Shown here piece by piece: positions 1 to 64,000 of a stretch of 64,000 nucleotides of DNA. The position numbers and the translations under genes are program-made. Positions within the stretch are counted from its first letter, which is position 1; each line of letters begins with the position of its first letter. Source of the DNA: Woeseiaceae bacterium (GTDB lineage: Bacteria > Pseudomonadota > Gammaproteobacteria > Steroidobacterales > Woeseiaceae); the NCBI GenBank assembly GCA_030066735.1, contig JASJBB010000007.1, positions 1 to 64,000 on the forward strand, written 5' to 3'. The notes under the pieces were generated by a model that had not been told where the DNA came from, made no database searches, and was given only the letters and a program-made list of their open reading frames with translations.

Positions 1-1
1 G

Positions 2-520
2 GCCAATCACGACGACGCGATCGCGTTGACAACGCTGTGCAAGGCCGGGGCATGGCCGCTGAACGTGGTCGTGGCCATCACGGCCACGGGGCCGAAGCCC
101 GTCGGTTCGACCGAGGCCATGGAGACCAGCCGGGCAACGTCGCCTTTTTATGCCCGCTGGGTGGAGCAGCAGCAGGCAGACCTCGACGAGGCGCGCGACG
201 CCATCCGGTCCCGGGATTTTGCCCGGCTGGCAGCGGTCGCCGAGCACAACTGTCTGAAGATGCACTCGGTCATGTGGGCCAGCCGGCCGCCGATGGTCTA
301 TTGGAACGCAACGACGCTCGAGTGCATGGAAGCGGTCCGCCGGATGCAGGCGGACGGGGTGCCAGTGTTCTTCACGATCGACGCCGGGCCGCAACTCAAA
401 GCGGTCTGCGAGCCTGCGGCGGTCGACACGGTACGTGAGCGGCTGGCGGCGACGCCGGGCGTGGAGGCCGTCATGGTGACGGGTCTTGGCCGCGGCGCCA
501 GGCTGATTGACGATGAGTGA
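2..520 (+). CDS. mvaD: Diphosphomevalonate decarboxylase, C-terminal part (5' end outside window)
   Basis: Open from window edge; motifs STEAMETSRATSPFYARWV, CLKMHSVMWASRPPMVYWNATTLECMEAV, FFTIDAGPQLKAV typical of GHMP-family MvaD; next to other mevalonate genes. Confidence 0.9.
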   Translation, partial: ANHDDAIALTTLCKAGAWPLNVVVAITATGPKPVGSTEAMETSRATSPFYARWVEQQQADLDEARDAIRSRDFARLAAVAEHNCLKMHSVMWASRPPMVYWNATTLECMEAVRRMQADGVPVFFTIDAGPQLKAVCEPAAVDTVRERLAATPGVEAVMVTGLGRGARLIDDE

Positions 521-1514
521 ACGAATCACCGCCAGCGCGCCGGGCAAGGTCGTGCTCTCCGGCGAGTACGCGGTACTCGAGGGCGCCCCGGCGGTCTGCA
601 TGGCCGTCAACCGGCGCGCCGTCGTGGTAATCGCAGAGACAAGCGAAGACCACCACGTCGTCGTCGCGCCCGGCCATGTCGACGAGCCGCGGCGCTTCCG
701 GATTCGCGACGACGCCTTCGACTGGATTGACGCAAGCGATGAGTTCAAGTTGCTCGAACACGCCTGGCGCGCCAGCGGCATTAGCCGGCAGGGCGGCCTG
801 TCGCTGCGCCTCGAAACGGGTGCTTTCCTCGATCGGGAGCGTGGCCGGAAAATCGGAGTCGGCTCGAGCGCGGCGCTGTCGGTAGCGCTCGCGTCTGCAC
901 TCGGCGAGCTGAAGCCGGGCCAGCGCGATCCGATGACCGTCGCGCACGCAAGCCATCTCGATTTCCAGGGCGGCCGGGGCAGTGGTGTCGATATCGCCAC
1001 ATCGGGCATGGGCGGACTGGTCGAGTACCGCATGGCGGACCGGGCGGCATCGCGGCTGTCGATGCCCGCCGGGCTCGAGTACCGGCTGATCTGGAGCGGC
1101 TCACCGGCGAGTACCCACAGGAAACTGGAACACCTGTCCGGCATCGACCCGCAAGCGTCAGTCGCTGCACTGGGCTCCTCGGCGCAGCGCATGGCCAGCG
1201 CCTGGGAAAGCGGATCGGCCAGCGAAGTGCTCAACGGCTATCGTGACTACATCGAGACTCTGCAGGTGTTCAGCGCCGACCATGGTCTTGGCGTCTTCGA
1301 TGCCGGCCACGAGGAGCTGACGGCCAGGGCCGCTCGTGCCGGCCTCGTCTACAAGCCCTGCGGCGCGGGCGGCGGCGACATCGGCGTCCTGATGTCCGAC
1401 AATGCCGCAAGCGCTGACGAGTTCATCGCGAAATCGGTGCCCGATGGTTTTCGGTTGCTCGACCTGCAACTCGATGAGCAGGGCGCACAGGTGCAGAGGG
1501 TTTCGAATGAGTAA
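513..1514 (+). CDS. Phosphomevalonate kinase (GHMP kinase family)
   Basis: ITASAPGKVVLSGEYAVLEGAPAVCMAVNRRA, GVGSSAALSVALASAL, KPCGAGGGDIGV; ATG at 513 overlaps mvaD stop. Confidence 0.85.
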   Translation: MSERITASAPGKVVLSGEYAVLEGAPAVCMAVNRRAVVVIAETSEDHHVVVAPGHVDEPRRFRIRDDAFDWIDASDEFKLLEHAWRASGISRQGGLSLRLETGAFLDRERGRKIGVGSSAALSVALASALGELKPGQRDPMTVAHASHLDFQGGRGSGVDIATSGMGGLVEYRMADRAASRLSMPAGLEYRLIWSGSPASTHRKLEHLSGIDPQASVAALGSSAQRMASAWESGSASEVLNGYRDYIETLQVFSADHGLGVFDAGHEELTARAARAGLVYKPCGAGGGDIGVLMSDNAASADEFIAKSVPDGFRLLDLQLDEQGAQVQRVSNE

Positions 1515-3639
1515 TTCCCCCATCCGGGGCTTTTACAAGTTGACCGTTGCCGAGCGGATAGAACGACTGGCCCGCGACCGGTGGCTTGCCGAGTCCGATG
1601 CGGAGCTTTTGCGGCAGGGCCGCTACGTGCTGCCGGCCGCTGCCGCAGACCGCATGATCGAGAATGCGCTCGGCGTCTTTGGATTGCCGTTTGCCGTGGC
1701 GCCAAACTTCCTCGTCAATGGGCGAGAGCACCTGGCCGCGATGGCCATCGAGGAACCTTCGGTCGTGGCAGGGTTGAGCATGGCGGCGTCACTGGCGCGC
1801 AAAACAGGCGGGTTCGAGGCGGCCTGTGATGAGTCGTTGCTGATCGGCCAGGTGCACGTGTCGGCCATTACCGATGTCAATGCCGCCGTGAAGGACGTGG
1901 CTGAGGCTCGCGAGGCGCTGCTGCGTCTATGCAACGATGTGCACCCGCGCCTTGTCGAACGTGGCGGCGGCGCCCGCGATATCGAGGTCCGGGCACTCGA
2001 GTTGGCCAATGGCGAAGCGGTCATCGCAGTACACATTCTCGTCGATACCTGCGACGCGATGGGGGCGAACCTGGTCAACTCGATCTGCGAAGCAGCTGCG
2101 CCGCGCATCGCCGAAGTGTGTGGTGGCAAAATCGCTTTACGCATCCTGTCCAATCTCGCCGATCGCTCCGTGGTGCGATGCCGTGTGCGCTACCGGCTCG
2201 CCGACGACGTTCGCGACGGCATCGTGCTCGCCAGCGAAATAGCGAGCGCCGATCCGCATCGTGCGGCGACACACAACAAGGGCATCATGAACGGCATCGA
2301 TGCGGTTGCCATTGCTACCGGCAACGACTGGCGCGCTATCGAGGCAGGGGCGCACGCTTACGCCGCGCGCGGCGGCCACTACGCGCCGCTCGCGACGTGG
2401 TCGGCGGACGACGACGGCATGCTCGCCGGGGAAATCGAAATCCCGCTCAAGGTCGGCACGGTCGGCGGCAATCTCGGTGCCAATCCTGGCGCGGCACTGG
2501 GCCTGGATCTATGTGGCGTGGCGTCTGCCATGGAGCTTGCCGAACTCATGGCGGCAGTCGGTCTGGCGCAGAATTTCGCGGCGCTGCGTGCGCTGGCCAC
2601 GAGCGGCATACAGGAAGGTCACATGAAGCTGCATGCGCGCAGCGTGGCAAGCAGCGCCGACGTTCCCGAGGAGCTGTTCGACGATGTCGTCAACGAGCTG
2701 ATCGCAAGCGGCGACATCAAGGTCTGGAAGGCGCGCGAGATCGTGAAGCAACGCCAGGCATCGCGTGCCGGGAAAAAACCGGATGGAATCGCAGCTGGCA
2801 AGGTCATCCTGCTCGGCGAGCACGCCGTCGTCTACGGTAAACACGCGCTGGCGGTACCGGTGGCCGATGCCGTGGCGGCATTCGTCCGGGAAACTTCGGC
2901 CGCAACGGAGCCCGCCATTCCCGAACTCGAAACGGGCATCACGCTGATCCGCGACAAGCTGGGAATTACGGACGAATATTCAGTCGACGTTCGTTCACGC
3001 CTGCCGCTTGCGATGGGCCTGGGCGCGTCGGCCGCCTTCGCCGTGGCGATCACGCGTGCCTTCAACACCAGCCTCGGCCTGGGCCTGGGCGACGAAGCGA
3101 TCAACGAGATTGCCTTCGAGTGCGAGAAACTGGCGCACGGCACGCCGTCCGGCATCGACAACACGATCGCGACGTACGCGACGCCGATGCTGTTTCGCAA
3201 CGATGGCGAGCTCGAGTTGACGTCCGTCGAGATCAGCGCAACGCCACCGATTGTCGTCGCCTGCAGCAGCGAGCGAGGTCTCACAAAGGAAGTGGTTGCC
3301 GGCGTGAAGTCACGACGCGAACACAGCGAAGAACACTACGACGCGATCTTTGCGCAGATGGACCGCCTGAGCCTCGCCGGCGCGGCAGCGCTGGAGCAGG
3401 GCAACTACGAAGAACTCGGCCGCCTGATGAACATTTGCCACGGCCTGTTGGCGGCGATCGAGGTATCGACGCCGGAACTCGACGCCATGGTGTCGATAGC
3501 GCGTTCGGCAGGCGCCGTTGGCGCCAAGCTGACCGGCGCCGGCGGTGGCGGCTCAATGATCGCGCTGTGCCCGGGCTGCGTTGACGAGGTTGCCGCGGCC
3601 CTGCGGGCGTCGGGTTTCCGGACGATGGGCCTGGAATGA
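1507..3639 (+). CDS. Bifunctional HMG-CoA reductase (class II-like) / mevalonate kinase fusion
   Basis: One 710-aa frame from ATG 1507. N-terminal ~420 aa HMGR-like (DAMGANLVNSICEAAAPRI, HNKGIMNGIDAVAIATGNDWRAIEAGAHAYA, GTVGGNLGANPGA, GHMKLHARSVA); C-terminal ~285 aa GHMP kinase (GKVILLGEHAVVYGKHALAVPV, LPLAMGLGASAAFAVAI, GTPSGIDNTIATY, KLTGAGGGGSMIAL). Confidence 0.92.
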   Translation: MSNSPIRGFYKLTVAERIERLARDRWLAESDAELLRQGRYVLPAAAADRMIENALGVFGLPFAVAPNFLVNGREHLAAMAIEEPSVVAGLSMAASLARKTGGFEAACDESLLIGQVHVSAITDVNAAVKDVAEAREALLRLCNDVHPRLVERGGGARDIEVRALELANGEAVIAVHILVDTCDAMGANLVNSICEAAAPRIAEVCGGKIALRILSNLADRSVVRCRVRYRLADDVRDGIVLASEIASADPHRAATHNKGIMNGIDAVAIATGNDWRAIEAGAHAYAARGGHYAPLATWSADDDGMLAGEIEIPLKVGTVGGNLGANPGAALGLDLCGVASAMELAELMAAVGLAQNFAALRALATSGIQEGHMKLHARSVASSADVPEELFDDVVNELIASGDIKVWKAREIVKQRQASRAGKKPDGIAAGKVILLGEHAVVYGKHALAVPVADAVAAFVRETSAATEPAIPELETGITLIRDKLGITDEYSVDVRSRLPLAMGLGASAAFAVAITRAFNTSLGLGLGDEAINEIAFECEKLAHGTPSGIDNTIATYATPMLFRNDGELELTSVEISATPPIVVACSSERGLTKEVVAGVKSRREHSEEHYDAIFAQMDRLSLAGAAALEQGNYEELGRLMNICHGLLAAIEVSTPELDAMVSIARSAGAVGAKLTGAGGGGSMIALCPGCVDEVAAALRASGFRTMGLE

Positions 3640-3652
3640 GAGGGAGCTCCGA

Positions 3653-4228
3653 GTGAACGAACCTAACCGCATCGTCTCTTCCGAGGCCGAAGAGCTGATT
3701 CTCGTCGATACCGACGACAACGAAACCGGATTCCTGTCCAAAGCCGACTGCCACGACGGCGATGGCGTCCTGCACCGGGCGTTTTCGCTGTTCCTGTTCA
3801 ATGACGACGGGGAGTTGCTGCTGCAGCAGCGCAGCGAGTCAAAGCGGCTGTGGCCCGGCTACTGGTCGAATAGCATTTGCAGCCACCCGCGCCGCGGCGA
3901 ATCGATGGCAGTGGCAACACGGCGAAGACTGCTGGACGAGCTGAACATCGAGGCCGAGCTCGAATTCATCTACAAGTTCAATTACCAGGCCGGTTTTGGC
4001 GAGCGCGGCTCCGAGAACGAGTTGTGCCATGTCTACCTCGGCAAAGCGCCGGCCGACATTCGCCCGAACGAGAGCGAGATCTCGGCGGTTCGATTCATCG
4101 CGCCGGCAGAGCTTGACCGCGAGTTTGCAGAAAAACCCGAGTCGCTAACGCCCTGGTTCCGAATGGAATGGCAGGTGTTGTCGACCGACTACCAGGACAG
4201 GCTCCTGGATTACGCCAGCCTCGAGTGA
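3653..4228 (+). CDS. idi: Isopentenyl-diphosphate delta-isomerase, type I (Nudix)
   Basis: GTG start at 3653; GDGVLHRAFSLFLFNDDGELLLQQRSESKRLWPGYWSNSICSHPRRGES. Confidence 0.92.
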   Translation: MNEPNRIVSSEAEELILVDTDDNETGFLSKADCHDGDGVLHRAFSLFLFNDDGELLLQQRSESKRLWPGYWSNSICSHPRRGESMAVATRRRLLDELNIEAELEFIYKFNYQAGFGERGSENELCHVYLGKAPADIRPNESEISAVRFIAPAELDREFAEKPESLTPWFRMEWQVLSTDYQDRLLDYASLE

Positions 4229-4267
4229 TGACAGGCTGGCTCAATCCGCGGATTCGCGGCCGGAGAT

Positions 4268-4295
4268 AGAAGGGCCGCTGCACTGCGGCCCTTCT
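4268..4295. terminator. Intrinsic terminator-like hairpin between convergent idi and SGNH genes
   Basis: Perfect 11-bp stem AGAAGGGCCGC / GCGGCCCTTCT, 6-nt loop, T/C-rich 3' flank. Confidence 0.7.
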
Positions 4296-4306
4296 TCCCT
4301 GTTATT

Positions 4307-5236
4307 TTACGGCAGCTGCTCCAGTGCAAATTCAGCCATCAGGGCGTGCACCTTCCTCGTCGGGTGCAGCGGATCCCAGAAGAAATACTCGTCTCGTTTC
4401 TTGCAGAATGCTCCTTTTGTGACGCCAAACGTGACGCACGAGTCCGTGACGTTAGTCAGGCCAAAAGCGTCGGGTGTCGCAAGCATTCCACTAACGAAGG
4501 CGAAGAAGTCGACGACCGAAATGTTCATATTGAACGGTTCGCTGGCGTAGGACTGTATAACGGGCGCGAGGAACACGTAGTTGTACAGCGCACTACCGCT
4601 CGGTGCCGGCGGGTCTTCAGCAGGAGGCGCTGCTGGTGAAGCCTCCAGGGGCGGAATAAACGCGAACAGCAGGTTGCGCGCGCCGCAGCCGTGGAGAATG
4701 AAGATATTCTCGGCGATGCTCGCGGTCATGCCGCCGAGGACCGGTATCGGGTCCTCTCCGCCCAGCAAGTCGACCAGGTCAAAGTAGGCGGAATCCATGA
4801 TGAACAGCGTGTCGTCCATCGGCGCGCCGGTGCAATGACCGTTATCTCTCCAGGCCTGCACCTGGTCGTAAAGGCTTGGTAATGCGTCGTCTGCGAAGTC
4901 CCGGGCGCGCCCGTAACCGATGGCGTAGTTGCCGAATGCCGGGTTGCGATAGGCGGGCTTTGCCCCCTTGCGCAGCTTCATTTCCGCTGCGAGGACTTCA
5001 ACCCAGGTCGGGCCGTTGCTGAAGTTGCGGCCGCCCATTGGGTAACTGGGTCCCAGGAAGACGAAAGGCGGGTGCGCAGACTCATCGGTCAACACGAAGT
5101 GGTTGCCGGAATCCATGAAGCTGGCACCGAAGATAAAGATTCGGGAGTAGCCGTGCTCGGTGTCCGCGAGGGCCGTCCCGGTCGCAAACGGCAGCAGCGC
5201 CAGCATAGCGACCATCATGCGTTTCGAGGTTTTCAT
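4307..5236 (-). CDS. Secreted SGNH/GDSL-type hydrolase
   Basis: Signal peptide MKTSKRMMVAMLALLPFATGTALA; IFIFGASFMDSGNH block I-like; WDPLHPTRKVHALMAEF catalytic DxxH-like block. Confidence 0.75.
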   Translation of the reverse strand: MKTSKRMMVAMLALLPFATGTALADTEHGYSRIFIFGASFMDSGNHFVLTDESAHPPFVFLGPSYPMGGRNFSNGPTWVEVLAAEMKLRKGAKPAYRNPAFGNYAIGYGRARDFADDALPSLYDQVQAWRDNGHCTGAPMDDTLFIMDSAYFDLVDLLGGEDPIPVLGGMTASIAENIFILHGCGARNLLFAFIPPLEASPAAPPAEDPPAPSGSALYNYVFLAPVIQSYASEPFNMNISVVDFFAFVSGMLATPDAFGLTNVTDSCVTFGVTKGAFCKKRDEYFFWDPLHPTRKVHALMAEFALEQLP

Positions 5237-5476
5237 CTCATCGCTCCGTTTAGAAACTACCTGTGGCGGCAGCCCGGCGATCTTGGGTCCTTCGTCGCGT
5301 CGCAGAAGGCGTGGCGGAGGAAGCGAGGACCCGTGGCTTTGCGTCTCGGGCTTTTGCCCGATTTGCTTTTGTCGCGCAGCCAATCATCCTCAGGGGGAAG
5401 ATCCTGTCAATTCGGGGAAGTACTCAGGTGGTGCCGGTTCGGGCGGCAGCGGCGTTCCGGCCGCCATGCGCTGGCA

Positions 5477-6961
5477 CTACCCGACGTAGCGGTAATACTC
5501 GATGCCGAGGTCGGCGAAGTGACGCTCGTCGGAGCGGCCGACGCGGTCGATGACGAACTCATTCTGCGGGATGTAATCGATGCCGGTCACGGTGCGGCCG
5601 TCGTGGAGGGCAATGTACTGTTCCTCGGTCAGGTCGATCGCGAACTGCATGGCTTTGCCGAAGCCGATCTTCTGGGTTGCCTCGCGCCAGCTGTCGGCCA
5701 TGAAGAAAGGAATGACCTCTGCGGCATCGCCCGAACCGTAGCCCAGTGTCAGGACCTCTTCGCCGGGCGTAAACGAGTCTTCGTCGAGGCCCTGCTCGAA
5801 ACCGGCGGCCATCCACGCGGGCAGCGCCGCCGTGTAGAGGTTGCCCAGGTCGAGCATGGTGTCCGAGCCGAGCGCCAGCTTGTCGAGGATTTCGCGGCGG
5901 TAGTGCCTTGACCCGCGGAATACGCGCAGGACGGCCATCGTCAGCGGGTACGCCTCGTACTGCAGGCGCTCCGGATTGGCCAGGCTGGCGACATCGGGCT
6001 TGCTCAGCATCTCGGCCGCGAGCGCGTCGGGCTCGATGCCTACCTCGTAACAATACGAAGCCAGCTCCGCGCGATCCTCGGCGTTACCCTGGCTCATGGC
6101 GAACAGGTAGGAGACGGCCCAGCCCGTTTCCGGCATGCGCCGATAGGGACGGTGCAAGAAGATGGTCCTGAGCGAGCGCATGTACTCGGCCGGGTCGAGA
6201 TTGCGCTTGTCGTACATGTCCTTGAGCGCGTGCAGCGTCTCGTCGATGTAGCAGGTCGTCGAATACTTGCCGTTGAAGACCGGGAAGTCCTGCACCTGGT
6301 GCGACTCGGAGCGGTCCTGGCCGCAGAAGCGCAGCATCGGCTTGCGGAAGTCCATGATGCGGTAGTCGGACGCCGAACCCGAGCCGGGCAGGTCGACAAC
6401 CGCGAGCTTGGGATCTTCCTCGAGCAACATCGCGACCGCGCCGGCGCCCTGGGTCGGTTCGCCGCTCGAGCCGCGTGCGTATTCGGCGATATCGGCACAG
6501 ACGACGATCGCCTGGCCGCCGGCCCCGTCGAGGGCCAGGTGGCGGATCGCGCCTTTCATGCCATACACGCCGCCGAGGCACGCGTGCTTGAATTCCGGCA
6601 CCTCGCAGCTGCGGGCAATCGGCGGCTTGCCGCGCGCCTCGAGCGCCCGGTCGACCATGCCCTTGACGATGATCGCGCCGGCCGAGTTATCGGTGCTCGA
6701 CTCGGTGCCCAGCCCCAGGAATTTGACCCGCGTGGGGTCGACGTCGTACTGCTCGATGAGCCGCATGACCGCGGTCGCGGCCATCGTGTAGACACTCTGG
6801 TCGGGCCCGCGGACGCGGAAGCTGCGCCCCACCACCTCGCGGATCTTGGGCCACTGGTTATCGGTCCAGTCGCACCAGTCCTCGAGCCAGACTCGATAGG
6901 GCGGAATATAGGCGGCGAGGCCGCTGACGCCGATATTCTTGATGTTACTGGACATGTTCAT
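5477..6961 (-). CDS. Hydroxymethylglutaryl-CoA synthase
   Basis: GVSGLAAYIPPYRV, GLGTESSTDNSAGA, EVPEFKHACLGGVYGMKGAIR, PVFNGKYSTTCYIDETLHAL, LHRPYRRMPETGWAVSYL. Confidence 0.9.
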   Translation of the reverse strand: MNMSSNIKNIGVSGLAAYIPPYRVWLEDWCDWTDNQWPKIREVVGRSFRVRGPDQSVYTMAATAVMRLIEQYDVDPTRVKFLGLGTESSTDNSAGAIIVKGMVDRALEARGKPPIARSCEVPEFKHACLGGVYGMKGAIRHLALDGAGGQAIVVCADIAEYARGSSGEPTQGAGAVAMLLEEDPKLAVVDLPGSGSASDYRIMDFRKPMLRFCGQDRSESHQVQDFPVFNGKYSTTCYIDETLHALKDMYDKRNLDPAEYMRSLRTIFLHRPYRRMPETGWAVSYLFAMSQGNAEDRAELASYCYEVGIEPDALAAEMLSKPDVASLANPERLQYEAYPLTMAVLRVFRGSRHYRREILDKLALGSDTMLDLGNLYTAALPAWMAAGFEQGLDEDSFTPGEEVLTLGYGSGDAAEVIPFFMADSWREATQKIGFGKAMQFAIDLTEEQYIALHDGRTVTGIDYIPQNEFVIDRVGRSDERHFADLGIEYYRYVG

Positions 6962-7018
6962 GAGCGAGGTATAGTTAGCCCGGCGATTTTAGTGGTCCCG
7001 CGGCGAGCACTCAACCAG

Positions 7019-7531
7019 TTATTCGACCGTGATCGTGATTACGTCCGATGCCACGGGCGGGTCGTGCGGGACATGCAGGTGGTCTCCGAGCAGCAGCTGC
7101 AACGTGTGCTGGCCCGGCTCGAGGGTCACCTCGGTCGATGTGCTGGCATCCCCGAAATGAACATAGTTCTCATCTGCGGGGATCGGCATGCCCGGGTTTG
7201 CGGGCAAATCCGCGTCAATTATGAGGTGGTGATGGCCCGAATGCATCTCGTTGACCCCTGCCGCGACCACGCTCATGCCCTCGATGCCGAACTCGATATT
7301 GACCGGGTTGGACACGGTGTCGCCGTCCGCCGGAGTTATGAAAAATACCCTTGCGCCCTCGGGCGCCGGCGAACGCGGCAAGGTGGGCTGTTCGGCGGGT
7401 GCGGGCGTCTCCGCAGCCGCCGGCCGGGCCTCGGCCGGTTCCTCCGCGGCGACCGGCGCTGCATCCCGCTGGCCGCAGCCACTGGCCAGCAATACGACAA
7501 CTGCCAGCGGCAGGAATCTCGTTGATGTCAT
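7019..7531 (-). CDS. DUF4399-like lipoprotein
   Basis: Lipobox VVVLLASGCGQ; FFITPADGDTVSNPVNIEFGIEGMSVVAAG...GHHHLIID...LGDHLHVPHDPPVASDVITITVE. Confidence 0.75.
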   Translation of the reverse strand: MTSTRFLPLAVVVLLASGCGQRDAAPVAAEEPAEARPAAAETPAPAEQPTLPRSPAPEGARVFFITPADGDTVSNPVNIEFGIEGMSVVAAGVNEMHSGHHHLIIDADLPANPGMPIPADENYVHFGDASTSTEVTLEPGQHTLQLLLGDHLHVPHDPPVASDVITITVE

Positions 7532-7565
7532 AGCAGTTTTTCCCTCTGACTCGCTATTGCCTAGC

Positions 7566-8963
7566 CTATATGGAGAATGCGGCAATCGCCAGCGCGCCCA
7601 GCATCGTCGCCGTGAATCCGAACAGGTAGGCAATGGTCAGCACGATGAACTTCAGGAAAGTGACGATACGGCCCTGGCCGTAGACCTTGCGCATGGCGAC
7701 AAACAGGTAGACCGCGACGTAGAACGATGTCACCACGGTCACCAGTATCGAAATGCCCTCCGGAATGCCGACCCAGTCCGAGAATCGCACGAACAGGATC
7801 TGCAGCGTCAGCATCAGGAAGAAGAACGAGTGGAAATGCACGAAGAACAGCAGGTGCTCCACGTAGTAGCGCTTGGACAACGGGTACAGCGCCTTGAGCA
7901 CAAAGGCCATCAACGGCAGCAGGATGATGAGCGCCGCCGGAATATTGTCGAGCAGGCCCTCGATGAGCGCCTTGCCTTCGTCCAGCCGCGTGCGCTCGCA
8001 AATTCGTTTCAACCGCTCCGGGGTCATGCGCCGCGCCAGCCATTCGGGCAGGTCTTCGACGTCGGACTCGGTCACGTCGCATTCTGTCTCGGAACCATCG
8101 CCTTCGTCTTCATCGTCGTCGAACGTGAAACGGACGCCGCTCTCGTCGACAGTCAGGTTTCCGGACACGTCTTCCTCGTCGATGACGCCTTCCTCGACGA
8201 GGTCCTCGATCGTCTCGGCCGCCTCGGCAAGCGCCTGCTCGGTCTCCTCGGCCTGCTGCTGATCTTCCTCGGCCTGCTGCTGAATTTCCTCGGCCGTCGG
8301 TTCGGGCTCCGGCACGAACAACACGCCAAGTTCCTCGCGCGGGTCGAAGAAGGCCACGACGAAGAACAACAGGCTGAGCACCAGGTACATGCGAAACGGC
8401 GGCATGAAGCGGGCGCGTTTGCCCTGCAGGTAATCGTGGGTCAGCTGCCCGGGCCGGATCATGAGCGGAATCAGCGTCTGCCACAGGCGCGAGTCGATCT
8501 CGAGCAGGTCGCCGAAGGCGTCCGACACCAGTTCCCACAGGCTGATCAGGCGGCTGCGCGAGCGCTGGCCACAGTTGCCGCAGTACTGCCCCCGCAGCCG
8601 CGCACCGCAATTCAGGCAGTTCGGGGAGGCTTCGGGAATCAGCTCGCTGATCTGGTCCTCGCGCAGGACGCGGGCGGAAACGTCGATGTCGGCGCCGAAC
8701 TCGGCACGCAGCTGTGCTTCGAGTTCACCGGCCGGGCCATCGATGAAATCGTCGATGACATCGTCGCCGCTCAGGCTGTAGACGCAAACGCGGCGCTTGC
8801 GTCCCTGTGCGTCGTCGTTGCCGGGATAGAGCGTGCAATCTTCGACGGCAGGGTCGAGCAGTATCGCCTGCGCGTGCTCCTCGATGCGCTGTTCAAAGGC
8901 CTCGGCACTGTCCGGCGCTACGAAGAATGTGACTTCATAGAGTGGTCCGGAATGGCTTGTCAT
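7566..8963 (-). CDS. DUF4286-like N-terminus fused to DUF3667-like zinc-ribbon membrane protein
   Basis: LYEVTFFVAPDSAEAFEQRIEEHAQAIL; CLNCGARLRGQYCGNCGQR zinc ribbon; several TM segments; long acidic insert. Confidence 0.65.
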   Translation of the reverse strand: MTSHSGPLYEVTFFVAPDSAEAFEQRIEEHAQAILLDPAVEDCTLYPGNDDAQGRKRRVCVYSLSGDDVIDDFIDGPAGELEAQLRAEFGADIDVSARVLREDQISELIPEASPNCLNCGARLRGQYCGNCGQRSRSRLISLWELVSDAFGDLLEIDSRLWQTLIPLMIRPGQLTHDYLQGKRARFMPPFRMYLVLSLLFFVVAFFDPREELGVLFVPEPEPTAEEIQQQAEEDQQQAEETEQALAEAAETIEDLVEEGVIDEEDVSGNLTVDESGVRFTFDDDEDEGDGSETECDVTESDVEDLPEWLARRMTPERLKRICERTRLDEGKALIEGLLDNIPAALIILLPLMAFVLKALYPLSKRYYVEHLLFFVHFHSFFFLMLTLQILFVRFSDWVGIPEGISILVTVVTSFYVAVYLFVAMRKVYGQGRIVTFLKFIVLTIAYLFGFTATMLGALAIAAFSI

Positions 8964-8966
8964 AGG

Positions 8967-11531
8967 CTAACCGGCTTTTTTACGGGTCTTTTTCTTCGAC
9001 GTCTTCTTGCTGGTCGTTTTCTTTGCGGTCTTCTTTTTCGCCGCTGGTTTCTTTTTCGCCGCGGCGACCGCTGCCGTCCGGGGTTCGGCCTTCTGGCGCC
9101 CGATCTCCTCGGGCGCGAAGTCGTCAACCGCCAGCAGCGCCCTCACCTTATCATGGTATTCGCGCAGTTCGGCGGCCTCTTTCTTGCTGATGACACCGGC
9201 GTGCGCCGCCTCATCGATCTGCGATCCGAGGTAATCCGAGGTGATCAGGCCCTCACGCAGCGCCTGCTTGAGCCGGAGTTCGAGCGGGGCATAGGTCTCC
9301 GCTAACTGCAGCGCCTCCTGCAACAGGCCCAGCGGGTTGCCCGGTTCGATGGTCGTGTAGGCAAACTCGCTGAGTCGCTCGCGGGCCTCGCCCGTGCGCG
9401 TAATCAGGTCGACAACCTTCTGTGCAAGCTCGTCGGACGGCGCCGAATAGGTGCGGCCGCGCGGGAAGATGAATATGCGCAGGAACCCTGCCACCCAGCG
9501 ATTCGGGAAGTTGCGCAGGAACGAGTGCAGCGCCTCCTGGGCCTGGTACATCAGGGTGCGAACCGACCACTCGACGAGCGGCAGGTCCGTGGCCCGCCGG
9601 CCCTGGTTCTCGAAGTGCTTGAGGACGCAGGAAGCGAGGTACATCGAACTCAGGACGTCGCCGAGGCGCGCCGACAGCAGCTCGCGCTTCTTGAGCGCGC
9701 CGCCGAGAGTCAGCATCGCAAAGTCCGATGAGAGTGCGAACGCCGCACTGTAGCGGTTGATGTTCTGGTAGTAGCGCCGCGTCGGCGTGTTCAGCGGCAC
9801 GCGCGAGAACTTCGCATGGGTCAGCGCCAGGAAGAACGAGCGGGCCAGGTTGCTGATGGCGTAACCGATGTGGCCGAACAGCGCCCTGTCGAAATCAATC
9901 AGCCCACGATCTTCGTCGTCGTCGCTGGCGGCCTGCATCTCGGGCAATACGAACGGATGGCAGCGGATGGCGCCCTGGCCGTAGATGATCAGGCTGCGCG
10001 TAAGAATGTTGGCGCCCTCGACCGTGATCGAGATTGGCGTCGCCATGTAGGGGCGGCCGAGGTAGTTGCTCGGCCCCATCATCACGCCTTTGCCACCATG
10101 GACGTCCATGGCGTCATTGGCGATGCTGCGGCCGAGCTCGGTGCAGTGATATTTCAGGATTGCCGACGGTACGGCTGGCTTCTCACCGGCGCCAATCGCG
10201 CCCGACGTCACCGACAGCGCCGAATTGATGATGTAGCTGTGGCCGGCGATCCGCGTCAGCGCCTCGCCCACGCCCTCGAAATTGGCGATCGAGGTGCCGA
10301 ACTGTTTGCGAATGCGCGTGTACGCCCCCGAGGCGTAGCTGGCGGCCTGGCCGCCGGCGCACGAAGCCGACGGCAGCGAAATGGCGCGACCGACGGATAG
10401 CAACGTCACGAGCATTTTCCAGCCCTTGCCCGCCATTTCCTGGCCGCCAATGATGTAGTCGAGCGGCACGAACACGTCCTTGCCGCTGGTCGGGCCGTTC
10501 TGGAAGGCGATCGTCAGCGGATTGTGACGACGGCCGATCGTCACTCCCGGGGTGTCGGTGGGAATGAGTGCGGACGTGATGCCGTACTCGTCCTTGTCGC
10601 CGATCAGGTGGTCCGGGTCATACAGTTTGAAGGCCAGGCCGAGGACCGTCGCGACCGGGGCGAGCGTAATGTAGCGCTTGTCCCAGTTGAGGCGAATGCC
10701 CGTGATCGTCTTGCCGTTCCACTTGCCCTTGCAGACAACACCGCTGTCAATGAGCGACGCGGCATCCGAACCGGCTTCGGGCGAGGTGAGCGCGAAACAG
10801 GGTATTTCCTTACCGGAAGCGAGGCCCGGCAGATAGTGGTCCTTCTGCTCCTCGGTGCCGTAGTGCATCAGCAGTTCCGCCGGGCCCAGCGAGTTGGGCA
10901 CGCCGATCGTCGAACTGACCGTCGCGCTGCGGCTGCCGATCTTGACCTGCACCATGGCCACGGCGTACGGCGAAAACTCCAGTCCGCCGTACTTCTTGGG
11001 AATGATCATCGCGAAGAAACGATGCTCGATGATGAAGTCCCACACCTCTTTGGGCATGTCGCCGAGTTCGTGGCAGATCTGCCAGTCGTCGATCATGCGG
11101 CAAAGCTCTTCGCACGGGCCGTCGATGAAAGCTTGTTCTTCCTCGGACAGCTCGGGCGCCGGGAATTTCATCAACCGGTCCCATTCGGGCATGCCCGAGA
11201 ACAGCTCGCCGTCCCACCAGACGTTGCCGGCCTCGAGCGCCTCGCGCTCGGTGTCCGACATCGACGGCAGCATCTTGCGATAGATGTCGAGCAGCGGCCG
11301 CGTGATCTTCTCGCGACGCAGCTCGATCAGGTTCGGAATCACCATGACGCCGAACAGGGCCCAGAGAACCAGCAGCCAGAGCCACCAGCCGTTTCCGAAA
11401 ATCGTATAGGCCAGCAGCGCCAGGCCCGTGGCAATCGTCGATGTGCGCAGGTCAATGCGCTGATAGGCGAGATAGATGCCCCCGCCGGCAAACAGCAGGA
11501 ACCACGCCAGACTGACCAGGAACTCGGTCAA
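8967..11531 (-). CDS. fadE: Acyl-CoA dehydrogenase, FadE-type, with Lys/Ala-rich C-terminal tail
   Basis: [99 protein letters not shown] start overlaps mdh stop. Confidence 0.9.
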
Positions 11532-12505
11532 AGCAACTCCTCAATAGCAGCACGTTCTTCCCGGAGTTCGACCTCGGTCGCGGTCATGCGTTCGCGGCTG
11601 AACTCGGAGATTTCGAGATCCTTGACGATCTCGTACTTGCCATCCTTGCATCGCACGGGATAGCTGTAAACGACCCCGGTCTCGATTCCGTAACTGCCGT
11701 CTGCGGGAATGCCCATGCTCACCCAGTCATCGCCGGCCGTGCCGAGCGCCCAGTCGTGCATGTGGTCGATCGCCGCCGAGGCCGCCGAGGCCGCGGAGGA
11801 GGCGCCGCGCGCCTTGATGATGGCCGCGCCGCGCTGCTGCACGGTGGGAATGAACTCGTCGGTCAGCCACGCCTGGTCCACCAGGCCTGCCGCGCTGTCA
11901 CCTTTGACCTCGGCATGGTGAATATCGGGGTACTGTGTGGCCGAGTGGTTGCCCCAGATGATCATCCCCCTGACGTCGCTGACGTGAGCGTCTGTCTTGT
12001 GGGCAAGCTGGGCGATAGCGCGGTTGTGATCCAGGCGGGTCATCGCCGTGAAATTGGCCGGGTCTATGTCGGGCGCGTTGCTCTGCGTGATCAGGGCATT
12101 GGTGTTGGCCGGATTGCCCACAACGAGAACGCGGATGTCGCGGCTCGCGTGATCGTTGATGGCCTTGCCCTGGACCGAGAAGATGGCGGCGTTGGCCTCG
12201 AGCAGGTCCTTGCGCTCCATGCCGGGACCGCGCGGTCTTGCTCCGACGAGCAGCGCGTAGTCGCTGTCCTTGAACGCAACGTTCGGGTCATCGGTGGCCA
12301 CGACACCCGCGAGCGTGTCGAACGCACAGTCATCGAGCTCCATCACCACGCCGTTGAGCGCCGGCAGTGCGGGCGGGATTTCCAGTAGTTGCAAAATGAC
12401 GGGCTGGTCGGCGCCGAGCATCTGCCCGGAGGCGATGCGGAAGGCCAGCTGGTAGCCGATTTGACCGGCCGCGCCGGTGATCGTGACTCGTACGGGTGAC
12501 TTCAT
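11528..12505 (-). CDS. mdh: Malate dehydrogenase
   Basis: [70 protein letters not shown]. Confidence 0.95.
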
Positions 12506-12598
12506 TATTACGTCCTGATTGGCAAGCGATGAGGCATTGGAAACCGGCGGCGATTCTAGCATCGCGCGCGTTTCGCAGCACTCGTTACTTGCCGCAAT

Positions 12599-13327
12599 TC
12601 AGGGCGTTTCGGTGTCCAGGAAGGCCTCGGCCCACAGCTGACGTTCCCGCTCGGCCGCAGCCGTGAATCCGGCCTCTTCGAGGGCGGCGATGCACTCGAG
12701 CCAGCGCCGTGACGTGTCACGCATGTCTGCGCCGCAGGACGGCGACGCATCCTCGAAACTGCGGAGCCGGAAATCCGCGCGCTCCTCGGCGGCCTGCGGC
12801 GCGGCGGAGCTCGCTGCGGGCGGGGCAGCAGGCGAGTCGTTCGGGCCTCGCTGCATGCGCGCCATCTCCTCGGCGCGGATCAGCATGTCGGCGTCCTGGA
12901 TAATGGCTTCCTCGAGCAGCCCGGCCGCAGGCTCCTGTTCCTGCGGCGCCGTGGTTCCGGTCGCCTTGGCTGCACTTCCCAGGTCGTTGCGCTGGCGTTC
13001 CGCATCGACCTCGGGCGCGGCGAGCTCGCGCGCGGCAGCGCTGTCCTCCTGTTTCAATGCCTGTGGCACAGCGTGACTTTGCGGCAGCTCTTCCTGGGAG
13101 ACCTGCAGCAGCAAGGTCGCCGACAGCAGCACGACCGCGGCCCATGCCGCAGGCCGGGTCCACAGCCGCAGGCGCGAGTAACGCGGACGGGCAGCCCGCG
13201 TGGCCTCGCGCAGGACTGCCTGGTCCAGGTGCGCAGGCGTGCGCTCCTGTGCCGCGCCGCGATAGACCTCGCTGACGCGCGGGTCGTCGGCAGCTCGCGA
13301 ATCCGGTGTCTTGCGTTCTTCGGTCAT
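12599..13327 (-). CDS. Putative anti-sigma factor-like membrane protein
   Basis: Single TM (AAWAAVVLLSATLLL); stop-start overlap with upstream ECF sigma gene. Confidence 0.55.
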   Translation of the reverse strand: MTEERKTPDSRAADDPRVSEVYRGAAQERTPAHLDQAVLREATRAARPRYSRLRLWTRPAAWAAVVLLSATLLLQVSQEELPQSHAVPQALKQEDSAAARELAAPEVDAERQRNDLGSAAKATGTTAPQEQEPAAGLLEEAIIQDADMLIRAEEMARMQRGPNDSPAAPPAASSAAPQAAEERADFRLRSFEDASPSCGADMRDTSRRWLECIAALEEAGFTAAAERERQLWAEAFLDTETP

Positions 13328-13875
13328 GTCGATTCCTCGCCAACCGCGGCGCGCAGCTTGGCCACGGCATAGCGCAGGCGGCTTTTCGCGGTTTCGCGGT
13401 TGGTGTCTGTCACGGCGGCGATCTGGTCGAGACTCAGTCCCGCCTCCTCTCGCAGCAAGAAGACGTCACGCTGCTCTTCCGGCAGGTCCTTGAGCGCGGC
13501 CTCGAGGCGCCGGCGCGCAAGGCTGCGCTCGGTCTCGGTCTCGGGCAGGTCGGCCGGGTCGGGCTGTGTGTCAGGCTCGACGTCGGCGATCTGGGTATGC
13601 CGCTTGTTGCGTCGCACGTGGTCGATGAAGCAGTTGTGGGCGACGCGATACAGGAAAGTCGTGAACTTGGCCGTAGGCCGGTAACTGCCACGGGCCCGGA
13701 CGATCTTGCTCCAGGCCTCCTGGAATATGTCTTCGGCGCTGTCGCGGTGTTGGCACAGCCGCAGCAGGTAACGGTAAACGGCGTCGTTGTGCCTGCGGTA
13801 CAGGACCTCGAACGCCTCGACGTCTCCGTCGCAGTAGCGCAGCATCAGGGCACTGTCGTCGGGCGCTTTATCCAT
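13324..13875 (-). CDS. RNA polymerase sigma factor, sigma-70/ECF family
   Basis: DVEAFEVLYRRHNDAVYRYLLRLCQHRDSAEDIFQEAWSKI; LPEEQRDVFLLREEAGLSLDQIAAVTDTNRETAKSRLRYAVAKL. Confidence 0.9.
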   Translation of the reverse strand: MDKAPDDSALMLRYCDGDVEAFEVLYRRHNDAVYRYLLRLCQHRDSAEDIFQEAWSKIVRARGSYRPTAKFTTFLYRVAHNCFIDHVRRNKRHTQIADVEPDTQPDPADLPETETERSLARRRLEAALKDLPEEQRDVFLLREEAGLSLDQIAAVTDTNRETAKSRLRYAVAKLRAAVGEEST

Positions 13876-14007
13876 AGGGCCAGCATAGGCGAGGATTCTT
13901 GCGCGCGAAAGCGGCCTGCGAGGCGTTCTCAGGATCTGGGCGTTCGCTGTCATAGCCCTTTAAACGCGCCATTTCGCGGTTCGGGTCTCGATGCGTGACA
14001 AAAAAGC

Positions 14008-14035
14008 TTGCAATCCGTTTTTTTAGTGTTATAGT
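14008..14035 (+). promoter_or_regulatory. Putative sigma-70 promoter for the small ORF/GntR-ABC operon
   Basis: TTGCAA (14008-14013), 16-nt spacer, TATAGT (14030-14035). Confidence 0.55.
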
Positions 14036-14049
14036 CAACTATAACACTA
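14024..14049. promoter_or_regulatory. Perfect 12+12 bp palindrome, probable GntR (YtrA-type) operator
   Basis: TAGTGTTATAGT-CA-ACTATAACACTA overlapping the inferred -10; upstream of GntR gene. Confidence 0.7.
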
Positions 14050-14085
14050 GCTCACCAAGCAGGAAGAACTCCCCGGAGTACAGCA

Positions 14086-14253
14086 ATGAAGGCTTTATTT
14101 GTACGATACCTCAACGAAATCGTCGGTTTGACGGTCATGGCGCTGATGGCGACGGCGCTGATTGCCGGCCAGGCAGACGCCGAGGTGCGCAAAGCTGCTG
14201 CTGAGCAAGAGCGTGAAATCCTCGAGATTCGGCTTATCGTTGCAGAAAAATAA
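14086..14253 (+). CDS. 55-aa small membrane/secreted peptide, not in ORF track
   Basis: ATG after GGAG; MKALFVRYLNEIVGLTVMALMATALIAGQADAEVRKAAAEQEREILEIRLIVAEK; hydrophobic core then polar helix. Confidence 0.6.
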   Translation: MKALFVRYLNEIVGLTVMALMATALIAGQADAEVRKAAAEQEREILEIRLIVAEK

Positions 14254-14328
14254 CAACAAGGAGTTTGCGCTGAACAACGTATTGGAAGTTTCCGTCACAA
14301 CGGCGAGCAAAGTAGCGACGGAGTCGTT

Positions 14329-14361
14329 GCGCCGGCCTCATACCGAGGCCGGCGCCTTTTT
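14329..14361 (+). terminator. Intrinsic terminator just upstream of gntR
   Basis: GCGCCGGCCTC-ATACC-GAGGCCGGCGC perfect 11-bp stem followed by CTTTTT. Confidence 0.8.
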
Positions 14362-14375
14362 GCAGGGCGTCTCGA

Positions 14376-14759
14376 ATGGACCCTAAATGGAATGAAGATC
14401 TGCCGATTTATCGGCAGCTAAGGGACCGCGTCGTCGCGATGATCCTCGAGGGAGTGCTCGGCGACGGCGACGCGCTGCCGTCGGTGCGCAACGTTGCCGC
14501 CGAGTATCGCCTCAACCCCCTGACCGTGCTGAAGGGCTACCAGGAGCTTGTCGACGAGGGCCTGGTCGAGAAAAAACGCGGCCGCGGCATGTTCGTGACC
14601 GACGGCGCCCGCAGCCAGCTACTCAAGGACGAACGGCAGCGTTTTCTCGACAAGGAATGGCCGGAGGTCGCCGCCACTATCAAGCGGCTGGGGCTCGATG
14701 CCGCGACGCTGCTAAATGAAATCGAATCGACAGAAGACGCAGGAGACAAGAATGACTAG
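14376..14759 (+). CDS. GntR-family transcriptional regulator (YtrA-like, short)
   Basis: LPIYRQLRDRVVAMILEGVLGDGDALPSVRNVAAEYRLNPLTVLKGYQELVDEGLVEKKRGRGMFV; 127 aa; precedes ABC genes. Confidence 0.9.
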   Translation: MDPKWNEDLPIYRQLRDRVVAMILEGVLGDGDALPSVRNVAAEYRLNPLTVLKGYQELVDEGLVEKKRGRGMFVTDGARSQLLKDERQRFLDKEWPEVAATIKRLGLDAATLLNEIESTEDAGDKND

Positions 14760-15609
14760 CCTGGTCACTGCCAGAAATGTTTCGAAGCACTTCAAGGATG
14801 TCCGCGCCGTGGACAGCGTCAGTTTCGAGATCGAAAAAGGGAAGATCATGGGCCTGTTCGGTCCGAACGGCGCCGGCAAGACGACCTTGCTCAAGGCCAT
14901 GCTGGGCCTGACTGACTGTGACGGCGAACTGTCCGTGCTCGGGCTGGATCCGTTCAAGCAACGCAAGGAGCTGATGCGGAACATCTGCTTCATCGCCGAC
15001 GTTGCGGTACTGCCCGGCTGGATCAAGGTGAGCCAGCTACTGGATTTCGTCGAAACGACACATCCGAATTTCTCCCGCAGCAGCGCCGAAGAATTCCTGT
15101 CGCGCACCAAGGTGCGAAAGGATGCAAAAGTGCGTGAGCTGTCGAAAGGCATGATCACGCAGCTGCACCTGTCGATCATCATGGCGATTGACGCCAAGTT
15201 GCTGGTGCTCGACGAGCCAACGCTTGGTCTCGACATCATTTTCCGCAAGGAGTTTTACAGCAACCTGCTGAGCGACTACTTCGATGGTGAGCGCACGATC
15301 CTGATCACGACGCACCAGGTCGAGGAGATCGAGAACCTGATGACCGACATCATGTTCATCAACGATGGGCGCATCCTGCTCGACTCGAGTATGGACGCGT
15401 TGCCGGAAACGTACGTCGAGCTCATGACCTCGGGCGAGGACGCCGATAAGGCGCGCCAGCTCGGACCGATCTACGAGCGTGACGTGTTCGGCAAGAAGGT
15501 CATGACCTTCGAAGGCAAGAGCAGGGAGCAGCTGGCCGATTTCGGCGAATGTCATACACCGTCGGTTGCTGACCTGTTCGTGGCCATGGTCAAGGGAGCG
15601 GCAGCATGA
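14752..15609 (+). CDS. ABC transporter ATP-binding protein
   Basis: GLFGPNGAGKTTLLKAML (Walker A); VRELSKGMITQLHLSIIMAIDAKLLVLDEPTLGLD; ITTHQVEEIENL. Confidence 0.9.
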   Translation: MTSLVTARNVSKHFKDVRAVDSVSFEIEKGKIMGLFGPNGAGKTTLLKAMLGLTDCDGELSVLGLDPFKQRKELMRNICFIADVAVLPGWIKVSQLLDFVETTHPNFSRSSAEEFLSRTKVRKDAKVRELSKGMITQLHLSIIMAIDAKLLVLDEPTLGLDIIFRKEFYSNLLSDYFDGERTILITTHQVEEIENLMTDIMFINDGRILLDSSMDALPETYVELMTSGEDADKARQLGPIYERDVFGKKVMTFEGKSREQLADFGECHTPSVADLFVAMVKGAAA

Positions 15610-16544
15610 GCGGCATGATGGGTAATCAGCTCGCGCTGGTAAAAAGAGAAGTCTGGGAACACCGCTCGATCTGGATTACGCCGGCAGCCGTTGCGTTTGT
15701 CGTGACGTTTATCGCGATCGCCGCCGTTGTCATGGTGGCGGCTTTCGGCGAGGCGATAAACCCCGAGATCGAGAGGATTGCTGACGCCACATTGCCGGAT
15801 TCGATACGAAGAGCGGCGCTTGCTGTGTTCCTTCTCGGCAATACGACCGTGTTCATGTTCGCCATGTGGTTCCTGATGATCTTCTACTGCCTGGATGCGC
15901 TGTACGCGGAGCGCAAGGACAGGAGCATTCTCTTCTGGCGTTCACTGCCGATTACGGACACCGAAACCGTTGTTTCGAAGCTGCTGACCGTACTCATCGC
16001 GATCCCCCTGGCAACGATGGGCGGCGTGATCATTTCTCACCTTCTCAACCTGATCATCATGAGCGTCTGGCTGAGTACGGAGGGTGTGAATCCCTTCCGG
16101 TTCATTTGGGGCGCCGTACCGCTGTTCGATACTTGGGCGGCTGTTCTGGTATTCCTGATTGCGATTCCGATCTGGATGTCACCATTGCTGGGCTGGTTGT
16201 TGTTCATATCAGCCTGGGCGAAGCGCGGTCCCCTCCTGCGGGCCGTATTGCCGATAGCGATTCTGCCGTTCCTCGAATACATCATCTTCAAGTCCTGGCA
16301 CCTCGGCCTGGCCATCGTAAAACGCCTCGGCCCCGAGACGATGCCGATAGTCGATGTCTTCGAATTTGCCGAGCAGTTCGATGAAGACAACCTGCATGAT
16401 GCCCTGGCAGAAAATATCAGCCTGCTTTCCATGCTGGACATCGGCAAGTTCGTGACGAGCACCGAGGTCTGGGGTGGGATCGTCGTTTGTGGTCTGTTCC
16501 TGACGGCGGCGATCTACGTCCGGCGCTATCGCGACGACAGCTAG
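15606..16544 (+). CDS. ABC transporter permease
   Basis: Multiple TM segments; start overlaps upstream ATPase stop. Confidence 0.8.
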   Translation: MSGMMGNQLALVKREVWEHRSIWITPAAVAFVVTFIAIAAVVMVAAFGEAINPEIERIADATLPDSIRRAALAVFLLGNTTVFMFAMWFLMIFYCLDALYAERKDRSILFWRSLPITDTETVVSKLLTVLIAIPLATMGGVIISHLLNLIIMSVWLSTEGVNPFRFIWGAVPLFDTWAAVLVFLIAIPIWMSPLLGWLLFISAWAKRGPLLRAVLPIAILPFLEYIIFKSWHLGLAIVKRLGPETMPIVDVFEFAEQFDEDNLHDALAENISLLSMLDIGKFVTSTEVWGGIVVCGLFLTAAIYVRRYRDDS

Positions 16545-17557
16545 GGGGACGGCTTCCCGGAAATATCGTGCTTCCTGAGTTTGCCGCGAAACTGGTGGTA
16601 GCTCAGGTTCAGCAGGTCGGCGGCCTTGCGTTGGTTAAAGCGCGCCTTGTCCAGCGCCGCCAGCAGCAACTCTCTTTCCGTGTCCAGGAGCCGCTGTGGC
16701 AGGTCGGCTGGCAGCAGCGGCGCCCGGCGCGGCCTGGCCGGACCGGGTTTCGAATCCGACTGCCGCACGAGCTTGTAGGGCGAGTCGAACGGGTCGAAGG
16801 CGATTCGCGAAATCGGCCGTTCGGGATCGTCCGAACGATACACCGACCGCTCGACCGTATTCTTGAGTTCGCGCACATTGCCGGGCCAGTCGTGCTTGAG
16901 CAGTGCTGACGCCGCGCGCGGCGAGAATCCCGGAAAGTAGGCGCGCCGCAGCTCGGCCGCCATGTTGACCGCAAACGCATGTGCCAGGGTCATCACGTCT
17001 TCGAGCCGCTCTCTCAGCGGCGGCACTGTAATCACGTCGAAGGCAAGCCGATCGAGCAGGTCCTTGCGAAAACGGCCTTCGGCCGCCCGGGCTTGCAGGT
17101 CGGCATTGGTCGACCCGACGATGCGCACATCGACGCGCAAGGTATCGCTGCCACCGACGCGCTGAATCTCCCCGTATTCGATCACCCGCAGGATCTTCTC
17201 CTGCATGCGCAGCGAGATGGTGGCGAGCTCGTCGAGAATCATAGTGCCGCCATCGGCGCGTTCGAAGTGGCCGATATGGGTCTTCACGGCGCCCGTGAAT
17301 GCGCCGGCTTCGTGCCCGAACAGCTCCGACTCGAGGATCGACTCCGTCAGCGCCGCGCAGTTGACCTTGACGACGCTCTGCTCCCAGCGGTCGGACAGGA
17401 AATGCAGGCGCGCCGCGATCAGCTCCTTGCCCGTACCTCGCTCGCCGACAACGAGAACCGGCTTGTCCAGCGGCGCCGCGCGCGAGACATGCTCCAGCAT
17501 CTCGAGAAACGCCGGGGCCTCGCCAATGATGTGCTGGTCGGGTCTGCGGGCGGCCAT
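16541..17557 (-). CDS. pspF: Sigma-54-dependent activator, PspF-like
   Basis: VVGERGTGKELIAARLHFLS, ESELFGHEAGAFTGA (GAFTGA loop), LDELATISLRMQEKILRVIEYGEIQRVGG; C-terminal HTH; no N-terminal receiver; divergent from pspA. Confidence 0.9.
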   Translation of the reverse strand: MAARRPDQHIIGEAPAFLEMLEHVSRAAPLDKPVLVVGERGTGKELIAARLHFLSDRWEQSVVKVNCAALTESILESELFGHEAGAFTGAVKTHIGHFERADGGTMILDELATISLRMQEKILRVIEYGEIQRVGGSDTLRVDVRIVGSTNADLQARAAEGRFRKDLLDRLAFDVITVPPLRERLEDVMTLAHAFAVNMAAELRRAYFPGFSPRAASALLKHDWPGNVRELKNTVERSVYRSDDPERPISRIAFDPFDSPYKLVRQSDSKPGPARPRRAPLLPADLPQRLLDTERELLLAALDKARFNQRKAADLLNLSYHQFRGKLRKHDISGKPSP

Positions 17558-17690
17558 ATGGCGAATTTAGCCAGATAATAGCGAAAAACGCGAATACCTA
17601 GTAAAAATCGCCACAAAATTCGCACGGCCAGTGCTGCGCAGATTCCCGAAATCCTCCTAGAATTAATTACTTATTGACCCTGCAAAATGT

Positions 17691-17705
17691 TGGCACGATT
17701 GCTGC
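17691..17705 (+). promoter_or_regulatory. Sigma-54 (-24/-12) promoter for psp operon
   Basis: TGGCACGATTGCTGC: GG and GC separated by exactly 10 nt; 40 bp upstream of pspA ATG, divergent from pspF. Confidence 0.85.
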
Positions 17706-17745
17706 AGCACTAGGGGTAGCTATTCACCAACACAGAGGACACACC

Positions 17746-18441
17746 ATGGGTATTTTCACGAGATTTAGCGACATCGTGAACTCCAACATCAACGCGATCC
17801 TGGATAAGGCTGAAGACCCTGAAAAGATCGTGCGCCTGATGATCCAGGAGATGGAAGACACGCTGGTCGAGGTTCGCTCTGCTGCCGCGCGGTCCATCGC
17901 CGACAAGAAAGACCTGAATCGCAAGCTCGAAGCGCTGGACCGCGAAGCGCGCGACTGGGAAGACAAGGCCGAGCTGGCCATTCGCAAGGCACGTGAAGAC
18001 CTGGCCAAGGCGGCGCTGGTCGAAAAGAGCCGCGTCGCCCGTGCCGCCGAAGTCCTCAAGCAGGACTATCTCGCGGTTGACGAGGGCCTGGCCAAACTCA
18101 ATGAAGATATCGCCCGCCTGGAGGCGAAGCTCGAAGACGCGAAGGCCCGGCAGAAGGCGTTGCTGGCACGGCACAAGACGGCCAGCAGCCGGCTCGCGGC
18201 GCGCAAGAAAATCCACGACTACAAGATCGATGATGCAATCACCCGTTTCGAGCAGTACACGCGGCGCATCGACGACGTGGAAAGCCGGGTCGAAGCCTAT
18301 GACCTCGGGCTGCCGAAAGACCTGAACCACGAGTTTGCGAGCCTCGAGGCAGAGGACGCCGTCAGGGATGAACTGGATGCGCTGAAGCGGCGCGTCGAGG
18401 GCCGCACCGACGAGGACGACAAGAACGTTGCAGAAAGCTGA
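17746..18441 (+). CDS. pspA: Phage shock protein A (PspA/IM30)
   Basis: MGIFTRFSDIVNSNINAILDKAEDPEKIVRLMIQEMEDTLVEVRSAAAR. Confidence 0.95.
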   Translation: MGIFTRFSDIVNSNINAILDKAEDPEKIVRLMIQEMEDTLVEVRSAAARSIADKKDLNRKLEALDREARDWEDKAELAIRKAREDLAKAALVEKSRVARAAEVLKQDYLAVDEGLAKLNEDIARLEAKLEDAKARQKALLARHKTASSRLAARKKIHDYKIDDAITRFEQYTRRIDDVESRVEAYDLGLPKDLNHEFASLEAEDAVRDELDALKRRVEGRTDEDDKNVAES

Positions 18442-18469
18442 GCCATTCCAACGATACCAAGGACAACAT

Positions 18470-18763
18470 ATGACTCAACGCAGCTGGAATATTGACTATG
18501 GACCCCTCCGTGGGTTCTACCGGGACCAGGAGAACGCATGGATCTTCGGCGTGTGCGCAGGCATCGCCGACCGATTCAATTTCCGCCTGTCGACCGTGCG
18601 CATCATCGCGGTCATTTGCCTGGTGCTGTTCTTCTGGTTGACCGCAGCCGTCTACATCGCCGCGACGCTGCTCATCAAGGAAAAGCCCCTGGTGTACTCG
18701 GGGCGCCGGTCGGAGTATGAGTTCTGGCGGCGACATCAGCGCGATTACTGGAGCGAATCATGA
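18470..18763 (+). CDS. pspC: PspC-domain membrane protein (copy 1)
   Basis: WIFGVCAGIADRFNFRLSTVRIIAVICLVLFFWLTAAVYIAATLLI. Confidence 0.85.
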   Translation: MTQRSWNIDYGPLRGFYRDQENAWIFGVCAGIADRFNFRLSTVRIIAVICLVLFFWLTAAVYIAATLLIKEKPLVYSGRRSEYEFWRRHQRDYWSES

Positions 18764-19191
18764 CAGCCTATGCAACGACGCAGCACCGACGTTTTACCCG
18801 TGATGCCGATCGCGCCTGCGTCGCCGGCGTCTGCGCCGGCATCGCCCGTTACTTCGGCTTCCGGCTATGCGCGGTCCGCTTCATCTTCATCATCGCCTTG
18901 CTGGCCGCGTTCCCGTTTGCCGCGCTGACGTACCTGGCGATCGTGCTGCTCGTGCCGGCGGAATCGAGCCGCGACGAGTATGTCGTGGAACGCGTCCGGT
19001 GTCGCCGGCGCCGGCGCATGTCGCGGCGGGAGCGCCGGCGGGCCGAAGCTGAGGCCGAGGAGCAGGAACGGGATCGCAGGGCCGAGCAGGTCAGGGAGCG
19101 TTACCGGACACTTGACGAGCGCCTGGCCCGGATCGAGAGGTACGTGACGTCGTCGCGCTACGATCTTGACAGGGAATTCAGGAATCTTTGA
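18760..19191 (+). CDS. PspC-domain membrane protein (copy 2) with Arg-rich coiled-coil-like C-terminus
   Basis: ACVAGVCAGIARYFGFRLCAVRFIFIIALLAAFPFAALTYLAIVLLVP; start overlaps copy 1 stop. Confidence 0.85.
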   Translation: MTAYATTQHRRFTRDADRACVAGVCAGIARYFGFRLCAVRFIFIIALLAAFPFAALTYLAIVLLVPAESSRDEYVVERVRCRRRRRMSRRERRRAEAEAEEQERDRRAEQVRERYRTLDERLARIERYVTSSRYDLDREFRNL

Positions 19192-19222
19192 GATACGTTA
19201 ACGAGGGACCAGGGGTTCGAAT

Positions 19223-19441
19223 ATGAGTAATCTTTTTTGGGTCGTCTGCATCGTCGCTATTGTCATGACCGCCGAGACGATAAAAAAAATCTACGAAATG
19301 CGGCATGCGAGAAAAGAAGAGGACGAAAAGGACAACGATGAACTGGCCAGGCTGGAACAGCTCGAGGAGCGCATCCGGGTGCTCGAGCGCATCGTGACCG
19401 AAGACAAGCACGATCTCCGGCGCGAGATCAACCGGCTCTAG
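19223..19441 (+). CDS. PspB-like small membrane protein
   Basis: N-terminal TM then coiled coil ending LEERIRVLERIVTEDKHDLRREINRL, PspB-like layout; 72 aa in psp operon. Confidence 0.6.
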   Translation: MSNLFWVVCIVAIVMTAETIKKIYEMRHARKEEDEKDNDELARLEQLEERIRVLERIVTEDKHDLRREINRL

Positions 19442-19450
19442 GGCCGCCAG

Positions 19451-19825
19451 TCAGTCCTGCGGGGTCTCGTTGACCTTCGCATTGTAGGCGCGAATCTGCT
19501 GATTGAACTGCTCGCCCAGCAGGGCCTTTTCCTCGTTGGCCGCGTCAAATTTCTTGTTCAGGATGTCGTCACGGCGCTGCAGTTCTTCGGGCGACGGATT
19601 GTCGAGTTCGGCGATAGCGGCCTTCTCTTCGCCCTCGATACATTGCAGGTAAGTATCTACGCTGGCCATGTACTCCTGGATCGCGTCCTTGGCGGCCAGC
19701 AGCTCATCCTTGCTCGCCGTCGCTCCATCGGGGATCGTGGGCCGATCCGGGTAGTCGCAGGCAATGGCGAGCGACGTGGAGAAAAGAAGTACTGAGGCAA
19801 CGGAGAATTTACTGAATCTGGTCAT
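19451..19825 (-). CDS. Hypothetical exported protein
   Basis: Signal peptide MTRFSKFSVASVLLFSTSLAIACDY; helical remainder. Confidence 0.6.
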   Translation of the reverse strand: MTRFSKFSVASVLLFSTSLAIACDYPDRPTIPDGATASKDELLAAKDAIQEYMASVDTYLQCIEGEEKAAIAELDNPSPEELQRRDDILNKKFDAANEEKALLGEQFNQQIRAYNAKVNETPQD

Positions 19826-19919
19826 GGCACCGGCTTTGGTTATGCGGGCCGCAATGGTCGGCGGCCCGGTTGCGGGATGTCGCGCTATTTAATCACTTTG
19901 GTTCTGGCGAGTGAAGCTG

Positions 19920-22001
19920 TCAGGCGAACAGTGCGCGGTAGGAGTCGGTGCCATCGGCCTGGGCCAGCAACAACTCGAGGTAGTTCTCGGCGCTCATGGG
20001 GTCTCCGAACAGCAGGCCCTGGACGTAGGTGCACTCCAGGCGCTGCAGGAAGTTGAGCTGGTGTTCGTCCTCCACGCCCTCGGCGACTACGTCCATGTTC
20101 AGGTTGCGGCCCATCTGCACGATCGTGCCAATAATCGTCGCGTCATCCGGGTTCGTCGCCACGTCGCGCACGAACGACTTGTCGATCTTGAGCGTGCTGA
20201 TCGGGAACTGCTGCAGAGCACTGAGGGACGAGTAGCCGGTGCCGAAATCGTCGATCGCCAGGTGCAATCCGAGGGCATACAGCTGGTCGAGCAGCTTGAC
20301 CGTACGCTCGGGGTTTTCCATGAGCGTCGTCTCGGTGATCTCGAGCTCGAGCGACGTCGGCGACACTTCGTGGCTGCGCAGGATCGCCCCAATGCGCTTG
20401 GTGAAGTTCACCTGGCGCAGCTGCTTGAGCGACAGGTTGACCGATACCCGGCCCGGTGAGCTTGCGGACCGCTGCCACAGACGAAAGTCCTCGCAGACTT
20501 TGTCGAGCACCCACTCGCCGATCTCGATAATCAGGTTGGTCTCTTCGGCGATAGGGATGAAATCGGACGGCAGAATAAGACCGCGGTCCGGCAGCTCCCA
20601 GCGGACGAGCGCCTCGGCGCCAAAGACCTCACCGGTTTCGATATTGTATTTCGGCTGGTAGTGAACGAGGAGCTCGTCTCTCTCGAAGGCGCGTTTGAGC
20701 CGGCTCTTGGTCATCAGCCGCTCGACAGCGGCTTCGTTCATGGCCGGCTTGTAGTACTTGAACACGTTACCGCCCGCCTTCTTGGCGCTGTACAGAGCGG
20801 CGTCGGCATTGCGGATCAGGTCAATCACGTTGGGCGCGTCTTTCGGGTACAGCGCGATTCCCATGCTGGCGGTCATGAAGACCTCGTGACCCTGCACGAA
20901 GAACGGGTCGGCGAGCCGATCGAGCAGGCTGCGCGCCAGGTCGTTGGTCGCGTTCCGGTCTTCGCCCTGCGCCCCCAGGTTCGGCACGACCACGGCAAAC
21001 TCATCGCCGGCCAGCCGGCCGATGACCGATTTCTCGGGCAATGCCGCCGACAGGCGTTCGGCTACCGTTTCAAGCGTCGCATCGCCGGCAAGGTGTCCGA
21101 ACGTGTCGTTGATCTCCTTGAAGTGATCAATGTCGACGTACAGCAGGCACAAAGGCTGGTTGCTGCGGCGGGCGCGCGCGATCGCACGCTGCAGCAGGTG
21201 CTGGAACTGCATGCGATTCGGTACCTTGGTCAACGCATCGATGCGCGCGAGATACCGGATGCGTTGCTCTGCCCTGCGTCGCTCGGTGATGTTCTGGGCG
21301 GCGTAAATCCGGTCAGTCGACTCCTTGCTCTCGTCTTCGACCAGGGAGCAGGTATACGAAACGGGTATCGACTCGCCGAACTTGCTCTCGAAAAAGGCCT
21401 CCCTCGGTACGCCAGAGGTGAAATCGTCGATCAGCGTGGCCGACTTGCTCGTATCGACGATGTAGTCGATGGACATGCCGAGCAGTTCGTCCTCGGCATA
21501 GCCCAGCAGTTCGGTAGTGGCGCGATTAATGCGCTTGACGCGGCCATGCGCCGAAGTGACCACGATCGCCTCGTTCATGCCGGAGAGAATGCGATCCATG
21601 TAGTCCCTCGACACGGTGGTCGAACGCAGGCGATCGCGCATGTCATTGAAGACCGCGCCGAGTTGCCCGAGGGCGTCATCGCCGGTTTGCGACAGGGGCT
21701 CGCCGAAATCTGCATCCCGAAGTTTCTCGGCCTCGGCACGCAGTTCGTCGATGCGCGCCGTCTGCCGGCGAGCAAAAAGCCAGACCACGATGGCACACAG
21801 ACCCAGGGCGAGCAGGCTGCCGCCGGCCGCCCAGCCGAATCCGGTCCGGACCAGCGCTTCGTGTTCGGCAGCCGGGGTGACCGCCATTTGCTCGGTGACC
21901 AGCCGGTACTCGCGGTACAGGATGACGAGCGCGGCCGTGCCCAGGGCAATGCCCAGCGCAACAATGAGCTTGGTATACCGCGGTATCCGCCTGCCGATCA
22001 T
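19920..22001 (-). CDS. Membrane PAS-GGDEF-EAL cyclic-di-GMP protein
   Basis: Two TMs, PAS region, GGDEF domain with RLAGDEFAVVV, EAL domain with GAEALVRWE and IDDFGTGYSSLSAL. Confidence 0.92.
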   Translation of the reverse strand: MIGRRIPRYTKLIVALGIALGTAALVILYREYRLVTEQMAVTPAAEHEALVRTGFGWAAGGSLLALGLCAIVVWLFARRQTARIDELRAEAEKLRDADFGEPLSQTGDDALGQLGAVFNDMRDRLRSTTVSRDYMDRILSGMNEAIVVTSAHGRVKRINRATTELLGYAEDELLGMSIDYIVDTSKSATLIDDFTSGVPREAFFESKFGESIPVSYTCSLVEDESKESTDRIYAAQNITERRRAEQRIRYLARIDALTKVPNRMQFQHLLQRAIARARRSNQPLCLLYVDIDHFKEINDTFGHLAGDATLETVAERLSAALPEKSVIGRLAGDEFAVVVPNLGAQGEDRNATNDLARSLLDRLADPFFVQGHEVFMTASMGIALYPKDAPNVIDLIRNADAALYSAKKAGGNVFKYYKPAMNEAAVERLMTKSRLKRAFERDELLVHYQPKYNIETGEVFGAEALVRWELPDRGLILPSDFIPIAEETNLIIEIGEWVLDKVCEDFRLWQRSASSPGRVSVNLSLKQLRQVNFTKRIGAILRSHEVSPTSLELEITETTLMENPERTVKLLDQLYALGLHLAIDDFGTGYSSLSALQQFPISTLKIDKSFVRDVATNPDDATIIGTIVQMGRNLNMDVVAEGVEDEHQLNFLQRLECTYVQGLLFGDPMSAENYLELLLAQADGTDSYRALFA

Positions 22002-22158
22002 CTGCTTGCAGCCCTTCTTCTTATTGTTGTCCGGGGCAAATGGCCAACGCCCAGTGTAGCACCGCGACCGTCCGAGGGCCCTGTTTTCCGCGGGGCCAAG
22101 CCCGGGGCTGGCTGTACAAATATGGTCGTTATTTTACAGATAAGTCACTTTTAAGCGA

Positions 22159-22557
22159 TCAGTCTTCCTGGCGTTTCTCGGTAAATTCGAGCGGCTCGGC
22201 CGGGCCCGTCGTCTTCATCACGCCTTCCACAACGGCGCCTTCCGCGACGGCGATGGCCTCGCCGGACACGGTTCCCGAAATCCGCGCCGAGTCGGTGATC
22301 TCGACCTTGCCGCCCGCCACGATGTCGCCTTCAACCCGGCCCGCAACAATGACGTTTTCCGCGCGGATGGTGCCTTTCCAATAGCCGCCGTCGGCCAGCG
22401 TCACAGTGCCGTCGAGTTCGCAGTCGCCATCGACGACGCCATTGACGAGAAAACTGCCCGACCCCGAGATCGTGCCGACGATCTTGCAGCCATCATTGAT
22501 GAGTGTGGCCGCACCGGAGGTCTTGTCGCGCATACGACGCAAGCGGGATTCATTCAT
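22159..22557 (-). CDS. Bactofilin-like polymer-forming protein
   Basis: Repeated GTISGSGSFLVNGVVDGDCELDGTVTLADGGYWKGTIRAENVIVAGRVEGDIVAGGKVEITDSARISGTV beta-helix pattern. Confidence 0.85.
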   Translation of the reverse strand: MNESRLRRMRDKTSGAATLINDGCKIVGTISGSGSFLVNGVVDGDCELDGTVTLADGGYWKGTIRAENVIVAGRVEGDIVAGGKVEITDSARISGTVSGEAIAVAEGAVVEGVMKTTGPAEPLEFTEKRQED

Positions 22558-22627
22558 ACGGTTAGTTCCATGAGGATCAAGACGCCAGCGCGCAGTCTAC
22601 CTGTACGCCCCGGCAGTTGTCAGTGCA

Positions 22628-23014
22628 TCATTCCTGGTATCCGCGACCGAGCGTTTCGACAGTCGCAAGCAAGCCGCCCTCGAAGACCAGTCGGCGCATG
22701 AACTTGCGCGGGCCAAGGTTGTAGATGTACTCGGTGACCATGACCTCGGCCGGATACAGGACGTGGCCCGGCGAGCGCGACAGGCCGAGGCCGTGCAGAC
22801 TCGGATACCCGGTGCGGCGATCGATCAGGCGTACGGCATAGCCCAGGTGCCGCTTCGAGGTTGGCGCACCGCAGATTGCGACGACTTCGGCTTCGTGCAT
22901 GCCCTCCTTGACCAGCTTGTTGCCACACCGGAACGCGGCCGCCGATTCCGGCGCCAGCAACGCAATGACCAGCACGGCTGTAATCGCGGCAGTTTTCAGG
23001 ATATGCAGCTTCAT
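22628..23014 (-). CDS. DUF2845-like exported protein
   Basis: Signal peptide; FRCGNKLVKEGMHEAEVVAICGAPTSK; EYIYNLGPRKFMRRLVFEGGLL. Confidence 0.7.
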   Translation of the reverse strand: MKLHILKTAAITAVLVIALLAPESAAAFRCGNKLVKEGMHEAEVVAICGAPTSKRHLGYAVRLIDRRTGYPSLHGLGLSRSPGHVLYPAEVMVTEYIYNLGPRKFMRRLVFEGGLLATVETLGRGYQE

Positions 23015-23140
23015 GTCGCAGTCGAGACTAACAAGCACCATAATGGTGTGCACGCAGCGTGCCGGCGCTTATGGTAAAACAACCGCCAGGCGCCGGACAT
23101 TGCGCCGCCATTACGGCGGTCGCGCGCAAAAGAAGAACAA

Positions 23141-24706
23141 ATGCTCGATACATTCGACAACAAACTCGATGCGATAGTTTCCTCGGGCCTGACGCTTGCC
23201 GGCGGCAAGAAGGGCATCGAGAAGGAGGCGCTGCGCCTCGACCTCGACGGCTACCTGGCGCGCACGCCGCACCCTGCGGGCCTGGGTTCGGCGATGACCA
23301 ATCGCTTCATTACGACCGATTTCTCCGAAGCGCTGCTCGAGTTCGTTTCGCCGGTATTCACGAGCACCTGGGAAGCGCTGCGCTTTCTCTGCGACGTGCA
23401 CCAGTTCACCTACGAATGCCTCGAGGACGAGCTGCTGTGGGTGGCCAGCATGCCGTGCCGAATTCCGCGCGACCCCGACATCCCGCTGGCGCGCTACGGC
23501 ACCTCGAACGTGGGGCGCATGAAAACGATCTACCGGCGCGGACTCGGGTTTCGCTACGGGCGGCACATGCAGACCATCGCGGGTATTCACTTCAATTATT
23601 CGCTGCCCGAGGAATTCTGGCCCAGCTACCAGGCCATGCTCGGCGACGATGGCGATGCGCGGGCGTTTCGTTCCGCGCAGTACCTCGGGCTGATTCGCAA
23701 CTTCCGGCGCTTCGGCTGGCTGACCCTGTACCTGTTCGGCGCGTCTCCGGCGATGTGCAAATCCTTCGGCGGCGGCGAGGACCTCGACATGCCGGAACTC
23801 AGCCGGGACACCTGGTACGCGCCTTACGGAACCTCCCTAAGGATGTCGGACCTCGGCTACAACAACCAGAACCAGTCGCGAATCAACATTTCGCTAAACG
23901 ACCTCGACCATTACATCGACGATCTGGAGACCGCGATCCGGACGCCGGAGCCCGATTACGAAGATATCGGCGTTATCGTCGACGGCAAGTACCGGCAGCT
24001 CTCGGCAAACCAGCTGCAGATCGAGAACGAGTTCTACAGCCCGGTGCGCCCGAAGCGCGTTGCCCGCTCGGGCGAGCGCCCGACCGCCGCACTGAGGCGC
24101 GGCGGCATCGAGTACGTGGAAATTCGGTCGCTCGACATCAGCGTTGACGACCCGGCCGGCATCAATCAGAACACGATGCGGTTCATGGAGGCATTCCTGA
24201 TTTATTGCCTGCTCGAAGAAAGCCCGCCGTTCGATGATGCGGCGCTCGAGGAGACCAGGCTGAACCAGTCACGCACCGCCCGCGAAGGCCGCGACCCTGC
24301 CTGTCGACTGCTGCGCGACGGCACCGATGTCCCGTTGCCGGAATGGGGGCAGGAAATCCTCGGCAAGGTGGAGCGCATTGCCGCGGCGATCGACCGCGCC
24401 GACGGCACCGACTGCTATCTGCAGGCTGCCAGGGGCTGCTCCGAGCTGATTGACGATCCGGCGCAAACGCCGTCGGGCAGGCTGCTGCGAGAAGTACAGC
24501 AAAGTCACAGCAGCTTTTTCGAATACGCGATCGCGATGGCGCGCAGCCACCGCGACTATTTCGCATCGATCACGCCGATGTCCGAGCAGCGGCACGACGA
24601 GTTCCAGCAGGAAGCCCGGTCGTCAGTCGAGCGGCAGCGCGAGATCGAAGCGGCCGACTCGATTTCTTTCGAGGAGTACCTGGCGCAGTACTACTCTGCC
24701 GAGTGA
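23141..24706 (+). CDS. gshA: Glutamate-cysteine ligase
   Basis: GIEKEALRLDLDGYLARTPHPAGLGSAMTNRFITTDFSEALLEFVSPVF; QTIAGIHFNYSLPEEFW; GIEYVEIRSLDI. Confidence 0.95.
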   Translation: MLDTFDNKLDAIVSSGLTLAGGKKGIEKEALRLDLDGYLARTPHPAGLGSAMTNRFITTDFSEALLEFVSPVFTSTWEALRFLCDVHQFTYECLEDELLWVASMPCRIPRDPDIPLARYGTSNVGRMKTIYRRGLGFRYGRHMQTIAGIHFNYSLPEEFWPSYQAMLGDDGDARAFRSAQYLGLIRNFRRFGWLTLYLFGASPAMCKSFGGGEDLDMPELSRDTWYAPYGTSLRMSDLGYNNQNQSRINISLNDLDHYIDDLETAIRTPEPDYEDIGVIVDGKYRQLSANQLQIENEFYSPVRPKRVARSGERPTAALRRGGIEYVEIRSLDISVDDPAGINQNTMRFMEAFLIYCLLEESPPFDDAALEETRLNQSRTAREGRDPACRLLRDGTDVPLPEWGQEILGKVERIAAAIDRADGTDCYLQAARGCSELIDDPAQTPSGRLLREVQQSHSSFFEYAIAMARSHRDYFASITPMSEQRHDEFQQEARSSVERQREIEAADSISFEEYLAQYYSAE

Positions 24707-24707
24707 C

Positions 24708-25607
24708 CTAGAACGGCAACGGCTCGCCGTATTCGAAAGCGTGCTCACGATGCAGCGACTGCAGGCGCCTGGTCATGGCGCCGACCTTGCCGTCGCCAAT
24801 AATGCGGCCGTCGGCCTCGAGCACCGGCGTCAGTTCTCCCATCGTGCCGCTCGTGAACACTTCGTCGGCCGTATAGAGCTCGGTCAGAGACAGGTTGCGC
24901 TCTTCTGCCGGAATGTCGTTGCCGCGGCAGATATCGAGCACCATGGCGCGGGTCAAACCGGGCAGGCAGCTGTCGGCGTGCGGCGTGCTGACGACCCCGT
25001 CGGTCACGACGAACAGGTTGGTGTCGTTGGTTTCCGAGACGAATCCCTGGATGTCCAGCATGATGGCGCTGTCGACATTGGCGACGTTGGCCTCGATCGC
25101 GGCAAGAATGTTGTTCAAGAGATTGTTGTGGTGAATCTTCGAATCGAGGCACTGTGGGGTGTTGCGACGCGTGGATGCCGTGATCACCCGGATGCCCGCA
25201 TCCGAGTAGACCGGCGGCTTCCATTCGGCGAGTACGATCAGCGTGCACCCGGACTGGTTGAACCTCGGGTTCATGCCCGACGTGATCTTCTCGCCGCGCG
25301 TCAGCGTCAGCCGGATATGCGCCTCGTCGCGCATGCCGTTGGCCTCGAGGGTGCGAAAAATGGCCTCACGCACGACATCGTTCGACGGCGCCGACTCGAA
25401 CGCCAGCGTCTTCGCCGAATTCTGCAGGCGCTGCAGGTGGTCATCGAGTGCGGCAATGCGACCGTCGTAGACGCGCAGCCCTTCCCAGACGGCATCGCCG
25501 CCCTGAACGACGCTGTCGAACACCGAGACCCGCGCCTCGGCCCTGGGCACGAGCCGGTCGCCGACGAAGACCATGATGTCGCTGTTGCGGGGGTCGGGCA
25601 GCTTCAT
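24708..25607 (-). CDS. Class IV aminotransferase (BCAT/D-amino acid aminotransferase-like)
   Basis: FDSVVQGGDAVWEGLRVYDGRI; KIHHNNLLNNILAAIEA; GFVSETNDTNLFVV. Confidence 0.88.
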   Translation of the reverse strand: MKLPDPRNSDIMVFVGDRLVPRAEARVSVFDSVVQGGDAVWEGLRVYDGRIAALDDHLQRLQNSAKTLAFESAPSNDVVREAIFRTLEANGMRDEAHIRLTLTRGEKITSGMNPRFNQSGCTLIVLAEWKPPVYSDAGIRVITASTRRNTPQCLDSKIHHNNLLNNILAAIEANVANVDSAIMLDIQGFVSETNDTNLFVVTDGVVSTPHADSCLPGLTRAMVLDICRGNDIPAEERNLSLTELYTADEVFTSGTMGELTPVLEADGRIIGDGKVGAMTRRLQSLHREHAFEYGEPLPF

Positions 25608-26347
25608 TGCGTTTCTCCGGTGGTAGATGCGCGGATCGCTTTGTCGAACAACTTGTCATACCACGGCTGGCATTCTTCCAGCAGCGGCCCGAGGTGCTCG
25701 GGAAATTCGGTCTTGGCCCGGTAGGGCGAGAACCCCGTGCTTTTGTGCACGGCGTGATACCAGTGTGGCGCCCACACCCCATCTTCAGGCCGCGGCCCGG
25801 CCGGCCATTCGAGCATCGCGGCGGTGAATGGATGGCCAAGATAATCGCACAGCTGACGCAGCACCCCGGCCGGGTCGAGCAGCAGCTCCCGGGAGTCGAG
25901 GATCGCCGGTTGCCGCCCTTCGCCACAGAGTTCGTCGTACAGCTCCCATTGCCGCTTCAGCCCGGTGTCCGCGAGCTGTGCATGCGGTACCTGGATGATC
26001 AGCGAGGGCAGCATCTCCTTCGGGTCGCGTATCAGGAACAGGTTGCAGGTCTCGCGCAGGAACCCGAGGTCGATATCGACCAGATGGTGAGCCATGTGCT
26101 TGATGAACAAACGCCGCGACGAGTCCGCGGCCTGCTGCTGCAACAAGCCTCTCATCACGGCATCGCCGTCGCAGTTCATCGCCGCCATGACGTCCGCCCC
26201 GCCGGGATGGTCGGCGCCCGAGACGCGCAGGTAGTGGCCGTACAGAGGCTCGTCGACGACCAGCATGTCGTCGCGTTGCGCGAAGCTGTACATGAGCGCT
26301 GTGGACACATTACGTGGTCCGGACCACAGGCAAATCGGCGTTGTCAT
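25604..26347 (-). CDS. Sulfotransferase-family P-loop protein
   Basis: CLWSGPRNVSTALMYSFAQR (P-loop-like), DEPLYGHYLR, NLFLIRDPKEMLPSLI; stop overlaps next gene's start. Confidence 0.75.
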   Translation of the reverse strand: MTTPICLWSGPRNVSTALMYSFAQRDDMLVVDEPLYGHYLRVSGADHPGGADVMAAMNCDGDAVMRGLLQQQAADSSRRLFIKHMAHHLVDIDLGFLRETCNLFLIRDPKEMLPSLIIQVPHAQLADTGLKRQWELYDELCGEGRQPAILDSRELLLDPAGVLRQLCDYLGHPFTAAMLEWPAGPRPEDGVWAPHWYHAVHKSTGFSPYRAKTEFPEHLGPLLEECQPWYDKLFDKAIRASTTGETQ

Positions 26348-26433
26348 CGTGTAATGCCCTGCCTTATGTGCGTTCCGTCACAAAATAGTGGCGCGGAGTG
26401 TGCCGGGAAGGTCAATTTAACTAAACTTGGGCC

Positions 26434-27009
26434 ATGTTCAAGACCTTCATAGCGGGAATTCTGCTCGGCATCGCTGGAGCGGCGGCCGCTCTTTATTACG
26501 TGCCTGTCGTGGATCAGTCTCGCGAGCAGTCGATGATCGTCGTGCATCCGAATCACGGCAACACCGAGACGTTCCACATCAATATACCGACGGACCGCAT
26601 CCTGGTCGGGGTGCCGGGCCAGGCCGAGCCGCTGCCGGCCGGCCTGGAGTGGCCGGACGATCTGCAATTCGCGGCGACACGTGCCGAGGTATTCAAGATC
26701 CGCAACGGTAAAGACGCCGTTGTCGGTGTCGCAAGCCGCATCGCCGCGAGCGACGAAGTTGCCGGCGACGTCATCGAGTGGGTGTTTCACCTGCCCGCGC
26801 GAGGCTCGGCCTACGTGGTCATGGAGGCCCAGCCGCAGGAAGGCGGTTACCGGTTAGGCAGCCTTGCTACCGGCACGCGCGAGTTTGCGCCGCTGGTCGG
26901 CCACGTTACGGAACGCTGGGTCAGCAGCACCAGTGAATTTGACGACGACATGCAGGGCCGAATCGAGCTCATCACGGCGTTTGTCGGCCAGTTCGTGGAG
27001 GACGAATGA
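26434..27009 (+). CDS. Hypothetical membrane-anchored protein, paralog pair member A
   Basis: N-terminal TM; IEWVFHLPARGSAYVVMEAQPQEGGY. Confidence 0.6.
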   Translation: MFKTFIAGILLGIAGAAAALYYVPVVDQSREQSMIVVHPNHGNTETFHINIPTDRILVGVPGQAEPLPAGLEWPDDLQFAATRAEVFKIRNGKDAVVGVASRIAASDEVAGDVIEWVFHLPARGSAYVVMEAQPQEGGYRLGSLATGTREFAPLVGHVTERWVSSTSEFDDDMQGRIELITAFVGQFVEDE

Positions 27010-27707
27010 AATACCTCGTTGCCTTGCTGGTGGGAATGGCCGGTGGCGTCGCCGTGTTCCTGACGTTTCTGTACCTGAATCCCCTGACCACGACGAACCG
27101 GCTGTCCGCGCTGTCAGTGTCGGACAACCAGGTCATTACTTTCAATTACTCCGCCGTCGCAACGGATGCGCTGGTCTACACCAATGACGGCCGGTCACAG
27201 GTCACGCCGTACCCGGCCAAGGTGCTGCAGCTGTGGGAGCCCACGGTGCGGCGCACCGACGCGCGTGTCACCGTGCTGCGGGACGGCCGCGGCCAGCCGG
27301 CGGCGATCGGGGTCAAGTTCTCATCGGACTCCGAGAAGACCAACGTCCTCAACGGCGAAGCCATCGTGGACAGCGTGTGGCACATCTATGCGCCCGGCCA
27401 GGGCAGCCTGTTCGTGGAACAGCAGGAGAACTACTGGGGTTACCTGCGCGAGATCGCGATTCCGGCGCGCTGGAGTTCGGGCAAGAACTGGCGCGGTACC
27501 TGGAATGCCAGCATCACGAGCGGCCCCGGCGCCCTGGGAACATCGAGGGTGTTCGGCGGTAGCGGTATCTTCGCGGGCCTGGAGTCTGACGCTGTCGAAT
27601 CACTCAACGCAAAAGCTTACTCGGTGGAGCACGGGCCCGTAGCGATGGACGCGGAACTGGCCATCGAGATTCCGCGCCGCGACGCGGCTCTCAGCCAAGA
27701 TCCTTGA
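27006..27707 (+). CDS. Hypothetical membrane-anchored protein, paralog pair member B
   Basis: N-terminal TM; VWHIYAPGQGSLFVEQQENYWGYLREIAIPARWSSG aligns by eye with member A; start overlaps A stop. Confidence 0.6.
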   Translation: MKYLVALLVGMAGGVAVFLTFLYLNPLTTTNRLSALSVSDNQVITFNYSAVATDALVYTNDGRSQVTPYPAKVLQLWEPTVRRTDARVTVLRDGRGQPAAIGVKFSSDSEKTNVLNGEAIVDSVWHIYAPGQGSLFVEQQENYWGYLREIAIPARWSSGKNWRGTWNASITSGPGALGTSRVFGGSGIFAGLESDAVESLNAKAYSVEHGPVAMDAELAIEIPRRDAALSQDP

Positions 27708-28905
27708 GCTGAATCTCGGGGTTGGCCAGGTCGTCCGTGGCGGGACGAACCCGGTCCGCGATCAGTTTTTTCGACTGCATGAATTCACGCGGGGAATTGA
27801 TCGCGTCAACGGCAATCAGGACCCCGTCCGCGAGGTAGAAGCAGGCGAAGCTGCCGCCGGACGGGTCTCCACGCAGCACCACGTCGTCATAGCCTTCTGA
27901 CAATCCGGCGATTTGCAGCTTGATATCGTACTGGTCCGACCAGAACCAGGGCACCTGGCAGTAGTGCGACTCGACGCCGCAGATGTTGCCCGCGGCGGTC
28001 TTGGCCTGCTCGAGGGCATTGTGCACGGACTCGAGCCGCAGCCGCCGACCATAGATGTCGTTGGGGTGAAACGTGCAGTCACCGATGGCATAGATGTCGG
28101 GGTCGGAGGTCTGGCAGCGGTCGTCGACGACGATGCCGTCGGCAACGTCGAGCCCGGCCTCTGCCGCAAGTTCCATGTTCGGCAGAATGCCGACGCCGAC
28201 GACGACAAAGTCGGCGGGCAGTTTCTGGCCATCGGTCGTCAGCACCTGCCTGACCCGCCGCCTGCCTTCGAATCCGGCCAGCCCCGTGGACAGCAGCAGT
28301 CGCACGCCGCGTTCGGTATGCCTCAGCTGGTAATAGTCGGACACGTGCGGCGAAACCACCCGGCTCATGACCCGGTCCTCCATCTCGAGCACGGCAACCT
28401 GCATTCCGTGCTGGCAGCAGACTGCGGCTACTTCGAGCCCGATGTAACCGGCGCCGACGATGACGACATTCCTGCCCCCCGACATCTCCTTGCGAATGGC
28501 GTCGACGTCCGCAATGCTGCGCAGGTAATGAATGCCGGGCAGCCCGGCGCCCTCGACCTGGATATCGCGCACCCGCGATCCGAGCGCGAGCACGAGCTTG
28601 TCGTAGTGAACGTCCCGGTCGCCGTCGATCGATACCGTGCGCGCAGCGCGATCAATGCTCGCAACGCGAGTCTCGAGCAGCACTTCGATCCCGGGGTCGT
28701 CGTAAAACGACCCGGGCTTGAAATACAGGCGTTCGGGCGGCAGTTCGCCGGCAAGAAACTTCTTGGACAGCGGCGGGCGCTGGTAGGGCAGGTGGGGCTC
28801 ATCCCCAATGAGCACGATCCGGCCGTCGAACTTGTGCTGTTTCAGGGAGGCCACGACCTGGCCCGCGCCGTGGCCAGCGCCGGCGATTACTACGGTTCCT
28901 GACAT
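27691..28905 (-). CDS. FAD-dependent NAD(P)H:ferredoxin/rubredoxin reductase-like
   Basis: VVIAGAGHGAGQVVASLKQHKFDGRIVLIGDEPHLPYQRPPLSKKFLAG; VVIVGAGYIGLEVAAV; IYAIGDCTFHPN. Confidence 0.9.
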   Translation of the reverse strand: MSGTVVIAGAGHGAGQVVASLKQHKFDGRIVLIGDEPHLPYQRPPLSKKFLAGELPPERLYFKPGSFYDDPGIEVLLETRVASIDRAARTVSIDGDRDVHYDKLVLALGSRVRDIQVEGAGLPGIHYLRSIADVDAIRKEMSGGRNVVIVGAGYIGLEVAAVCCQHGMQVAVLEMEDRVMSRVVSPHVSDYYQLRHTERGVRLLLSTGLAGFEGRRRVRQVLTTDGQKLPADFVVVGVGILPNMELAAEAGLDVADGIVVDDRCQTSDPDIYAIGDCTFHPNDIYGRRLRLESVHNALEQAKTAAGNICGVESHYCQVPWFWSDQYDIKLQIAGLSEGYDDVVLRGDPSGGSFACFYLADGVLIAVDAINSPREFMQSKKLIADRVRPATDDLANPEIQLKDLG

Positions 28906-28918
28906 TTGCTCGATACTC

Positions 28919-31279
28919 CTAGACCGCCTGCAGTGGCCACAGGATCGGCAACAAGACCATGACCGTGATGAACACGACGATCGTCAGCGGCACACCGACT
29001 TTCAGGTAGTCGATGAACCGGTAGCCGCCAGGGCCCATGACCAGGATATTCGCCGGGTGCGAAATCGGGCTCGTGAAGCTCGCCGACGCCGCCATGGCGA
29101 TCGCCATCATCGCGGTTTGCGGTTGCAGTCCCATATCCGACATGGCGGAGAATACGATCGGCGCCATCAGTACCACGAGCGCCGCGGTCGGAATGATCAT
29201 CGTCGCCATGGCGGTCAGGACGTACAGACCCATGATGACGGGCCACGGCCCCGCATCGCCGAGCAACGCCATGACCTGGTCGGCGAGATAGGTCGCCGCG
29301 CCGGTTTCGGCCATCGCCGTGCCGAGCGGCAACATGCCTGCGATCAGGAATATCGCCCGCCAGTCGATCGAGCGGTACGCCTGCTCCATGTTGAGGCAGC
29401 CGGTGAGGACCATGATGCTCGCGCCGATGACCGCCGCGACGGAGATCGGCGCCTTGCCCATCATGACCGAGACGACGACGGTCAGCATGATCAGCGCGGC
29501 CAGCGGCGCCCGACGGGTATCGGGAGGTTTCTGGCCGAGCGGTGTCAGGATCAGGAAATCCGAGTCGGACGACAGCAGTTGTAACCGGTCCCTGGGGCCC
29601 AGCAGTAACAGCGCATCGCCAACCTGCAGGCGTTCGTCGGCAAGCTCGGCGCCCACGGTCTCGCCTTCGCGCCAGATGCCGGCGAGCTCGATACCGTAGC
29701 GCTCGCGAAAATTGAGTTCGCCGACGGTGCGGCCGGCCAGCGTGCTGCGCGGATCGAGCGTCGCGTCCATCAGCGTCAGCCTTTCCGATTCGAAGGCGCC
29801 CAGGTTGGCGGGTACGGACGTCTCGATCTCGAATTCCTGCAGTCCGCGCAGTACGTCCAGGTCGGATGGCTGGCCCTCGATCAGCAGCAGGTCGCCGCCG
29901 GCCAGTTCCTCGTCGCCTCGCGGCATGACGCTCAGCTCGCCGTCGCGGAAAATAGCGACGACGCGAAAGTCGAACACGTCGGCGAGACGGCTCTTCCTGA
30001 GCGTGGCGCCGACGAGATCGCTCGCCTTGGGCAGCCTGACGACGAACATGCGGTCGTCTGTCTGGTATTGCTCCTGCAGGCGCTCGCCCTCGAGGATGTC
30101 GACCTCGGCGAAGTCGGAGAATTTCTCCAGCTGCGTGATCGCGTCGTGCTCGCCCTGGACCAGTACGCGTTCGCCCTTGCGCAACGGCACGTAGGCGAGA
30201 TTGGTCAGCCGGTAGCGATTGCGGCGGCGCAGGCCCACGACGGCGACGTCGAAACGCGTGCGAAACGCGGCGTGCCGAACGAGCTCCGAAACGAGGGGTG
30301 ACGTGTCGGCAATCGTGACCTCGGCATACGACACTTTGGCCGCGACCATGGATTTCAGAACCGGCGCCTCGCGTTCGATCACGAGGTCGCTCCAGCGGCG
30401 CAACTCCCGGAACTGGTCGACACGCCCCTGGACGAGGATGCCGTCGCCGCCGCGCAGGACCGTCTGCCGGCTGGGCAGCGGCTCGCTGCGCCCCTGGCGA
30501 ACCAGCGCGAGGATAATCAGGCCCGTCGAGGAGCCGATGCGGCTCTCTGCCAGCGTCTTGCCGACGAGAATCGAGCTCGTCGGCACCCGCATCATGAAGG
30601 TGCGTTCATGGAGCTTGTACTGGGTCCGCAGGCTGCGCTGGCTGATCTGCCGCCCGTGCTCGGCGATCTGCTTCGGCAACAGCATGCGGCCGAACAGCGC
30701 GACGAAGATGACGCCGATCGCCATGACCGCGCCGCCGAGCGGCGTGAAATCGAACAGCTTGAATGACTCGAGGCCGAAGCGGGTGAGTGACTCGCTGATC
30801 AGCAGGTTGGGCGGCGTGCCGATCTGCGTCATCAGGCCGCCGAGCAGGGTCGAGTAGGCCAGCGGCATCAACAGCCGCGACGCGGGTATGCGGGTACGGC
30901 GTGCGACGTCGACGACGACGGGCAGCATCAGGGCGGCGACGCCGATATTGTTCATGAACGCGGAAAGTACGGCGCCGGTCACCATGATCACGACGATCAT
31001 CGTGATCTCGCGGGTACCGCCCAGTTTCATGACCTGGCGGCCGATGATGTCGGCGATTCCGGTCCTGGTCAGCCCTTCACTGAGGATGAACATGGCCCAG
31101 ACCGTGATGACAGCGCCGTTGGAAAAGCCCGCGAACGCCTGGTCCGCGTCGACGAGGCCGGTGAGGGCCAGCGCACCGAGCACGAGCAACGCCACGAGGT
31201 CCATCCGAATGACTTCACTGATGAAGAGAACCAGCGAGACGCCAAGGATGATCAGGACAATGGCGATGTCGAGAGTCAT
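28919..31279 (-). CDS. SLC13/DASS-family permease with several TrkA-C-like domains
   Basis: Multi-TM; GVAALMLPVVVDVARRTRIPASRLLMPLAYSTLLGGLMTQIGTPPNLLI; ILVQG/VLVQG/LLLIEG/LLLLGP repeats. Confidence 0.85.
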   Translation of the reverse strand: MTLDIAIVLIILGVSLVLFISEVIRMDLVALLVLGALALTGLVDADQAFAGFSNGAVITVWAMFILSEGLTRTGIADIIGRQVMKLGGTREITMIVVIMVTGAVLSAFMNNIGVAALMLPVVVDVARRTRIPASRLLMPLAYSTLLGGLMTQIGTPPNLLISESLTRFGLESFKLFDFTPLGGAVMAIGVIFVALFGRMLLPKQIAEHGRQISQRSLRTQYKLHERTFMMRVPTSSILVGKTLAESRIGSSTGLIILALVRQGRSEPLPSRQTVLRGGDGILVQGRVDQFRELRRWSDLVIEREAPVLKSMVAAKVSYAEVTIADTSPLVSELVRHAAFRTRFDVAVVGLRRRNRYRLTNLAYVPLRKGERVLVQGEHDAITQLEKFSDFAEVDILEGERLQEQYQTDDRMFVVRLPKASDLVGATLRKSRLADVFDFRVVAIFRDGELSVMPRGDEELAGGDLLLIEGQPSDLDVLRGLQEFEIETSVPANLGAFESERLTLMDATLDPRSTLAGRTVGELNFRERYGIELAGIWREGETVGAELADERLQVGDALLLLGPRDRLQLLSSDSDFLILTPLGQKPPDTRRAPLAALIMLTVVVSVMMGKAPISVAAVIGASIMVLTGCLNMEQAYRSIDWRAIFLIAGMLPLGTAMAETGAATYLADQVMALLGDAGPWPVIMGLYVLTAMATMIIPTAALVVLMAPIVFSAMSDMGLQPQTAMMAIAMAASASFTSPISHPANILVMGPGGYRFIDYLKVGVPLTIVVFITVMVLLPILWPLQAV

Positions 31280-31332
31280 TACCGCATTTATACAGGCTAC
31301 ACGGCGCGCGGAATAGGGCATCATGCGCAGCC

Positions 31333-32211
31333 ATGTCAGACGATGGCACATACGCGCCTGTTCGCCAGCGGCAATTGCGGCGGTTGTCGATTCGCGGCGT
31401 GGACTACGCCGTCAACGAATGGGGCTGCGCGCGCGACCCGCTGCTCGTCTTCCTGCACGGGTTCGGCGACTGCGGCGCAACCTTCCAGTTCGTGGTCGAC
31501 GCGTTGGCGCGCGACTGGTTCGTCGTGGCGCCGGACTGGCGCGGCTTCGGGCTGACCGAGGTCGCGTCCGAGGCGTTCTGGTTTCCGGACTACCTCGCCG
31601 ACCTCGACCACCTGTTGCAGCACTACAGTCCCGACGCGCCTGCGCGGCTCGTCGGCCACAGCATGGGCGGCAACGTCGCCGGCCTGTATGCGGGCGCGCG
31701 CCCGGATCGCGTGGCCGCATTCGTCAATCTCGAGGGTTTCGGCCTGCCTGACTCGGACCCTGTCGACGCGCCGCGCCGCTATCGGGACTGGCTCGAGAAG
31801 GGGCGCGTGCTGCCGGATCCGGTCGAGCGGCCGGGCTTCAATGCGCTCGCCGACCTGGTCCAGCGGCGCAATCCACGCATGACACCGGACCGGGCCCGGT
31901 TCGTGGCGCAATGCTGGGCCGAAGAGGTTGCCGCAGACCAGGTCCGGCTGCACATGCACCCGGCGCACAAGCTGCCGAACCCGGTGCTCTATCGACGGGC
32001 AGAGGCCGAGGCGTGCTGGCAAGCAGCCACGGCCCCGGTGCTGCTCGTCGCCGGCCGGCGCAGCGACTTCCCGCCGCCGCACGACCTGCCATTCCCGCGC
32101 TCCCGCGTTGCCTGGATCGAGGACTCCGGCCACATGCTGCATTTCGAGCAGCCCGCGGCGCTGGCTGCCCTGCTCGAGGATTTCCTTGTAAATACATCCA
32201 GTACTGTATAA
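31333..32211 (+). CDS. Alpha/beta hydrolase
   Basis: LVFLHGFGDCGATF; RLVGHSMGGNVAGLYAG (nucleophile elbow); IEDSGHMLHFEQP. Confidence 0.85.
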   Translation: MSDDGTYAPVRQRQLRRLSIRGVDYAVNEWGCARDPLLVFLHGFGDCGATFQFVVDALARDWFVVAPDWRGFGLTEVASEAFWFPDYLADLDHLLQHYSPDAPARLVGHSMGGNVAGLYAGARPDRVAAFVNLEGFGLPDSDPVDAPRRYRDWLEKGRVLPDPVERPGFNALADLVQRRNPRMTPDRARFVAQCWAEEVAADQVRLHMHPAHKLPNPVLYRRAEAEACWQAATAPVLLVAGRRSDFPPPHDLPFPRSRVAWIEDSGHMLHFEQPAALAALLEDFLVNTSSTV

Positions 32212-32219
32212 AAATACAG
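32204..32219. promoter_or_regulatory. LexA (SOS) box
   Basis: Exact CTGT-ATAAAAAT-ACAG (CTGT-N8-ACAG), 24 bp upstream of helicase GTG. Confidence 0.8.
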
Positions 32220-32242
32220 ATCGTTTCTGAGAGGAGAGCGCG

Positions 32243-34336
32243 GTGCAGGTCGCCGAACGGCTGGACGAACACCTCGACATGCTGAACCCGGGGCAGCGCC
32301 AGGCCGCCGAGTACGGTCAACAGCCCGCCGGCAGTCACTTCACAGCCGGGCCATTGCTCGTTATCGCGGGCGCCGGTACCGGCAAAACCATGACGCTGGC
32401 GCATCGGGTGGCGCACCTCATCGTCCGCGGCGTGAGCCCCGAGCGCATCCTGCTGCTGACGTTCACGCGCCGCGCGGCCCAGGAGATGACGCGCCGGGTC
32501 GACGCCATCGTCCGCCGGGCGCTCGACGGCCAGCAGGTCTTGCCCGCGGGCATATTGCCGTGGTCCGGCACGTTTCACTCGGTCGCCAACCGGCTGCTAC
32601 GCCGCTTCGCGCACAACCTGGGCCTCGACCCGGCGTTTTCGGTGCTCGATCGCGGCGACGCCGCCGACGTCATCGACGTGACCCGGCACGACCTGGGCCT
32701 GACGAAGACATCGCGACGGTTTCCGAAGAAGGACACTTGCCTTGCGATTTATTCGCGCTGCGTCAATTCGCAACTGGCGCTCGGCGAGGTCCTGAACGAG
32801 TCGTATCCGTGGTGCGCCGACTGGGAGTCCGAGCTGCGCGAACTGTTTCGCGGCTATGTCGCCCGCAAGCAGCATCACATGGCGCTGGACTACGATGACC
32901 TGTTGCTTTACTGGCATCACCTGGTCGCGGACGCCGAACTCGGTGGCGAAATCGGGTCGTGGTTCGATCATGTGCTGGTCGACGAATACCAGGACACGAA
33001 CATCGTGCAGGCGCGCATCCTGCGCGCATTGAAGCCGGACGGCGAGGGCCTGACCGTGGTCGGCGACGACGCGCAGTCCATCTACTCGTTTCGCGCGGCG
33101 GAGGTCGAGAACATCCTCGGTTTTCCCGACCAGTTCATGCCTGCCGCCGAGGTCGTCTCGCTCGAGCAAAACTATCGTTCGACCCAGGAGATCCTCGATT
33201 CGGCCAATCGCCTGATTGCCGAGAGCGAGCGCCAGTATCGAAAAAACCTGTTTGCCGACAACAAGCACGGCGCGAAACCCACCTATGTAACCGTTGAGGA
33301 CGGGGACGCCGAGACGGAGTTCGTCGTCGATTCGATCCTGGCCAACCGCGAAGCCGGCATGCGTCTCATGGACCAGGCCGTGCTGTTTCGCGGGTCGCAC
33401 CACAGCGATCGCCTGGAGCTCGAGCTCGTGCGGCGCAATATCCCGTATGTCAAGTACGGCGGCCTCAAGTTCCTCGAGGCGGCGCACGTCAAGGACATGC
33501 TGGCAGTACTGAAGTGGGCGGATAATCCGCGCAACCAGATTGCCGCGTTTCGGGTGCTCAAGCTGATGCCGGGATTCGGCCCGTCATACGCGGCGCGGTG
33601 TTACGAGCAGCTCGAGGCCGGCGACTTCCTGTTCACTGTGCTGCGTGACTACCGGCCACCGACGGCGGCGGCCGGCGAGTGGGTCGGGTTTTGCGAGCTG
33701 ATGGCGAGCCTGGCGTCGACCGAAAGCGGAGATGCCGGCTGGCAGGCGCAGCTGGCCCAGGTGCGGCGCTGGTATCGTCCGCACCTCGAGCGCATCTACG
33801 ACGGCGTCGAAACGCGCGAGGCCGATCTCGAACAGCTCGAGCAGATTTCCGGACGTTACGCGACTCGCGAGCGATTCCTCACCGAACTGACACTCGATCC
33901 GCCGAGCGCCGCCGGCGACCTGTCGGGCGACCCGCTGCTCGACGAGGATTACCTCGTGCTGTCCACCGTGCACTCCGCCAAGGGGCAGGAGTGGGACGCG
34001 GTATTCCTGCTCAACGTGTCCGACGGCAACTTCCCGTCCGAGTTTTCCACGGGCAAGCCGGCGCTGGTCGAAGAAGAACGACGCCTGCTGTACGTGGCGA
34101 TGACGCGCGCCCGGCAGCAGCTTGCGCTGATCGCGCCGCTCAGATACCACGTTACCCAGCAGCGCCGTGATGGCGACAAGCACGTCTACGGCGCGCGCAG
34201 CCGCTTTGTCAGCGATGCCCTGCTCGAGACCATGGAGCGCGGTTTCCACGGGCGCGTTGACGCCGGCGGCCAGCCACTGGGCGCCCGCAGCGACAAACGT
34301 ATCGACGTGGCTTCCCGGCTGCGGGACATGTGGTAG
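32243..34336 (+). CDS. UvrD/Rep-family superfamily 1 DNA helicase
   Basis: LLVIAGAGTGKTMTLAHRVAHLI; FDHVLVDEYQDTN; LTVVGDDAQSIYSFRAAEVENI; LSTVHSAKGQEWDAVFLLN; EEERRLLYVAMTRAR; GTG start with GGAGAG. Confidence 0.93.
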   Translation: MQVAERLDEHLDMLNPGQRQAAEYGQQPAGSHFTAGPLLVIAGAGTGKTMTLAHRVAHLIVRGVSPERILLLTFTRRAAQEMTRRVDAIVRRALDGQQVLPAGILPWSGTFHSVANRLLRRFAHNLGLDPAFSVLDRGDAADVIDVTRHDLGLTKTSRRFPKKDTCLAIYSRCVNSQLALGEVLNESYPWCADWESELRELFRGYVARKQHHMALDYDDLLLYWHHLVADAELGGEIGSWFDHVLVDEYQDTNIVQARILRALKPDGEGLTVVGDDAQSIYSFRAAEVENILGFPDQFMPAAEVVSLEQNYRSTQEILDSANRLIAESERQYRKNLFADNKHGAKPTYVTVEDGDAETEFVVDSILANREAGMRLMDQAVLFRGSHHSDRLELELVRRNIPYVKYGGLKFLEAAHVKDMLAVLKWADNPRNQIAAFRVLKLMPGFGPSYAARCYEQLEAGDFLFTVLRDYRPPTAAAGEWVGFCELMASLASTESGDAGWQAQLAQVRRWYRPHLERIYDGVETREADLEQLEQISGRYATRERFLTELTLDPPSAAGDLSGDPLLDEDYLVLSTVHSAKGQEWDAVFLLNVSDGNFPSEFSTGKPALVEEERRLLYVAMTRARQQLALIAPLRYHVTQQRRDGDKHVYGARSRFVSDALLETMERGFHGRVDAGGQPLGARSDKRIDVASRLRDMW

Positions 34337-34545
34337 AAAAAAGGCGGCGACCGAAGTCACCGCCTAACGTCACGATACAAACAGCATAAGGGAAGTTTAG
34401 TTTGCGTCGTTGAACTCTATTCGTTGTGTTCAATGCTTAGATGCGTCGCGTGCGGGAATCGTTGCGACCAAAAAGGAATAATCCGCTTGCATATGCCCAA
34501 TTCGGAGTTTCCAATGCAACCAATCAGCCGATTCGAGGACAGGAC

Positions 34546-35301
34546 ATGAACGACACGGTACGCAGCCAGGTTTCCGCCGAAGAATGGGCCGTTCGGGTCG
34601 ACCTCGCGGCCTGTTACCGGCTCATTGCGATGTACGGTTGGGACGATCTCGTGTTCACCCACATTTCGGCGCGGGTGCCGGGCCCGGACGAGCACTTCCT
34701 GATCAATGCTTACGGCATGCTGTTCGAGGAAATGACGGCGAGCAGCCTGGTCAAGGTCGACCTGGCCGGCGAGAAGGTGCTGGATTCGCCGCATCCCGTG
34801 AACCCTGCCGGCTTCGTCATCCACAGTGCCGTCCATGAAGCGCGCCCGGACGTGGGGTGTGTGCTGCATACCCACACCAAAGCCGGCGTCGCGGTCTCGG
34901 CCCAGGCGGACGGTCTGTTGCCGATTTCGCAGATATCGCTGTTCCCGTACGCCTCGCTCGGCTACCACGACTACGAAGGTGTGGCGCTCAATGACGACGA
35001 GAAGCCGCGGCTGGTCGCGGACCTCGGCAACAACAACGCACTGATCCTGCGCAACCACGGACTATTGACGACGGGCGCAACGATTGCAGACGCATTTCTC
35101 AACATGTATGCGCTCGAGACGGCCTGCCAGACGCAGATCATGGCGCAGTCGTCGGGTGGCAAACTCGTGCTGGTTCCGCAACCAATCGTGGACGGCATCC
35201 TCGCGCAGGCGGAGCTCGTGACCAAGGGGCTGATGGGCCAGCTCGCGTGGCCCGGACTGCTGCGCAAGCTCGACCGCCACGATCCGTCGTACCGGGATTA
35301 G
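34546..35301 (+). CDS. Class II aldolase/adducin family protein
   Basis: YGWDDLVFTHISARVPG; HSAVHEARPDVGCVLHTHTKAGVAVSA; LRNHGLLTTG. Confidence 0.88.
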   Translation: MNDTVRSQVSAEEWAVRVDLAACYRLIAMYGWDDLVFTHISARVPGPDEHFLINAYGMLFEEMTASSLVKVDLAGEKVLDSPHPVNPAGFVIHSAVHEARPDVGCVLHTHTKAGVAVSAQADGLLPISQISLFPYASLGYHDYEGVALNDDEKPRLVADLGNNNALILRNHGLLTTGATIADAFLNMYALETACQTQIMAQSSGGKLVLVPQPIVDGILAQAELVTKGLMGQLAWPGLLRKLDRHDPSYRD

Positions 35302-35304
35302 TCC

Positions 35305-36825
35305 CTAGGACAGGAACATCGCATAGGCGGGGTTGTCGCTTTCCTCCCAGTGCGGGTAGCCGAGATCGGCCAGGTGTGCCTCGAGCCGGTCAGTGTCGTC
35401 CTGCGGAACGTCGATACCGGCCAGCACGCGGCCGTAATCCGAGCCGTGATTGCGATAGTGGAACAGGCTGATGTTCCAGTCGGTGCCGATGGCATCGAGA
35501 AAACCGAGCAGGGCGCCGGGCCGCTCCGGAAACTCGAACCGGAACAGGCGCTCGTTGGCGATACCGGGTGACCGGCCGCCGACCATGTGACGGACGTGCA
35601 GCTTGGCCATCTCGTTGTGGCTCAGATCTTCCACGACGTAGCCCTCGTCACGCAGCTTCGCGACGAGTTCCGCCTGCTCGTCTTCACCGCGGGTCAACTG
35701 GATGCCGACGAATATGTGGGCGGTGCGCGTATCGCTGTAGCGGTAGTTGAACTCGGTAACGCCGCGGCGACCGAGCAGCGCGCAGAAGCGGCGGAAGCTG
35801 CCGGGCTCTTCGGGGATTTCGACGGCGAGCAGCATCTCGGTGTGTTCACCAACAGCGGCGCGCTCGGCGATGTGCCGCAGCCGGTCGAAGTTGACGTTGG
35901 CGCCGCAGTTGATCGTGACCAGCGACTGGTCATGCAGGTCGTGCTCGGCCACGTACTTCTTGAGGCCGGCTATGCTGAGCCCGCCTGCCGGCTCGACGAT
36001 CGAGCGTGTGTCCTCGAAGATGTCGCGAATGGCGGCGCAGATCTCGTCGGTGTCGACCGTGATGAACTCGTCGACATGCTCGCGACAAAGCCGCAAGGTC
36101 TCGTCGCCGACGCGGCGCACGGCCACCCCGTCGGCAAAAATGCCGACATGATCGAGGACGACCGGCTCGCCGGCAGCGACAGAGTCGCGCATGGCGGCGG
36201 AGTCCTCCGGCTCGACGCCGATAATGCGAACGTCAGGCTGCACGGCCTTGATGCAGGTTGCGATCCCGGCAATCAAACCGCCGCCACCGACCGGCACGAA
36301 AACGGCGTCGACCTTGCCCGCGGACTGCTCGAGGATCTCCAGCCCGATGGTCCCCTGCCCGGCGATCACATCGGGGTCGTCGAACGGGTGCACGAAGAAA
36401 TAGCCCCGGTCCCGTTCGAGCTCCCGGGCGCGAGCATAGGCGTCGTCGTAGGTGTCGCCGTGCAGGATCACGTTGCCGCCGAGCGCACGCACCGCATCGA
36501 CCTTGATGGAGGGTGTCGTCACGGGCATGACGATGACGGCGTCTACGCCGCGGCGCCGCGCCGCGAGCGCCACGCCCTGCGCGTGGTTGCCGGCCGAGCT
36601 GCAGATGACGCCTTTGGCCAGCCGCGCATCGTCAAGGGCGGCCAGCTTGTTGTACGCGCCGCGCAGCTTGAACGAGAAAACGGGTTGCAGGTCTTCGCGC
36701 TTGAGCCAGACCTGGTTGCCGAGCCGGTCGGAGAGGTTGTGGGCGAGTTCGAGCGGCGACTTGACGGCGACGTCGTAGACGGACGCGTCCTTGATGCGCT
36801 GCAGGTAGTCGAGTTCGCTCGCCAT
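35305..36825 (-). CDS. ilvA: Threonine ammonia-lyase, biosynthetic
   Basis: LKREDLQPVFSFKLRGAYNKLA; SAGNHAQGVALAA; PVGGGGLIAGIA; two C-terminal ACT-like repeats. Confidence 0.95.
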   Translation of the reverse strand: MASELDYLQRIKDASVYDVAVKSPLELAHNLSDRLGNQVWLKREDLQPVFSFKLRGAYNKLAALDDARLAKGVICSSAGNHAQGVALAARRRGVDAVIVMPVTTPSIKVDAVRALGGNVILHGDTYDDAYARARELERDRGYFFVHPFDDPDVIAGQGTIGLEILEQSAGKVDAVFVPVGGGGLIAGIATCIKAVQPDVRIIGVEPEDSAAMRDSVAAGEPVVLDHVGIFADGVAVRRVGDETLRLCREHVDEFITVDTDEICAAIRDIFEDTRSIVEPAGGLSIAGLKKYVAEHDLHDQSLVTINCGANVNFDRLRHIAERAAVGEHTEMLLAVEIPEEPGSFRRFCALLGRRGVTEFNYRYSDTRTAHIFVGIQLTRGEDEQAELVAKLRDEGYVVEDLSHNEMAKLHVRHMVGGRSPGIANERLFRFEFPERPGALLGFLDAIGTDWNISLFHYRNHGSDYGRVLAGIDVPQDDTDRLEAHLADLGYPHWEESDNPAYAMFLS

Positions 36826-36872
36826 CCGGTCGATTGTGGCGAAGAGAGTCTATTCAGTCCACAATCTTGCCC

Positions 36873-38213
36873 ATGAAGACCTTATTGATTACCAACGCGC
36901 GCCTGATCAACGAGGGCGCGATTCGCGACGCCGACGTGCTGATCCGGGGCGATCGCATCGAGCAGGTCGGCGGGTCGATTGCGGCGCCCGGGAACGGCGA
37001 AGTCATCGATGCAGCGGGGCGCTTCCTGATGCCCGGCATGATCGATGACCAGGTGCATTTTCGCGAGCCCGGGCTCACCGCCAAGGGCGATCTCGCAACC
37101 GAGTCGGCCGCTGCCGCGGCCGGTGGCATAACCAGCTTCATGGACATGCCCAACGTCGACCCGCTAACGGTGACGCGCGAGGAACTTGCCGCCAAGTACC
37201 GTCGGGCAGAGGGCCGCTGTTCTGCAAACTACGGCTTTTACCTTGGCGCCACCAACACCAATATCGAGGAGATCAAGGCTCTGGAGATTGGCGAGGCCTG
37301 CGGTATCAAGGTCTTCATGGGGGCGTCGACCGGGGACATGCTGGTCGACGACCACGACGCGCTCGAACTGATTTTCGAGCACGCGCCGGTCATCGTCGAC
37401 ACGCACTGCGAAGACTCGCCGATGATCTGGGCCAACGAGGCGCAAGCGAAAGAGCAATACGGCGACGACGTTCCGCTGACGGAGCACCCCAACATCCGGT
37501 CCGCCGACGCATGCCTGAAATCATCGACACTGGCGACGGGACTCGCCCGCAAACACGATGCGTTGTTGCACGTGCTACACCTGACGACCGCGATCGAGAT
37601 GGACCTGTTCTCGCCGGCACATCGCTCGGAGAAACGCATCACGGCCGAAGTGTGCGTACATCATCTGTGGTTCGATGAATCGCGTTACGATGAGCTGGGC
37701 ACGCGGATCAAATGCAACCCGGCGATCAAGCGCGCCGAGGACCGCGAGGCGCTGCTCGCGGCGCTTAATGATGGCCGCATCGACATCATCGCGACCGATC
37801 ACGCGCCGCATACTGCCGAGGAAAAGGACAACCCGTACTTCAAGGCGCCCGCCGGGCTGCCGCTCGTGCAGCATGCGGTACAGGTGCTGTTCGATCTTGC
37901 GGCGCGCGGCAGCATCAGTCACGAGCTGATCGTGGACCGCGTTTGTCATGCCCCCGCCGATATTTTCGGTGTCGGCGAGCGGGGATACGTGCGCGAGGGT
38001 TACTTCGCCGACCTGGTCATTGTCGATCCGCATAAGAGCACGACGGTGCAATCTGCCGACGTGCTCTACAAGTGCGGCTGGTCGCCGTTCGAGGGCCACA
38101 CGTTTTCATCGACGATCGACACGACGATCGTCAACGGTGAAGCGGTGTGGCGCGACGGCCGCCTGACCGGGGCAATCGCCGGAAAACGCATGGATTTTTC
38201 TCGCGCGCGTTAG
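36873..38213 (+). CDS. Dihydroorotase / amidohydrolase
   Basis: GMIDDQVHFREPGLTAKGDLATESAAAAAGGITSFMDMPN; DHAPHTAEEKDNPYFKAPAGLPLVQHAV. Confidence 0.88.
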   Translation: MKTLLITNARLINEGAIRDADVLIRGDRIEQVGGSIAAPGNGEVIDAAGRFLMPGMIDDQVHFREPGLTAKGDLATESAAAAAGGITSFMDMPNVDPLTVTREELAAKYRRAEGRCSANYGFYLGATNTNIEEIKALEIGEACGIKVFMGASTGDMLVDDHDALELIFEHAPVIVDTHCEDSPMIWANEAQAKEQYGDDVPLTEHPNIRSADACLKSSTLATGLARKHDALLHVLHLTTAIEMDLFSPAHRSEKRITAEVCVHHLWFDESRYDELGTRIKCNPAIKRAEDREALLAALNDGRIDIIATDHAPHTAEEKDNPYFKAPAGLPLVQHAVQVLFDLAARGSISHELIVDRVCHAPADIFGVGERGYVREGYFADLVIVDPHKSTTVQSADVLYKCGWSPFEGHTFSSTIDTTIVNGEAVWRDGRLTGAIAGKRMDFSRAR

Positions 38214-38243
38214 GTTTAATTAACTGTTTACTTTCCGGTTGAT

Positions 38244-38260
38244 CCCGCTATGCTAGCGGG
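38244..38260. repeat. 7-bp inverted repeat over a candidate -10 upstream of kor operon
   Basis: CCCGCTA-TGC-TAGCGGG; TTTACT-N16-TATGCT promoter-like spacing. Confidence 0.4.
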
Positions 38261-38317
38261 CAATCAGGGTACGGGATGCAATGCCCAGCCGGGAACGATC
38301 TCCGGCGTCACGCAGGA

Positions 38318-40126
38318 ATGAAACCGACTGACACCTCCAACCCGGAGTACTTCCACAAAGTCGTCGACTGCCAGTGGGCCTGTCCTGCTCACACTGATGT
38401 TCCCGAGTACATTCGCCTGATCGCCCAGGGGCGTTTCAGCGACGCCTATGTCGAGAACCGCAAGTCCAACGTTTTCCCCGGCATTCTCGGCAGGGTCTGC
38501 GACCGCCCGTGTGAACCGGCCTGTCGCCGCGGCCGGGTCGAGGAACGCCCGGTGGCGATCTGTCGTCTGAAACGGGTTGCGGCCGATCATCGCGACGACA
38601 TCACCGACCGGCTGCCCAAACCTGCCGACAAGAGCAACGGCAAGAAGGTCGCCCTGATCGGGGCCGGCTGCGCGTCGCTGACCGTCGCCAACGACCTCGC
38701 ACCACTGGGTTACGACATCACGATTTTCGAGGCGCTGGATACCACCGGCGGACTGATGCGGACCAACATCCCGCAGTTCCGGCTGCCGCCCGAAGTGCTG
38801 GACGAGGAGATCGGCTACATTCTCGATCTCGGCGTGGACCTCAAGCTGAACCACCGCATCGACAGCATGAAGGAGCTGCTCGACGAGGGATACGACGCGG
38901 TGTTCGTCGGCACCGGCGCGCCCAAGGGCAAAAACCTCGAGATTCCGGGGCGCTATGACAGCGAGAACATCCATATCGGCATCGACTGGCTCGAGTCGGT
39001 GGCGTTCGAACATGTCGACAGCATTGGCGAGAACGTGCTGATCATCGGCGTCGGCAATACCGCCATGGACTGCTGCCGGACGTCACTGCGGCTCGGCGCG
39101 AAAAGCGTCAAGGTCATGGCGCGCAAGCCGCGCGGCTTCTTCAAGGCCTCCGACTGGGAGCTCGAGGACGCCGAGGAAGAAAACGTCGACATCGTCGTCA
39201 ATCACTCGCCGAAGCAGTTTGTCATCGAAGACGGCAAGCTCGTCGGGATGACCTTCGAGTTGATGGAATACAACGTCGACGAGCAGGGCCGCATCGACCG
39301 CGGCACGGTCGTTGGCGAAGAAACATTCCCCTGCGACGACGTCATCCTCGCGATCGGCCAGGACAACGCGTTTCCCTGGATCGAGCGCGACATCGGCATC
39401 GAGTTCAACGAGTGGGACTGCCCGGTCGTCGACGAGCAGACGATGATGTGTTCGCACGACGGCATCTTTTTCGGCGGCGACTCCGCGTTCGGACCCAAGA
39501 ACATCATCTGGGCCGTTGCGCACGGCCACGAGGCGGCGATCTCCATTCACAAGTATTGCCATGACGAGGACCTGGCGGACCGGCTGCCGGTCGGCATTAA
39601 CCTGTCGAGCCAGAAGATGGGCATGCACGAGTGGAGCTATTCGAACGACTACGACCCGGCAGCCCGGCGCATGATGCCGCACGTCGATCTCAAGGAACGC
39701 TTCAAGAAGATCGACATCGAGGTCGAACTCGGCTTCACGGCCGAGCAGACGCTGCAGGAAGTCGAACGCTGCCTGAACTGCGATATCCAGACCGTGTTCG
39801 CGGCCAAGCTCTGCATCGAGTGCGACGCCTGCATCGACATCTGTCCGGTCAACTGCCTCACGATAACCGCAAACGGCGACGAGGCTGAGCTGCGTACGCG
39901 ACTGTCCGCGCCGGCGCTGAACCCGGACCAGGCCCTGTATGTTTCCGAAGACCTGCCCCAGACCGGGCGCGTCATGGTGAAGGACGAAGACCTCTGCGTG
40001 CACTGCGGCCTGTGCGCGGAGCGCTGCCCGACCGGCGCCTGGGACATGCAGAAATCGACCGTGTTGATCCCGTATGCGAGCGACGAGGCGGCGGACGACA
40101 AGGCCGTCGAGGCTCCGGCGGCTTAG
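38318..40126 (+). CDS. GltD-like FAD/NAD(P) oxidoreductase with C-terminal 2x[4Fe-4S] domain
   Basis: CDRPCEPACRRGRVEERPVAICRLKR; VALIGAGCASLTVANDLA; CIECDACIDICPVNC and CVHCGLCAERCPTGAW. Confidence 0.9.
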   Translation: MKPTDTSNPEYFHKVVDCQWACPAHTDVPEYIRLIAQGRFSDAYVENRKSNVFPGILGRVCDRPCEPACRRGRVEERPVAICRLKRVAADHRDDITDRLPKPADKSNGKKVALIGAGCASLTVANDLAPLGYDITIFEALDTTGGLMRTNIPQFRLPPEVLDEEIGYILDLGVDLKLNHRIDSMKELLDEGYDAVFVGTGAPKGKNLEIPGRYDSENIHIGIDWLESVAFEHVDSIGENVLIIGVGNTAMDCCRTSLRLGAKSVKVMARKPRGFFKASDWELEDAEEENVDIVVNHSPKQFVIEDGKLVGMTFELMEYNVDEQGRIDRGTVVGEETFPCDDVILAIGQDNAFPWIERDIGIEFNEWDCPVVDEQTMMCSHDGIFFGGDSAFGPKNIIWAVAHGHEAAISIHKYCHDEDLADRLPVGINLSSQKMGMHEWSYSNDYDPAARRMMPHVDLKERFKKIDIEVELGFTAEQTLQEVERCLNCDIQTVFAAKLCIECDACIDICPVNCLTITANGDEAELRTRLSAPALNPDQALYVSEDLPQTGRVMVKDEDLCVHCGLCAERCPTGAWDMQKSTVLIPYASDEAADDKAVEAPAA

Positions 40127-40139
40127 CGGGGACGGCAAC

Positions 40140-41942
40140 GTGGGCTCAGTCAACGACCTCGTCATCAAGATAGCCACCGTCAACGGGACGGGATCGGCCA
40201 GCGCCAACGGCCTGCTCATGAAGTCCATCTTCCGCATGGGCATCCCGGTGGTCGGCAAAAACTACTTTCCGTCGAACATCCAGGGCCTGCCCACGTGGTA
40301 CGAGATCCGGGTGACCGGCGACGGTTACCAGGCCCGCGCGGATCGCGTCGACCTGATGATCGCAATGAACGCGCAGACCTATGCGCGCGACCTCGCCGAC
40401 GTCGCGCCGGGCGGTTGGCTGATCTACGATTCCACCTGGCCGCGCAGCAACCTGCTCGATCGCGACGACGTTACCGTGCTGGGCATACCGCTGTCGAAGA
40501 TGTGCAACGAAAACTTCGACGGCGCGCGGGCCCGCATTCTGATGAAGAACATCGCCTACGTCGGCGCCGTGGCTGCCCTGCTCGAGATCGATCTCGATAC
40601 GATCACGACGCTGCTCGAAGAGACGTTTGCGTCCAAGCCGCACCTGGTCGACTCGAACATGAAGGCGATCCGGCTGGGCCACGACTACGCCACGGAGAAT
40701 TTCGTTTGCCCGCTGCCGAAGAAGGTGGCGCCGCTCGACAAGACGAAAGGGCACATCGTTATCGATGGCAACACGGCGGCCGGCCTCGGTTGCATGTTTG
40801 CCGGCGCGACCGTCGGCGCCTGGTACCCGATAACGCCGTCGACGTCACTGATGGACGCCTTCCGTTCGTTCTGCCAGAAGTACCGCGAGGACGAGGAGAC
40901 CGGCAAGCGCACGTATTGCATCATCCAGGCCGAGGACGAGCTGGCGGCCATCGGCATGGTGCTCGGCGCGACCTGGAACGGCGCGCGGGCGTTCACGCCC
41001 ACGAGCGGTCCCGGCATCTCCCTGATGAGCGAGTTCATCGGTTTTGCCTACTACGCGGAACTGCCGGCGGTGATCTTCAACGTCCAGCGATGCGGTCCTT
41101 CCACCGGCATGCCCACGCGCACGCAGCAGTCGGACATACTGAGCTGCGCCTACGCTTCGCATGGCGATACCAGGCACGTGCTGCTGTTCCCCAATGACCC
41201 GGGCGAGTGCTTTACGATGGCGCAGCAGGCCTTCGACCTTGCCGAACGCCTGCAGACACCGGTGATGATGCTGTCCGACCTCGACATCGGCATGAACGAC
41301 TGGATGGTGCCCGATTTCGAAATCGACGAGAGCAAGGCGCCCGACCGGGGCAAGGTGCTCGGCGCCGAAGAACTCGAGGAGATGGAGAAGTTCTACCGTT
41401 ATCTCGACGTGGACGGTGACGGCATCCCGTACCGCACGTTGCCGGGGACGCATCCCAAGGGCTCGTACTTCACGCGCGGCTCAGGGCACACCAAGTACGG
41501 CGGCTACACCGAGGATGCCGACGAGTACCAGGAGGTCGTCGACCGGCTGCTGGTGAAGTGGGAAACCGCTAGGTCGCTGGTGCCCGAGCCCGAGATTCGT
41601 TATTCGAAGTTCAACAAGGCCGCCATCCTGACCGTGGGCGGCTCGGACGGCGCCTGCAAAGAGGCGCTCGACCGGCTGGAGGCAGAAAACGTGGCGCTGA
41701 ACTACTGCCGGGTGCGGGCATTCCCGTTCAGCGATGCGGTCAGGGAGTTCATCGACCAGCACGACGTCGTTTATGTCGTCGAGCAGAATCGCGACGCACA
41801 GCTACGTACTCTGTTGATGCTGGATTCGGAAGCAGACCCCGCGAAGCTCGTCGCGCTGCTGCATTACAACGGCATGCCGCTCAACGCGGGCTTCGTCGTC
41901 AAGCGTGTGCTCGAGGAGCGGGCCAAAGGACAGGCGGCATGA
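40140..41942 (+). CDS. 2-oxoacid:acceptor oxidoreductase, gamma-alpha fused subunit
   Basis: GTGSASANGLLMKSIFRMGIPVVGKNYFPSNIQGLPTWYEIRV; AGATVGAWYPITPSTSLMDAF; GPSTGMPTRTQQSDIL. Confidence 0.92.
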   Translation: MGSVNDLVIKIATVNGTGSASANGLLMKSIFRMGIPVVGKNYFPSNIQGLPTWYEIRVTGDGYQARADRVDLMIAMNAQTYARDLADVAPGGWLIYDSTWPRSNLLDRDDVTVLGIPLSKMCNENFDGARARILMKNIAYVGAVAALLEIDLDTITTLLEETFASKPHLVDSNMKAIRLGHDYATENFVCPLPKKVAPLDKTKGHIVIDGNTAAGLGCMFAGATVGAWYPITPSTSLMDAFRSFCQKYREDEETGKRTYCIIQAEDELAAIGMVLGATWNGARAFTPTSGPGISLMSEFIGFAYYAELPAVIFNVQRCGPSTGMPTRTQQSDILSCAYASHGDTRHVLLFPNDPGECFTMAQQAFDLAERLQTPVMMLSDLDIGMNDWMVPDFEIDESKAPDRGKVLGAEELEEMEKFYRYLDVDGDGIPYRTLPGTHPKGSYFTRGSGHTKYGGYTEDADEYQEVVDRLLVKWETARSLVPEPEIRYSKFNKAAILTVGGSDGACKEALDRLEAENVALNYCRVRAFPFSDAVREFIDQHDVVYVVEQNRDAQLRTLLMLDSEADPAKLVALLHYNGMPLNAGFVVKRVLEERAKGQAA

Positions 41943-42994
41943 GCTATATCTCCAAACCCAAGGTTGCCCACCCGGGCATTCCGCGCAACAAACTCGGCCT
42001 GACCGTTCGCGACTACGAAGGCGTGATCTCCACGCTGTGCGCCGGTTGCGGTCACGACTCGGTGACGGCAGCAATCGTCCAGGCCGTGTTCGAACTCAAC
42101 GTCGAGCCGCACATGCTGGCGAAGATGAGCGGCATCGGCTGCTCGTCCAAGACGCCCGCCTATTTCGTCAGCCAGTCACACGGGTTCAATTCGGTGCACG
42201 GCCGCATGCCGTCGGTGACGACCGGTGCCAACGCGGCAAACCGCACGTTGACCTACATTGGCGTGTCCGGCGACGGCGACTCGCTGTCGATCGGGGCAGG
42301 CCAGTTCGTGCACGCGATCCGGCGCAACCTGAACATGTGCTACATCATCGAGAACAACGGCGTCTATGGCCTGACCAAGGGCCAGTTCTCGGCGTCGGCG
42401 GACATTGGCAGCAAGCCCAAGAAAGGCTTGCCCAACCAGCAGGAACCGATCGACCCGGTCAGCACGGCATTGTCGCTCGGCGCGACCTATATCGCGCGCA
42501 GCTTCTCCGGTGACAAGGAACAGCTGGTGCCCCTGATCCAGGGCGCGTTGTCGCATGACGGATTTGCACTCGTCGATGTCATCAGTCCGTGCGTCACGTT
42601 CAACGACCACGAGGGATCGACCAAGAGTTACGCGCACACGCGGGAGTTCTATCACCACGTTGTCGATGCCGACTACATTCCTCCCGCCGAAGAAATCAAA
42701 ACGCAGTATGACAAGGGTGCGGCGATGCCGGTCGAGTTGCACGACGGCAGCAAGATCATCCTGCGCAAGATCGACGACGAATACGATCCAACGAGCCGCG
42801 CGGCGGCATTCAAGTACCTGCGCGAGCGTTTCAACGCCGGCGAGATCATTACAGGCCTTCTGTACATCGATGACTCCCGCAAGGAGATGCACGACCTGAT
42901 GGGCAACATCGATACGCCGCTTGCGCAGTACCCGCTCGAGAAACTGCACCCCGGCAGCGACGAGCTGAAAAAAATCCTGTCGCGCTACCGCTAG
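41939..42994 (+). CDS. 2-oxoacid:acceptor oxidoreductase, beta (TPP-binding) subunit
   Basis: TLCAGCGHDSVTAAIVQAV; KMSGIGCSSKTPAYF; VSGDGDSLSIGAGQFVHAIRRNLNMCYIIENNGVYGLTKGQFS. Confidence 0.93.
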   Translation: MSYISKPKVAHPGIPRNKLGLTVRDYEGVISTLCAGCGHDSVTAAIVQAVFELNVEPHMLAKMSGIGCSSKTPAYFVSQSHGFNSVHGRMPSVTTGANAANRTLTYIGVSGDGDSLSIGAGQFVHAIRRNLNMCYIIENNGVYGLTKGQFSASADIGSKPKKGLPNQQEPIDPVSTALSLGATYIARSFSGDKEQLVPLIQGALSHDGFALVDVISPCVTFNDHEGSTKSYAHTREFYHHVVDADYIPPAEEIKTQYDKGAAMPVELHDGSKIILRKIDDEYDPTSRAAAFKYLRERFNAGEIITGLLYIDDSRKEMHDLMGNIDTPLAQYPLEKLHPGSDELKKILSRYR

Positions 42995-43003
42995 GGACGC
43001 GCA

Positions 43004-44134
43004 GTGACAAGCAACCGCCGCGAATTCATCAAGGCGGGCGCCCTCGGCGCCGCGGCCCTGTCGACGGGCATGCTCGGTGCGCCATCGCCGGCGGCGGCGC
43101 GCACAGACCACAAACCACTCGACATACTGGTTCTGGGTGGCACCGGGTTTATCGGCCCGCACATGGTGCGCGAGGCTTTGCGGCGCGGGCATTCGGTCAC
43201 GCTGTTCAATCGCGGGCGTACTGACGCAGGCGCCTTTCCCGACCTCGAGACAATCAAGGGCGACCGTAACAACGGCCTGGACGGGCTCGAGGGGCGGCAG
43301 TGGGATGTCGTCATCGACAACTCCGGCTACGTGCCGAGACATGTCCGCGATTCGGCGCGCCTGTTGGCGCCCAACGTTGCTCATTACGTGTTCGTGTCCA
43401 CGGTATCGGTCTATGCCGACTTCACCTCGGATGCACCCGAGAGCGCGCCGCTCGCGACGATTGCCGACGAGACGGTCGAGCAGGTCACGGGCGAGACGTA
43501 CGGCGCCCTGAAGGCCCTGTGTGAGAAAGCCGTGATGCAGGAAGTCGGCGCCGAACGCACGACGGTGCTCAGGCCGACGTACATCTGCGGCCCCGGTGAC
43601 CGGACCGATCGTTTTACCTGGTGGCCGGTTCGCGCATCGCGAGGCGGCGAAATGCTATGGCCCGGGCAACCCGGCGACCACATCCAGATTATCGACGTTC
43701 ACGACCTTGCACTCTTCACGGTGGACTGCGTGGAGCAAAAGATCGCCGGCACCTTTAACACGGCAACGCCCGAGAGCGGGTACACGATGGGTGAGCTGCT
43801 GGCGGATTGCCGGGCCGTGACGGCCGCCGAGGTTCAGGACATCTGGGTCGACGAGGCGTTCGCGATTGCGGCCAGCGCCAACGCGCCGGTACGCAACCAT
43901 GGCGCTTTCCCGGTTTGGCATCCACAGCGCGGACCCGACGCGATGGGAGCGCAATTCATCGCCCACGCGGCCCGTGAGGCCGGCATGCAAACCAGACCCG
44001 TGCGAGAGACGATCCGCGGCCTCCTGGGCTGGTGGGCGACGTTGCCGGAGGAGCGCACTTCGAAGTTGCAGGCAGGCCTCCCGGCGGAGTATGAGGCGGA
44101 GCTCATCGCGCGCTGGAAGAAGCAGCAAGGATAA
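43004..44134 (+). CDS. NAD-dependent epimerase/dehydratase-family protein with Tat-like signal
   Basis: NRREFIKAGALGAAALSTGMLGAPSPAAA; ILVLGGTGFIGPHMVREALRRGHSVTLFNRG. Confidence 0.85.
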   Translation: MTSNRREFIKAGALGAAALSTGMLGAPSPAAARTDHKPLDILVLGGTGFIGPHMVREALRRGHSVTLFNRGRTDAGAFPDLETIKGDRNNGLDGLEGRQWDVVIDNSGYVPRHVRDSARLLAPNVAHYVFVSTVSVYADFTSDAPESAPLATIADETVEQVTGETYGALKALCEKAVMQEVGAERTTVLRPTYICGPGDRTDRFTWWPVRASRGGEMLWPGQPGDHIQIIDVHDLALFTVDCVEQKIAGTFNTATPESGYTMGELLADCRAVTAAEVQDIWVDEAFAIAASANAPVRNHGAFPVWHPQRGPDAMGAQFIAHAAREAGMQTRPVRETIRGLLGWWATLPEERTSKLQAGLPAEYEAELIARWKKQQG

Positions 44135-44362
44135 GGAGACGGACAGAGCTTGCTACTCGAGCCCCAGGTAACCGTCTCCAGATTACCCATGACGAATGAT
44201 TGCTTTCGGCGAATGGCGAGGTCCGCTTTACTCCCGATACCAGCCGCTCGAGCAGCCGCTTTCGGGGTATGATGAACTTCTGCTAATGACCCGAAGGAGA
44301 CGGTCAGGAATTGAGCGTTTTCTTTCGCATTGCCGGGTACTTTGAGGGTGCGAATTTAAGTA

Positions 44363-44905
44363 ATGTCCAGAGCATCGCAGGCAATTCTCCTCCAAGCGTT
44401 GTTCTTGCTTGTCCATATAACTTACGCCGCAGACCCCAGTTCGGAGGATCAATTCGACCCCGGAGTATCACGTCTTGAAGCTCTCGGAGTTTCAGATGAG
44501 CCGACCATAAGATTCGCTTGCGGCGACGAACAAGAGGCGATTCGACTAGCCGAGTATGTACAAAGCCGGATCAGAGCAATAGTTCGAGTTGAGAAGAGCG
44601 CAAGCGGCGTCACATATACGTTTCGCCGCTTTGATGGCGATAAGGAAGCCGAGTCAGAGTCTCGCCTTGTAGCCGCCTCCGAATGGAATTCGTTGATTGA
44701 CGGATTGGAGAAAGACTCCTTCTGGATAAACCCCTCGACTGTCACCACTTGGAGACCCGACGGGTTGAGGTGGATGTTCGAAGCTTGCCTGTCGGGACGT
44801 TATCGAACACACACATTGGACCCAGATTTCGAGTTCAGGATGAACGAGCTGGTTGAGAAGCTCACCAATCTGAGGAACGCTGCCAATACCGGATCAACTC
44901 CGTAA
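44363..44905 (+). CDS. Hypothetical exported protein in lower-GC segment
   Basis: Signal peptide MSRASQAILLQALFLLVHITYAADP; no family recognised. Confidence 0.55.
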   Translation: MSRASQAILLQALFLLVHITYAADPSSEDQFDPGVSRLEALGVSDEPTIRFACGDEQEAIRLAEYVQSRIRAIVRVEKSASGVTYTFRRFDGDKEAESESRLVAASEWNSLIDGLEKDSFWINPSTVTTWRPDGLRWMFEACLSGRYRTHTLDPDFEFRMNELVEKLTNLRNAANTGSTP

Positions 44906-45050
44906 TAGTTGCTTAGACCACCGGCTGGTTCTGGCCGTAAGCAGACTGTCGCGATATCGCCAAACAGGACGCCAGTTCGGCCGCTATCGGGAAAAGCAGC
45001 CGTTCAAGCTCGGCCACTAACGCATTCGCAGACCCCATCCAGTCGACGCG

Positions 45051-45674
45051 TCAGGGCGCAGGCGCCTCCACGAACTCCCTGAGCTGCTTGTCGTGAAGGC
45101 GGCTCAATGTCACGAGCGCCAGCACAGCGCCAATGAGCGCAAACCACATGTCGGACTGCGTATCCCAGACGTAGCCCTGGGTGCCGAGGAACGAATCGGC
45201 GGCTTCTTCCGACAATAGCGCCACCCACCATTCGATAAGTTCATAGAACGCGCTGATCGCGAGCACTACACAGACCGTCAAGAAATCACGCCAGCCCGGA
45301 TGGTTGACGACGTTCTTGCGGATCAGGATTTCGCGCACGACCATCGCCGGGATGAAGCCCTGCGCCAGGTGGCCCAGCTTGTCGTAGTTGTTACGGGTCT
45401 GGTCGAACGCTTCCTGCACCCAGTCACCCAGTGGTACGAGCGCGTAGGTATAGTGCCCGCCGACCATCAGGATGACGCAGTGTATGAGTATGAGAACGTA
45501 GACGAGGCGGGTGAGCGGAAACCGCTCACGCGTATACCAGAGCACGGCTGCGGCGATGATTGCCGGTGAAACTTCCAGCAACCAGGTGGGATAGTCGTGC
45601 GGGCCGATGCCCGACCAGATCAGCACGGCCGTGAAGATGGCGATCCAGGCAACCTGAAACTTGTTCACAGGGAC
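45051..45674 (-). CDS. DUF2238/YjdF-like inner membrane protein
   Basis: YDKLGHLAQGFIPAMVVREILIRK; ELIEWWVALLSEEAADSFLGTQGYVWDTQSDMWFALIGA. Confidence 0.85.
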   Translation of the reverse strand, partial: VPVNKFQVAWIAIFTAVLIWSGIGPHDYPTWLLEVSPAIIAAAVLWYTRERFPLTRLVYVLILIHCVILMVGGHYTYALVPLGDWVQEAFDQTRNNYDKLGHLAQGFIPAMVVREILIRKNVVNHPGWRDFLTVCVVLAISAFYELIEWWVALLSEEAADSFLGTQGYVWDTQSDMWFALIGAVLALVTLSRLHDKQLREFVEAPAP

Positions 45675-45678
45675 GCCA

Positions 45679-45882
45679 TCAATAGTGCGGCGGCCGCTCG
45701 TCTTGTGGCGCGTCCGAGCCGCCCTCGCCCATCGAACGAACTCGTTCGACAAGCGTCTTCACGAGCTCCTCAAGTTCCATGATCTTGGCCTGCTGATCGG
45801 TGACCACCTGGTCGAGGTCGATCAGCAGCTGATCCTGGTGCGCAAGCTTGATCTCGATATCCACGAGCCTTTCTTCGTTCAT
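45679..45882 (-). CDS. slyX: SlyX-like coiled-coil protein
   Basis: 67 aa; RLVDIEIKLAHQDQLLIDLDQVVTDQQAKIMELE; C-terminal ERPPHY. Confidence 0.85.
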   Translation of the reverse strand: MNEERLVDIEIKLAHQDQLLIDLDQVVTDQQAKIMELEELVKTLVERVRSMGEGGSDAPQDERPPHY

Positions 45883-45939
45883 ACCTGCCTCCCGTCGAAA
45901 GCAGTATCGCCCGCTGGGGCGGGCTCCTACAATAGGCCG

Positions 45940-47844
45940 ATGGCACTAATCCGTTTCGACGAAATCTCGCTCGCGTTTGGCGACCATGTCATCCTGCGCG
46001 AGGCCGACCTGGTGATCGAGCCCGGGGAGCGCGTGTGCCTGATCGGCCGCAACGGCGCCGGCAAGTCGACGACATTGAAGCTGATTGCCGGCGAACTCGA
46101 GCACGACAGCGGCGATATCGTGCGCGGCAGCAATCTCATCGTCAGCCAGCTCGCGCAGACGCTGCCCGAAGCAATGGACATGCCCGTCCGCGACATCGTG
46201 CGGTCCGGCCTGACCGACATCGAGAAACTGCTCGAAACCTACCAGCAGCAGTCGCGGCTCGAACTGGACAAGCACGGCCTGCGCGAACTCGAGGCATTGC
46301 ACGCCAAGATCGACGCGCACGACGGCTGGCATATCGAACAGCGCGTCGACGAGACCATTTCGGACCTCGAGATTCCCGCCGACAAGAAGATGAACCAACT
46401 TTCGGGCGGCTGGCGCCGGCGCGTTGCGCTGGCCAAGGCGCTGGTGCAAAAGCCGGACCTGCTGTTGCTCGATGAGCCGACGAATCACCTCGACATTGCG
46501 ACCATCAAGTGGCTCGAGGATCGCGTGTATTCCTACCCGGGGTCCGTGTTGTTCATCACCCACGACAGGGCGTTTCTGCAGCGGCTCGCAACGCGCATTC
46601 TCGAAATCGATCGCAGCAAGCTGACGAGCTGGCCGGGTAACTACGACAATTTTCTCCGTCGCAAGGAGAAAGCGCTCGAGGACGAAAAGACCGCCAACGA
46701 CAAGTTCGACAAGAAACTCGCGCAGGAGGAGGAATGGATTCGGCAGGGCATCAAGGCCCGCCGCCGTCGCAACGAGGGGCGCGTGCGCTCGCTCATGCAA
46801 ATGCGCGACGAATTTTCGGAGCGCATCAAGCCCGACGCCAGGGCACGCATTTACATCGACGAGGCCGAGCAGTCGGGACGCAAGGTGATCCGCGCGAAAA
46901 ACGTCGGCTATGGCTACGGCGACCTGTCGGTCATCGAGGGATTTACGATAAAGATCAACCGCGGCGACCGGATCGGGCTGATCGGCAACAACGGCGTCGG
47001 CAAGACGACCCTGCTGCGCCTGCTGCTCGGCGATCTCGAGCCGCAGACCGGGACGATCAAGCACGGCACCAACCTGCAGATCGGCTACTTCGACCAGCTG
47101 CGCGAAGACCTGGATCTCGAGAAGTCGGTCGCCTACAACGTCGGCGAGGGCCGTACCTACATCAAGCTCGGCGGCAAGGACCGGCACGTCATCGGCTATC
47201 TGAAGGGCTTCCTGTTCAGCCCGAAACGTTCGGAGATGCCCGTAAAAGCATTGTCCGGCGGCGAGCGCAATCGCGTCATTCTCGCCAAGCTGCTGACGCG
47301 GCCGGCCAACTTCCTCGTCCTCGACGAGCCGACCAACGATCTCGACATCGAGACGCTCGAAGTCCTCGAGCAGAAACTCGTCGAGTTCACGGGCACGCTG
47401 ATCGTGGTGAGCCACGATCGCGAGTTTCTCGACAACGTCGTAACGAGCACCGTCGTGTTCGAGAAAGACGGCAAGGTGCAGCAGTACGTCGGCGGCTACA
47501 GCGACTGGGTGCGGCGCGGACACGAACTCGCCGAGATCGACGACCCGTTCGGCCTCGCGGCAGAACGGCGCAAGCAGGCGCATGTCGAACGCCGCAAACA
47601 GCAAAAACCCAATAAACTCAGCTACATGGACCAGCGCGAGCTCGACCGGCTGCCCACCGAAATTGAAGCATTGGAAGGCACGATTGCCGAGTTGCAGGAA
47701 ACGCTCGCAGGCCCCGGCTTCTACTCCCAGGACCAGGCGCTCGTGCAGCAGAAGCTGCAGGAGCTGTCCGCGGCCGAGGAACTGCTCGAACAACGCGTCG
47801 AACGCTGGTCCGAACTCGAGGCTCTGCAGGACAGCCTGCGGTGA
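45940..47844 (+). CDS. uup: ABC-F family ATPase, Uup-like
   Basis: Two ATPase cassettes ([18 protein letters not shown]), [30 protein letters not shown], inter-domain linker, C-terminal coiled coil. Confidence 0.92.
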
Positions 47845-50800
47845 GCGAACGCGGGATGTGGCAGGTCTGGATCGATCGCGGTGGAACCTTCACGGACGTC
47901 GTGGCGCGCGATCCTGACGGCCAGCTCATGAGCCACAAGCTGCTGTCCGAAAACCCCGAGCGTTATCGCGACGCCGCCACACAGGGCATTCGCGACGTCA
48001 TGGGGCTGGGTCCCGACGACGCCATCCCGGCGAAGGACATCGAACAGGTGCGGATGGGAACGACCGTGGCGACGAACGCCCTCCTCGAGCGCAAGGGAGA
48101 CCGCGTCGTTTTCGTCACGACGCGCGGCTTTGGCGACGCGCTGCGGATCGGCTACCAGGCGCGGCCCAAGATCTTCGCACTCGACATTCGCCTGCCGGAG
48201 TTGCTGTACGAGCAAGTCATCGAAGCCGACGAACGACTGGCGGCGGACGGCGAGGTCCTGACCCGGCTCGACGAAGCCGGCGTTCGGGAGCAGTTGCAGC
48301 AAGCCTTCGATGCCGGTATCCGCGCCGTCGCCGTCGCCCTGCTGCACGGTTATCGCTACCCGGAGCACGAGCGTTCGATCGGCCAGATCTGCGCGGACAT
48401 CGGTTTCGAGCAGGTGTCGCTGAGTCACGCCACCAGCCCTCTGATCAAGCTCGTGTCGCGGGGCGACACGACCGTCGTCGACGCGTACCTGTCACCCATC
48501 TTGCGCCGGTACGTCGACCAGGTCGCCAGCGACCTCGGCGCCGGCGACAGCCCGAACCTCATGTTCATGCAGTCCAATGGCGGACTGACCGACGCTCGCC
48601 TGTTCCAGGGCAAGGACGCCATTCTCTCGGGCCCGGCCGGCGGCGTGGTGGGCATGACCCGCACGGCGGCAATGAACGGCTTCGACAAGGTGATCGGCTT
48701 CGACATGGGCGGCACCTCGACAGACGTGACCCACTTCGACGGCGAATACGAGCGCAGTTTCGAGACGCTCGTCGCCGGTGTTCGGTTGCGGGCGCCTATG
48801 ATGCGCATCCACACGGTGGCGGCCGGCGGCGGTTCGATACTCGCTTACGACGGCGCGCGGTTTCGCGTCGGGCCCGAATCAGCCGGCGCGGATCCCGGTC
48901 CCGCCTGCTACCGGCGTGGCGGCCCGCTCACCGTGACCGACTGCAACGTGATGCTCGGCAAGATCCAGCCCGATCATTTCCCGGCCATATTCGGCGCGAA
49001 CGGCGACGAAAAGCTGGATCACGATACCGTCGTTAGCCGTTTCAATGACCTCGCTGCGCAGGTTTCAGCGGCGCGTGGGGAACCCGTGGCGGCCGAAGCC
49101 GTCGCCGAGGGATTCCTGCGCGTTGCCGTCGACAACATGGCGAATGCCATCAAGAAGATCTCCGTGCAGCGCGGCTACGACGTGACCGAGTATGTACTCA
49201 ATGGCTTCGGCGGCGCGGCAGGCCAGCATGCGTGCCTGGTGGCCGACGCGCTGGGCATGCGCCGCGTCCTGCTGCACCCGCTCGCCGGCGTTCTGTCAGC
49301 CTACGGCATGGGCCTGGCCGACGTCAGGGCGATGCGAGAGGCGCAGCTCGACCTGGCGTTCGACGAGCACGAGATTCAACAAGCCATCGAGGAACGCTGC
49401 AGGCCGCTGCAGGCGGAAGCCACGCAGGAACTGCGGGCGCAGGGCATCCGCGCCGAACACCTGCGTATCGTGCGCAAGGTCCATCTGCGCTACGAAGGGA
49501 CCGATACCAGCCTGCTCGTGGACCTGGGCCCGGGGCCGGCGATGCTCGCTGCTTTCGAAGCGGCGCACCTTGCGCGCTTCGGATTCACGTCGCCCGGGCG
49601 GAGACTTATTGCGGAGGCCGTGTCCGTCGAGGCAATCGGCCCGGGCGACGTGTCGCCGGACGCCGAGGCGCTGCCGGAAGGCGGGCCGCCGGTACAACGC
49701 GACACGATCCGGCTGTTCGCCGGCGGCGAGTGGCGCGATGCGCCGCTCTACGATCGTGGCGACATCGGCGCCGGCCAGTCCGTCGACGGGCCGGCCGTCG
49801 TCATTGAGGCCACGAGCACGATCGTCATCGAGCACGGCTGGCGCGGCACGATGAACGGGCTCGGTCACCTGTTGCTCTCACGCTACCTCGACCGCGAGGC
49901 ATCCGAGGCCGTTGGCACGAACGTCGACCCCGTGATGCTGGAGGTCTTCAACAACCTGTTCATGTCGGTCGCCGAGCACATGGGGGCAACGCTGCAGAAC
50001 ACCGCCTACTCGGTGAACATCAAGGAGCGCCTCGATTTTTCCTGCGCGCTGTTCAGTGCCCGCGGCGACCTCGTCGCCAACGCGCCGCACATCCCGGTGC
50101 ACCTCGGATCGATGGGCGATTCGGTGCGCACGATCATCGACGCCAACCGCGGCACGACTCGCCCCGGCAACGTTTACGTGCTCAATGCGCCGTACAACGG
50201 CGGCACGCACCTGCCCGACGTAACGGTCGTCACGCCGGCGTTCGACGCGTCGGGTGAGAATGTCCTGTTCTACGTCGCCTCCCGCGGCCACCATGCCGAC
50301 ATCGGCGGACGCACGCCGGGCTCGGCGCCTCCCGACAGCACCCACATCGAAGAAGAAGGCGTCGTCATCGACAATTTCCTGCTGGTCGAGAACGGGCGCC
50401 TGCGGGAGCCGGAGTTGCGAGCCCTGCTCGGCTCGGGCAAGTACCCGTGCCGCAATGTCGACCAGAATATCGCCGACCTGACCGCGCAGGTCGCGGCAAA
50501 TGCGACCGGCGTCGCCGAACTTCGCAAGATGGTCGAGCACTACGGTATCGACGTCGTCAACGCCTACATGGAACACGTTCAGGACAACGCCGAGGAATGC
50601 GTTCGGCGGGTTATCGACCGCCTGCACGACGGCCGTTTCGAGTATCCCATGGACGATGGCAGCGTGATCCGGGTCGCCATTACGGTGGATCGCACGGCGC
50701 GCCGCGCAACGATCGACTTCGGCGGCTCGTCAGAGCAGAACGCGGGTAACTACAATGCGCCCGTGTCGGTGTCGAAGGCTGCCGTGCTGTATGTCTTTCG

Positions 50801-51452
50801 TACCCTGGTCGACGATGACATTCCGCTCAACGAGGGCTGCTTCAAACCGCTGCAGCTCGTGTTCCCGCACCCGTCCATGCTGAGCCCCGAGTACCCGGCG
50901 GCCGTCATGGCCGGTAACGTCGAGGTGTCGCAGGCCGTCACCAACGCGCTGTTCGGGGCGCTCGGCGTGCTCGCGGCGTCGCAGGGCACCATGAACAACC
51001 TTTTCTATGGCAACGCCGAGCACCAGAACTACGAGACCATCTGCGGCGGCACCGGGGCGGGCCCGGACCACGACGGAACCAGCGCCGTGCACAGCCACAT
51101 GACCAACACGCGCATGACCGACCCCGAGGTTCTCGAGTCGAGATTCCCGGTGCGCAACGAGGCGTTCTCCATCCGCAGCGGCTCCGGCGGCGCGGGCCGG
51201 CATCGAGGCGGCGACGGCGTCACGCGCAAACTGCGTTTCCTGGAGCCGATGACTGTGACCATGCTGACGTCACACCGGCGCGTCCCGCCGTTCGGGCTGA
51301 ACGGCGGTCAACCGGGTGACTGTGGCCGCAACCGGGTCGAGCGGGCGGACGGCGCCGTTGACGAACTCCGGGGCAACGACGAGGCGTCGGTTCAGCCCGG
51401 TGACGCCATCGTCATCGACACGCCCGGCGGCGGCGGATTCGGCTCAGAATAG
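47841..51452 (+). CDS. 5-oxoprolinase/hydantoinase, HyuA-HyuB fused
   Basis: [40 protein letters not shown]-terminal [19 protein letters not shown] and [15 protein letters not shown]. Confidence 0.92.
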
Positions 51453-51830
51453 CTGCCAGAGCAGCACCAGCACGCAGATCCAGCTTACGGCGAACGATAG
51501 CGTGCGCAGCCACGGGATGCCGGCCGAGTAGACGAGATAGTGCACGAGGCGCGACCAGAAGTAGATGTTGCACGCCATTACCGTGGTCGCGTTGCTGATG
51601 CCGAGCGCATTGAGCATGAGCACCAGTGCGGCAAACATGACGAGGTTCTCGACCGCGTTGTAGTGCGCCTTCTTCATGCGCTCGGCCCAGGGCGCCAGCG
51701 GCGCCGGGTCGTCCGGGTATCCGACCGCATCCGTGAGTCCCCGCACCATGATCGTATTCAGGATGTACGGGACCCACATGACCGCCGACAGCGTGATCAC
51801 CCAGGTCAAACTCATCAGTTCGTTCGTCAT
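51444..51830 (-). CDS. MAPEG-family membrane protein
   Basis: Multi-[51 protein letters not shown]. Confidence 0.8.
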
Positions 51831-52216
51831 TGTTGTTCTCCTTCTTCGTTCCAGCGGTTGGCTGTTTCGTCAAAGTACTTGTGGCCGTGGCGCGTTACGC
51901 AGAAGCGCTGGCCATCCGGTGCTTCCATGACGACCCAGGTGCGCACGGCCTCGACGCGCGTCGCGCCGAGTTTCTCGAGTCGGCGCACCTCGGCCTCCAC
52001 GTCATCCGACTCGATGTCGAGGTGGATGCGGCTCGCATGGCCGACTTTTTGCACCTCGATGTACGGCTCGCCGTCGGGCGTGCCGAGCTTGATGTACTTG
52101 CCATCCTCGGGCTCGCCGGCCGGGTAGCCAAGCGCCCGGCTCCAGAATTCGGCGGCGGTGTCGAGGTCGTCAGTCCTGCAATCAATCATGAATCCGGCCA
52201 GTCGGCTGCGGTGCAT
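51827..52216 (-). CDS. VOC-family (glyoxalase/bleomycin-resistance-like) protein
   Basis: IDCRTDDLDTAAEFWSRALGYP; HLDIESDDVEAEVRRLEKLGATRVEAVRTWVVMEAPDGQRFCV. Confidence 0.85.
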   Translation of the reverse strand: MHRSRLAGFMIDCRTDDLDTAAEFWSRALGYPAGEPEDGKYIKLGTPDGEPYIEVQKVGHASRIHLDIESDDVEAEVRRLEKLGATRVEAVRTWVVMEAPDGQRFCVTRHGHKYFDETANRWNEEGEQQ

Positions 52217-52233
52217 TTTCAGGTCTCCCAGGT

Positions 52234-52713
52234 TCAGGCGGGACGCGTCAGGAAGTCGCACACGTCCGCGTGTGGCACATCGGGTGGATAATCGGCGATC
52301 TCGAATCCCAGCGCGCGGTAGCAACGATAGGCCGGCTCGTTGGCCCGGTACACGAACAGCGAGTACTCGCCGTACGGGTAATGGTCCTTGCCGACCACCA
52401 TGAGCATCTCGATCAAACGGCGGCCGAGACCGAGGCCGCGGCGCTCAGGATCGACGACCAGCCGCGCGAGGTGGATGCGCTCTTCGCGGTCATAGAGCTG
52501 GCCGAAAGCAGCCAGCGAATCCTGCCAGTCAAACAGGCCGAATGACGCCATGCGCTCCCAGTCAATGTCCGCGAAGAACGATTCGCGAGTGAACGGATAC
52601 CGGAACGACGGGCCGCCCCAGATATTGACGTCTTCGAATGTGGGGAACCACTGCATCAGGGTGTCGACATCGGCTTCGACCACGGCGCGCAGGGTCCATT
52701 CGTCCCGATGCAT
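52234..52713 (-). CDS. GNAT-family N-acetyltransferase
   Basis: IHLARLVVDPERRGLGLGRRLIEMLM; NEPAYRCYRALGFEI. Confidence 0.85.
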   Translation of the reverse strand: MHRDEWTLRAVVEADVDTLMQWFPTFEDVNIWGGPSFRYPFTRESFFADIDWERMASFGLFDWQDSLAAFGQLYDREERIHLARLVVDPERRGLGLGRRLIEMLMVVGKDHYPYGEYSLFVYRANEPAYRCYRALGFEIADYPPDVPHADVCDFLTRPA

Positions 52714-52734
52714 CGCACCCCCCTCATCGCCAGG

Positions 52735-53205
52735 CTACGACCCGGGCATCGTCTCCGAGAAATAGCGGTCAAAAGCGCGGTGCAAGGCCTCTGCTGAAAT
52801 ACCGAGCGCCTGGAAGGCTTCGTTGAATTTCTCCATTTCGCTGACCTGGCGACGCCCGTCGGCGGCGATGACCTTCAGGGCCATCACGGCGATGTCTTCC
52901 TTGTCCTCGTCAGACAGCGTGGGCTTGAGGTCCACGAGCGCCTGGCCGAGTTCCGGGTTATCGGCCATCTCGGACATCGCCCGGGTCAGCAGCTCGAGCG
53001 ATTCGGCGCCTTCCATCTGGAAGTGCTCCTCGATCAGGTCGATCATCTTCGCGGACTCTTCCGGCTCGATCGTGCCGCTGCCGCGCGCGATAAAGATCAG
53101 CAGGGCCGCCACCAGGAAGCGCGAGTCGTACTTTGTCGTACCCTCGCTGGTCTCAACGATCAGGTGCGTCCCTTCCAGCCGCTTGGTTTTGATCGTCTCG
53201 CTCAT
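52735..53205 (-). CDS. TerB-like protein
   Basis: FLVAALLIFIARGSGTIEPEESAKMIDLIEEHF; DIAVMALKVIAADGRRQVSEMEKF. Confidence 0.75.
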   Translation of the reverse strand: MSETIKTKRLEGTHLIVETSEGTTKYDSRFLVAALLIFIARGSGTIEPEESAKMIDLIEEHFQMEGAESLELLTRAMSEMADNPELGQALVDLKPTLSDEDKEDIAVMALKVIAADGRRQVSEMEKFNEAFQALGISAEALHRAFDRYFSETMPGS

Positions 53206-53627
53206 GGCATGACGTTGTAGCGCTTTCTCATCAGCTTGACCGAATTGTCGATCAGCTTCTCGAGGACCTTCTCGTCGACGTCCTCGAGCTTGTTGATATA
53301 CAGGCACGACCGGCCCGTCTTGTATTTGCCGAGCTTTTTCATCTGTGCCTCGAAGGGCTCGAACCCGGGGATGATATAGACCGCAAGATTCTGTTTGCGC
53401 GGCGACAGCCCCGTCAACATGAACTCGCCCTCACGGCCGCTCTCGTACCGATACTGATATTTGCCGAAACCGATGATGCTCGATCCCCACATCGTCGCCC
53501 GTTTGCCCGTAACGCGCCGCATCATGGCGAGGACTTTCCTGGCATCCGCCCGCCGCTTGGGATTGTCGACGGCATCGAGAAAATCGCCAACGCGCGCCTT
53601 CGTGGGCTGTGTCTTGTTTTCGGCCAT
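53202..53627 (-). CDS. DUF1801-like protein
   Basis: MWGSSIIGFGKYQYRYESGREGEFMLTGLSPRKQNLAVYI; GRSCLYINKLEDVDEKVLEKLI. Confidence 0.85.
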   Translation of the reverse strand: MAENKTQPTKARVGDFLDAVDNPKRRADARKVLAMMRRVTGKRATMWGSSIIGFGKYQYRYESGREGEFMLTGLSPRKQNLAVYIIPGFEPFEAQMKKLGKYKTGRSCLYINKLEDVDEKVLEKLIDNSVKLMRKRYNVMP

Positions 53628-53665
53628 GCCAGACCTCCCGGGCCTGCTGCTACCTCATGATACTC

Positions 53666-54289
53666 CTAGTGCGAGGTCCCGAATAGCCGGTCTCCGGCAT
53701 CCCCGAGGCCCGGTACGATGTATTTGTTCTCGTCGAGCTTCTCATCGATCGAGGCCGTGTATATTGGCACATCCGGGTGCGCTTCCTCCACGAGACTCAG
53801 GCCCTCCTCGCAAGTGACGATGCAGATGACGACGATCTTGCCGGCGCCGGCCTTCTTGAGTACGTCGATCGCGGCCGCTGTCGACCCGCCTGTCGCCAGC
53901 ATCGGGTCGATCAGGATACAGGTACCGCCATCGACCTGCGGCGGAAAGCGCTCGTAGTAGCTGACGGGCTGCTTGGTTTCCTCGTCACGGTATAGTCCGA
54001 CAAAGCCGACTCGAGCCGTCGGCACGAGCTCGAGTATGCCCTCGAGCATACCGACCCCGGCCCGCAGGATGGGCACGACGACAATGTCGGTGTCGATCTT
54101 GTGGCACTTTGCGATGGCCAGCGGCGTCTGGACATCCACCTCCTTCGTCTTGATGTGCTTGAGCGCCTCGTAGCACAGGAACTGGGTGATCTCGGTCGCG
54201 AGTTCGCGAAAGCGCTTGTGCCCCGTCTCGATGTCGCGAATGAGTGCGAGCTTGTGCTGCACGCAGGGGTGGTCGATTTGTACATGCAT
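53666..54289 (-). CDS. upp: Uracil phosphoribosyltransferase
   Basis: HPCVQHKLALIRD; ILRAGVGMLEGILELVPTARVGFVGLYRDEET; LIDPMLATGGSTAAAI. Confidence 0.95.
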   Translation of the reverse strand: MHVQIDHPCVQHKLALIRDIETGHKRFRELATEITQFLCYEALKHIKTKEVDVQTPLAIAKCHKIDTDIVVVPILRAGVGMLEGILELVPTARVGFVGLYRDEETKQPVSYYERFPPQVDGGTCILIDPMLATGGSTAAAIDVLKKAGAGKIVVICIVTCEEGLSLVEEAHPDVPIYTASIDEKLDENKYIVPGLGDAGDRLFGTSH

Positions 54290-54302
54290 TAAGCGGTCTC
54301 CC

Positions 54303-54659
54303 TTATTCTTCTTCTGCACTGGCCCAGATGGCAAACTCGGTGCCCCCGGGTTCGACGAAATGGAATCGCCGACCGCCCGGGAACTCGAAGATGTCCTGGC
54401 TGATAGACGCGCCGAGCTCCTGCACGCGCCGGTAATCGCGTTCGAGATCTTCGCTGTAGAAAATCAGCAGGACGCCGCCGGCCGGCGCCTTTTCGGTGTC
54501 GCGCTGCAACCCGCCGTCGATCCGACCGTCGTTGAACGAGTAGTAGTCCGGACCCCACTCCTGGAACTCCCAGTCGAACAACTGCTCGAGAAACGCCCGC
54601 GTCTTGTCGATATCCGTCGCCGTTATCTCGACGTAGTCGATACGCCCTTCGCTTCTCAT
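54303..54659 (-). CDS. VOC-family protein
   Basis: IDYVEITATDIDKTRAFLEQLFDWEFQEWGPDYYSFNDGRIDGGL. Confidence 0.85.
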   Translation of the reverse strand: MRSEGRIDYVEITATDIDKTRAFLEQLFDWEFQEWGPDYYSFNDGRIDGGLQRDTEKAPAGGVLLIFYSEDLERDYRRVQELGASISQDIFEFPGGRRFHFVEPGGTEFAIWASAEEE

Positions 54660-54660
54660 G

Positions 54661-55065
54661 TCAGTTCTCCCGCCGCGGCCGTTCGCGATTCTCCGTGCCC
54701 TGCCCCGGCGTTACGAACAGCATCGTCGTCGGCGCGTTGACCCTGGCCGTGTGCCAGGTGCCTTGCGGTACGATCACGAAGGAGCCGGGTTCGGTCAGCC
54801 TGACGGTCTCGTCGCCGTCCGGCAACGCCAGCGTCATTTCCGCATCGCCCGATAGCAGGCAGACGAATTCATCGCCGTGTGGATGCACCTCCCAGGTCGG
54901 CCAGTCCTCGTCGAACGAAAAGCTCGAGATCAGGGTGCGCCCCGCGAAATCGCCGAAACGCTCGTCAATTTCGGCCCATAGGTTGTCCGTCACGTCGACC
55001 GTGTCGGCCGCGAACTGCCGATCGACGACGACAAACGTCGATGCAATGTCCTTGACGTGTTTCAT
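54661..55065 (-). CDS. Cupin-domain protein
   Basis: WEVHPHGDEFVCLLSGDAEMTLALPDGDETVRLTEPGSFVIVPQGTWHTARV. Confidence 0.85.
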   Translation of the reverse strand: MKHVKDIASTFVVVDRQFAADTVDVTDNLWAEIDERFGDFAGRTLISSFSFDEDWPTWEVHPHGDEFVCLLSGDAEMTLALPDGDETVRLTEPGSFVIVPQGTWHTARVNAPTTMLFVTPGQGTENRERPRREN

Positions 55066-55547
55066 TGGGCATGTGCCTCGATATTGGCCCTGAGCCTGCC
55101 GAGACTGTCAGCCGACCAGACTTCTTTGAGATCGTAAAACTGCTCGAAGATCGGCACGTCGTCGGGCAGCGTCACGAAGGGCATCTTCGAGCGCGTCCAG
55201 ATGTGCACATCCGGTGCGATGCTTGCCGGGTCGTCGAGTGTCCCGCCGCGAACCCAGCGGCAGTCACCGGGCGAAACATGGTAGCGGCTCCAGAGGGCGG
55301 TGCCGCAGACCTCGCAAAACCACACCTCGCAGGGCTTGCCGCTCGCGCCGCCCTCGAGCAACACGGAACGGAGTTTCCCGCTCTGCAGCACGACATTCTC
55401 GGCCTCGGTCCAGATGTTGACCGCGAATGGCGCCCCGCTTGCGCGCTGGCAGTCCGTGCAGTGGCATGCGTGAGTGATCAGGGGCGTACTGTGCAGTTCG
55501 TAACGGCAGGCGCCGCAGGCGCAGCCGCCTTCAAGTGTCGAGTTCAT
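55062..55547 (-). CDS. GFA-family (glutathione-dependent formaldehyde-activating-like) protein
   Basis: GGCACGACRYEL; CHCTDCQRASGAPFAVNIW; FCEVCGTALWSR. Confidence 0.85.
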   Translation of the reverse strand: MNSTLEGGCACGACRYELHSTPLITHACHCTDCQRASGAPFAVNIWTEAENVVLQSGKLRSVLLEGGASGKPCEVWFCEVCGTALWSRYHVSPGDCRWVRGGTLDDPASIAPDVHIWTRSKMPFVTLPDDVPIFEQFYDLKEVWSADSLGRLRANIEAHAQ

Positions 55548-55947
55548 GGCCAATTGCCTTCAGGAAACCGGCCTTGTCTGCCGGAGAAATCATGATGCGC
55601 CGCCGCTTGCCGTAGCGGATGCTGAGCCGGTCGAGCGAGAGCGCTGGTGATGACAGCGGATTGCGGGTCGCCCTGACCGAGGTGATATCTTCGACAGGCA
55701 CCTTCCAGCGGAACGGACCGGAGACAATTCGAATGATGCCGCGGTCTACCGTGTAGTGCGTACCCAGCAATAACCACACCATCAGCGCAACAATGCCGAT
55801 CATGGCCAGGATCAGGCTCGTGATCATGCCGGGTTCGCCGGCCTCGGTTATGGCGGCCGTGACCGCAACCACCTGCACGACGATGACGACGAGGATAAGG
55901 ACCAGGATCCAGCGGTCGACCTTGGATTTGAATTTCCTGGCGGCCAT
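55531..55947 (-). CDS. Bacterial PH-like domain membrane protein
   Basis: Two TMs; THYTVDRGIIRIVSGPFRWKVPVEDITSVRATRNPLSSPALSLDRLSIRYGKRRRIMISP. Confidence 0.7.
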   Translation of the reverse strand: MAARKFKSKVDRWILVLILVVIVVQVVAVTAAITEAGEPGMITSLILAMIGIVALMVWLLLGTHYTVDRGIIRIVSGPFRWKVPVEDITSVRATRNPLSSPALSLDRLSIRYGKRRRIMISPADKAGFLKAIGHELDT

Positions 55948-56435
55948 CAGGCGAAAGTCCGGTTGACCCACACGCCAATAAAGTGTGAGAGGACCACGAC
56001 CAGCGCAGCGATGCCGAGGTGTTCGCCGATGATCAGCAGCGGACGGGCCTTTTGCGCCCGGGCCAGGAAGTAGCTCAGGACGGTAATGACGAACATGCCC
56101 CAGAGCAGCGACACGACGACCGCCGTGTCGAGAGGCAGCAGTAGCAGGGGGACCGCGAAGCTCAGTGCAAAGATGAACTTGTTCAGGAATGTCGAGATCG
56201 TCGCTGCCCAGACGTGGCCGGTCGTCGTTTCCGGGTCGGCCTCCTCGGCCAGGTGGATGCCCAACGCGTCCGACATCGCGTCGGCCACGGCAATCACGAA
56301 GATGCCGCCGAGCACAGCCGCCACCGATCGGGTGCCTGCATTGAGACCCGTAATCAGACCGATCGTCGTGATCACGCCGGATGTCGCGCCAAAGTACAGG
56401 CCGGTTCTCGCGCCCTCGTTCCGGAAGATCTCCAT
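55947..56435 (-). CDS. VIT1/CCC1-like membrane protein
   Basis: ATSGVITTIGLITGLNAGTRSVAAVLGGIFVIAVADAMSDALGIHLAEEAD. Confidence 0.6.
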   Translation of the reverse strand: MEIFRNEGARTGLYFGATSGVITTIGLITGLNAGTRSVAAVLGGIFVIAVADAMSDALGIHLAEEADPETTTGHVWAATISTFLNKFIFALSFAVPLLLLPLDTAVVVSLLWGMFVITVLSYFLARAQKARPLLIIGEHLGIAALVVVLSHFIGVWVNRTFA

Positions 56436-56441
56436 CTGAAA

Positions 56442-56957
56442 TTATCCGTTGTTATTCAATGGTTTACCGTAGATGCTGACGTCGTGGTCATCGTCAGGCA
56501 TGCGGTGCATTCTCTCAAACTCGAAGCCTAATTTCCCGATCAGGCCGATCGATGCCGCGTTGTCGGGCGAGATGATCGCGATCAGCCGGCCAATGCCCAG
56601 AACCGATCTCGAGTATTCGATGACCGCAGAAGCCGCTTCAAAGGCGTAACCGCGCCCGCAGTAGTCGGGCAGGGTCGCGTAACCGATGTCCGGAATGTCG
56701 ATGCCGTCGCGCCGGAACAGGCCGCAGATGCCGATCGCGTCCCCGGAATCCTTGAGCACTACCCGGTACGGGCCGTAGCCGTACTCCTCGTAGAGACGCA
56801 GGATCCCCTTGGACATCGCATCCTGCGCCTCGTCAAGGGTCCGGATACCGCGGTCGCCAACATGGCGGACGAACGCCGGGTCGTTCCAGATGGCAAGCAT
56901 GAGCCCGGCGTCGGCCGGCGTCATTTCGTGCAGCGTCAGGCGTTCGGTTTCGAGCAC
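56442..56957 (-). CDS. GNAT-family N-acetyltransferase (RimJ-like)
   Basis: LETERLTLHEMTPADAGLMLAIWNDPAFVRHVGDRGIRT; IGYATLPDYCGRGYAFEAASAVIEY; NAASIGLIGKLGFEFE. Confidence 0.88.
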   Translation of the reverse strand: MLETERLTLHEMTPADAGLMLAIWNDPAFVRHVGDRGIRTLDEAQDAMSKGILRLYEEYGYGPYRVVLKDSGDAIGICGLFRRDGIDIPDIGYATLPDYCGRGYAFEAASAVIEYSRSVLGIGRLIAIISPDNAASIGLIGKLGFEFERMHRMPDDDHDVSIYGKPLNNNG

Positions 56958-57349
56958 TAGTGCCAGAGCCCCAGGATCAGGCCATAGAGCACGAATTGTC
57001 CGGTGTGATAGCCGCCGTCGATGAGCAGCGCGCTCGCCGGCCGGTTCGCAAACTGGTAATTGATGCCGAAGCTGGCCGCCACGAAACAAATGCCGACGAT
57101 CAGCGCGGTGTGCAGCGCCACCCGCAGGTCCGGTTGCGGGCCGAGGATGTGAGCAAAGGCGAGCGCTGCGATCAGGGCAAAAGCGAAGCTCAGACCGAAG
57201 ACCTTTGCCGGATGTCCCTGGCTCGAATTCTCGTCGCGTCCCATTGCCCGGTTCCACGGCTTCAGAAACACGGCCGGCGAGTACCAGACACCACCGAGAA
57301 CGAAACTCGAAACAGCGGCGACGAATGCTGCGATGTAGTTAATTTCCAT
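56957..57349 (-). CDS. DUF1761-like membrane protein
   Basis: MEINYIAAFVAAVSSFVLGGVWYSPAVFLKPW; GGYHTGQFVLYGLILGLWH. Confidence 0.8.
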   Translation of the reverse strand: MEINYIAAFVAAVSSFVLGGVWYSPAVFLKPWNRAMGRDENSSQGHPAKVFGLSFAFALIAALAFAHILGPQPDLRVALHTALIVGICFVAASFGINYQFANRPASALLIDGGYHTGQFVLYGLILGLWH

Positions 57350-57371
57350 TGTCCCCCCTTCTCTGTTGTCG

Positions 57372-57989
57372 TCAGGGCACGCCATCGAAAAAATCGACGA
57401 GGCCCGTTTCCAGCGAGTACTCGGCGCCGACGATGACCAGGCCTTCGTCACGCTCGAGCCTCGCGATAATCTCCGACGCGTTTCGCAATGTATCGGCCGA
57501 CGTGCGGACATTGGCGCGCACGGCCTTTTCGACGATGTCGTCAGCATCCGCCTCGCGATCGCTCGCCAGCGCAGCTTCTACGGACGGGCGAATGAATTCC
57601 GTGATCGCACCGATGTTTGCCAGTACCTGACCTTCGGGCGATTGCAGGGCGTCGAGCGTCGCCCGGACCGCGCCGCAGTTCGAATGGCCGAGCACCACGA
57701 CGAGTCGTGTACCGAATTTCGAACAGGCGAATTCCACGCTGCCAACCAGGGACGGCTGCACCACATTGCCGGCAACCCGCACGACGAACAGGTCGCCAAT
57801 GCCCTGGTCGAAAACAATCTCGGCCGGGGCGCGGGAATCCGAGCAGCCGAGAACCACGGCGAACGGTTCCTGCGCGTCGACGTTCTCGCGCCGCCGCGCC
57901 TCGTTGCCGATGCTGTGCTGCGACGCGTTCGCGACAAAGCGGCGATTACCTTCGCGCAGGCGCTCGAGTGCTTCGCTTGCCCCGATCAT
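57372..57989 (-). CDS. Beta-carbonic anhydrase
   Basis: LREGNRRFVAN; PFAVVLGCSDSRAPAEIVFDQGIGDLFVVRVAGNVV; VVVLGHSNCGAVRAT. Confidence 0.93.
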   Translation of the reverse strand: MIGASEALERLREGNRRFVANASQHSIGNEARRRENVDAQEPFAVVLGCSDSRAPAEIVFDQGIGDLFVVRVAGNVVQPSLVGSVEFACSKFGTRLVVVLGHSNCGAVRATLDALQSPEGQVLANIGAITEFIRPSVEAALASDREADADDIVEKAVRANVRTSADTLRNASEIIARLERDEGLVIVGAEYSLETGLVDFFDGVP

Positions 57990-58612
57990 CAGCCGGTCAT
58001 CTGCCAGCAGCTGTACAGGTACTGCTGCACGTTGCCGGTCGGCGTTGTATGGTCCTCGAGCGCATACGACTTCAGCTCGAAGTCCTCGCCGAGCAGATCC
58101 GTCAGCATCTCGATCGAATAGCGCTGAACCTCGAGGCCGCTGCAACGGTCCGGACCTTCGGGGCCGAAAGTCGCGAGAATGAAATACCCGCCGGGCACCA
58201 GTGCCGCCCGCATCGTGTTGAGATAGGTCTTCGCGCTGGTCCGGTTGACGAGGAAATGGAAGGCGGCGCGATCGTGCCACAGGTAGTAACGTCCTCTCGG
58301 CACCCATTCGAGCACATCGGCCGAAACCCACTTGATGCTGGATGCCGCGTCGCCAAGACGCGCGCGGGACTCGGCGATGGCCGCGTTGGCGATGTCCATG
58401 ACAGTGATGTTGCTGTAGTCGGAATTGCGGAGCACATCGACCAGTGACGACACGCCGGCGCCAATATCGATAATCGGCGCCTCGGTCGGCACGCCTGTGG
58501 CGCGAATCAATTCGATGGACTTCGACGGCACGGTCTGGAACCACGACAGTTCGGTCGGGCTCCTGGTTTCGTAGATGTGCTCCCAGTGCGCTTTCCTGGA
58601 CACACTCATCAT
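57989..58612 (-). CDS. SAM-dependent methyltransferase
   Basis: HWEHIYETRSPTELSWFQ; IIDIGAGVSSLVDVLRNSDYSNITVMDIA. Confidence 0.88.
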   Translation of the reverse strand: MMSVSRKAHWEHIYETRSPTELSWFQTVPSKSIELIRATGVPTEAPIIDIGAGVSSLVDVLRNSDYSNITVMDIANAAIAESRARLGDAASSIKWVSADVLEWVPRGRYYLWHDRAAFHFLVNRTSAKTYLNTMRAALVPGGYFILATFGPEGPDRCSGLEVQRYSIEMLTDLLGEDFELKSYALEDHTTPTGNVQQYLYSCWQMTG

Positions 58613-58624
58613 TGTGCCTCCGAG

Positions 58625-59635
58625 TTAGCCGAGCTTCCGTATGCCGATTGCCTCGCGTATCTCAGCCAGGTAGGGAACCGAGATTTCGCGTGCCTTCTCA
58701 GCGCCTTTTTGCAGTTCCGCCTCGACCACGCCCGGGTCGGCGAGCAGGCGTTCGTACTCATCGCGCGCCGGCTTGATCTGCTCGTTGATGTATTCGAAAA
58801 GCACTTGCTTCATCTCGCCCCAGGCAATGCCGTCGGCGTAGCGCTGCGCGATTTCCGCCGTCTCCCCGGGGGTCGCAAATGCCCTGTACATGTCGAACAG
58901 CGTGCTGTCTGCCGTGTCCTTCGGTTCGCCGGGCTCGAGGCTGTTGGTCTTGATCTTCATGATCAGCTTGCGCAGGCGTTTCTCGTCGGCAAACAGCGGA
59001 ATCGTGTTGTTGTAGCTCTTGGACATCTTGCGGCCATCGAGTCCTTTGAGCACGGCCGTATCCTCGCCAATCACTGCTTCCGGCAGCACGAAGACGTCGC
59101 CGTAGTGGTGATTGAAGCGCTGCGCAATATCGCGCGCCATCTCGACATGCTGCTTCTGATCCTGGCCTACGGGTACCTTCGTCGACTTGAACATCAGGAT
59201 GTCGGCCGCCATCAGGATCGGGTAGCTGTAAAGCGCCATCGTGATGCCCTTGTCCGGATCCTTGTTACCGCCCTCGACGTTGAGCTGGACCTGGGCCTTG
59301 TAGGAATGCGCGCGATTCATGAGCCCCTTGGCGGTCATGCCGTGCAGTATCCAGGTGAGCTCGGGAATTTCCGGAATGTCGGACTGGCGGTAGAAGCACG
59401 CGTGCTCGGTATCGAGGCCAAGGGCCAGCCAGGACGCGGCGATTTCGAGCGTCGACTGCCCGATCTTGTCCGGGTCCTCGTTCTTGGCAAGCGAGTGATA
59501 GTCCGCCAGAAAATAAAAATGCCGGGTCTCGAGGTCCTTGCTGGCCTCGATGCCCGGGCGAATCGCGCCAACGTAGTTGCCGATATGCGGCGTCCCCGTG
59601 GTCGTGATGCCGGTGAGATAGATATCCTCGCCCAT
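58625..59635 (-). CDS. trpS: Tryptophanyl-tRNA synthetase
   Basis: ITTTGTPHIGNYVGAI (HIGH-like); YPILMAADILMFKSTKVPVGQDQKQHVEMARDIAQRFN; GRKMSKSYNN (KMSKS). Confidence 0.95.
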   Translation of the reverse strand: MGEDIYLTGITTTGTPHIGNYVGAIRPGIEASKDLETRHFYFLADYHSLAKNEDPDKIGQSTLEIAASWLALGLDTEHACFYRQSDIPEIPELTWILHGMTAKGLMNRAHSYKAQVQLNVEGGNKDPDKGITMALYSYPILMAADILMFKSTKVPVGQDQKQHVEMARDIAQRFNHHYGDVFVLPEAVIGEDTAVLKGLDGRKMSKSYNNTIPLFADEKRLRKLIMKIKTNSLEPGEPKDTADSTLFDMYRAFATPGETAEIAQRYADGIAWGEMKQVLFEYINEQIKPARDEYERLLADPGVVEAELQKGAEKAREISVPYLAEIREAIGIRKLG

Positions 59636-59639
59636 TCTG

Positions 59640-61355
59640 CTAATAGCCTGCCGCGTGGCCGTCCTTTCGCACTTCCGAGGCGCCATAGTACACGCCTTCG
59701 GCCTCATCCCACATGATTGCCTGGTAGCCGCCGAACCCGTGGTCGCTGGGACCCAGTTTGTGTCCCATGGCTTCGAGCTTGCGACGAGTCTCATCGCTGA
59801 AACCGGACTCGAGATGCACGACGCCACCGTCGGTCATCGTGCTCCCGGTCGGCTCGGACGATCCCTTGTGGTTGACGCGACCGGCGTCGCCCGCCTCCTG
59901 CAGGTTCATGCCGAAGTCGACCATGTTGACGATGATCTGGGCATGCCCCTGCGGCTGCATCGCGCCGCCCATCAGGCCGAAGCTCATCAACGGCTTGCCG
60001 TCCTTCGTCACGAAAGCAGGAATGATCGTCTGGAACGGCCGCTTTCCCGGCTCGAGCACGTTGGCATGATCCGCGTCCAGCGAGAACAGGTCGGCCCGAT
60101 TCTGCAGGACGAAGCCGAGGTCGCCCGGCGTCATGCCCGAACCCATGCCGTTGTAGTTACTCTGGATCAGCGAAATCATGTTGCCGTCCCTGTCGGCAAC
60201 GGTCATGTAGATCGTGTCGCCCTCCTGGAGCCTGATGTCACCGGCCGGGACCTTGCGGGCCGCCTTGTCAGGAGAAATCAGCTCGCGCCTCTCGGCCGCG
60301 TACTCCTTCGAGATCAGCGTCTCTACCGGCACGTTGGCGAAATCCATGTCAGCGTAATACCGCGCCCTGTCCTCGAACGCGAGTTTCTTGGCCTCGACCA
60401 GCGTATGAACGTACTCGGCGCTGCCGAATCCCATCGCCGCGATATCGTAGCCCTCGAGGATATTGAGAATCTGCAGTGCAGCGATGCCCTGGCTATTGGG
60501 CGGCAGTTCGTGAACGTCCCAGCCCCGGTAGTTGGTCGAGACCGGTGCAATCCACTCCGACGTGTGCGCCGCCAGGTCTCCATACCGCAGCAGGCCGCCC
60601 TGTTCGATCATGTAGGCGTCGATACGCCGCGCAATATCGCCTTTGTAGAATGCATCGCGTCCGTCGCTGGCGATGGCCTCGAGCGTGTCGGCAAGACGCG
60701 GGTTGCGGAACACCTCGCCTTTCTTCGGCACCCTGCCCCGCGGCATGAACGTCTCGGCGAAGCCCGCGTAATGGCCGATGCGCTGCTCGTTGACGATGAA
60801 CAGGCGGGCAATTTCCTCGGTCACCGGGAATCCCTCGCGGGCATAACGGATGGCCGGCGCGAGCAACTCGGCCATCGGCACCGAGCCGTAGCGGCCGTGC
60901 AGTTCGAACCAGCCATCGACCGCGCCGGGCACGCTGACCGGCAGCGGCCCGTATTTCGGGATGTCGCGCATGCCGTTTTCGCGAAAATATTCCGGCGTCA
61001 TCAGCGCGGGCGCGCGGCCCGATGCGTTCAGGCCGGCAAGCTCTTCGTTGTGTGCGTCCCAGACGATCGCGAACAGGTCGCCGCCGATGCCGTTGCCGGT
61101 GGGCTCCATCAGGCCCAGCGCCGCGTTGGCCGCGATGGCCGCGTCGATGGCGTTGCCGCCCGCCTTGAGCACGTCTAGCGCGATCTGGGTCGTCAAAGGG
61201 TGGCTCGTCGCGGCCATGCCGTTGCTGGCGATCACTTCCGATCGCGACGCAAACGGCTGGCCCGAATTGCGGTCGTATCCAGGCATCGAATCAGCCTCAG
61301 CAGTACATCCGGTCATCGAAATTGCCAGGCCTGCAAACAGGGCTCTGAGTTTCAT
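59640..61355 (-). CDS. ggt: Gamma-glutamyltransferase, lipoprotein form
   Basis: Lipobox AISMTGCTA; GGNAIDAAIAANAALGLMEPTGNGIGGDLFAIV; QEGDTIYMTVADRDGNMISLIQSNYNGMGSG (TxY/T catalytic region). Confidence 0.92.
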   Translation of the reverse strand: MKLRALFAGLAISMTGCTAEADSMPGYDRNSGQPFASRSEVIASNGMAATSHPLTTQIALDVLKAGGNAIDAAIAANAALGLMEPTGNGIGGDLFAIVWDAHNEELAGLNASGRAPALMTPEYFRENGMRDIPKYGPLPVSVPGAVDGWFELHGRYGSVPMAELLAPAIRYAREGFPVTEEIARLFIVNEQRIGHYAGFAETFMPRGRVPKKGEVFRNPRLADTLEAIASDGRDAFYKGDIARRIDAYMIEQGGLLRYGDLAAHTSEWIAPVSTNYRGWDVHELPPNSQGIAALQILNILEGYDIAAMGFGSAEYVHTLVEAKKLAFEDRARYYADMDFANVPVETLISKEYAAERRELISPDKAARKVPAGDIRLQEGDTIYMTVADRDGNMISLIQSNYNGMGSGMTPGDLGFVLQNRADLFSLDADHANVLEPGKRPFQTIIPAFVTKDGKPLMSFGLMGGAMQPQGHAQIIVNMVDFGMNLQEAGDAGRVNHKGSSEPTGSTMTDGGVVHLESGFSDETRRKLEAMGHKLGPSDHGFGGYQAIMWDEAEGVYYGASEVRKDGHAAGY

Positions 61356-61433
61356 CTTGGTTTCGGCTTTCCGGGAAAGGGCGCCCATAATGCCTAGATT
61401 ATTGCCCGATTTAAACAAGGTATCATGCGCAGC

Positions 61434-62783
61434 ATGACCGAAGATTACACCGACCGGAATCCGGAGCTGGCAGGCCTCTACGGCGCGCATGTCGCGGCCG
61501 TCTGCGAGCGCCACGACCGGGCGCTGGCGAACGCCGGGGCGGCGCATGCCGTGGTCTTTGCCGGATGCCCCAAAACGGTATTCCTCGACGACCGCCAGTA
61601 CCCGTTCAGGGCCAACGCCCATTTCCTGGGGTGGGCGCCGCTGCCAAACCTGCCCCTGTCGTACATCGTGTATACGCCCGGCGAGAAGCCGCGGTTGATC
61701 TACTACCTGCCACGCGATTACTGGCACGCAGTGCCCGACGAGCCTGCCGGATACTGGACACCCGAGTTCGATGTTTGCGTCGTGCACGACGTTGACCAGG
61801 TTCCGGCCCTGCTGCCCGAGGCGCGGGACAAGTGCATCCTGATAGGCGAGATCGACGACCCTGCTCATGCGTTTGACATCGAGCGCATCAACCCGGCCGC
61901 CGCGATCAATATTCTGCATTTCGCGCGGGGCGTAAAGAGCGAATATGAACTCGCCTGCATGCGGCTCGCCTCCCGGCGCGGCGCGCTGGGCCATGTCGCC
62001 GCTGAGGCCGCTTTCCGCAACGGTCAGTCGGGCTTCGATATCCACCGCGCCTACTGCAGGGCCGTCAGTCAATCCGACAACGAGCTGCCCTACGACAACA
62101 TCATCGCACTCAACGCGAACAGCGCCGTACTGCACTACACCGAGCTCGATCGCGAGCCGCCGCAATCGTTGCGATCATTCCTGATCGACGCCGGCGCCCA
62201 GGTGCACGGCTACGCGTCGGACATCACGCGCACGTATTCCTACGACGACGCGAGATTTGCGGAACTCGTGCAGCGCATGGACGCCGCCCAGCTCGACATC
62301 GTCAGTCGCGTGCGGGCCGGCGTCGACTACCGCGAGCTGCACGTTGAAACGCATCGTATCCTCGCCGGTGTGCTCGCCGACGCAGGATTCGTCCGCGGCG
62401 ATCCCGACACGTTACTCGCAACTGGCGTGACCTCCGCCTTCTTCCCGCACGGACTCGGCCACCTGCTCGGCATACAGGTCCACGACGTCGGCGGATTCAT
62501 GGAAAACGAATCAGGAACGACGATAGACCCGCCGAGCGGTCACCCGTTCCTGCGGCTGACGCGCAGGCTCGAGGAGGACATGGTTCTGACCGTCGAGCCG
62601 GGCATCTATGTCATCGACATGCTGCTCGACAAGCTGCGCGGCGCCGACGCCGAGAATCACGTCAACTGGGACGAGGTCGACTGGCTGCGGCCCTTTGGCG
62701 GCGTGCGCATCGAAGATAACGTTCGCGTTACGGCGGACGGCTGCGAGAACCTGACGCGTGACGCGTTTGCCGCCATGGTGTAA
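61434..62783 (+). CDS. pepQ: Xaa-Pro dipeptidase (PepQ-like)
   Basis: IDAGAQVHGYASDITRTYSYDDARF; FFPHGLGHLLGIQVHDVGGF; LEEDMVLTVEPGIYVIDMLL; EDNVRVTADGCENLT. Confidence 0.93.
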   Translation: MTEDYTDRNPELAGLYGAHVAAVCERHDRALANAGAAHAVVFAGCPKTVFLDDRQYPFRANAHFLGWAPLPNLPLSYIVYTPGEKPRLIYYLPRDYWHAVPDEPAGYWTPEFDVCVVHDVDQVPALLPEARDKCILIGEIDDPAHAFDIERINPAAAINILHFARGVKSEYELACMRLASRRGALGHVAAEAAFRNGQSGFDIHRAYCRAVSQSDNELPYDNIIALNANSAVLHYTELDREPPQSLRSFLIDAGAQVHGYASDITRTYSYDDARFAELVQRMDAAQLDIVSRVRAGVDYRELHVETHRILAGVLADAGFVRGDPDTLLATGVTSAFFPHGLGHLLGIQVHDVGGFMENESGTTIDPPSGHPFLRLTRRLEEDMVLTVEPGIYVIDMLLDKLRGADAENHVNWDEVDWLRPFGGVRIEDNVRVTADGCENLTRDAFAAMV

Positions 62784-62956
62784 GCCGCGCACTGTATCAA
62801 TGCAGCTGGCGGCACCGATTGCGCCATTGCTGTGCAGCGGCGCGTTTGTTCCAGCCGGTTTAATTTCATAACTGACTGAAAAGTCTCACTAAATTTGCAT
62901 GCTGGCAAACTCGTGCCGCGCGCCCGGGGCGGTACGGAAATTGCAGCTAGCCGGTC

Positions 62957-63850
62957 ATGATGACGGGCAATCGACACACATCGTTACGTGGGCTACGGAC
63001 CTTCTGCATCGCCGCCGAGTGCGCCAGTTTTCGTGCAGCGGCGGAGCGTTTATTCATCACCGCGTCGGCGGTGAGTCACCAGATCAAGAGCCTCGAAGAG
63101 GAATTCGGCACCAAGTTGTTCGAGAAATCCGGGCGATCGCTGCAACTGACGAATGCCGGGGAGTCGCTCTACGCGGACGTCAGTCCACTCATCTCGAGGC
63201 TCGACTCGATGACCTCTCGTCACAAGCGCGCGAAGCCCCGCGGGACGTTGAACATCTCGGTGCAGCCGTTCTTCGCGAGTGAGCTCTTTGTGCCACGCCT
63301 GACGGGGTTCACACGGCAGCACCCCGACATCGAGATCAAGGTGGACACCAGTGACGAGTCTTCCAAGAAACACCCGGCCAGTTCGGACGTTTCAATCCGG
63401 GTCTTTCGCTCGCCGCCACGTGACCTCGCATCGGACCGGCTATTCGCCTTGAGGTTGATCCCGGCGGCGTCCGCCGAGTTTCGCGACCGCGTGAAGGTCA
63501 GGAACAAGCGCATCGCCAGCGATTTCCCCGTGATCATCCACGACAGTCGGCCGCGTGCATGGGCGGACTGGCAGAAGAAGTCAGGTATCCGCTTTCCGGA
63601 AGCCGCCACGACCTTGCGTCTCGACTCGATGATTGCGGTCGCACGCGCGGCCGAGCGAGGCCTTGGCGCCGCGCTCGTGCCCTCGCAGCTCAGCGACAGC
63701 TGGTTCGACTCCGGGGCGCTCGTGCGATTGTTTCCGTCCGAACTCATCACCGACGACGCCTACTACTTCGTTTGCCGGCGTGGCGACGAAAACCGCGAAC
63801 ACGTGACGCTGCTTCGCGAGTGGGCGGTATCGGAATTCAAAGACCTCTGA
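62957..63850 (+). CDS. LysR-family transcriptional regulator (GcvA-like)
   Basis: LRTFCIAAECASFRAAAERLFITASAVSHQIKSLEEEFGTKLFEKSGRSLQLTNAGE. Confidence 0.92.
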   Translation: MMTGNRHTSLRGLRTFCIAAECASFRAAAERLFITASAVSHQIKSLEEEFGTKLFEKSGRSLQLTNAGESLYADVSPLISRLDSMTSRHKRAKPRGTLNISVQPFFASELFVPRLTGFTRQHPDIEIKVDTSDESSKKHPASSDVSIRVFRSPPRDLASDRLFALRLIPAASAEFRDRVKVRNKRIASDFPVIIHDSRPRAWADWQKKSGIRFPEAATTLRLDSMIAVARAAERGLGAALVPSQLSDSWFDSGALVRLFPSELITDDAYYFVCRRGDENREHVTLLREWAVSEFKDL

Positions 63851-64000
63851 TTGTTACAGCACTGCGACACCGATGCGTGAATCTTTTTCAATTCAGGAAC
63901 GATTTTTATTCGTTTGTGGGCCACACGGGCGCGCCGTATCGTACGCGCGTCGGGGCAGGCTGTTGCCCCGCCAAACTGGCATCACAATTCGCTTGGAGGC

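Follow-up and report, generated by a model that had tools for sequence, protein, structure and literature searches.

An in-frame fusion of HMG-CoA reductase and mevalonate kinase is widespread and very probably bifunctional

Introduction

Flux through the mevalonate pathway is usually controlled at HMG-CoA reductase (HMGR), and mevalonate kinase (MVK) is a point of feedback. In a Woeseiaceae bacterium, one reading frame near the start of the 64,000-nucleotide stretch analyzed here (the window) appears to encode both enzymes. Is the frame a genuine gene, would its product carry out both steps, and what might be gained by joining them? Our data point to a genuine and ancient fusion that is widely distributed and very probably bifunctional. 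The overall reading that we favor, with a probability of roughly 0.88, is a single HMGR-MVK protein for two consecutive steps that arose once and then spread, with 1:1 expression and quick phosphorylation of mevalonate as the probable main gain.

Results

The source is a draft assembly of 3.34 Mb in 173 contigs, at 85% completeness, and the start of the contig cuts into mvaD. The features discussed below are:

2..520, plus strand: mvaD, C-terminal part of diphosphomevalonate decarboxylase (PF18376; TIGR01240 partial)
513..1514, plus strand: pmk, phosphomevalonate kinase (PMK; TIGR01220 best match, 100 bits, below the 165.7 cut-off)
1507..3639, plus strand: HMGR-MVK fusion gene, 710 aa (ATG at 1507; stop ends at 3639)
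1507..2637, plus strand: class II HMGR catalytic domain, residues 1–377 (TIGR00532; phmmer to PmHMGR, 1qax)
2608..2766, plus strand: HMGR C-terminal flap, three helices (368–383, 391–401, and 406–420) with catalytic H372 (AlphaFold2 model; flap definition from PMC10070635)
2746..2787, plus strand: junction KQRQASRAGKKPDG, residues 414–427 (predicted unstructured part only 421–426)
2791..3624, plus strand: MVK domain, residues 429–706 (TIGR00549; Foldseek to M. mazei MVK, 6mde)
3653..4228, plus strand: idi, type 1 isopentenyl-diphosphate isomerase (GTG start; NF002995 and TIGR02150 above cut-off)
5477..6961, minus strand: HMG-CoA synthase (HMGS) homologue, convergent (PF01154/PF08540; TIGR01835 150.7 bits, below cut-off)

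The initial annotation had described an uninterrupted 710-aa frame with HMGR and MVK halves, and this was borne out: no internal stop was seen in the 710 codons from 1507 to 3639 (plus strand), and both halves exceed the cut-offs of their families. In-frame extension upstream to 1402 runs into pmk, and the ATG at 1507, which agrees with the N termini of relatives, was preferred as the start. The pmk gene overlaps mvaD upstream and the fusion gene downstream by 8 bp each, the latter overlap joining the fusion ATG to the pmk stop (ATGAGTAA, 1507–1514), and the idi start (GTG 3653) lies 13 bp past the fusion stop. The operon, with its overlapping genes, has the order mvaD-pmk-fusion-idi, and with the nearby HMGS homologue, every mevalonate-pathway step after acetoacetyl-CoA is represented within 7 kb; because PMK and HMGS do not reach the curated cut-offs, we named them from best matches and context. 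The HMGS homologue is long (494 aa), scores 151 bits against a TIGR01835 cut-off of 360, and represents a divergent subfamily that accompanies the fusion operon within the source family. The overlapping operon mvaD-pmk-fusion-idi is kept across Gammaproteobacteria, Calditrichota, and Acidobacteriota, and mvaD-pmk-fusion is kept in Cryobacterium.

The HMGR half matched TIGR00532 over residues 2–377 (HMMER, 395.3 bits; cut-off, 260) and PF00368 over residues 14–377 (315.7 bits; cut-off, 27). Its E83, K258, D274, and H372 correspond to the catalytic residues E83, K267, D283, and H381 of P. mevalonii HMGR, whose established roles we take to apply here, and are invariant in 87/87 fusions. H146 occupies the NAD(P) specificity position (D146 in P. 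mevalonii), and His is found there in 83 of the 87 fusions. Class II HMGRs that depend on NADH carry Asp at this site and those that depend on NADPH carry Tyr or His (PMC12292504; see also PMC10070635); therefore, judging from this residue, the fusion's HMGR probably uses NADPH. Although TIGR00532 bears the name "degradative," the likely cofactor and the pathway context together point to a biosynthetic enzyme. An MvaE-type fusion was considered and rejected because no thiolase family matches anywhere in the 710 aa and HMGR begins at residue 2.

The MVK half matched TIGR00549 over residues 429–687 (HMMER, 234.7 bits; cut-off, 163), as well as GHMP_N and GHMP_C. K432, E438, H439, S508, E540, and D551 are equivalent to rat MVK K13, E19, H20, S146, E193, and D204, presumably with the roles established for the rat enzyme, and these residues are also invariant in 87/87 fusions. 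The loop reads GLGASAA instead of GLGSSAA; its first Ser position varies among S, G, and A in the fusions, and the second Ser never changes. A hairpin found in most fusions (consensus LxIPRWGVE) is missing from the window's MVK, where it is deleted at 2880–2960 (residues ~460–480), and from several same-genus fusions. The altered loop and the missing hairpin are points against the bifunctional reading. The closest solved structures by sequence were class II HMGRs for residues 3–415 and mevalonate kinases for residues 424–705, and no chain among the matches listed spanned both halves.

Among 149 relatives, 122 matched the query, more than 100 of them as long, unbroken frames. The single frame was recovered at 98 loci. 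Sampling the class evenly yielded the full fusion in 9/369 genomes, with one more truncated by a contig end, and sampling the phylum yielded 2/399. A scan of named genomes, confirmed by ORF and phmmer, found single-ORF fusions in Pseudomonadota (Woeseiaceae, Rhodanobacteraceae [Dyella monticola], Salinisphaera, and Pseudomonadales MAGs) and in Calditrichota, Acidobacteriota, a Planctomycetota MAG, and Actinomycetota (three Cryobacterium isolates, one Cryobacterium MAG, and one Nakamurella MAG). The fusion therefore occurs in at least five phyla; MAG taxon labels may err in single cases, and the set includes isolates. No plasmid record covered 80% of the query, and the plasmid matches listed were stand-alone HMGRs, so a plasmid-borne fusion was rejected.

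A family search of the source genome gave no match to dxr or ispG, with controls positive in 9/14 reference genomes; at 85% completeness, a missing gene is weaker proof. Strong dxr matches were found in 23 of the 149 relatives (a 24th, at 18.6 bits in G088, is noise), and all 23 are without the fusion, which indicates that the MEP pathway and the fusion operon substitute for one another within the order. Fusion and dxr do occur together in three Cryobacterium isolates and, outside that genus, in one Acidobacteriota member and two members of the class (G187, G877, and G899). The fusion is therefore not the sole route everywhere, and we argue for that only in the window's lineage. There, based on the source genome and the 23 dxr-bearing relatives, the operon is very probably the main isoprenoid route and perhaps the sole one. 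The mevalonate operon of the fusion lineages was probably acquired. One member of the same family (G073, 94% complete) had neither fusion nor dxr detected, and one same-genus genome carries a second, stand-alone HMGR (L150 in G046 C28) that has 43% identity to the window's and groups with archaeal sequences.

In the HMGR tree, all 36 sampled fusions formed one clade (SH-aLRT 99), with Myxococcota as the next neighbors and Bacillaceae beyond. The MVK tree was noisier; holding the fusions as one clade was not rejected (p-AU 0.64) and scored slightly better. An unfused hmgr lies directly 5′ of mvk in Bacillaceae and in one Myxococcaceae MAG, where the two genes share a frame with one stop between them. 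Such adjacent pairs are a natural forerunner of the fusion. In a single event, most likely the loss of the stop that separated them, the neighboring genes would have been joined, and the fused gene would then have spread across phyla together with its operon; one fusion event with later operon transfer is the simplest reading. A Lokiarchaeota MAG also has adjacent in-frame hmgr and mvk genes with a single stop between them (L075:4944-7109), and its HMGR ends 12 residues from the G of GHM. The fusion has been kept over very deep divergence (down to 45%–50% identity) with one apparent break, in G132. A junction frameshift had been named at the outset as an observation that would undo the fusion, and the window has none; in G132 (L118, C50), the frame shifts precisely where HMGR meets MVK and the GKVVLL stretch is missing, probably because of an assembly indel, but it could be a real split.

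An AlphaFold2 model of the 710-aa protein, built on an alignment of 41 fusions, had a mean pLDDT of 87.6 and a pTM of 0.71. Foldseek matched its HMGR half to PmHMGR ternary complexes (TMt ~0.9 over 420 residues) and its MVK half to M. mazei MVK (0.84–0.85). The initial annotation had placed a short linker, KQRQASRAGKKPDG, between the halves; its position (2746–2787) stands, but the part predicted to be unstructured is ~6 residues (421–426) and not 14. With each cycle, the flap closes on the active site of HMGR (PMC10070635). Because the flap helices run to residue 420 and the first MVK strand starts at 427, MVK is predicted to hang on this mobile element.

Selection is purifying on both halves and relaxed at the junction, which is the least conserved part (pN/pS 0.42–0.97 versus about 0.27–0.45 in the halves). 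The distance from the catalytic His to the equivalent of MVK Lys13 is mostly 57–75 residues, with up to 126 in other lineages. In seven same-genus genomes (G001, G031, G032, G040, G049, G051, and G071), flap helices 2–3 have been lost, the first helix with the catalytic His is kept, and only about 27–31 residues separate that His from MVK; flap-trimmed loci are L158–L163, L165, L031, and L035. A single origin of the flap loss was borderline in a tree test (p-AU 0.06), and the helices were possibly lost up to three times independently. Among stand-alone class II-type HMGRs whose C terminus could be read, a tail of ~46–62 residues is kept in all but one, which comes from a Lokiarchaeota MAG. The kinase or linker may thus make the large flap dispensable in the fusion.

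These observations bear differently on how the halves might cooperate. Independent enzymes may have been tied together neutrally or as a convenience of expression, for co-translation and equal dose and with no catalytic coupling, which we regard as reasonably probable. The linker is variable and evolves fast compared with the domains (pN/pS about 0.3), and the progenitor gene order exists unfused in Bacillaceae and Myxococcaceae; retention over such deep divergence, even though operon overlap alone could equalize dose, is harder to reconcile with mere convenience. The alternative is a channeling or allosteric machine, in which MVK docks on the flap and opening, which releases product, hands over mevalonate or is gated by MVK. 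The very short unstructured link to the last flap helix, the loss of helices 2–3 as if MVK or the linker had taken over, and the retention of the tail by nearly all stand-alone enzymes are consistent with it, but the junction of the flapless variant was predicted to be disordered (block pLDDT 36–53; pTM 0.61) with no defined docking, the long and very variable linkers of other lineages argue against precise geometry, and mevalonate, a small, polar, and stable molecule, hardly needs channeling. We consider such a machine unlikely, and more doubtful still is its specific form, in which MVK is mounted on the catalytic flap, takes the released mevalonate, and has replaced helices 2–3 in some Woeseiaceae-type lineages. 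Plain co-expression and proximity are likelier than channeling.

Separate action of the two enzymes, through post-translational cleavage of a polyprotein or an internal start for MVK, is very improbable: the linker is basic and the window has an in-frame GTG 19 codons ahead of MVK K432, but nothing resembling a Shine-Dalgarno (SD) sequence accompanies this GTG, start positions are not conserved (SD-like stretches occur in 6/87), and the junction lacks the conservation expected of a cleavage site. Two genes joined by an assembly artifact or frameshift, a concern raised by the 173-contig draft, can be dismissed for the fusion family because the single frame recurs across the 98 loci, in assemblies that many projects made independently, some of them from cultured strains of Dyella and Cryobacterium, with purifying selection on both halves.

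Discussion

The natural bifunctional reading proposed by the initial annotation is strongly supported by family matches, invariant active sites, operon context, and distribution. We infer the catalytic activity of both halves, the cofactor, and the benefit as follows: the HMGR half would reduce HMG-CoA to mevalonate, probably with NADPH; the MVK half would phosphorylate mevalonate with ATP; and the main gain would probably be fixed 1:1 expression and quick phosphorylation near the point of mevalonate release.

What is new is the domain architecture, the component enzymes being known. The initial annotation had asked whether such a fusion was already widely characterized; our search of the accessible literature found neither a characterization nor a published HMGR-MVK fusion, and no description of one was found in PMC13001223 or PMC13370337. 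One of two "HMGR-MK" matches proved to be an engineered gene string and not a natural fusion.

A long-conserved natural fusion offers a ready test of whether fusing consecutive enzymes alters flux, and it could serve as a part in terpene engineering. Its presence also marks lineages, among them marine Woeseiaceae-like Gammaproteobacteria, in which a mevalonate operon replaced the MEP pathway. Annotation that halts at TIGR00532 would label the protein a degradative HMGR and miss the kinase. The class II flap is larger than that of class I, with a significance stated to be unclear (PMC10070635), and the flapless variants bear on this difference. If the coupling were true, the protein would be a new kind of integrated HMG-CoA-to-phosphomevalonate enzyme.

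The fusion shares its fold, four catalytic residues, and three-helix flap with the class II HMGRs of P. mevalonii, Delftia, and Streptococcus pneumoniae, but it adds a C-terminal MVK, sits in a biosynthetic context, and has His at the cofactor site where the NADH enzymes have Asp. In the flapless fusions, only the first flap helix, which bears the catalytic His, remains, a state that resembles class I HMGR. With M. mazei MVK (6mde) and MKbur (8teb), the fusion shares the GHMP fold, all ligands tested, and ~31% identity; unlike bacterial and archaeal MVKs, its kinase is not free-standing, its first strand follows directly after HMGR, and the window's copy is without the hairpin. MvaE of Enterococcus, an acetyl-CoA acetyltransferase-HMGR fusion, is likewise a natural in-frame fusion of HMGR with an enzyme of the same pathway, but its partner is an N-terminal thiolase and its steps are non-consecutive, whereas the partner here is a C-terminal MVK. 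IspDF, a fusion of the MEP pathway mentioned in a 2026 review (PMC13001223), is also a bifunctional enzyme of isoprenoid precursor synthesis, but it belongs to the other pathway and joins non-consecutive steps.
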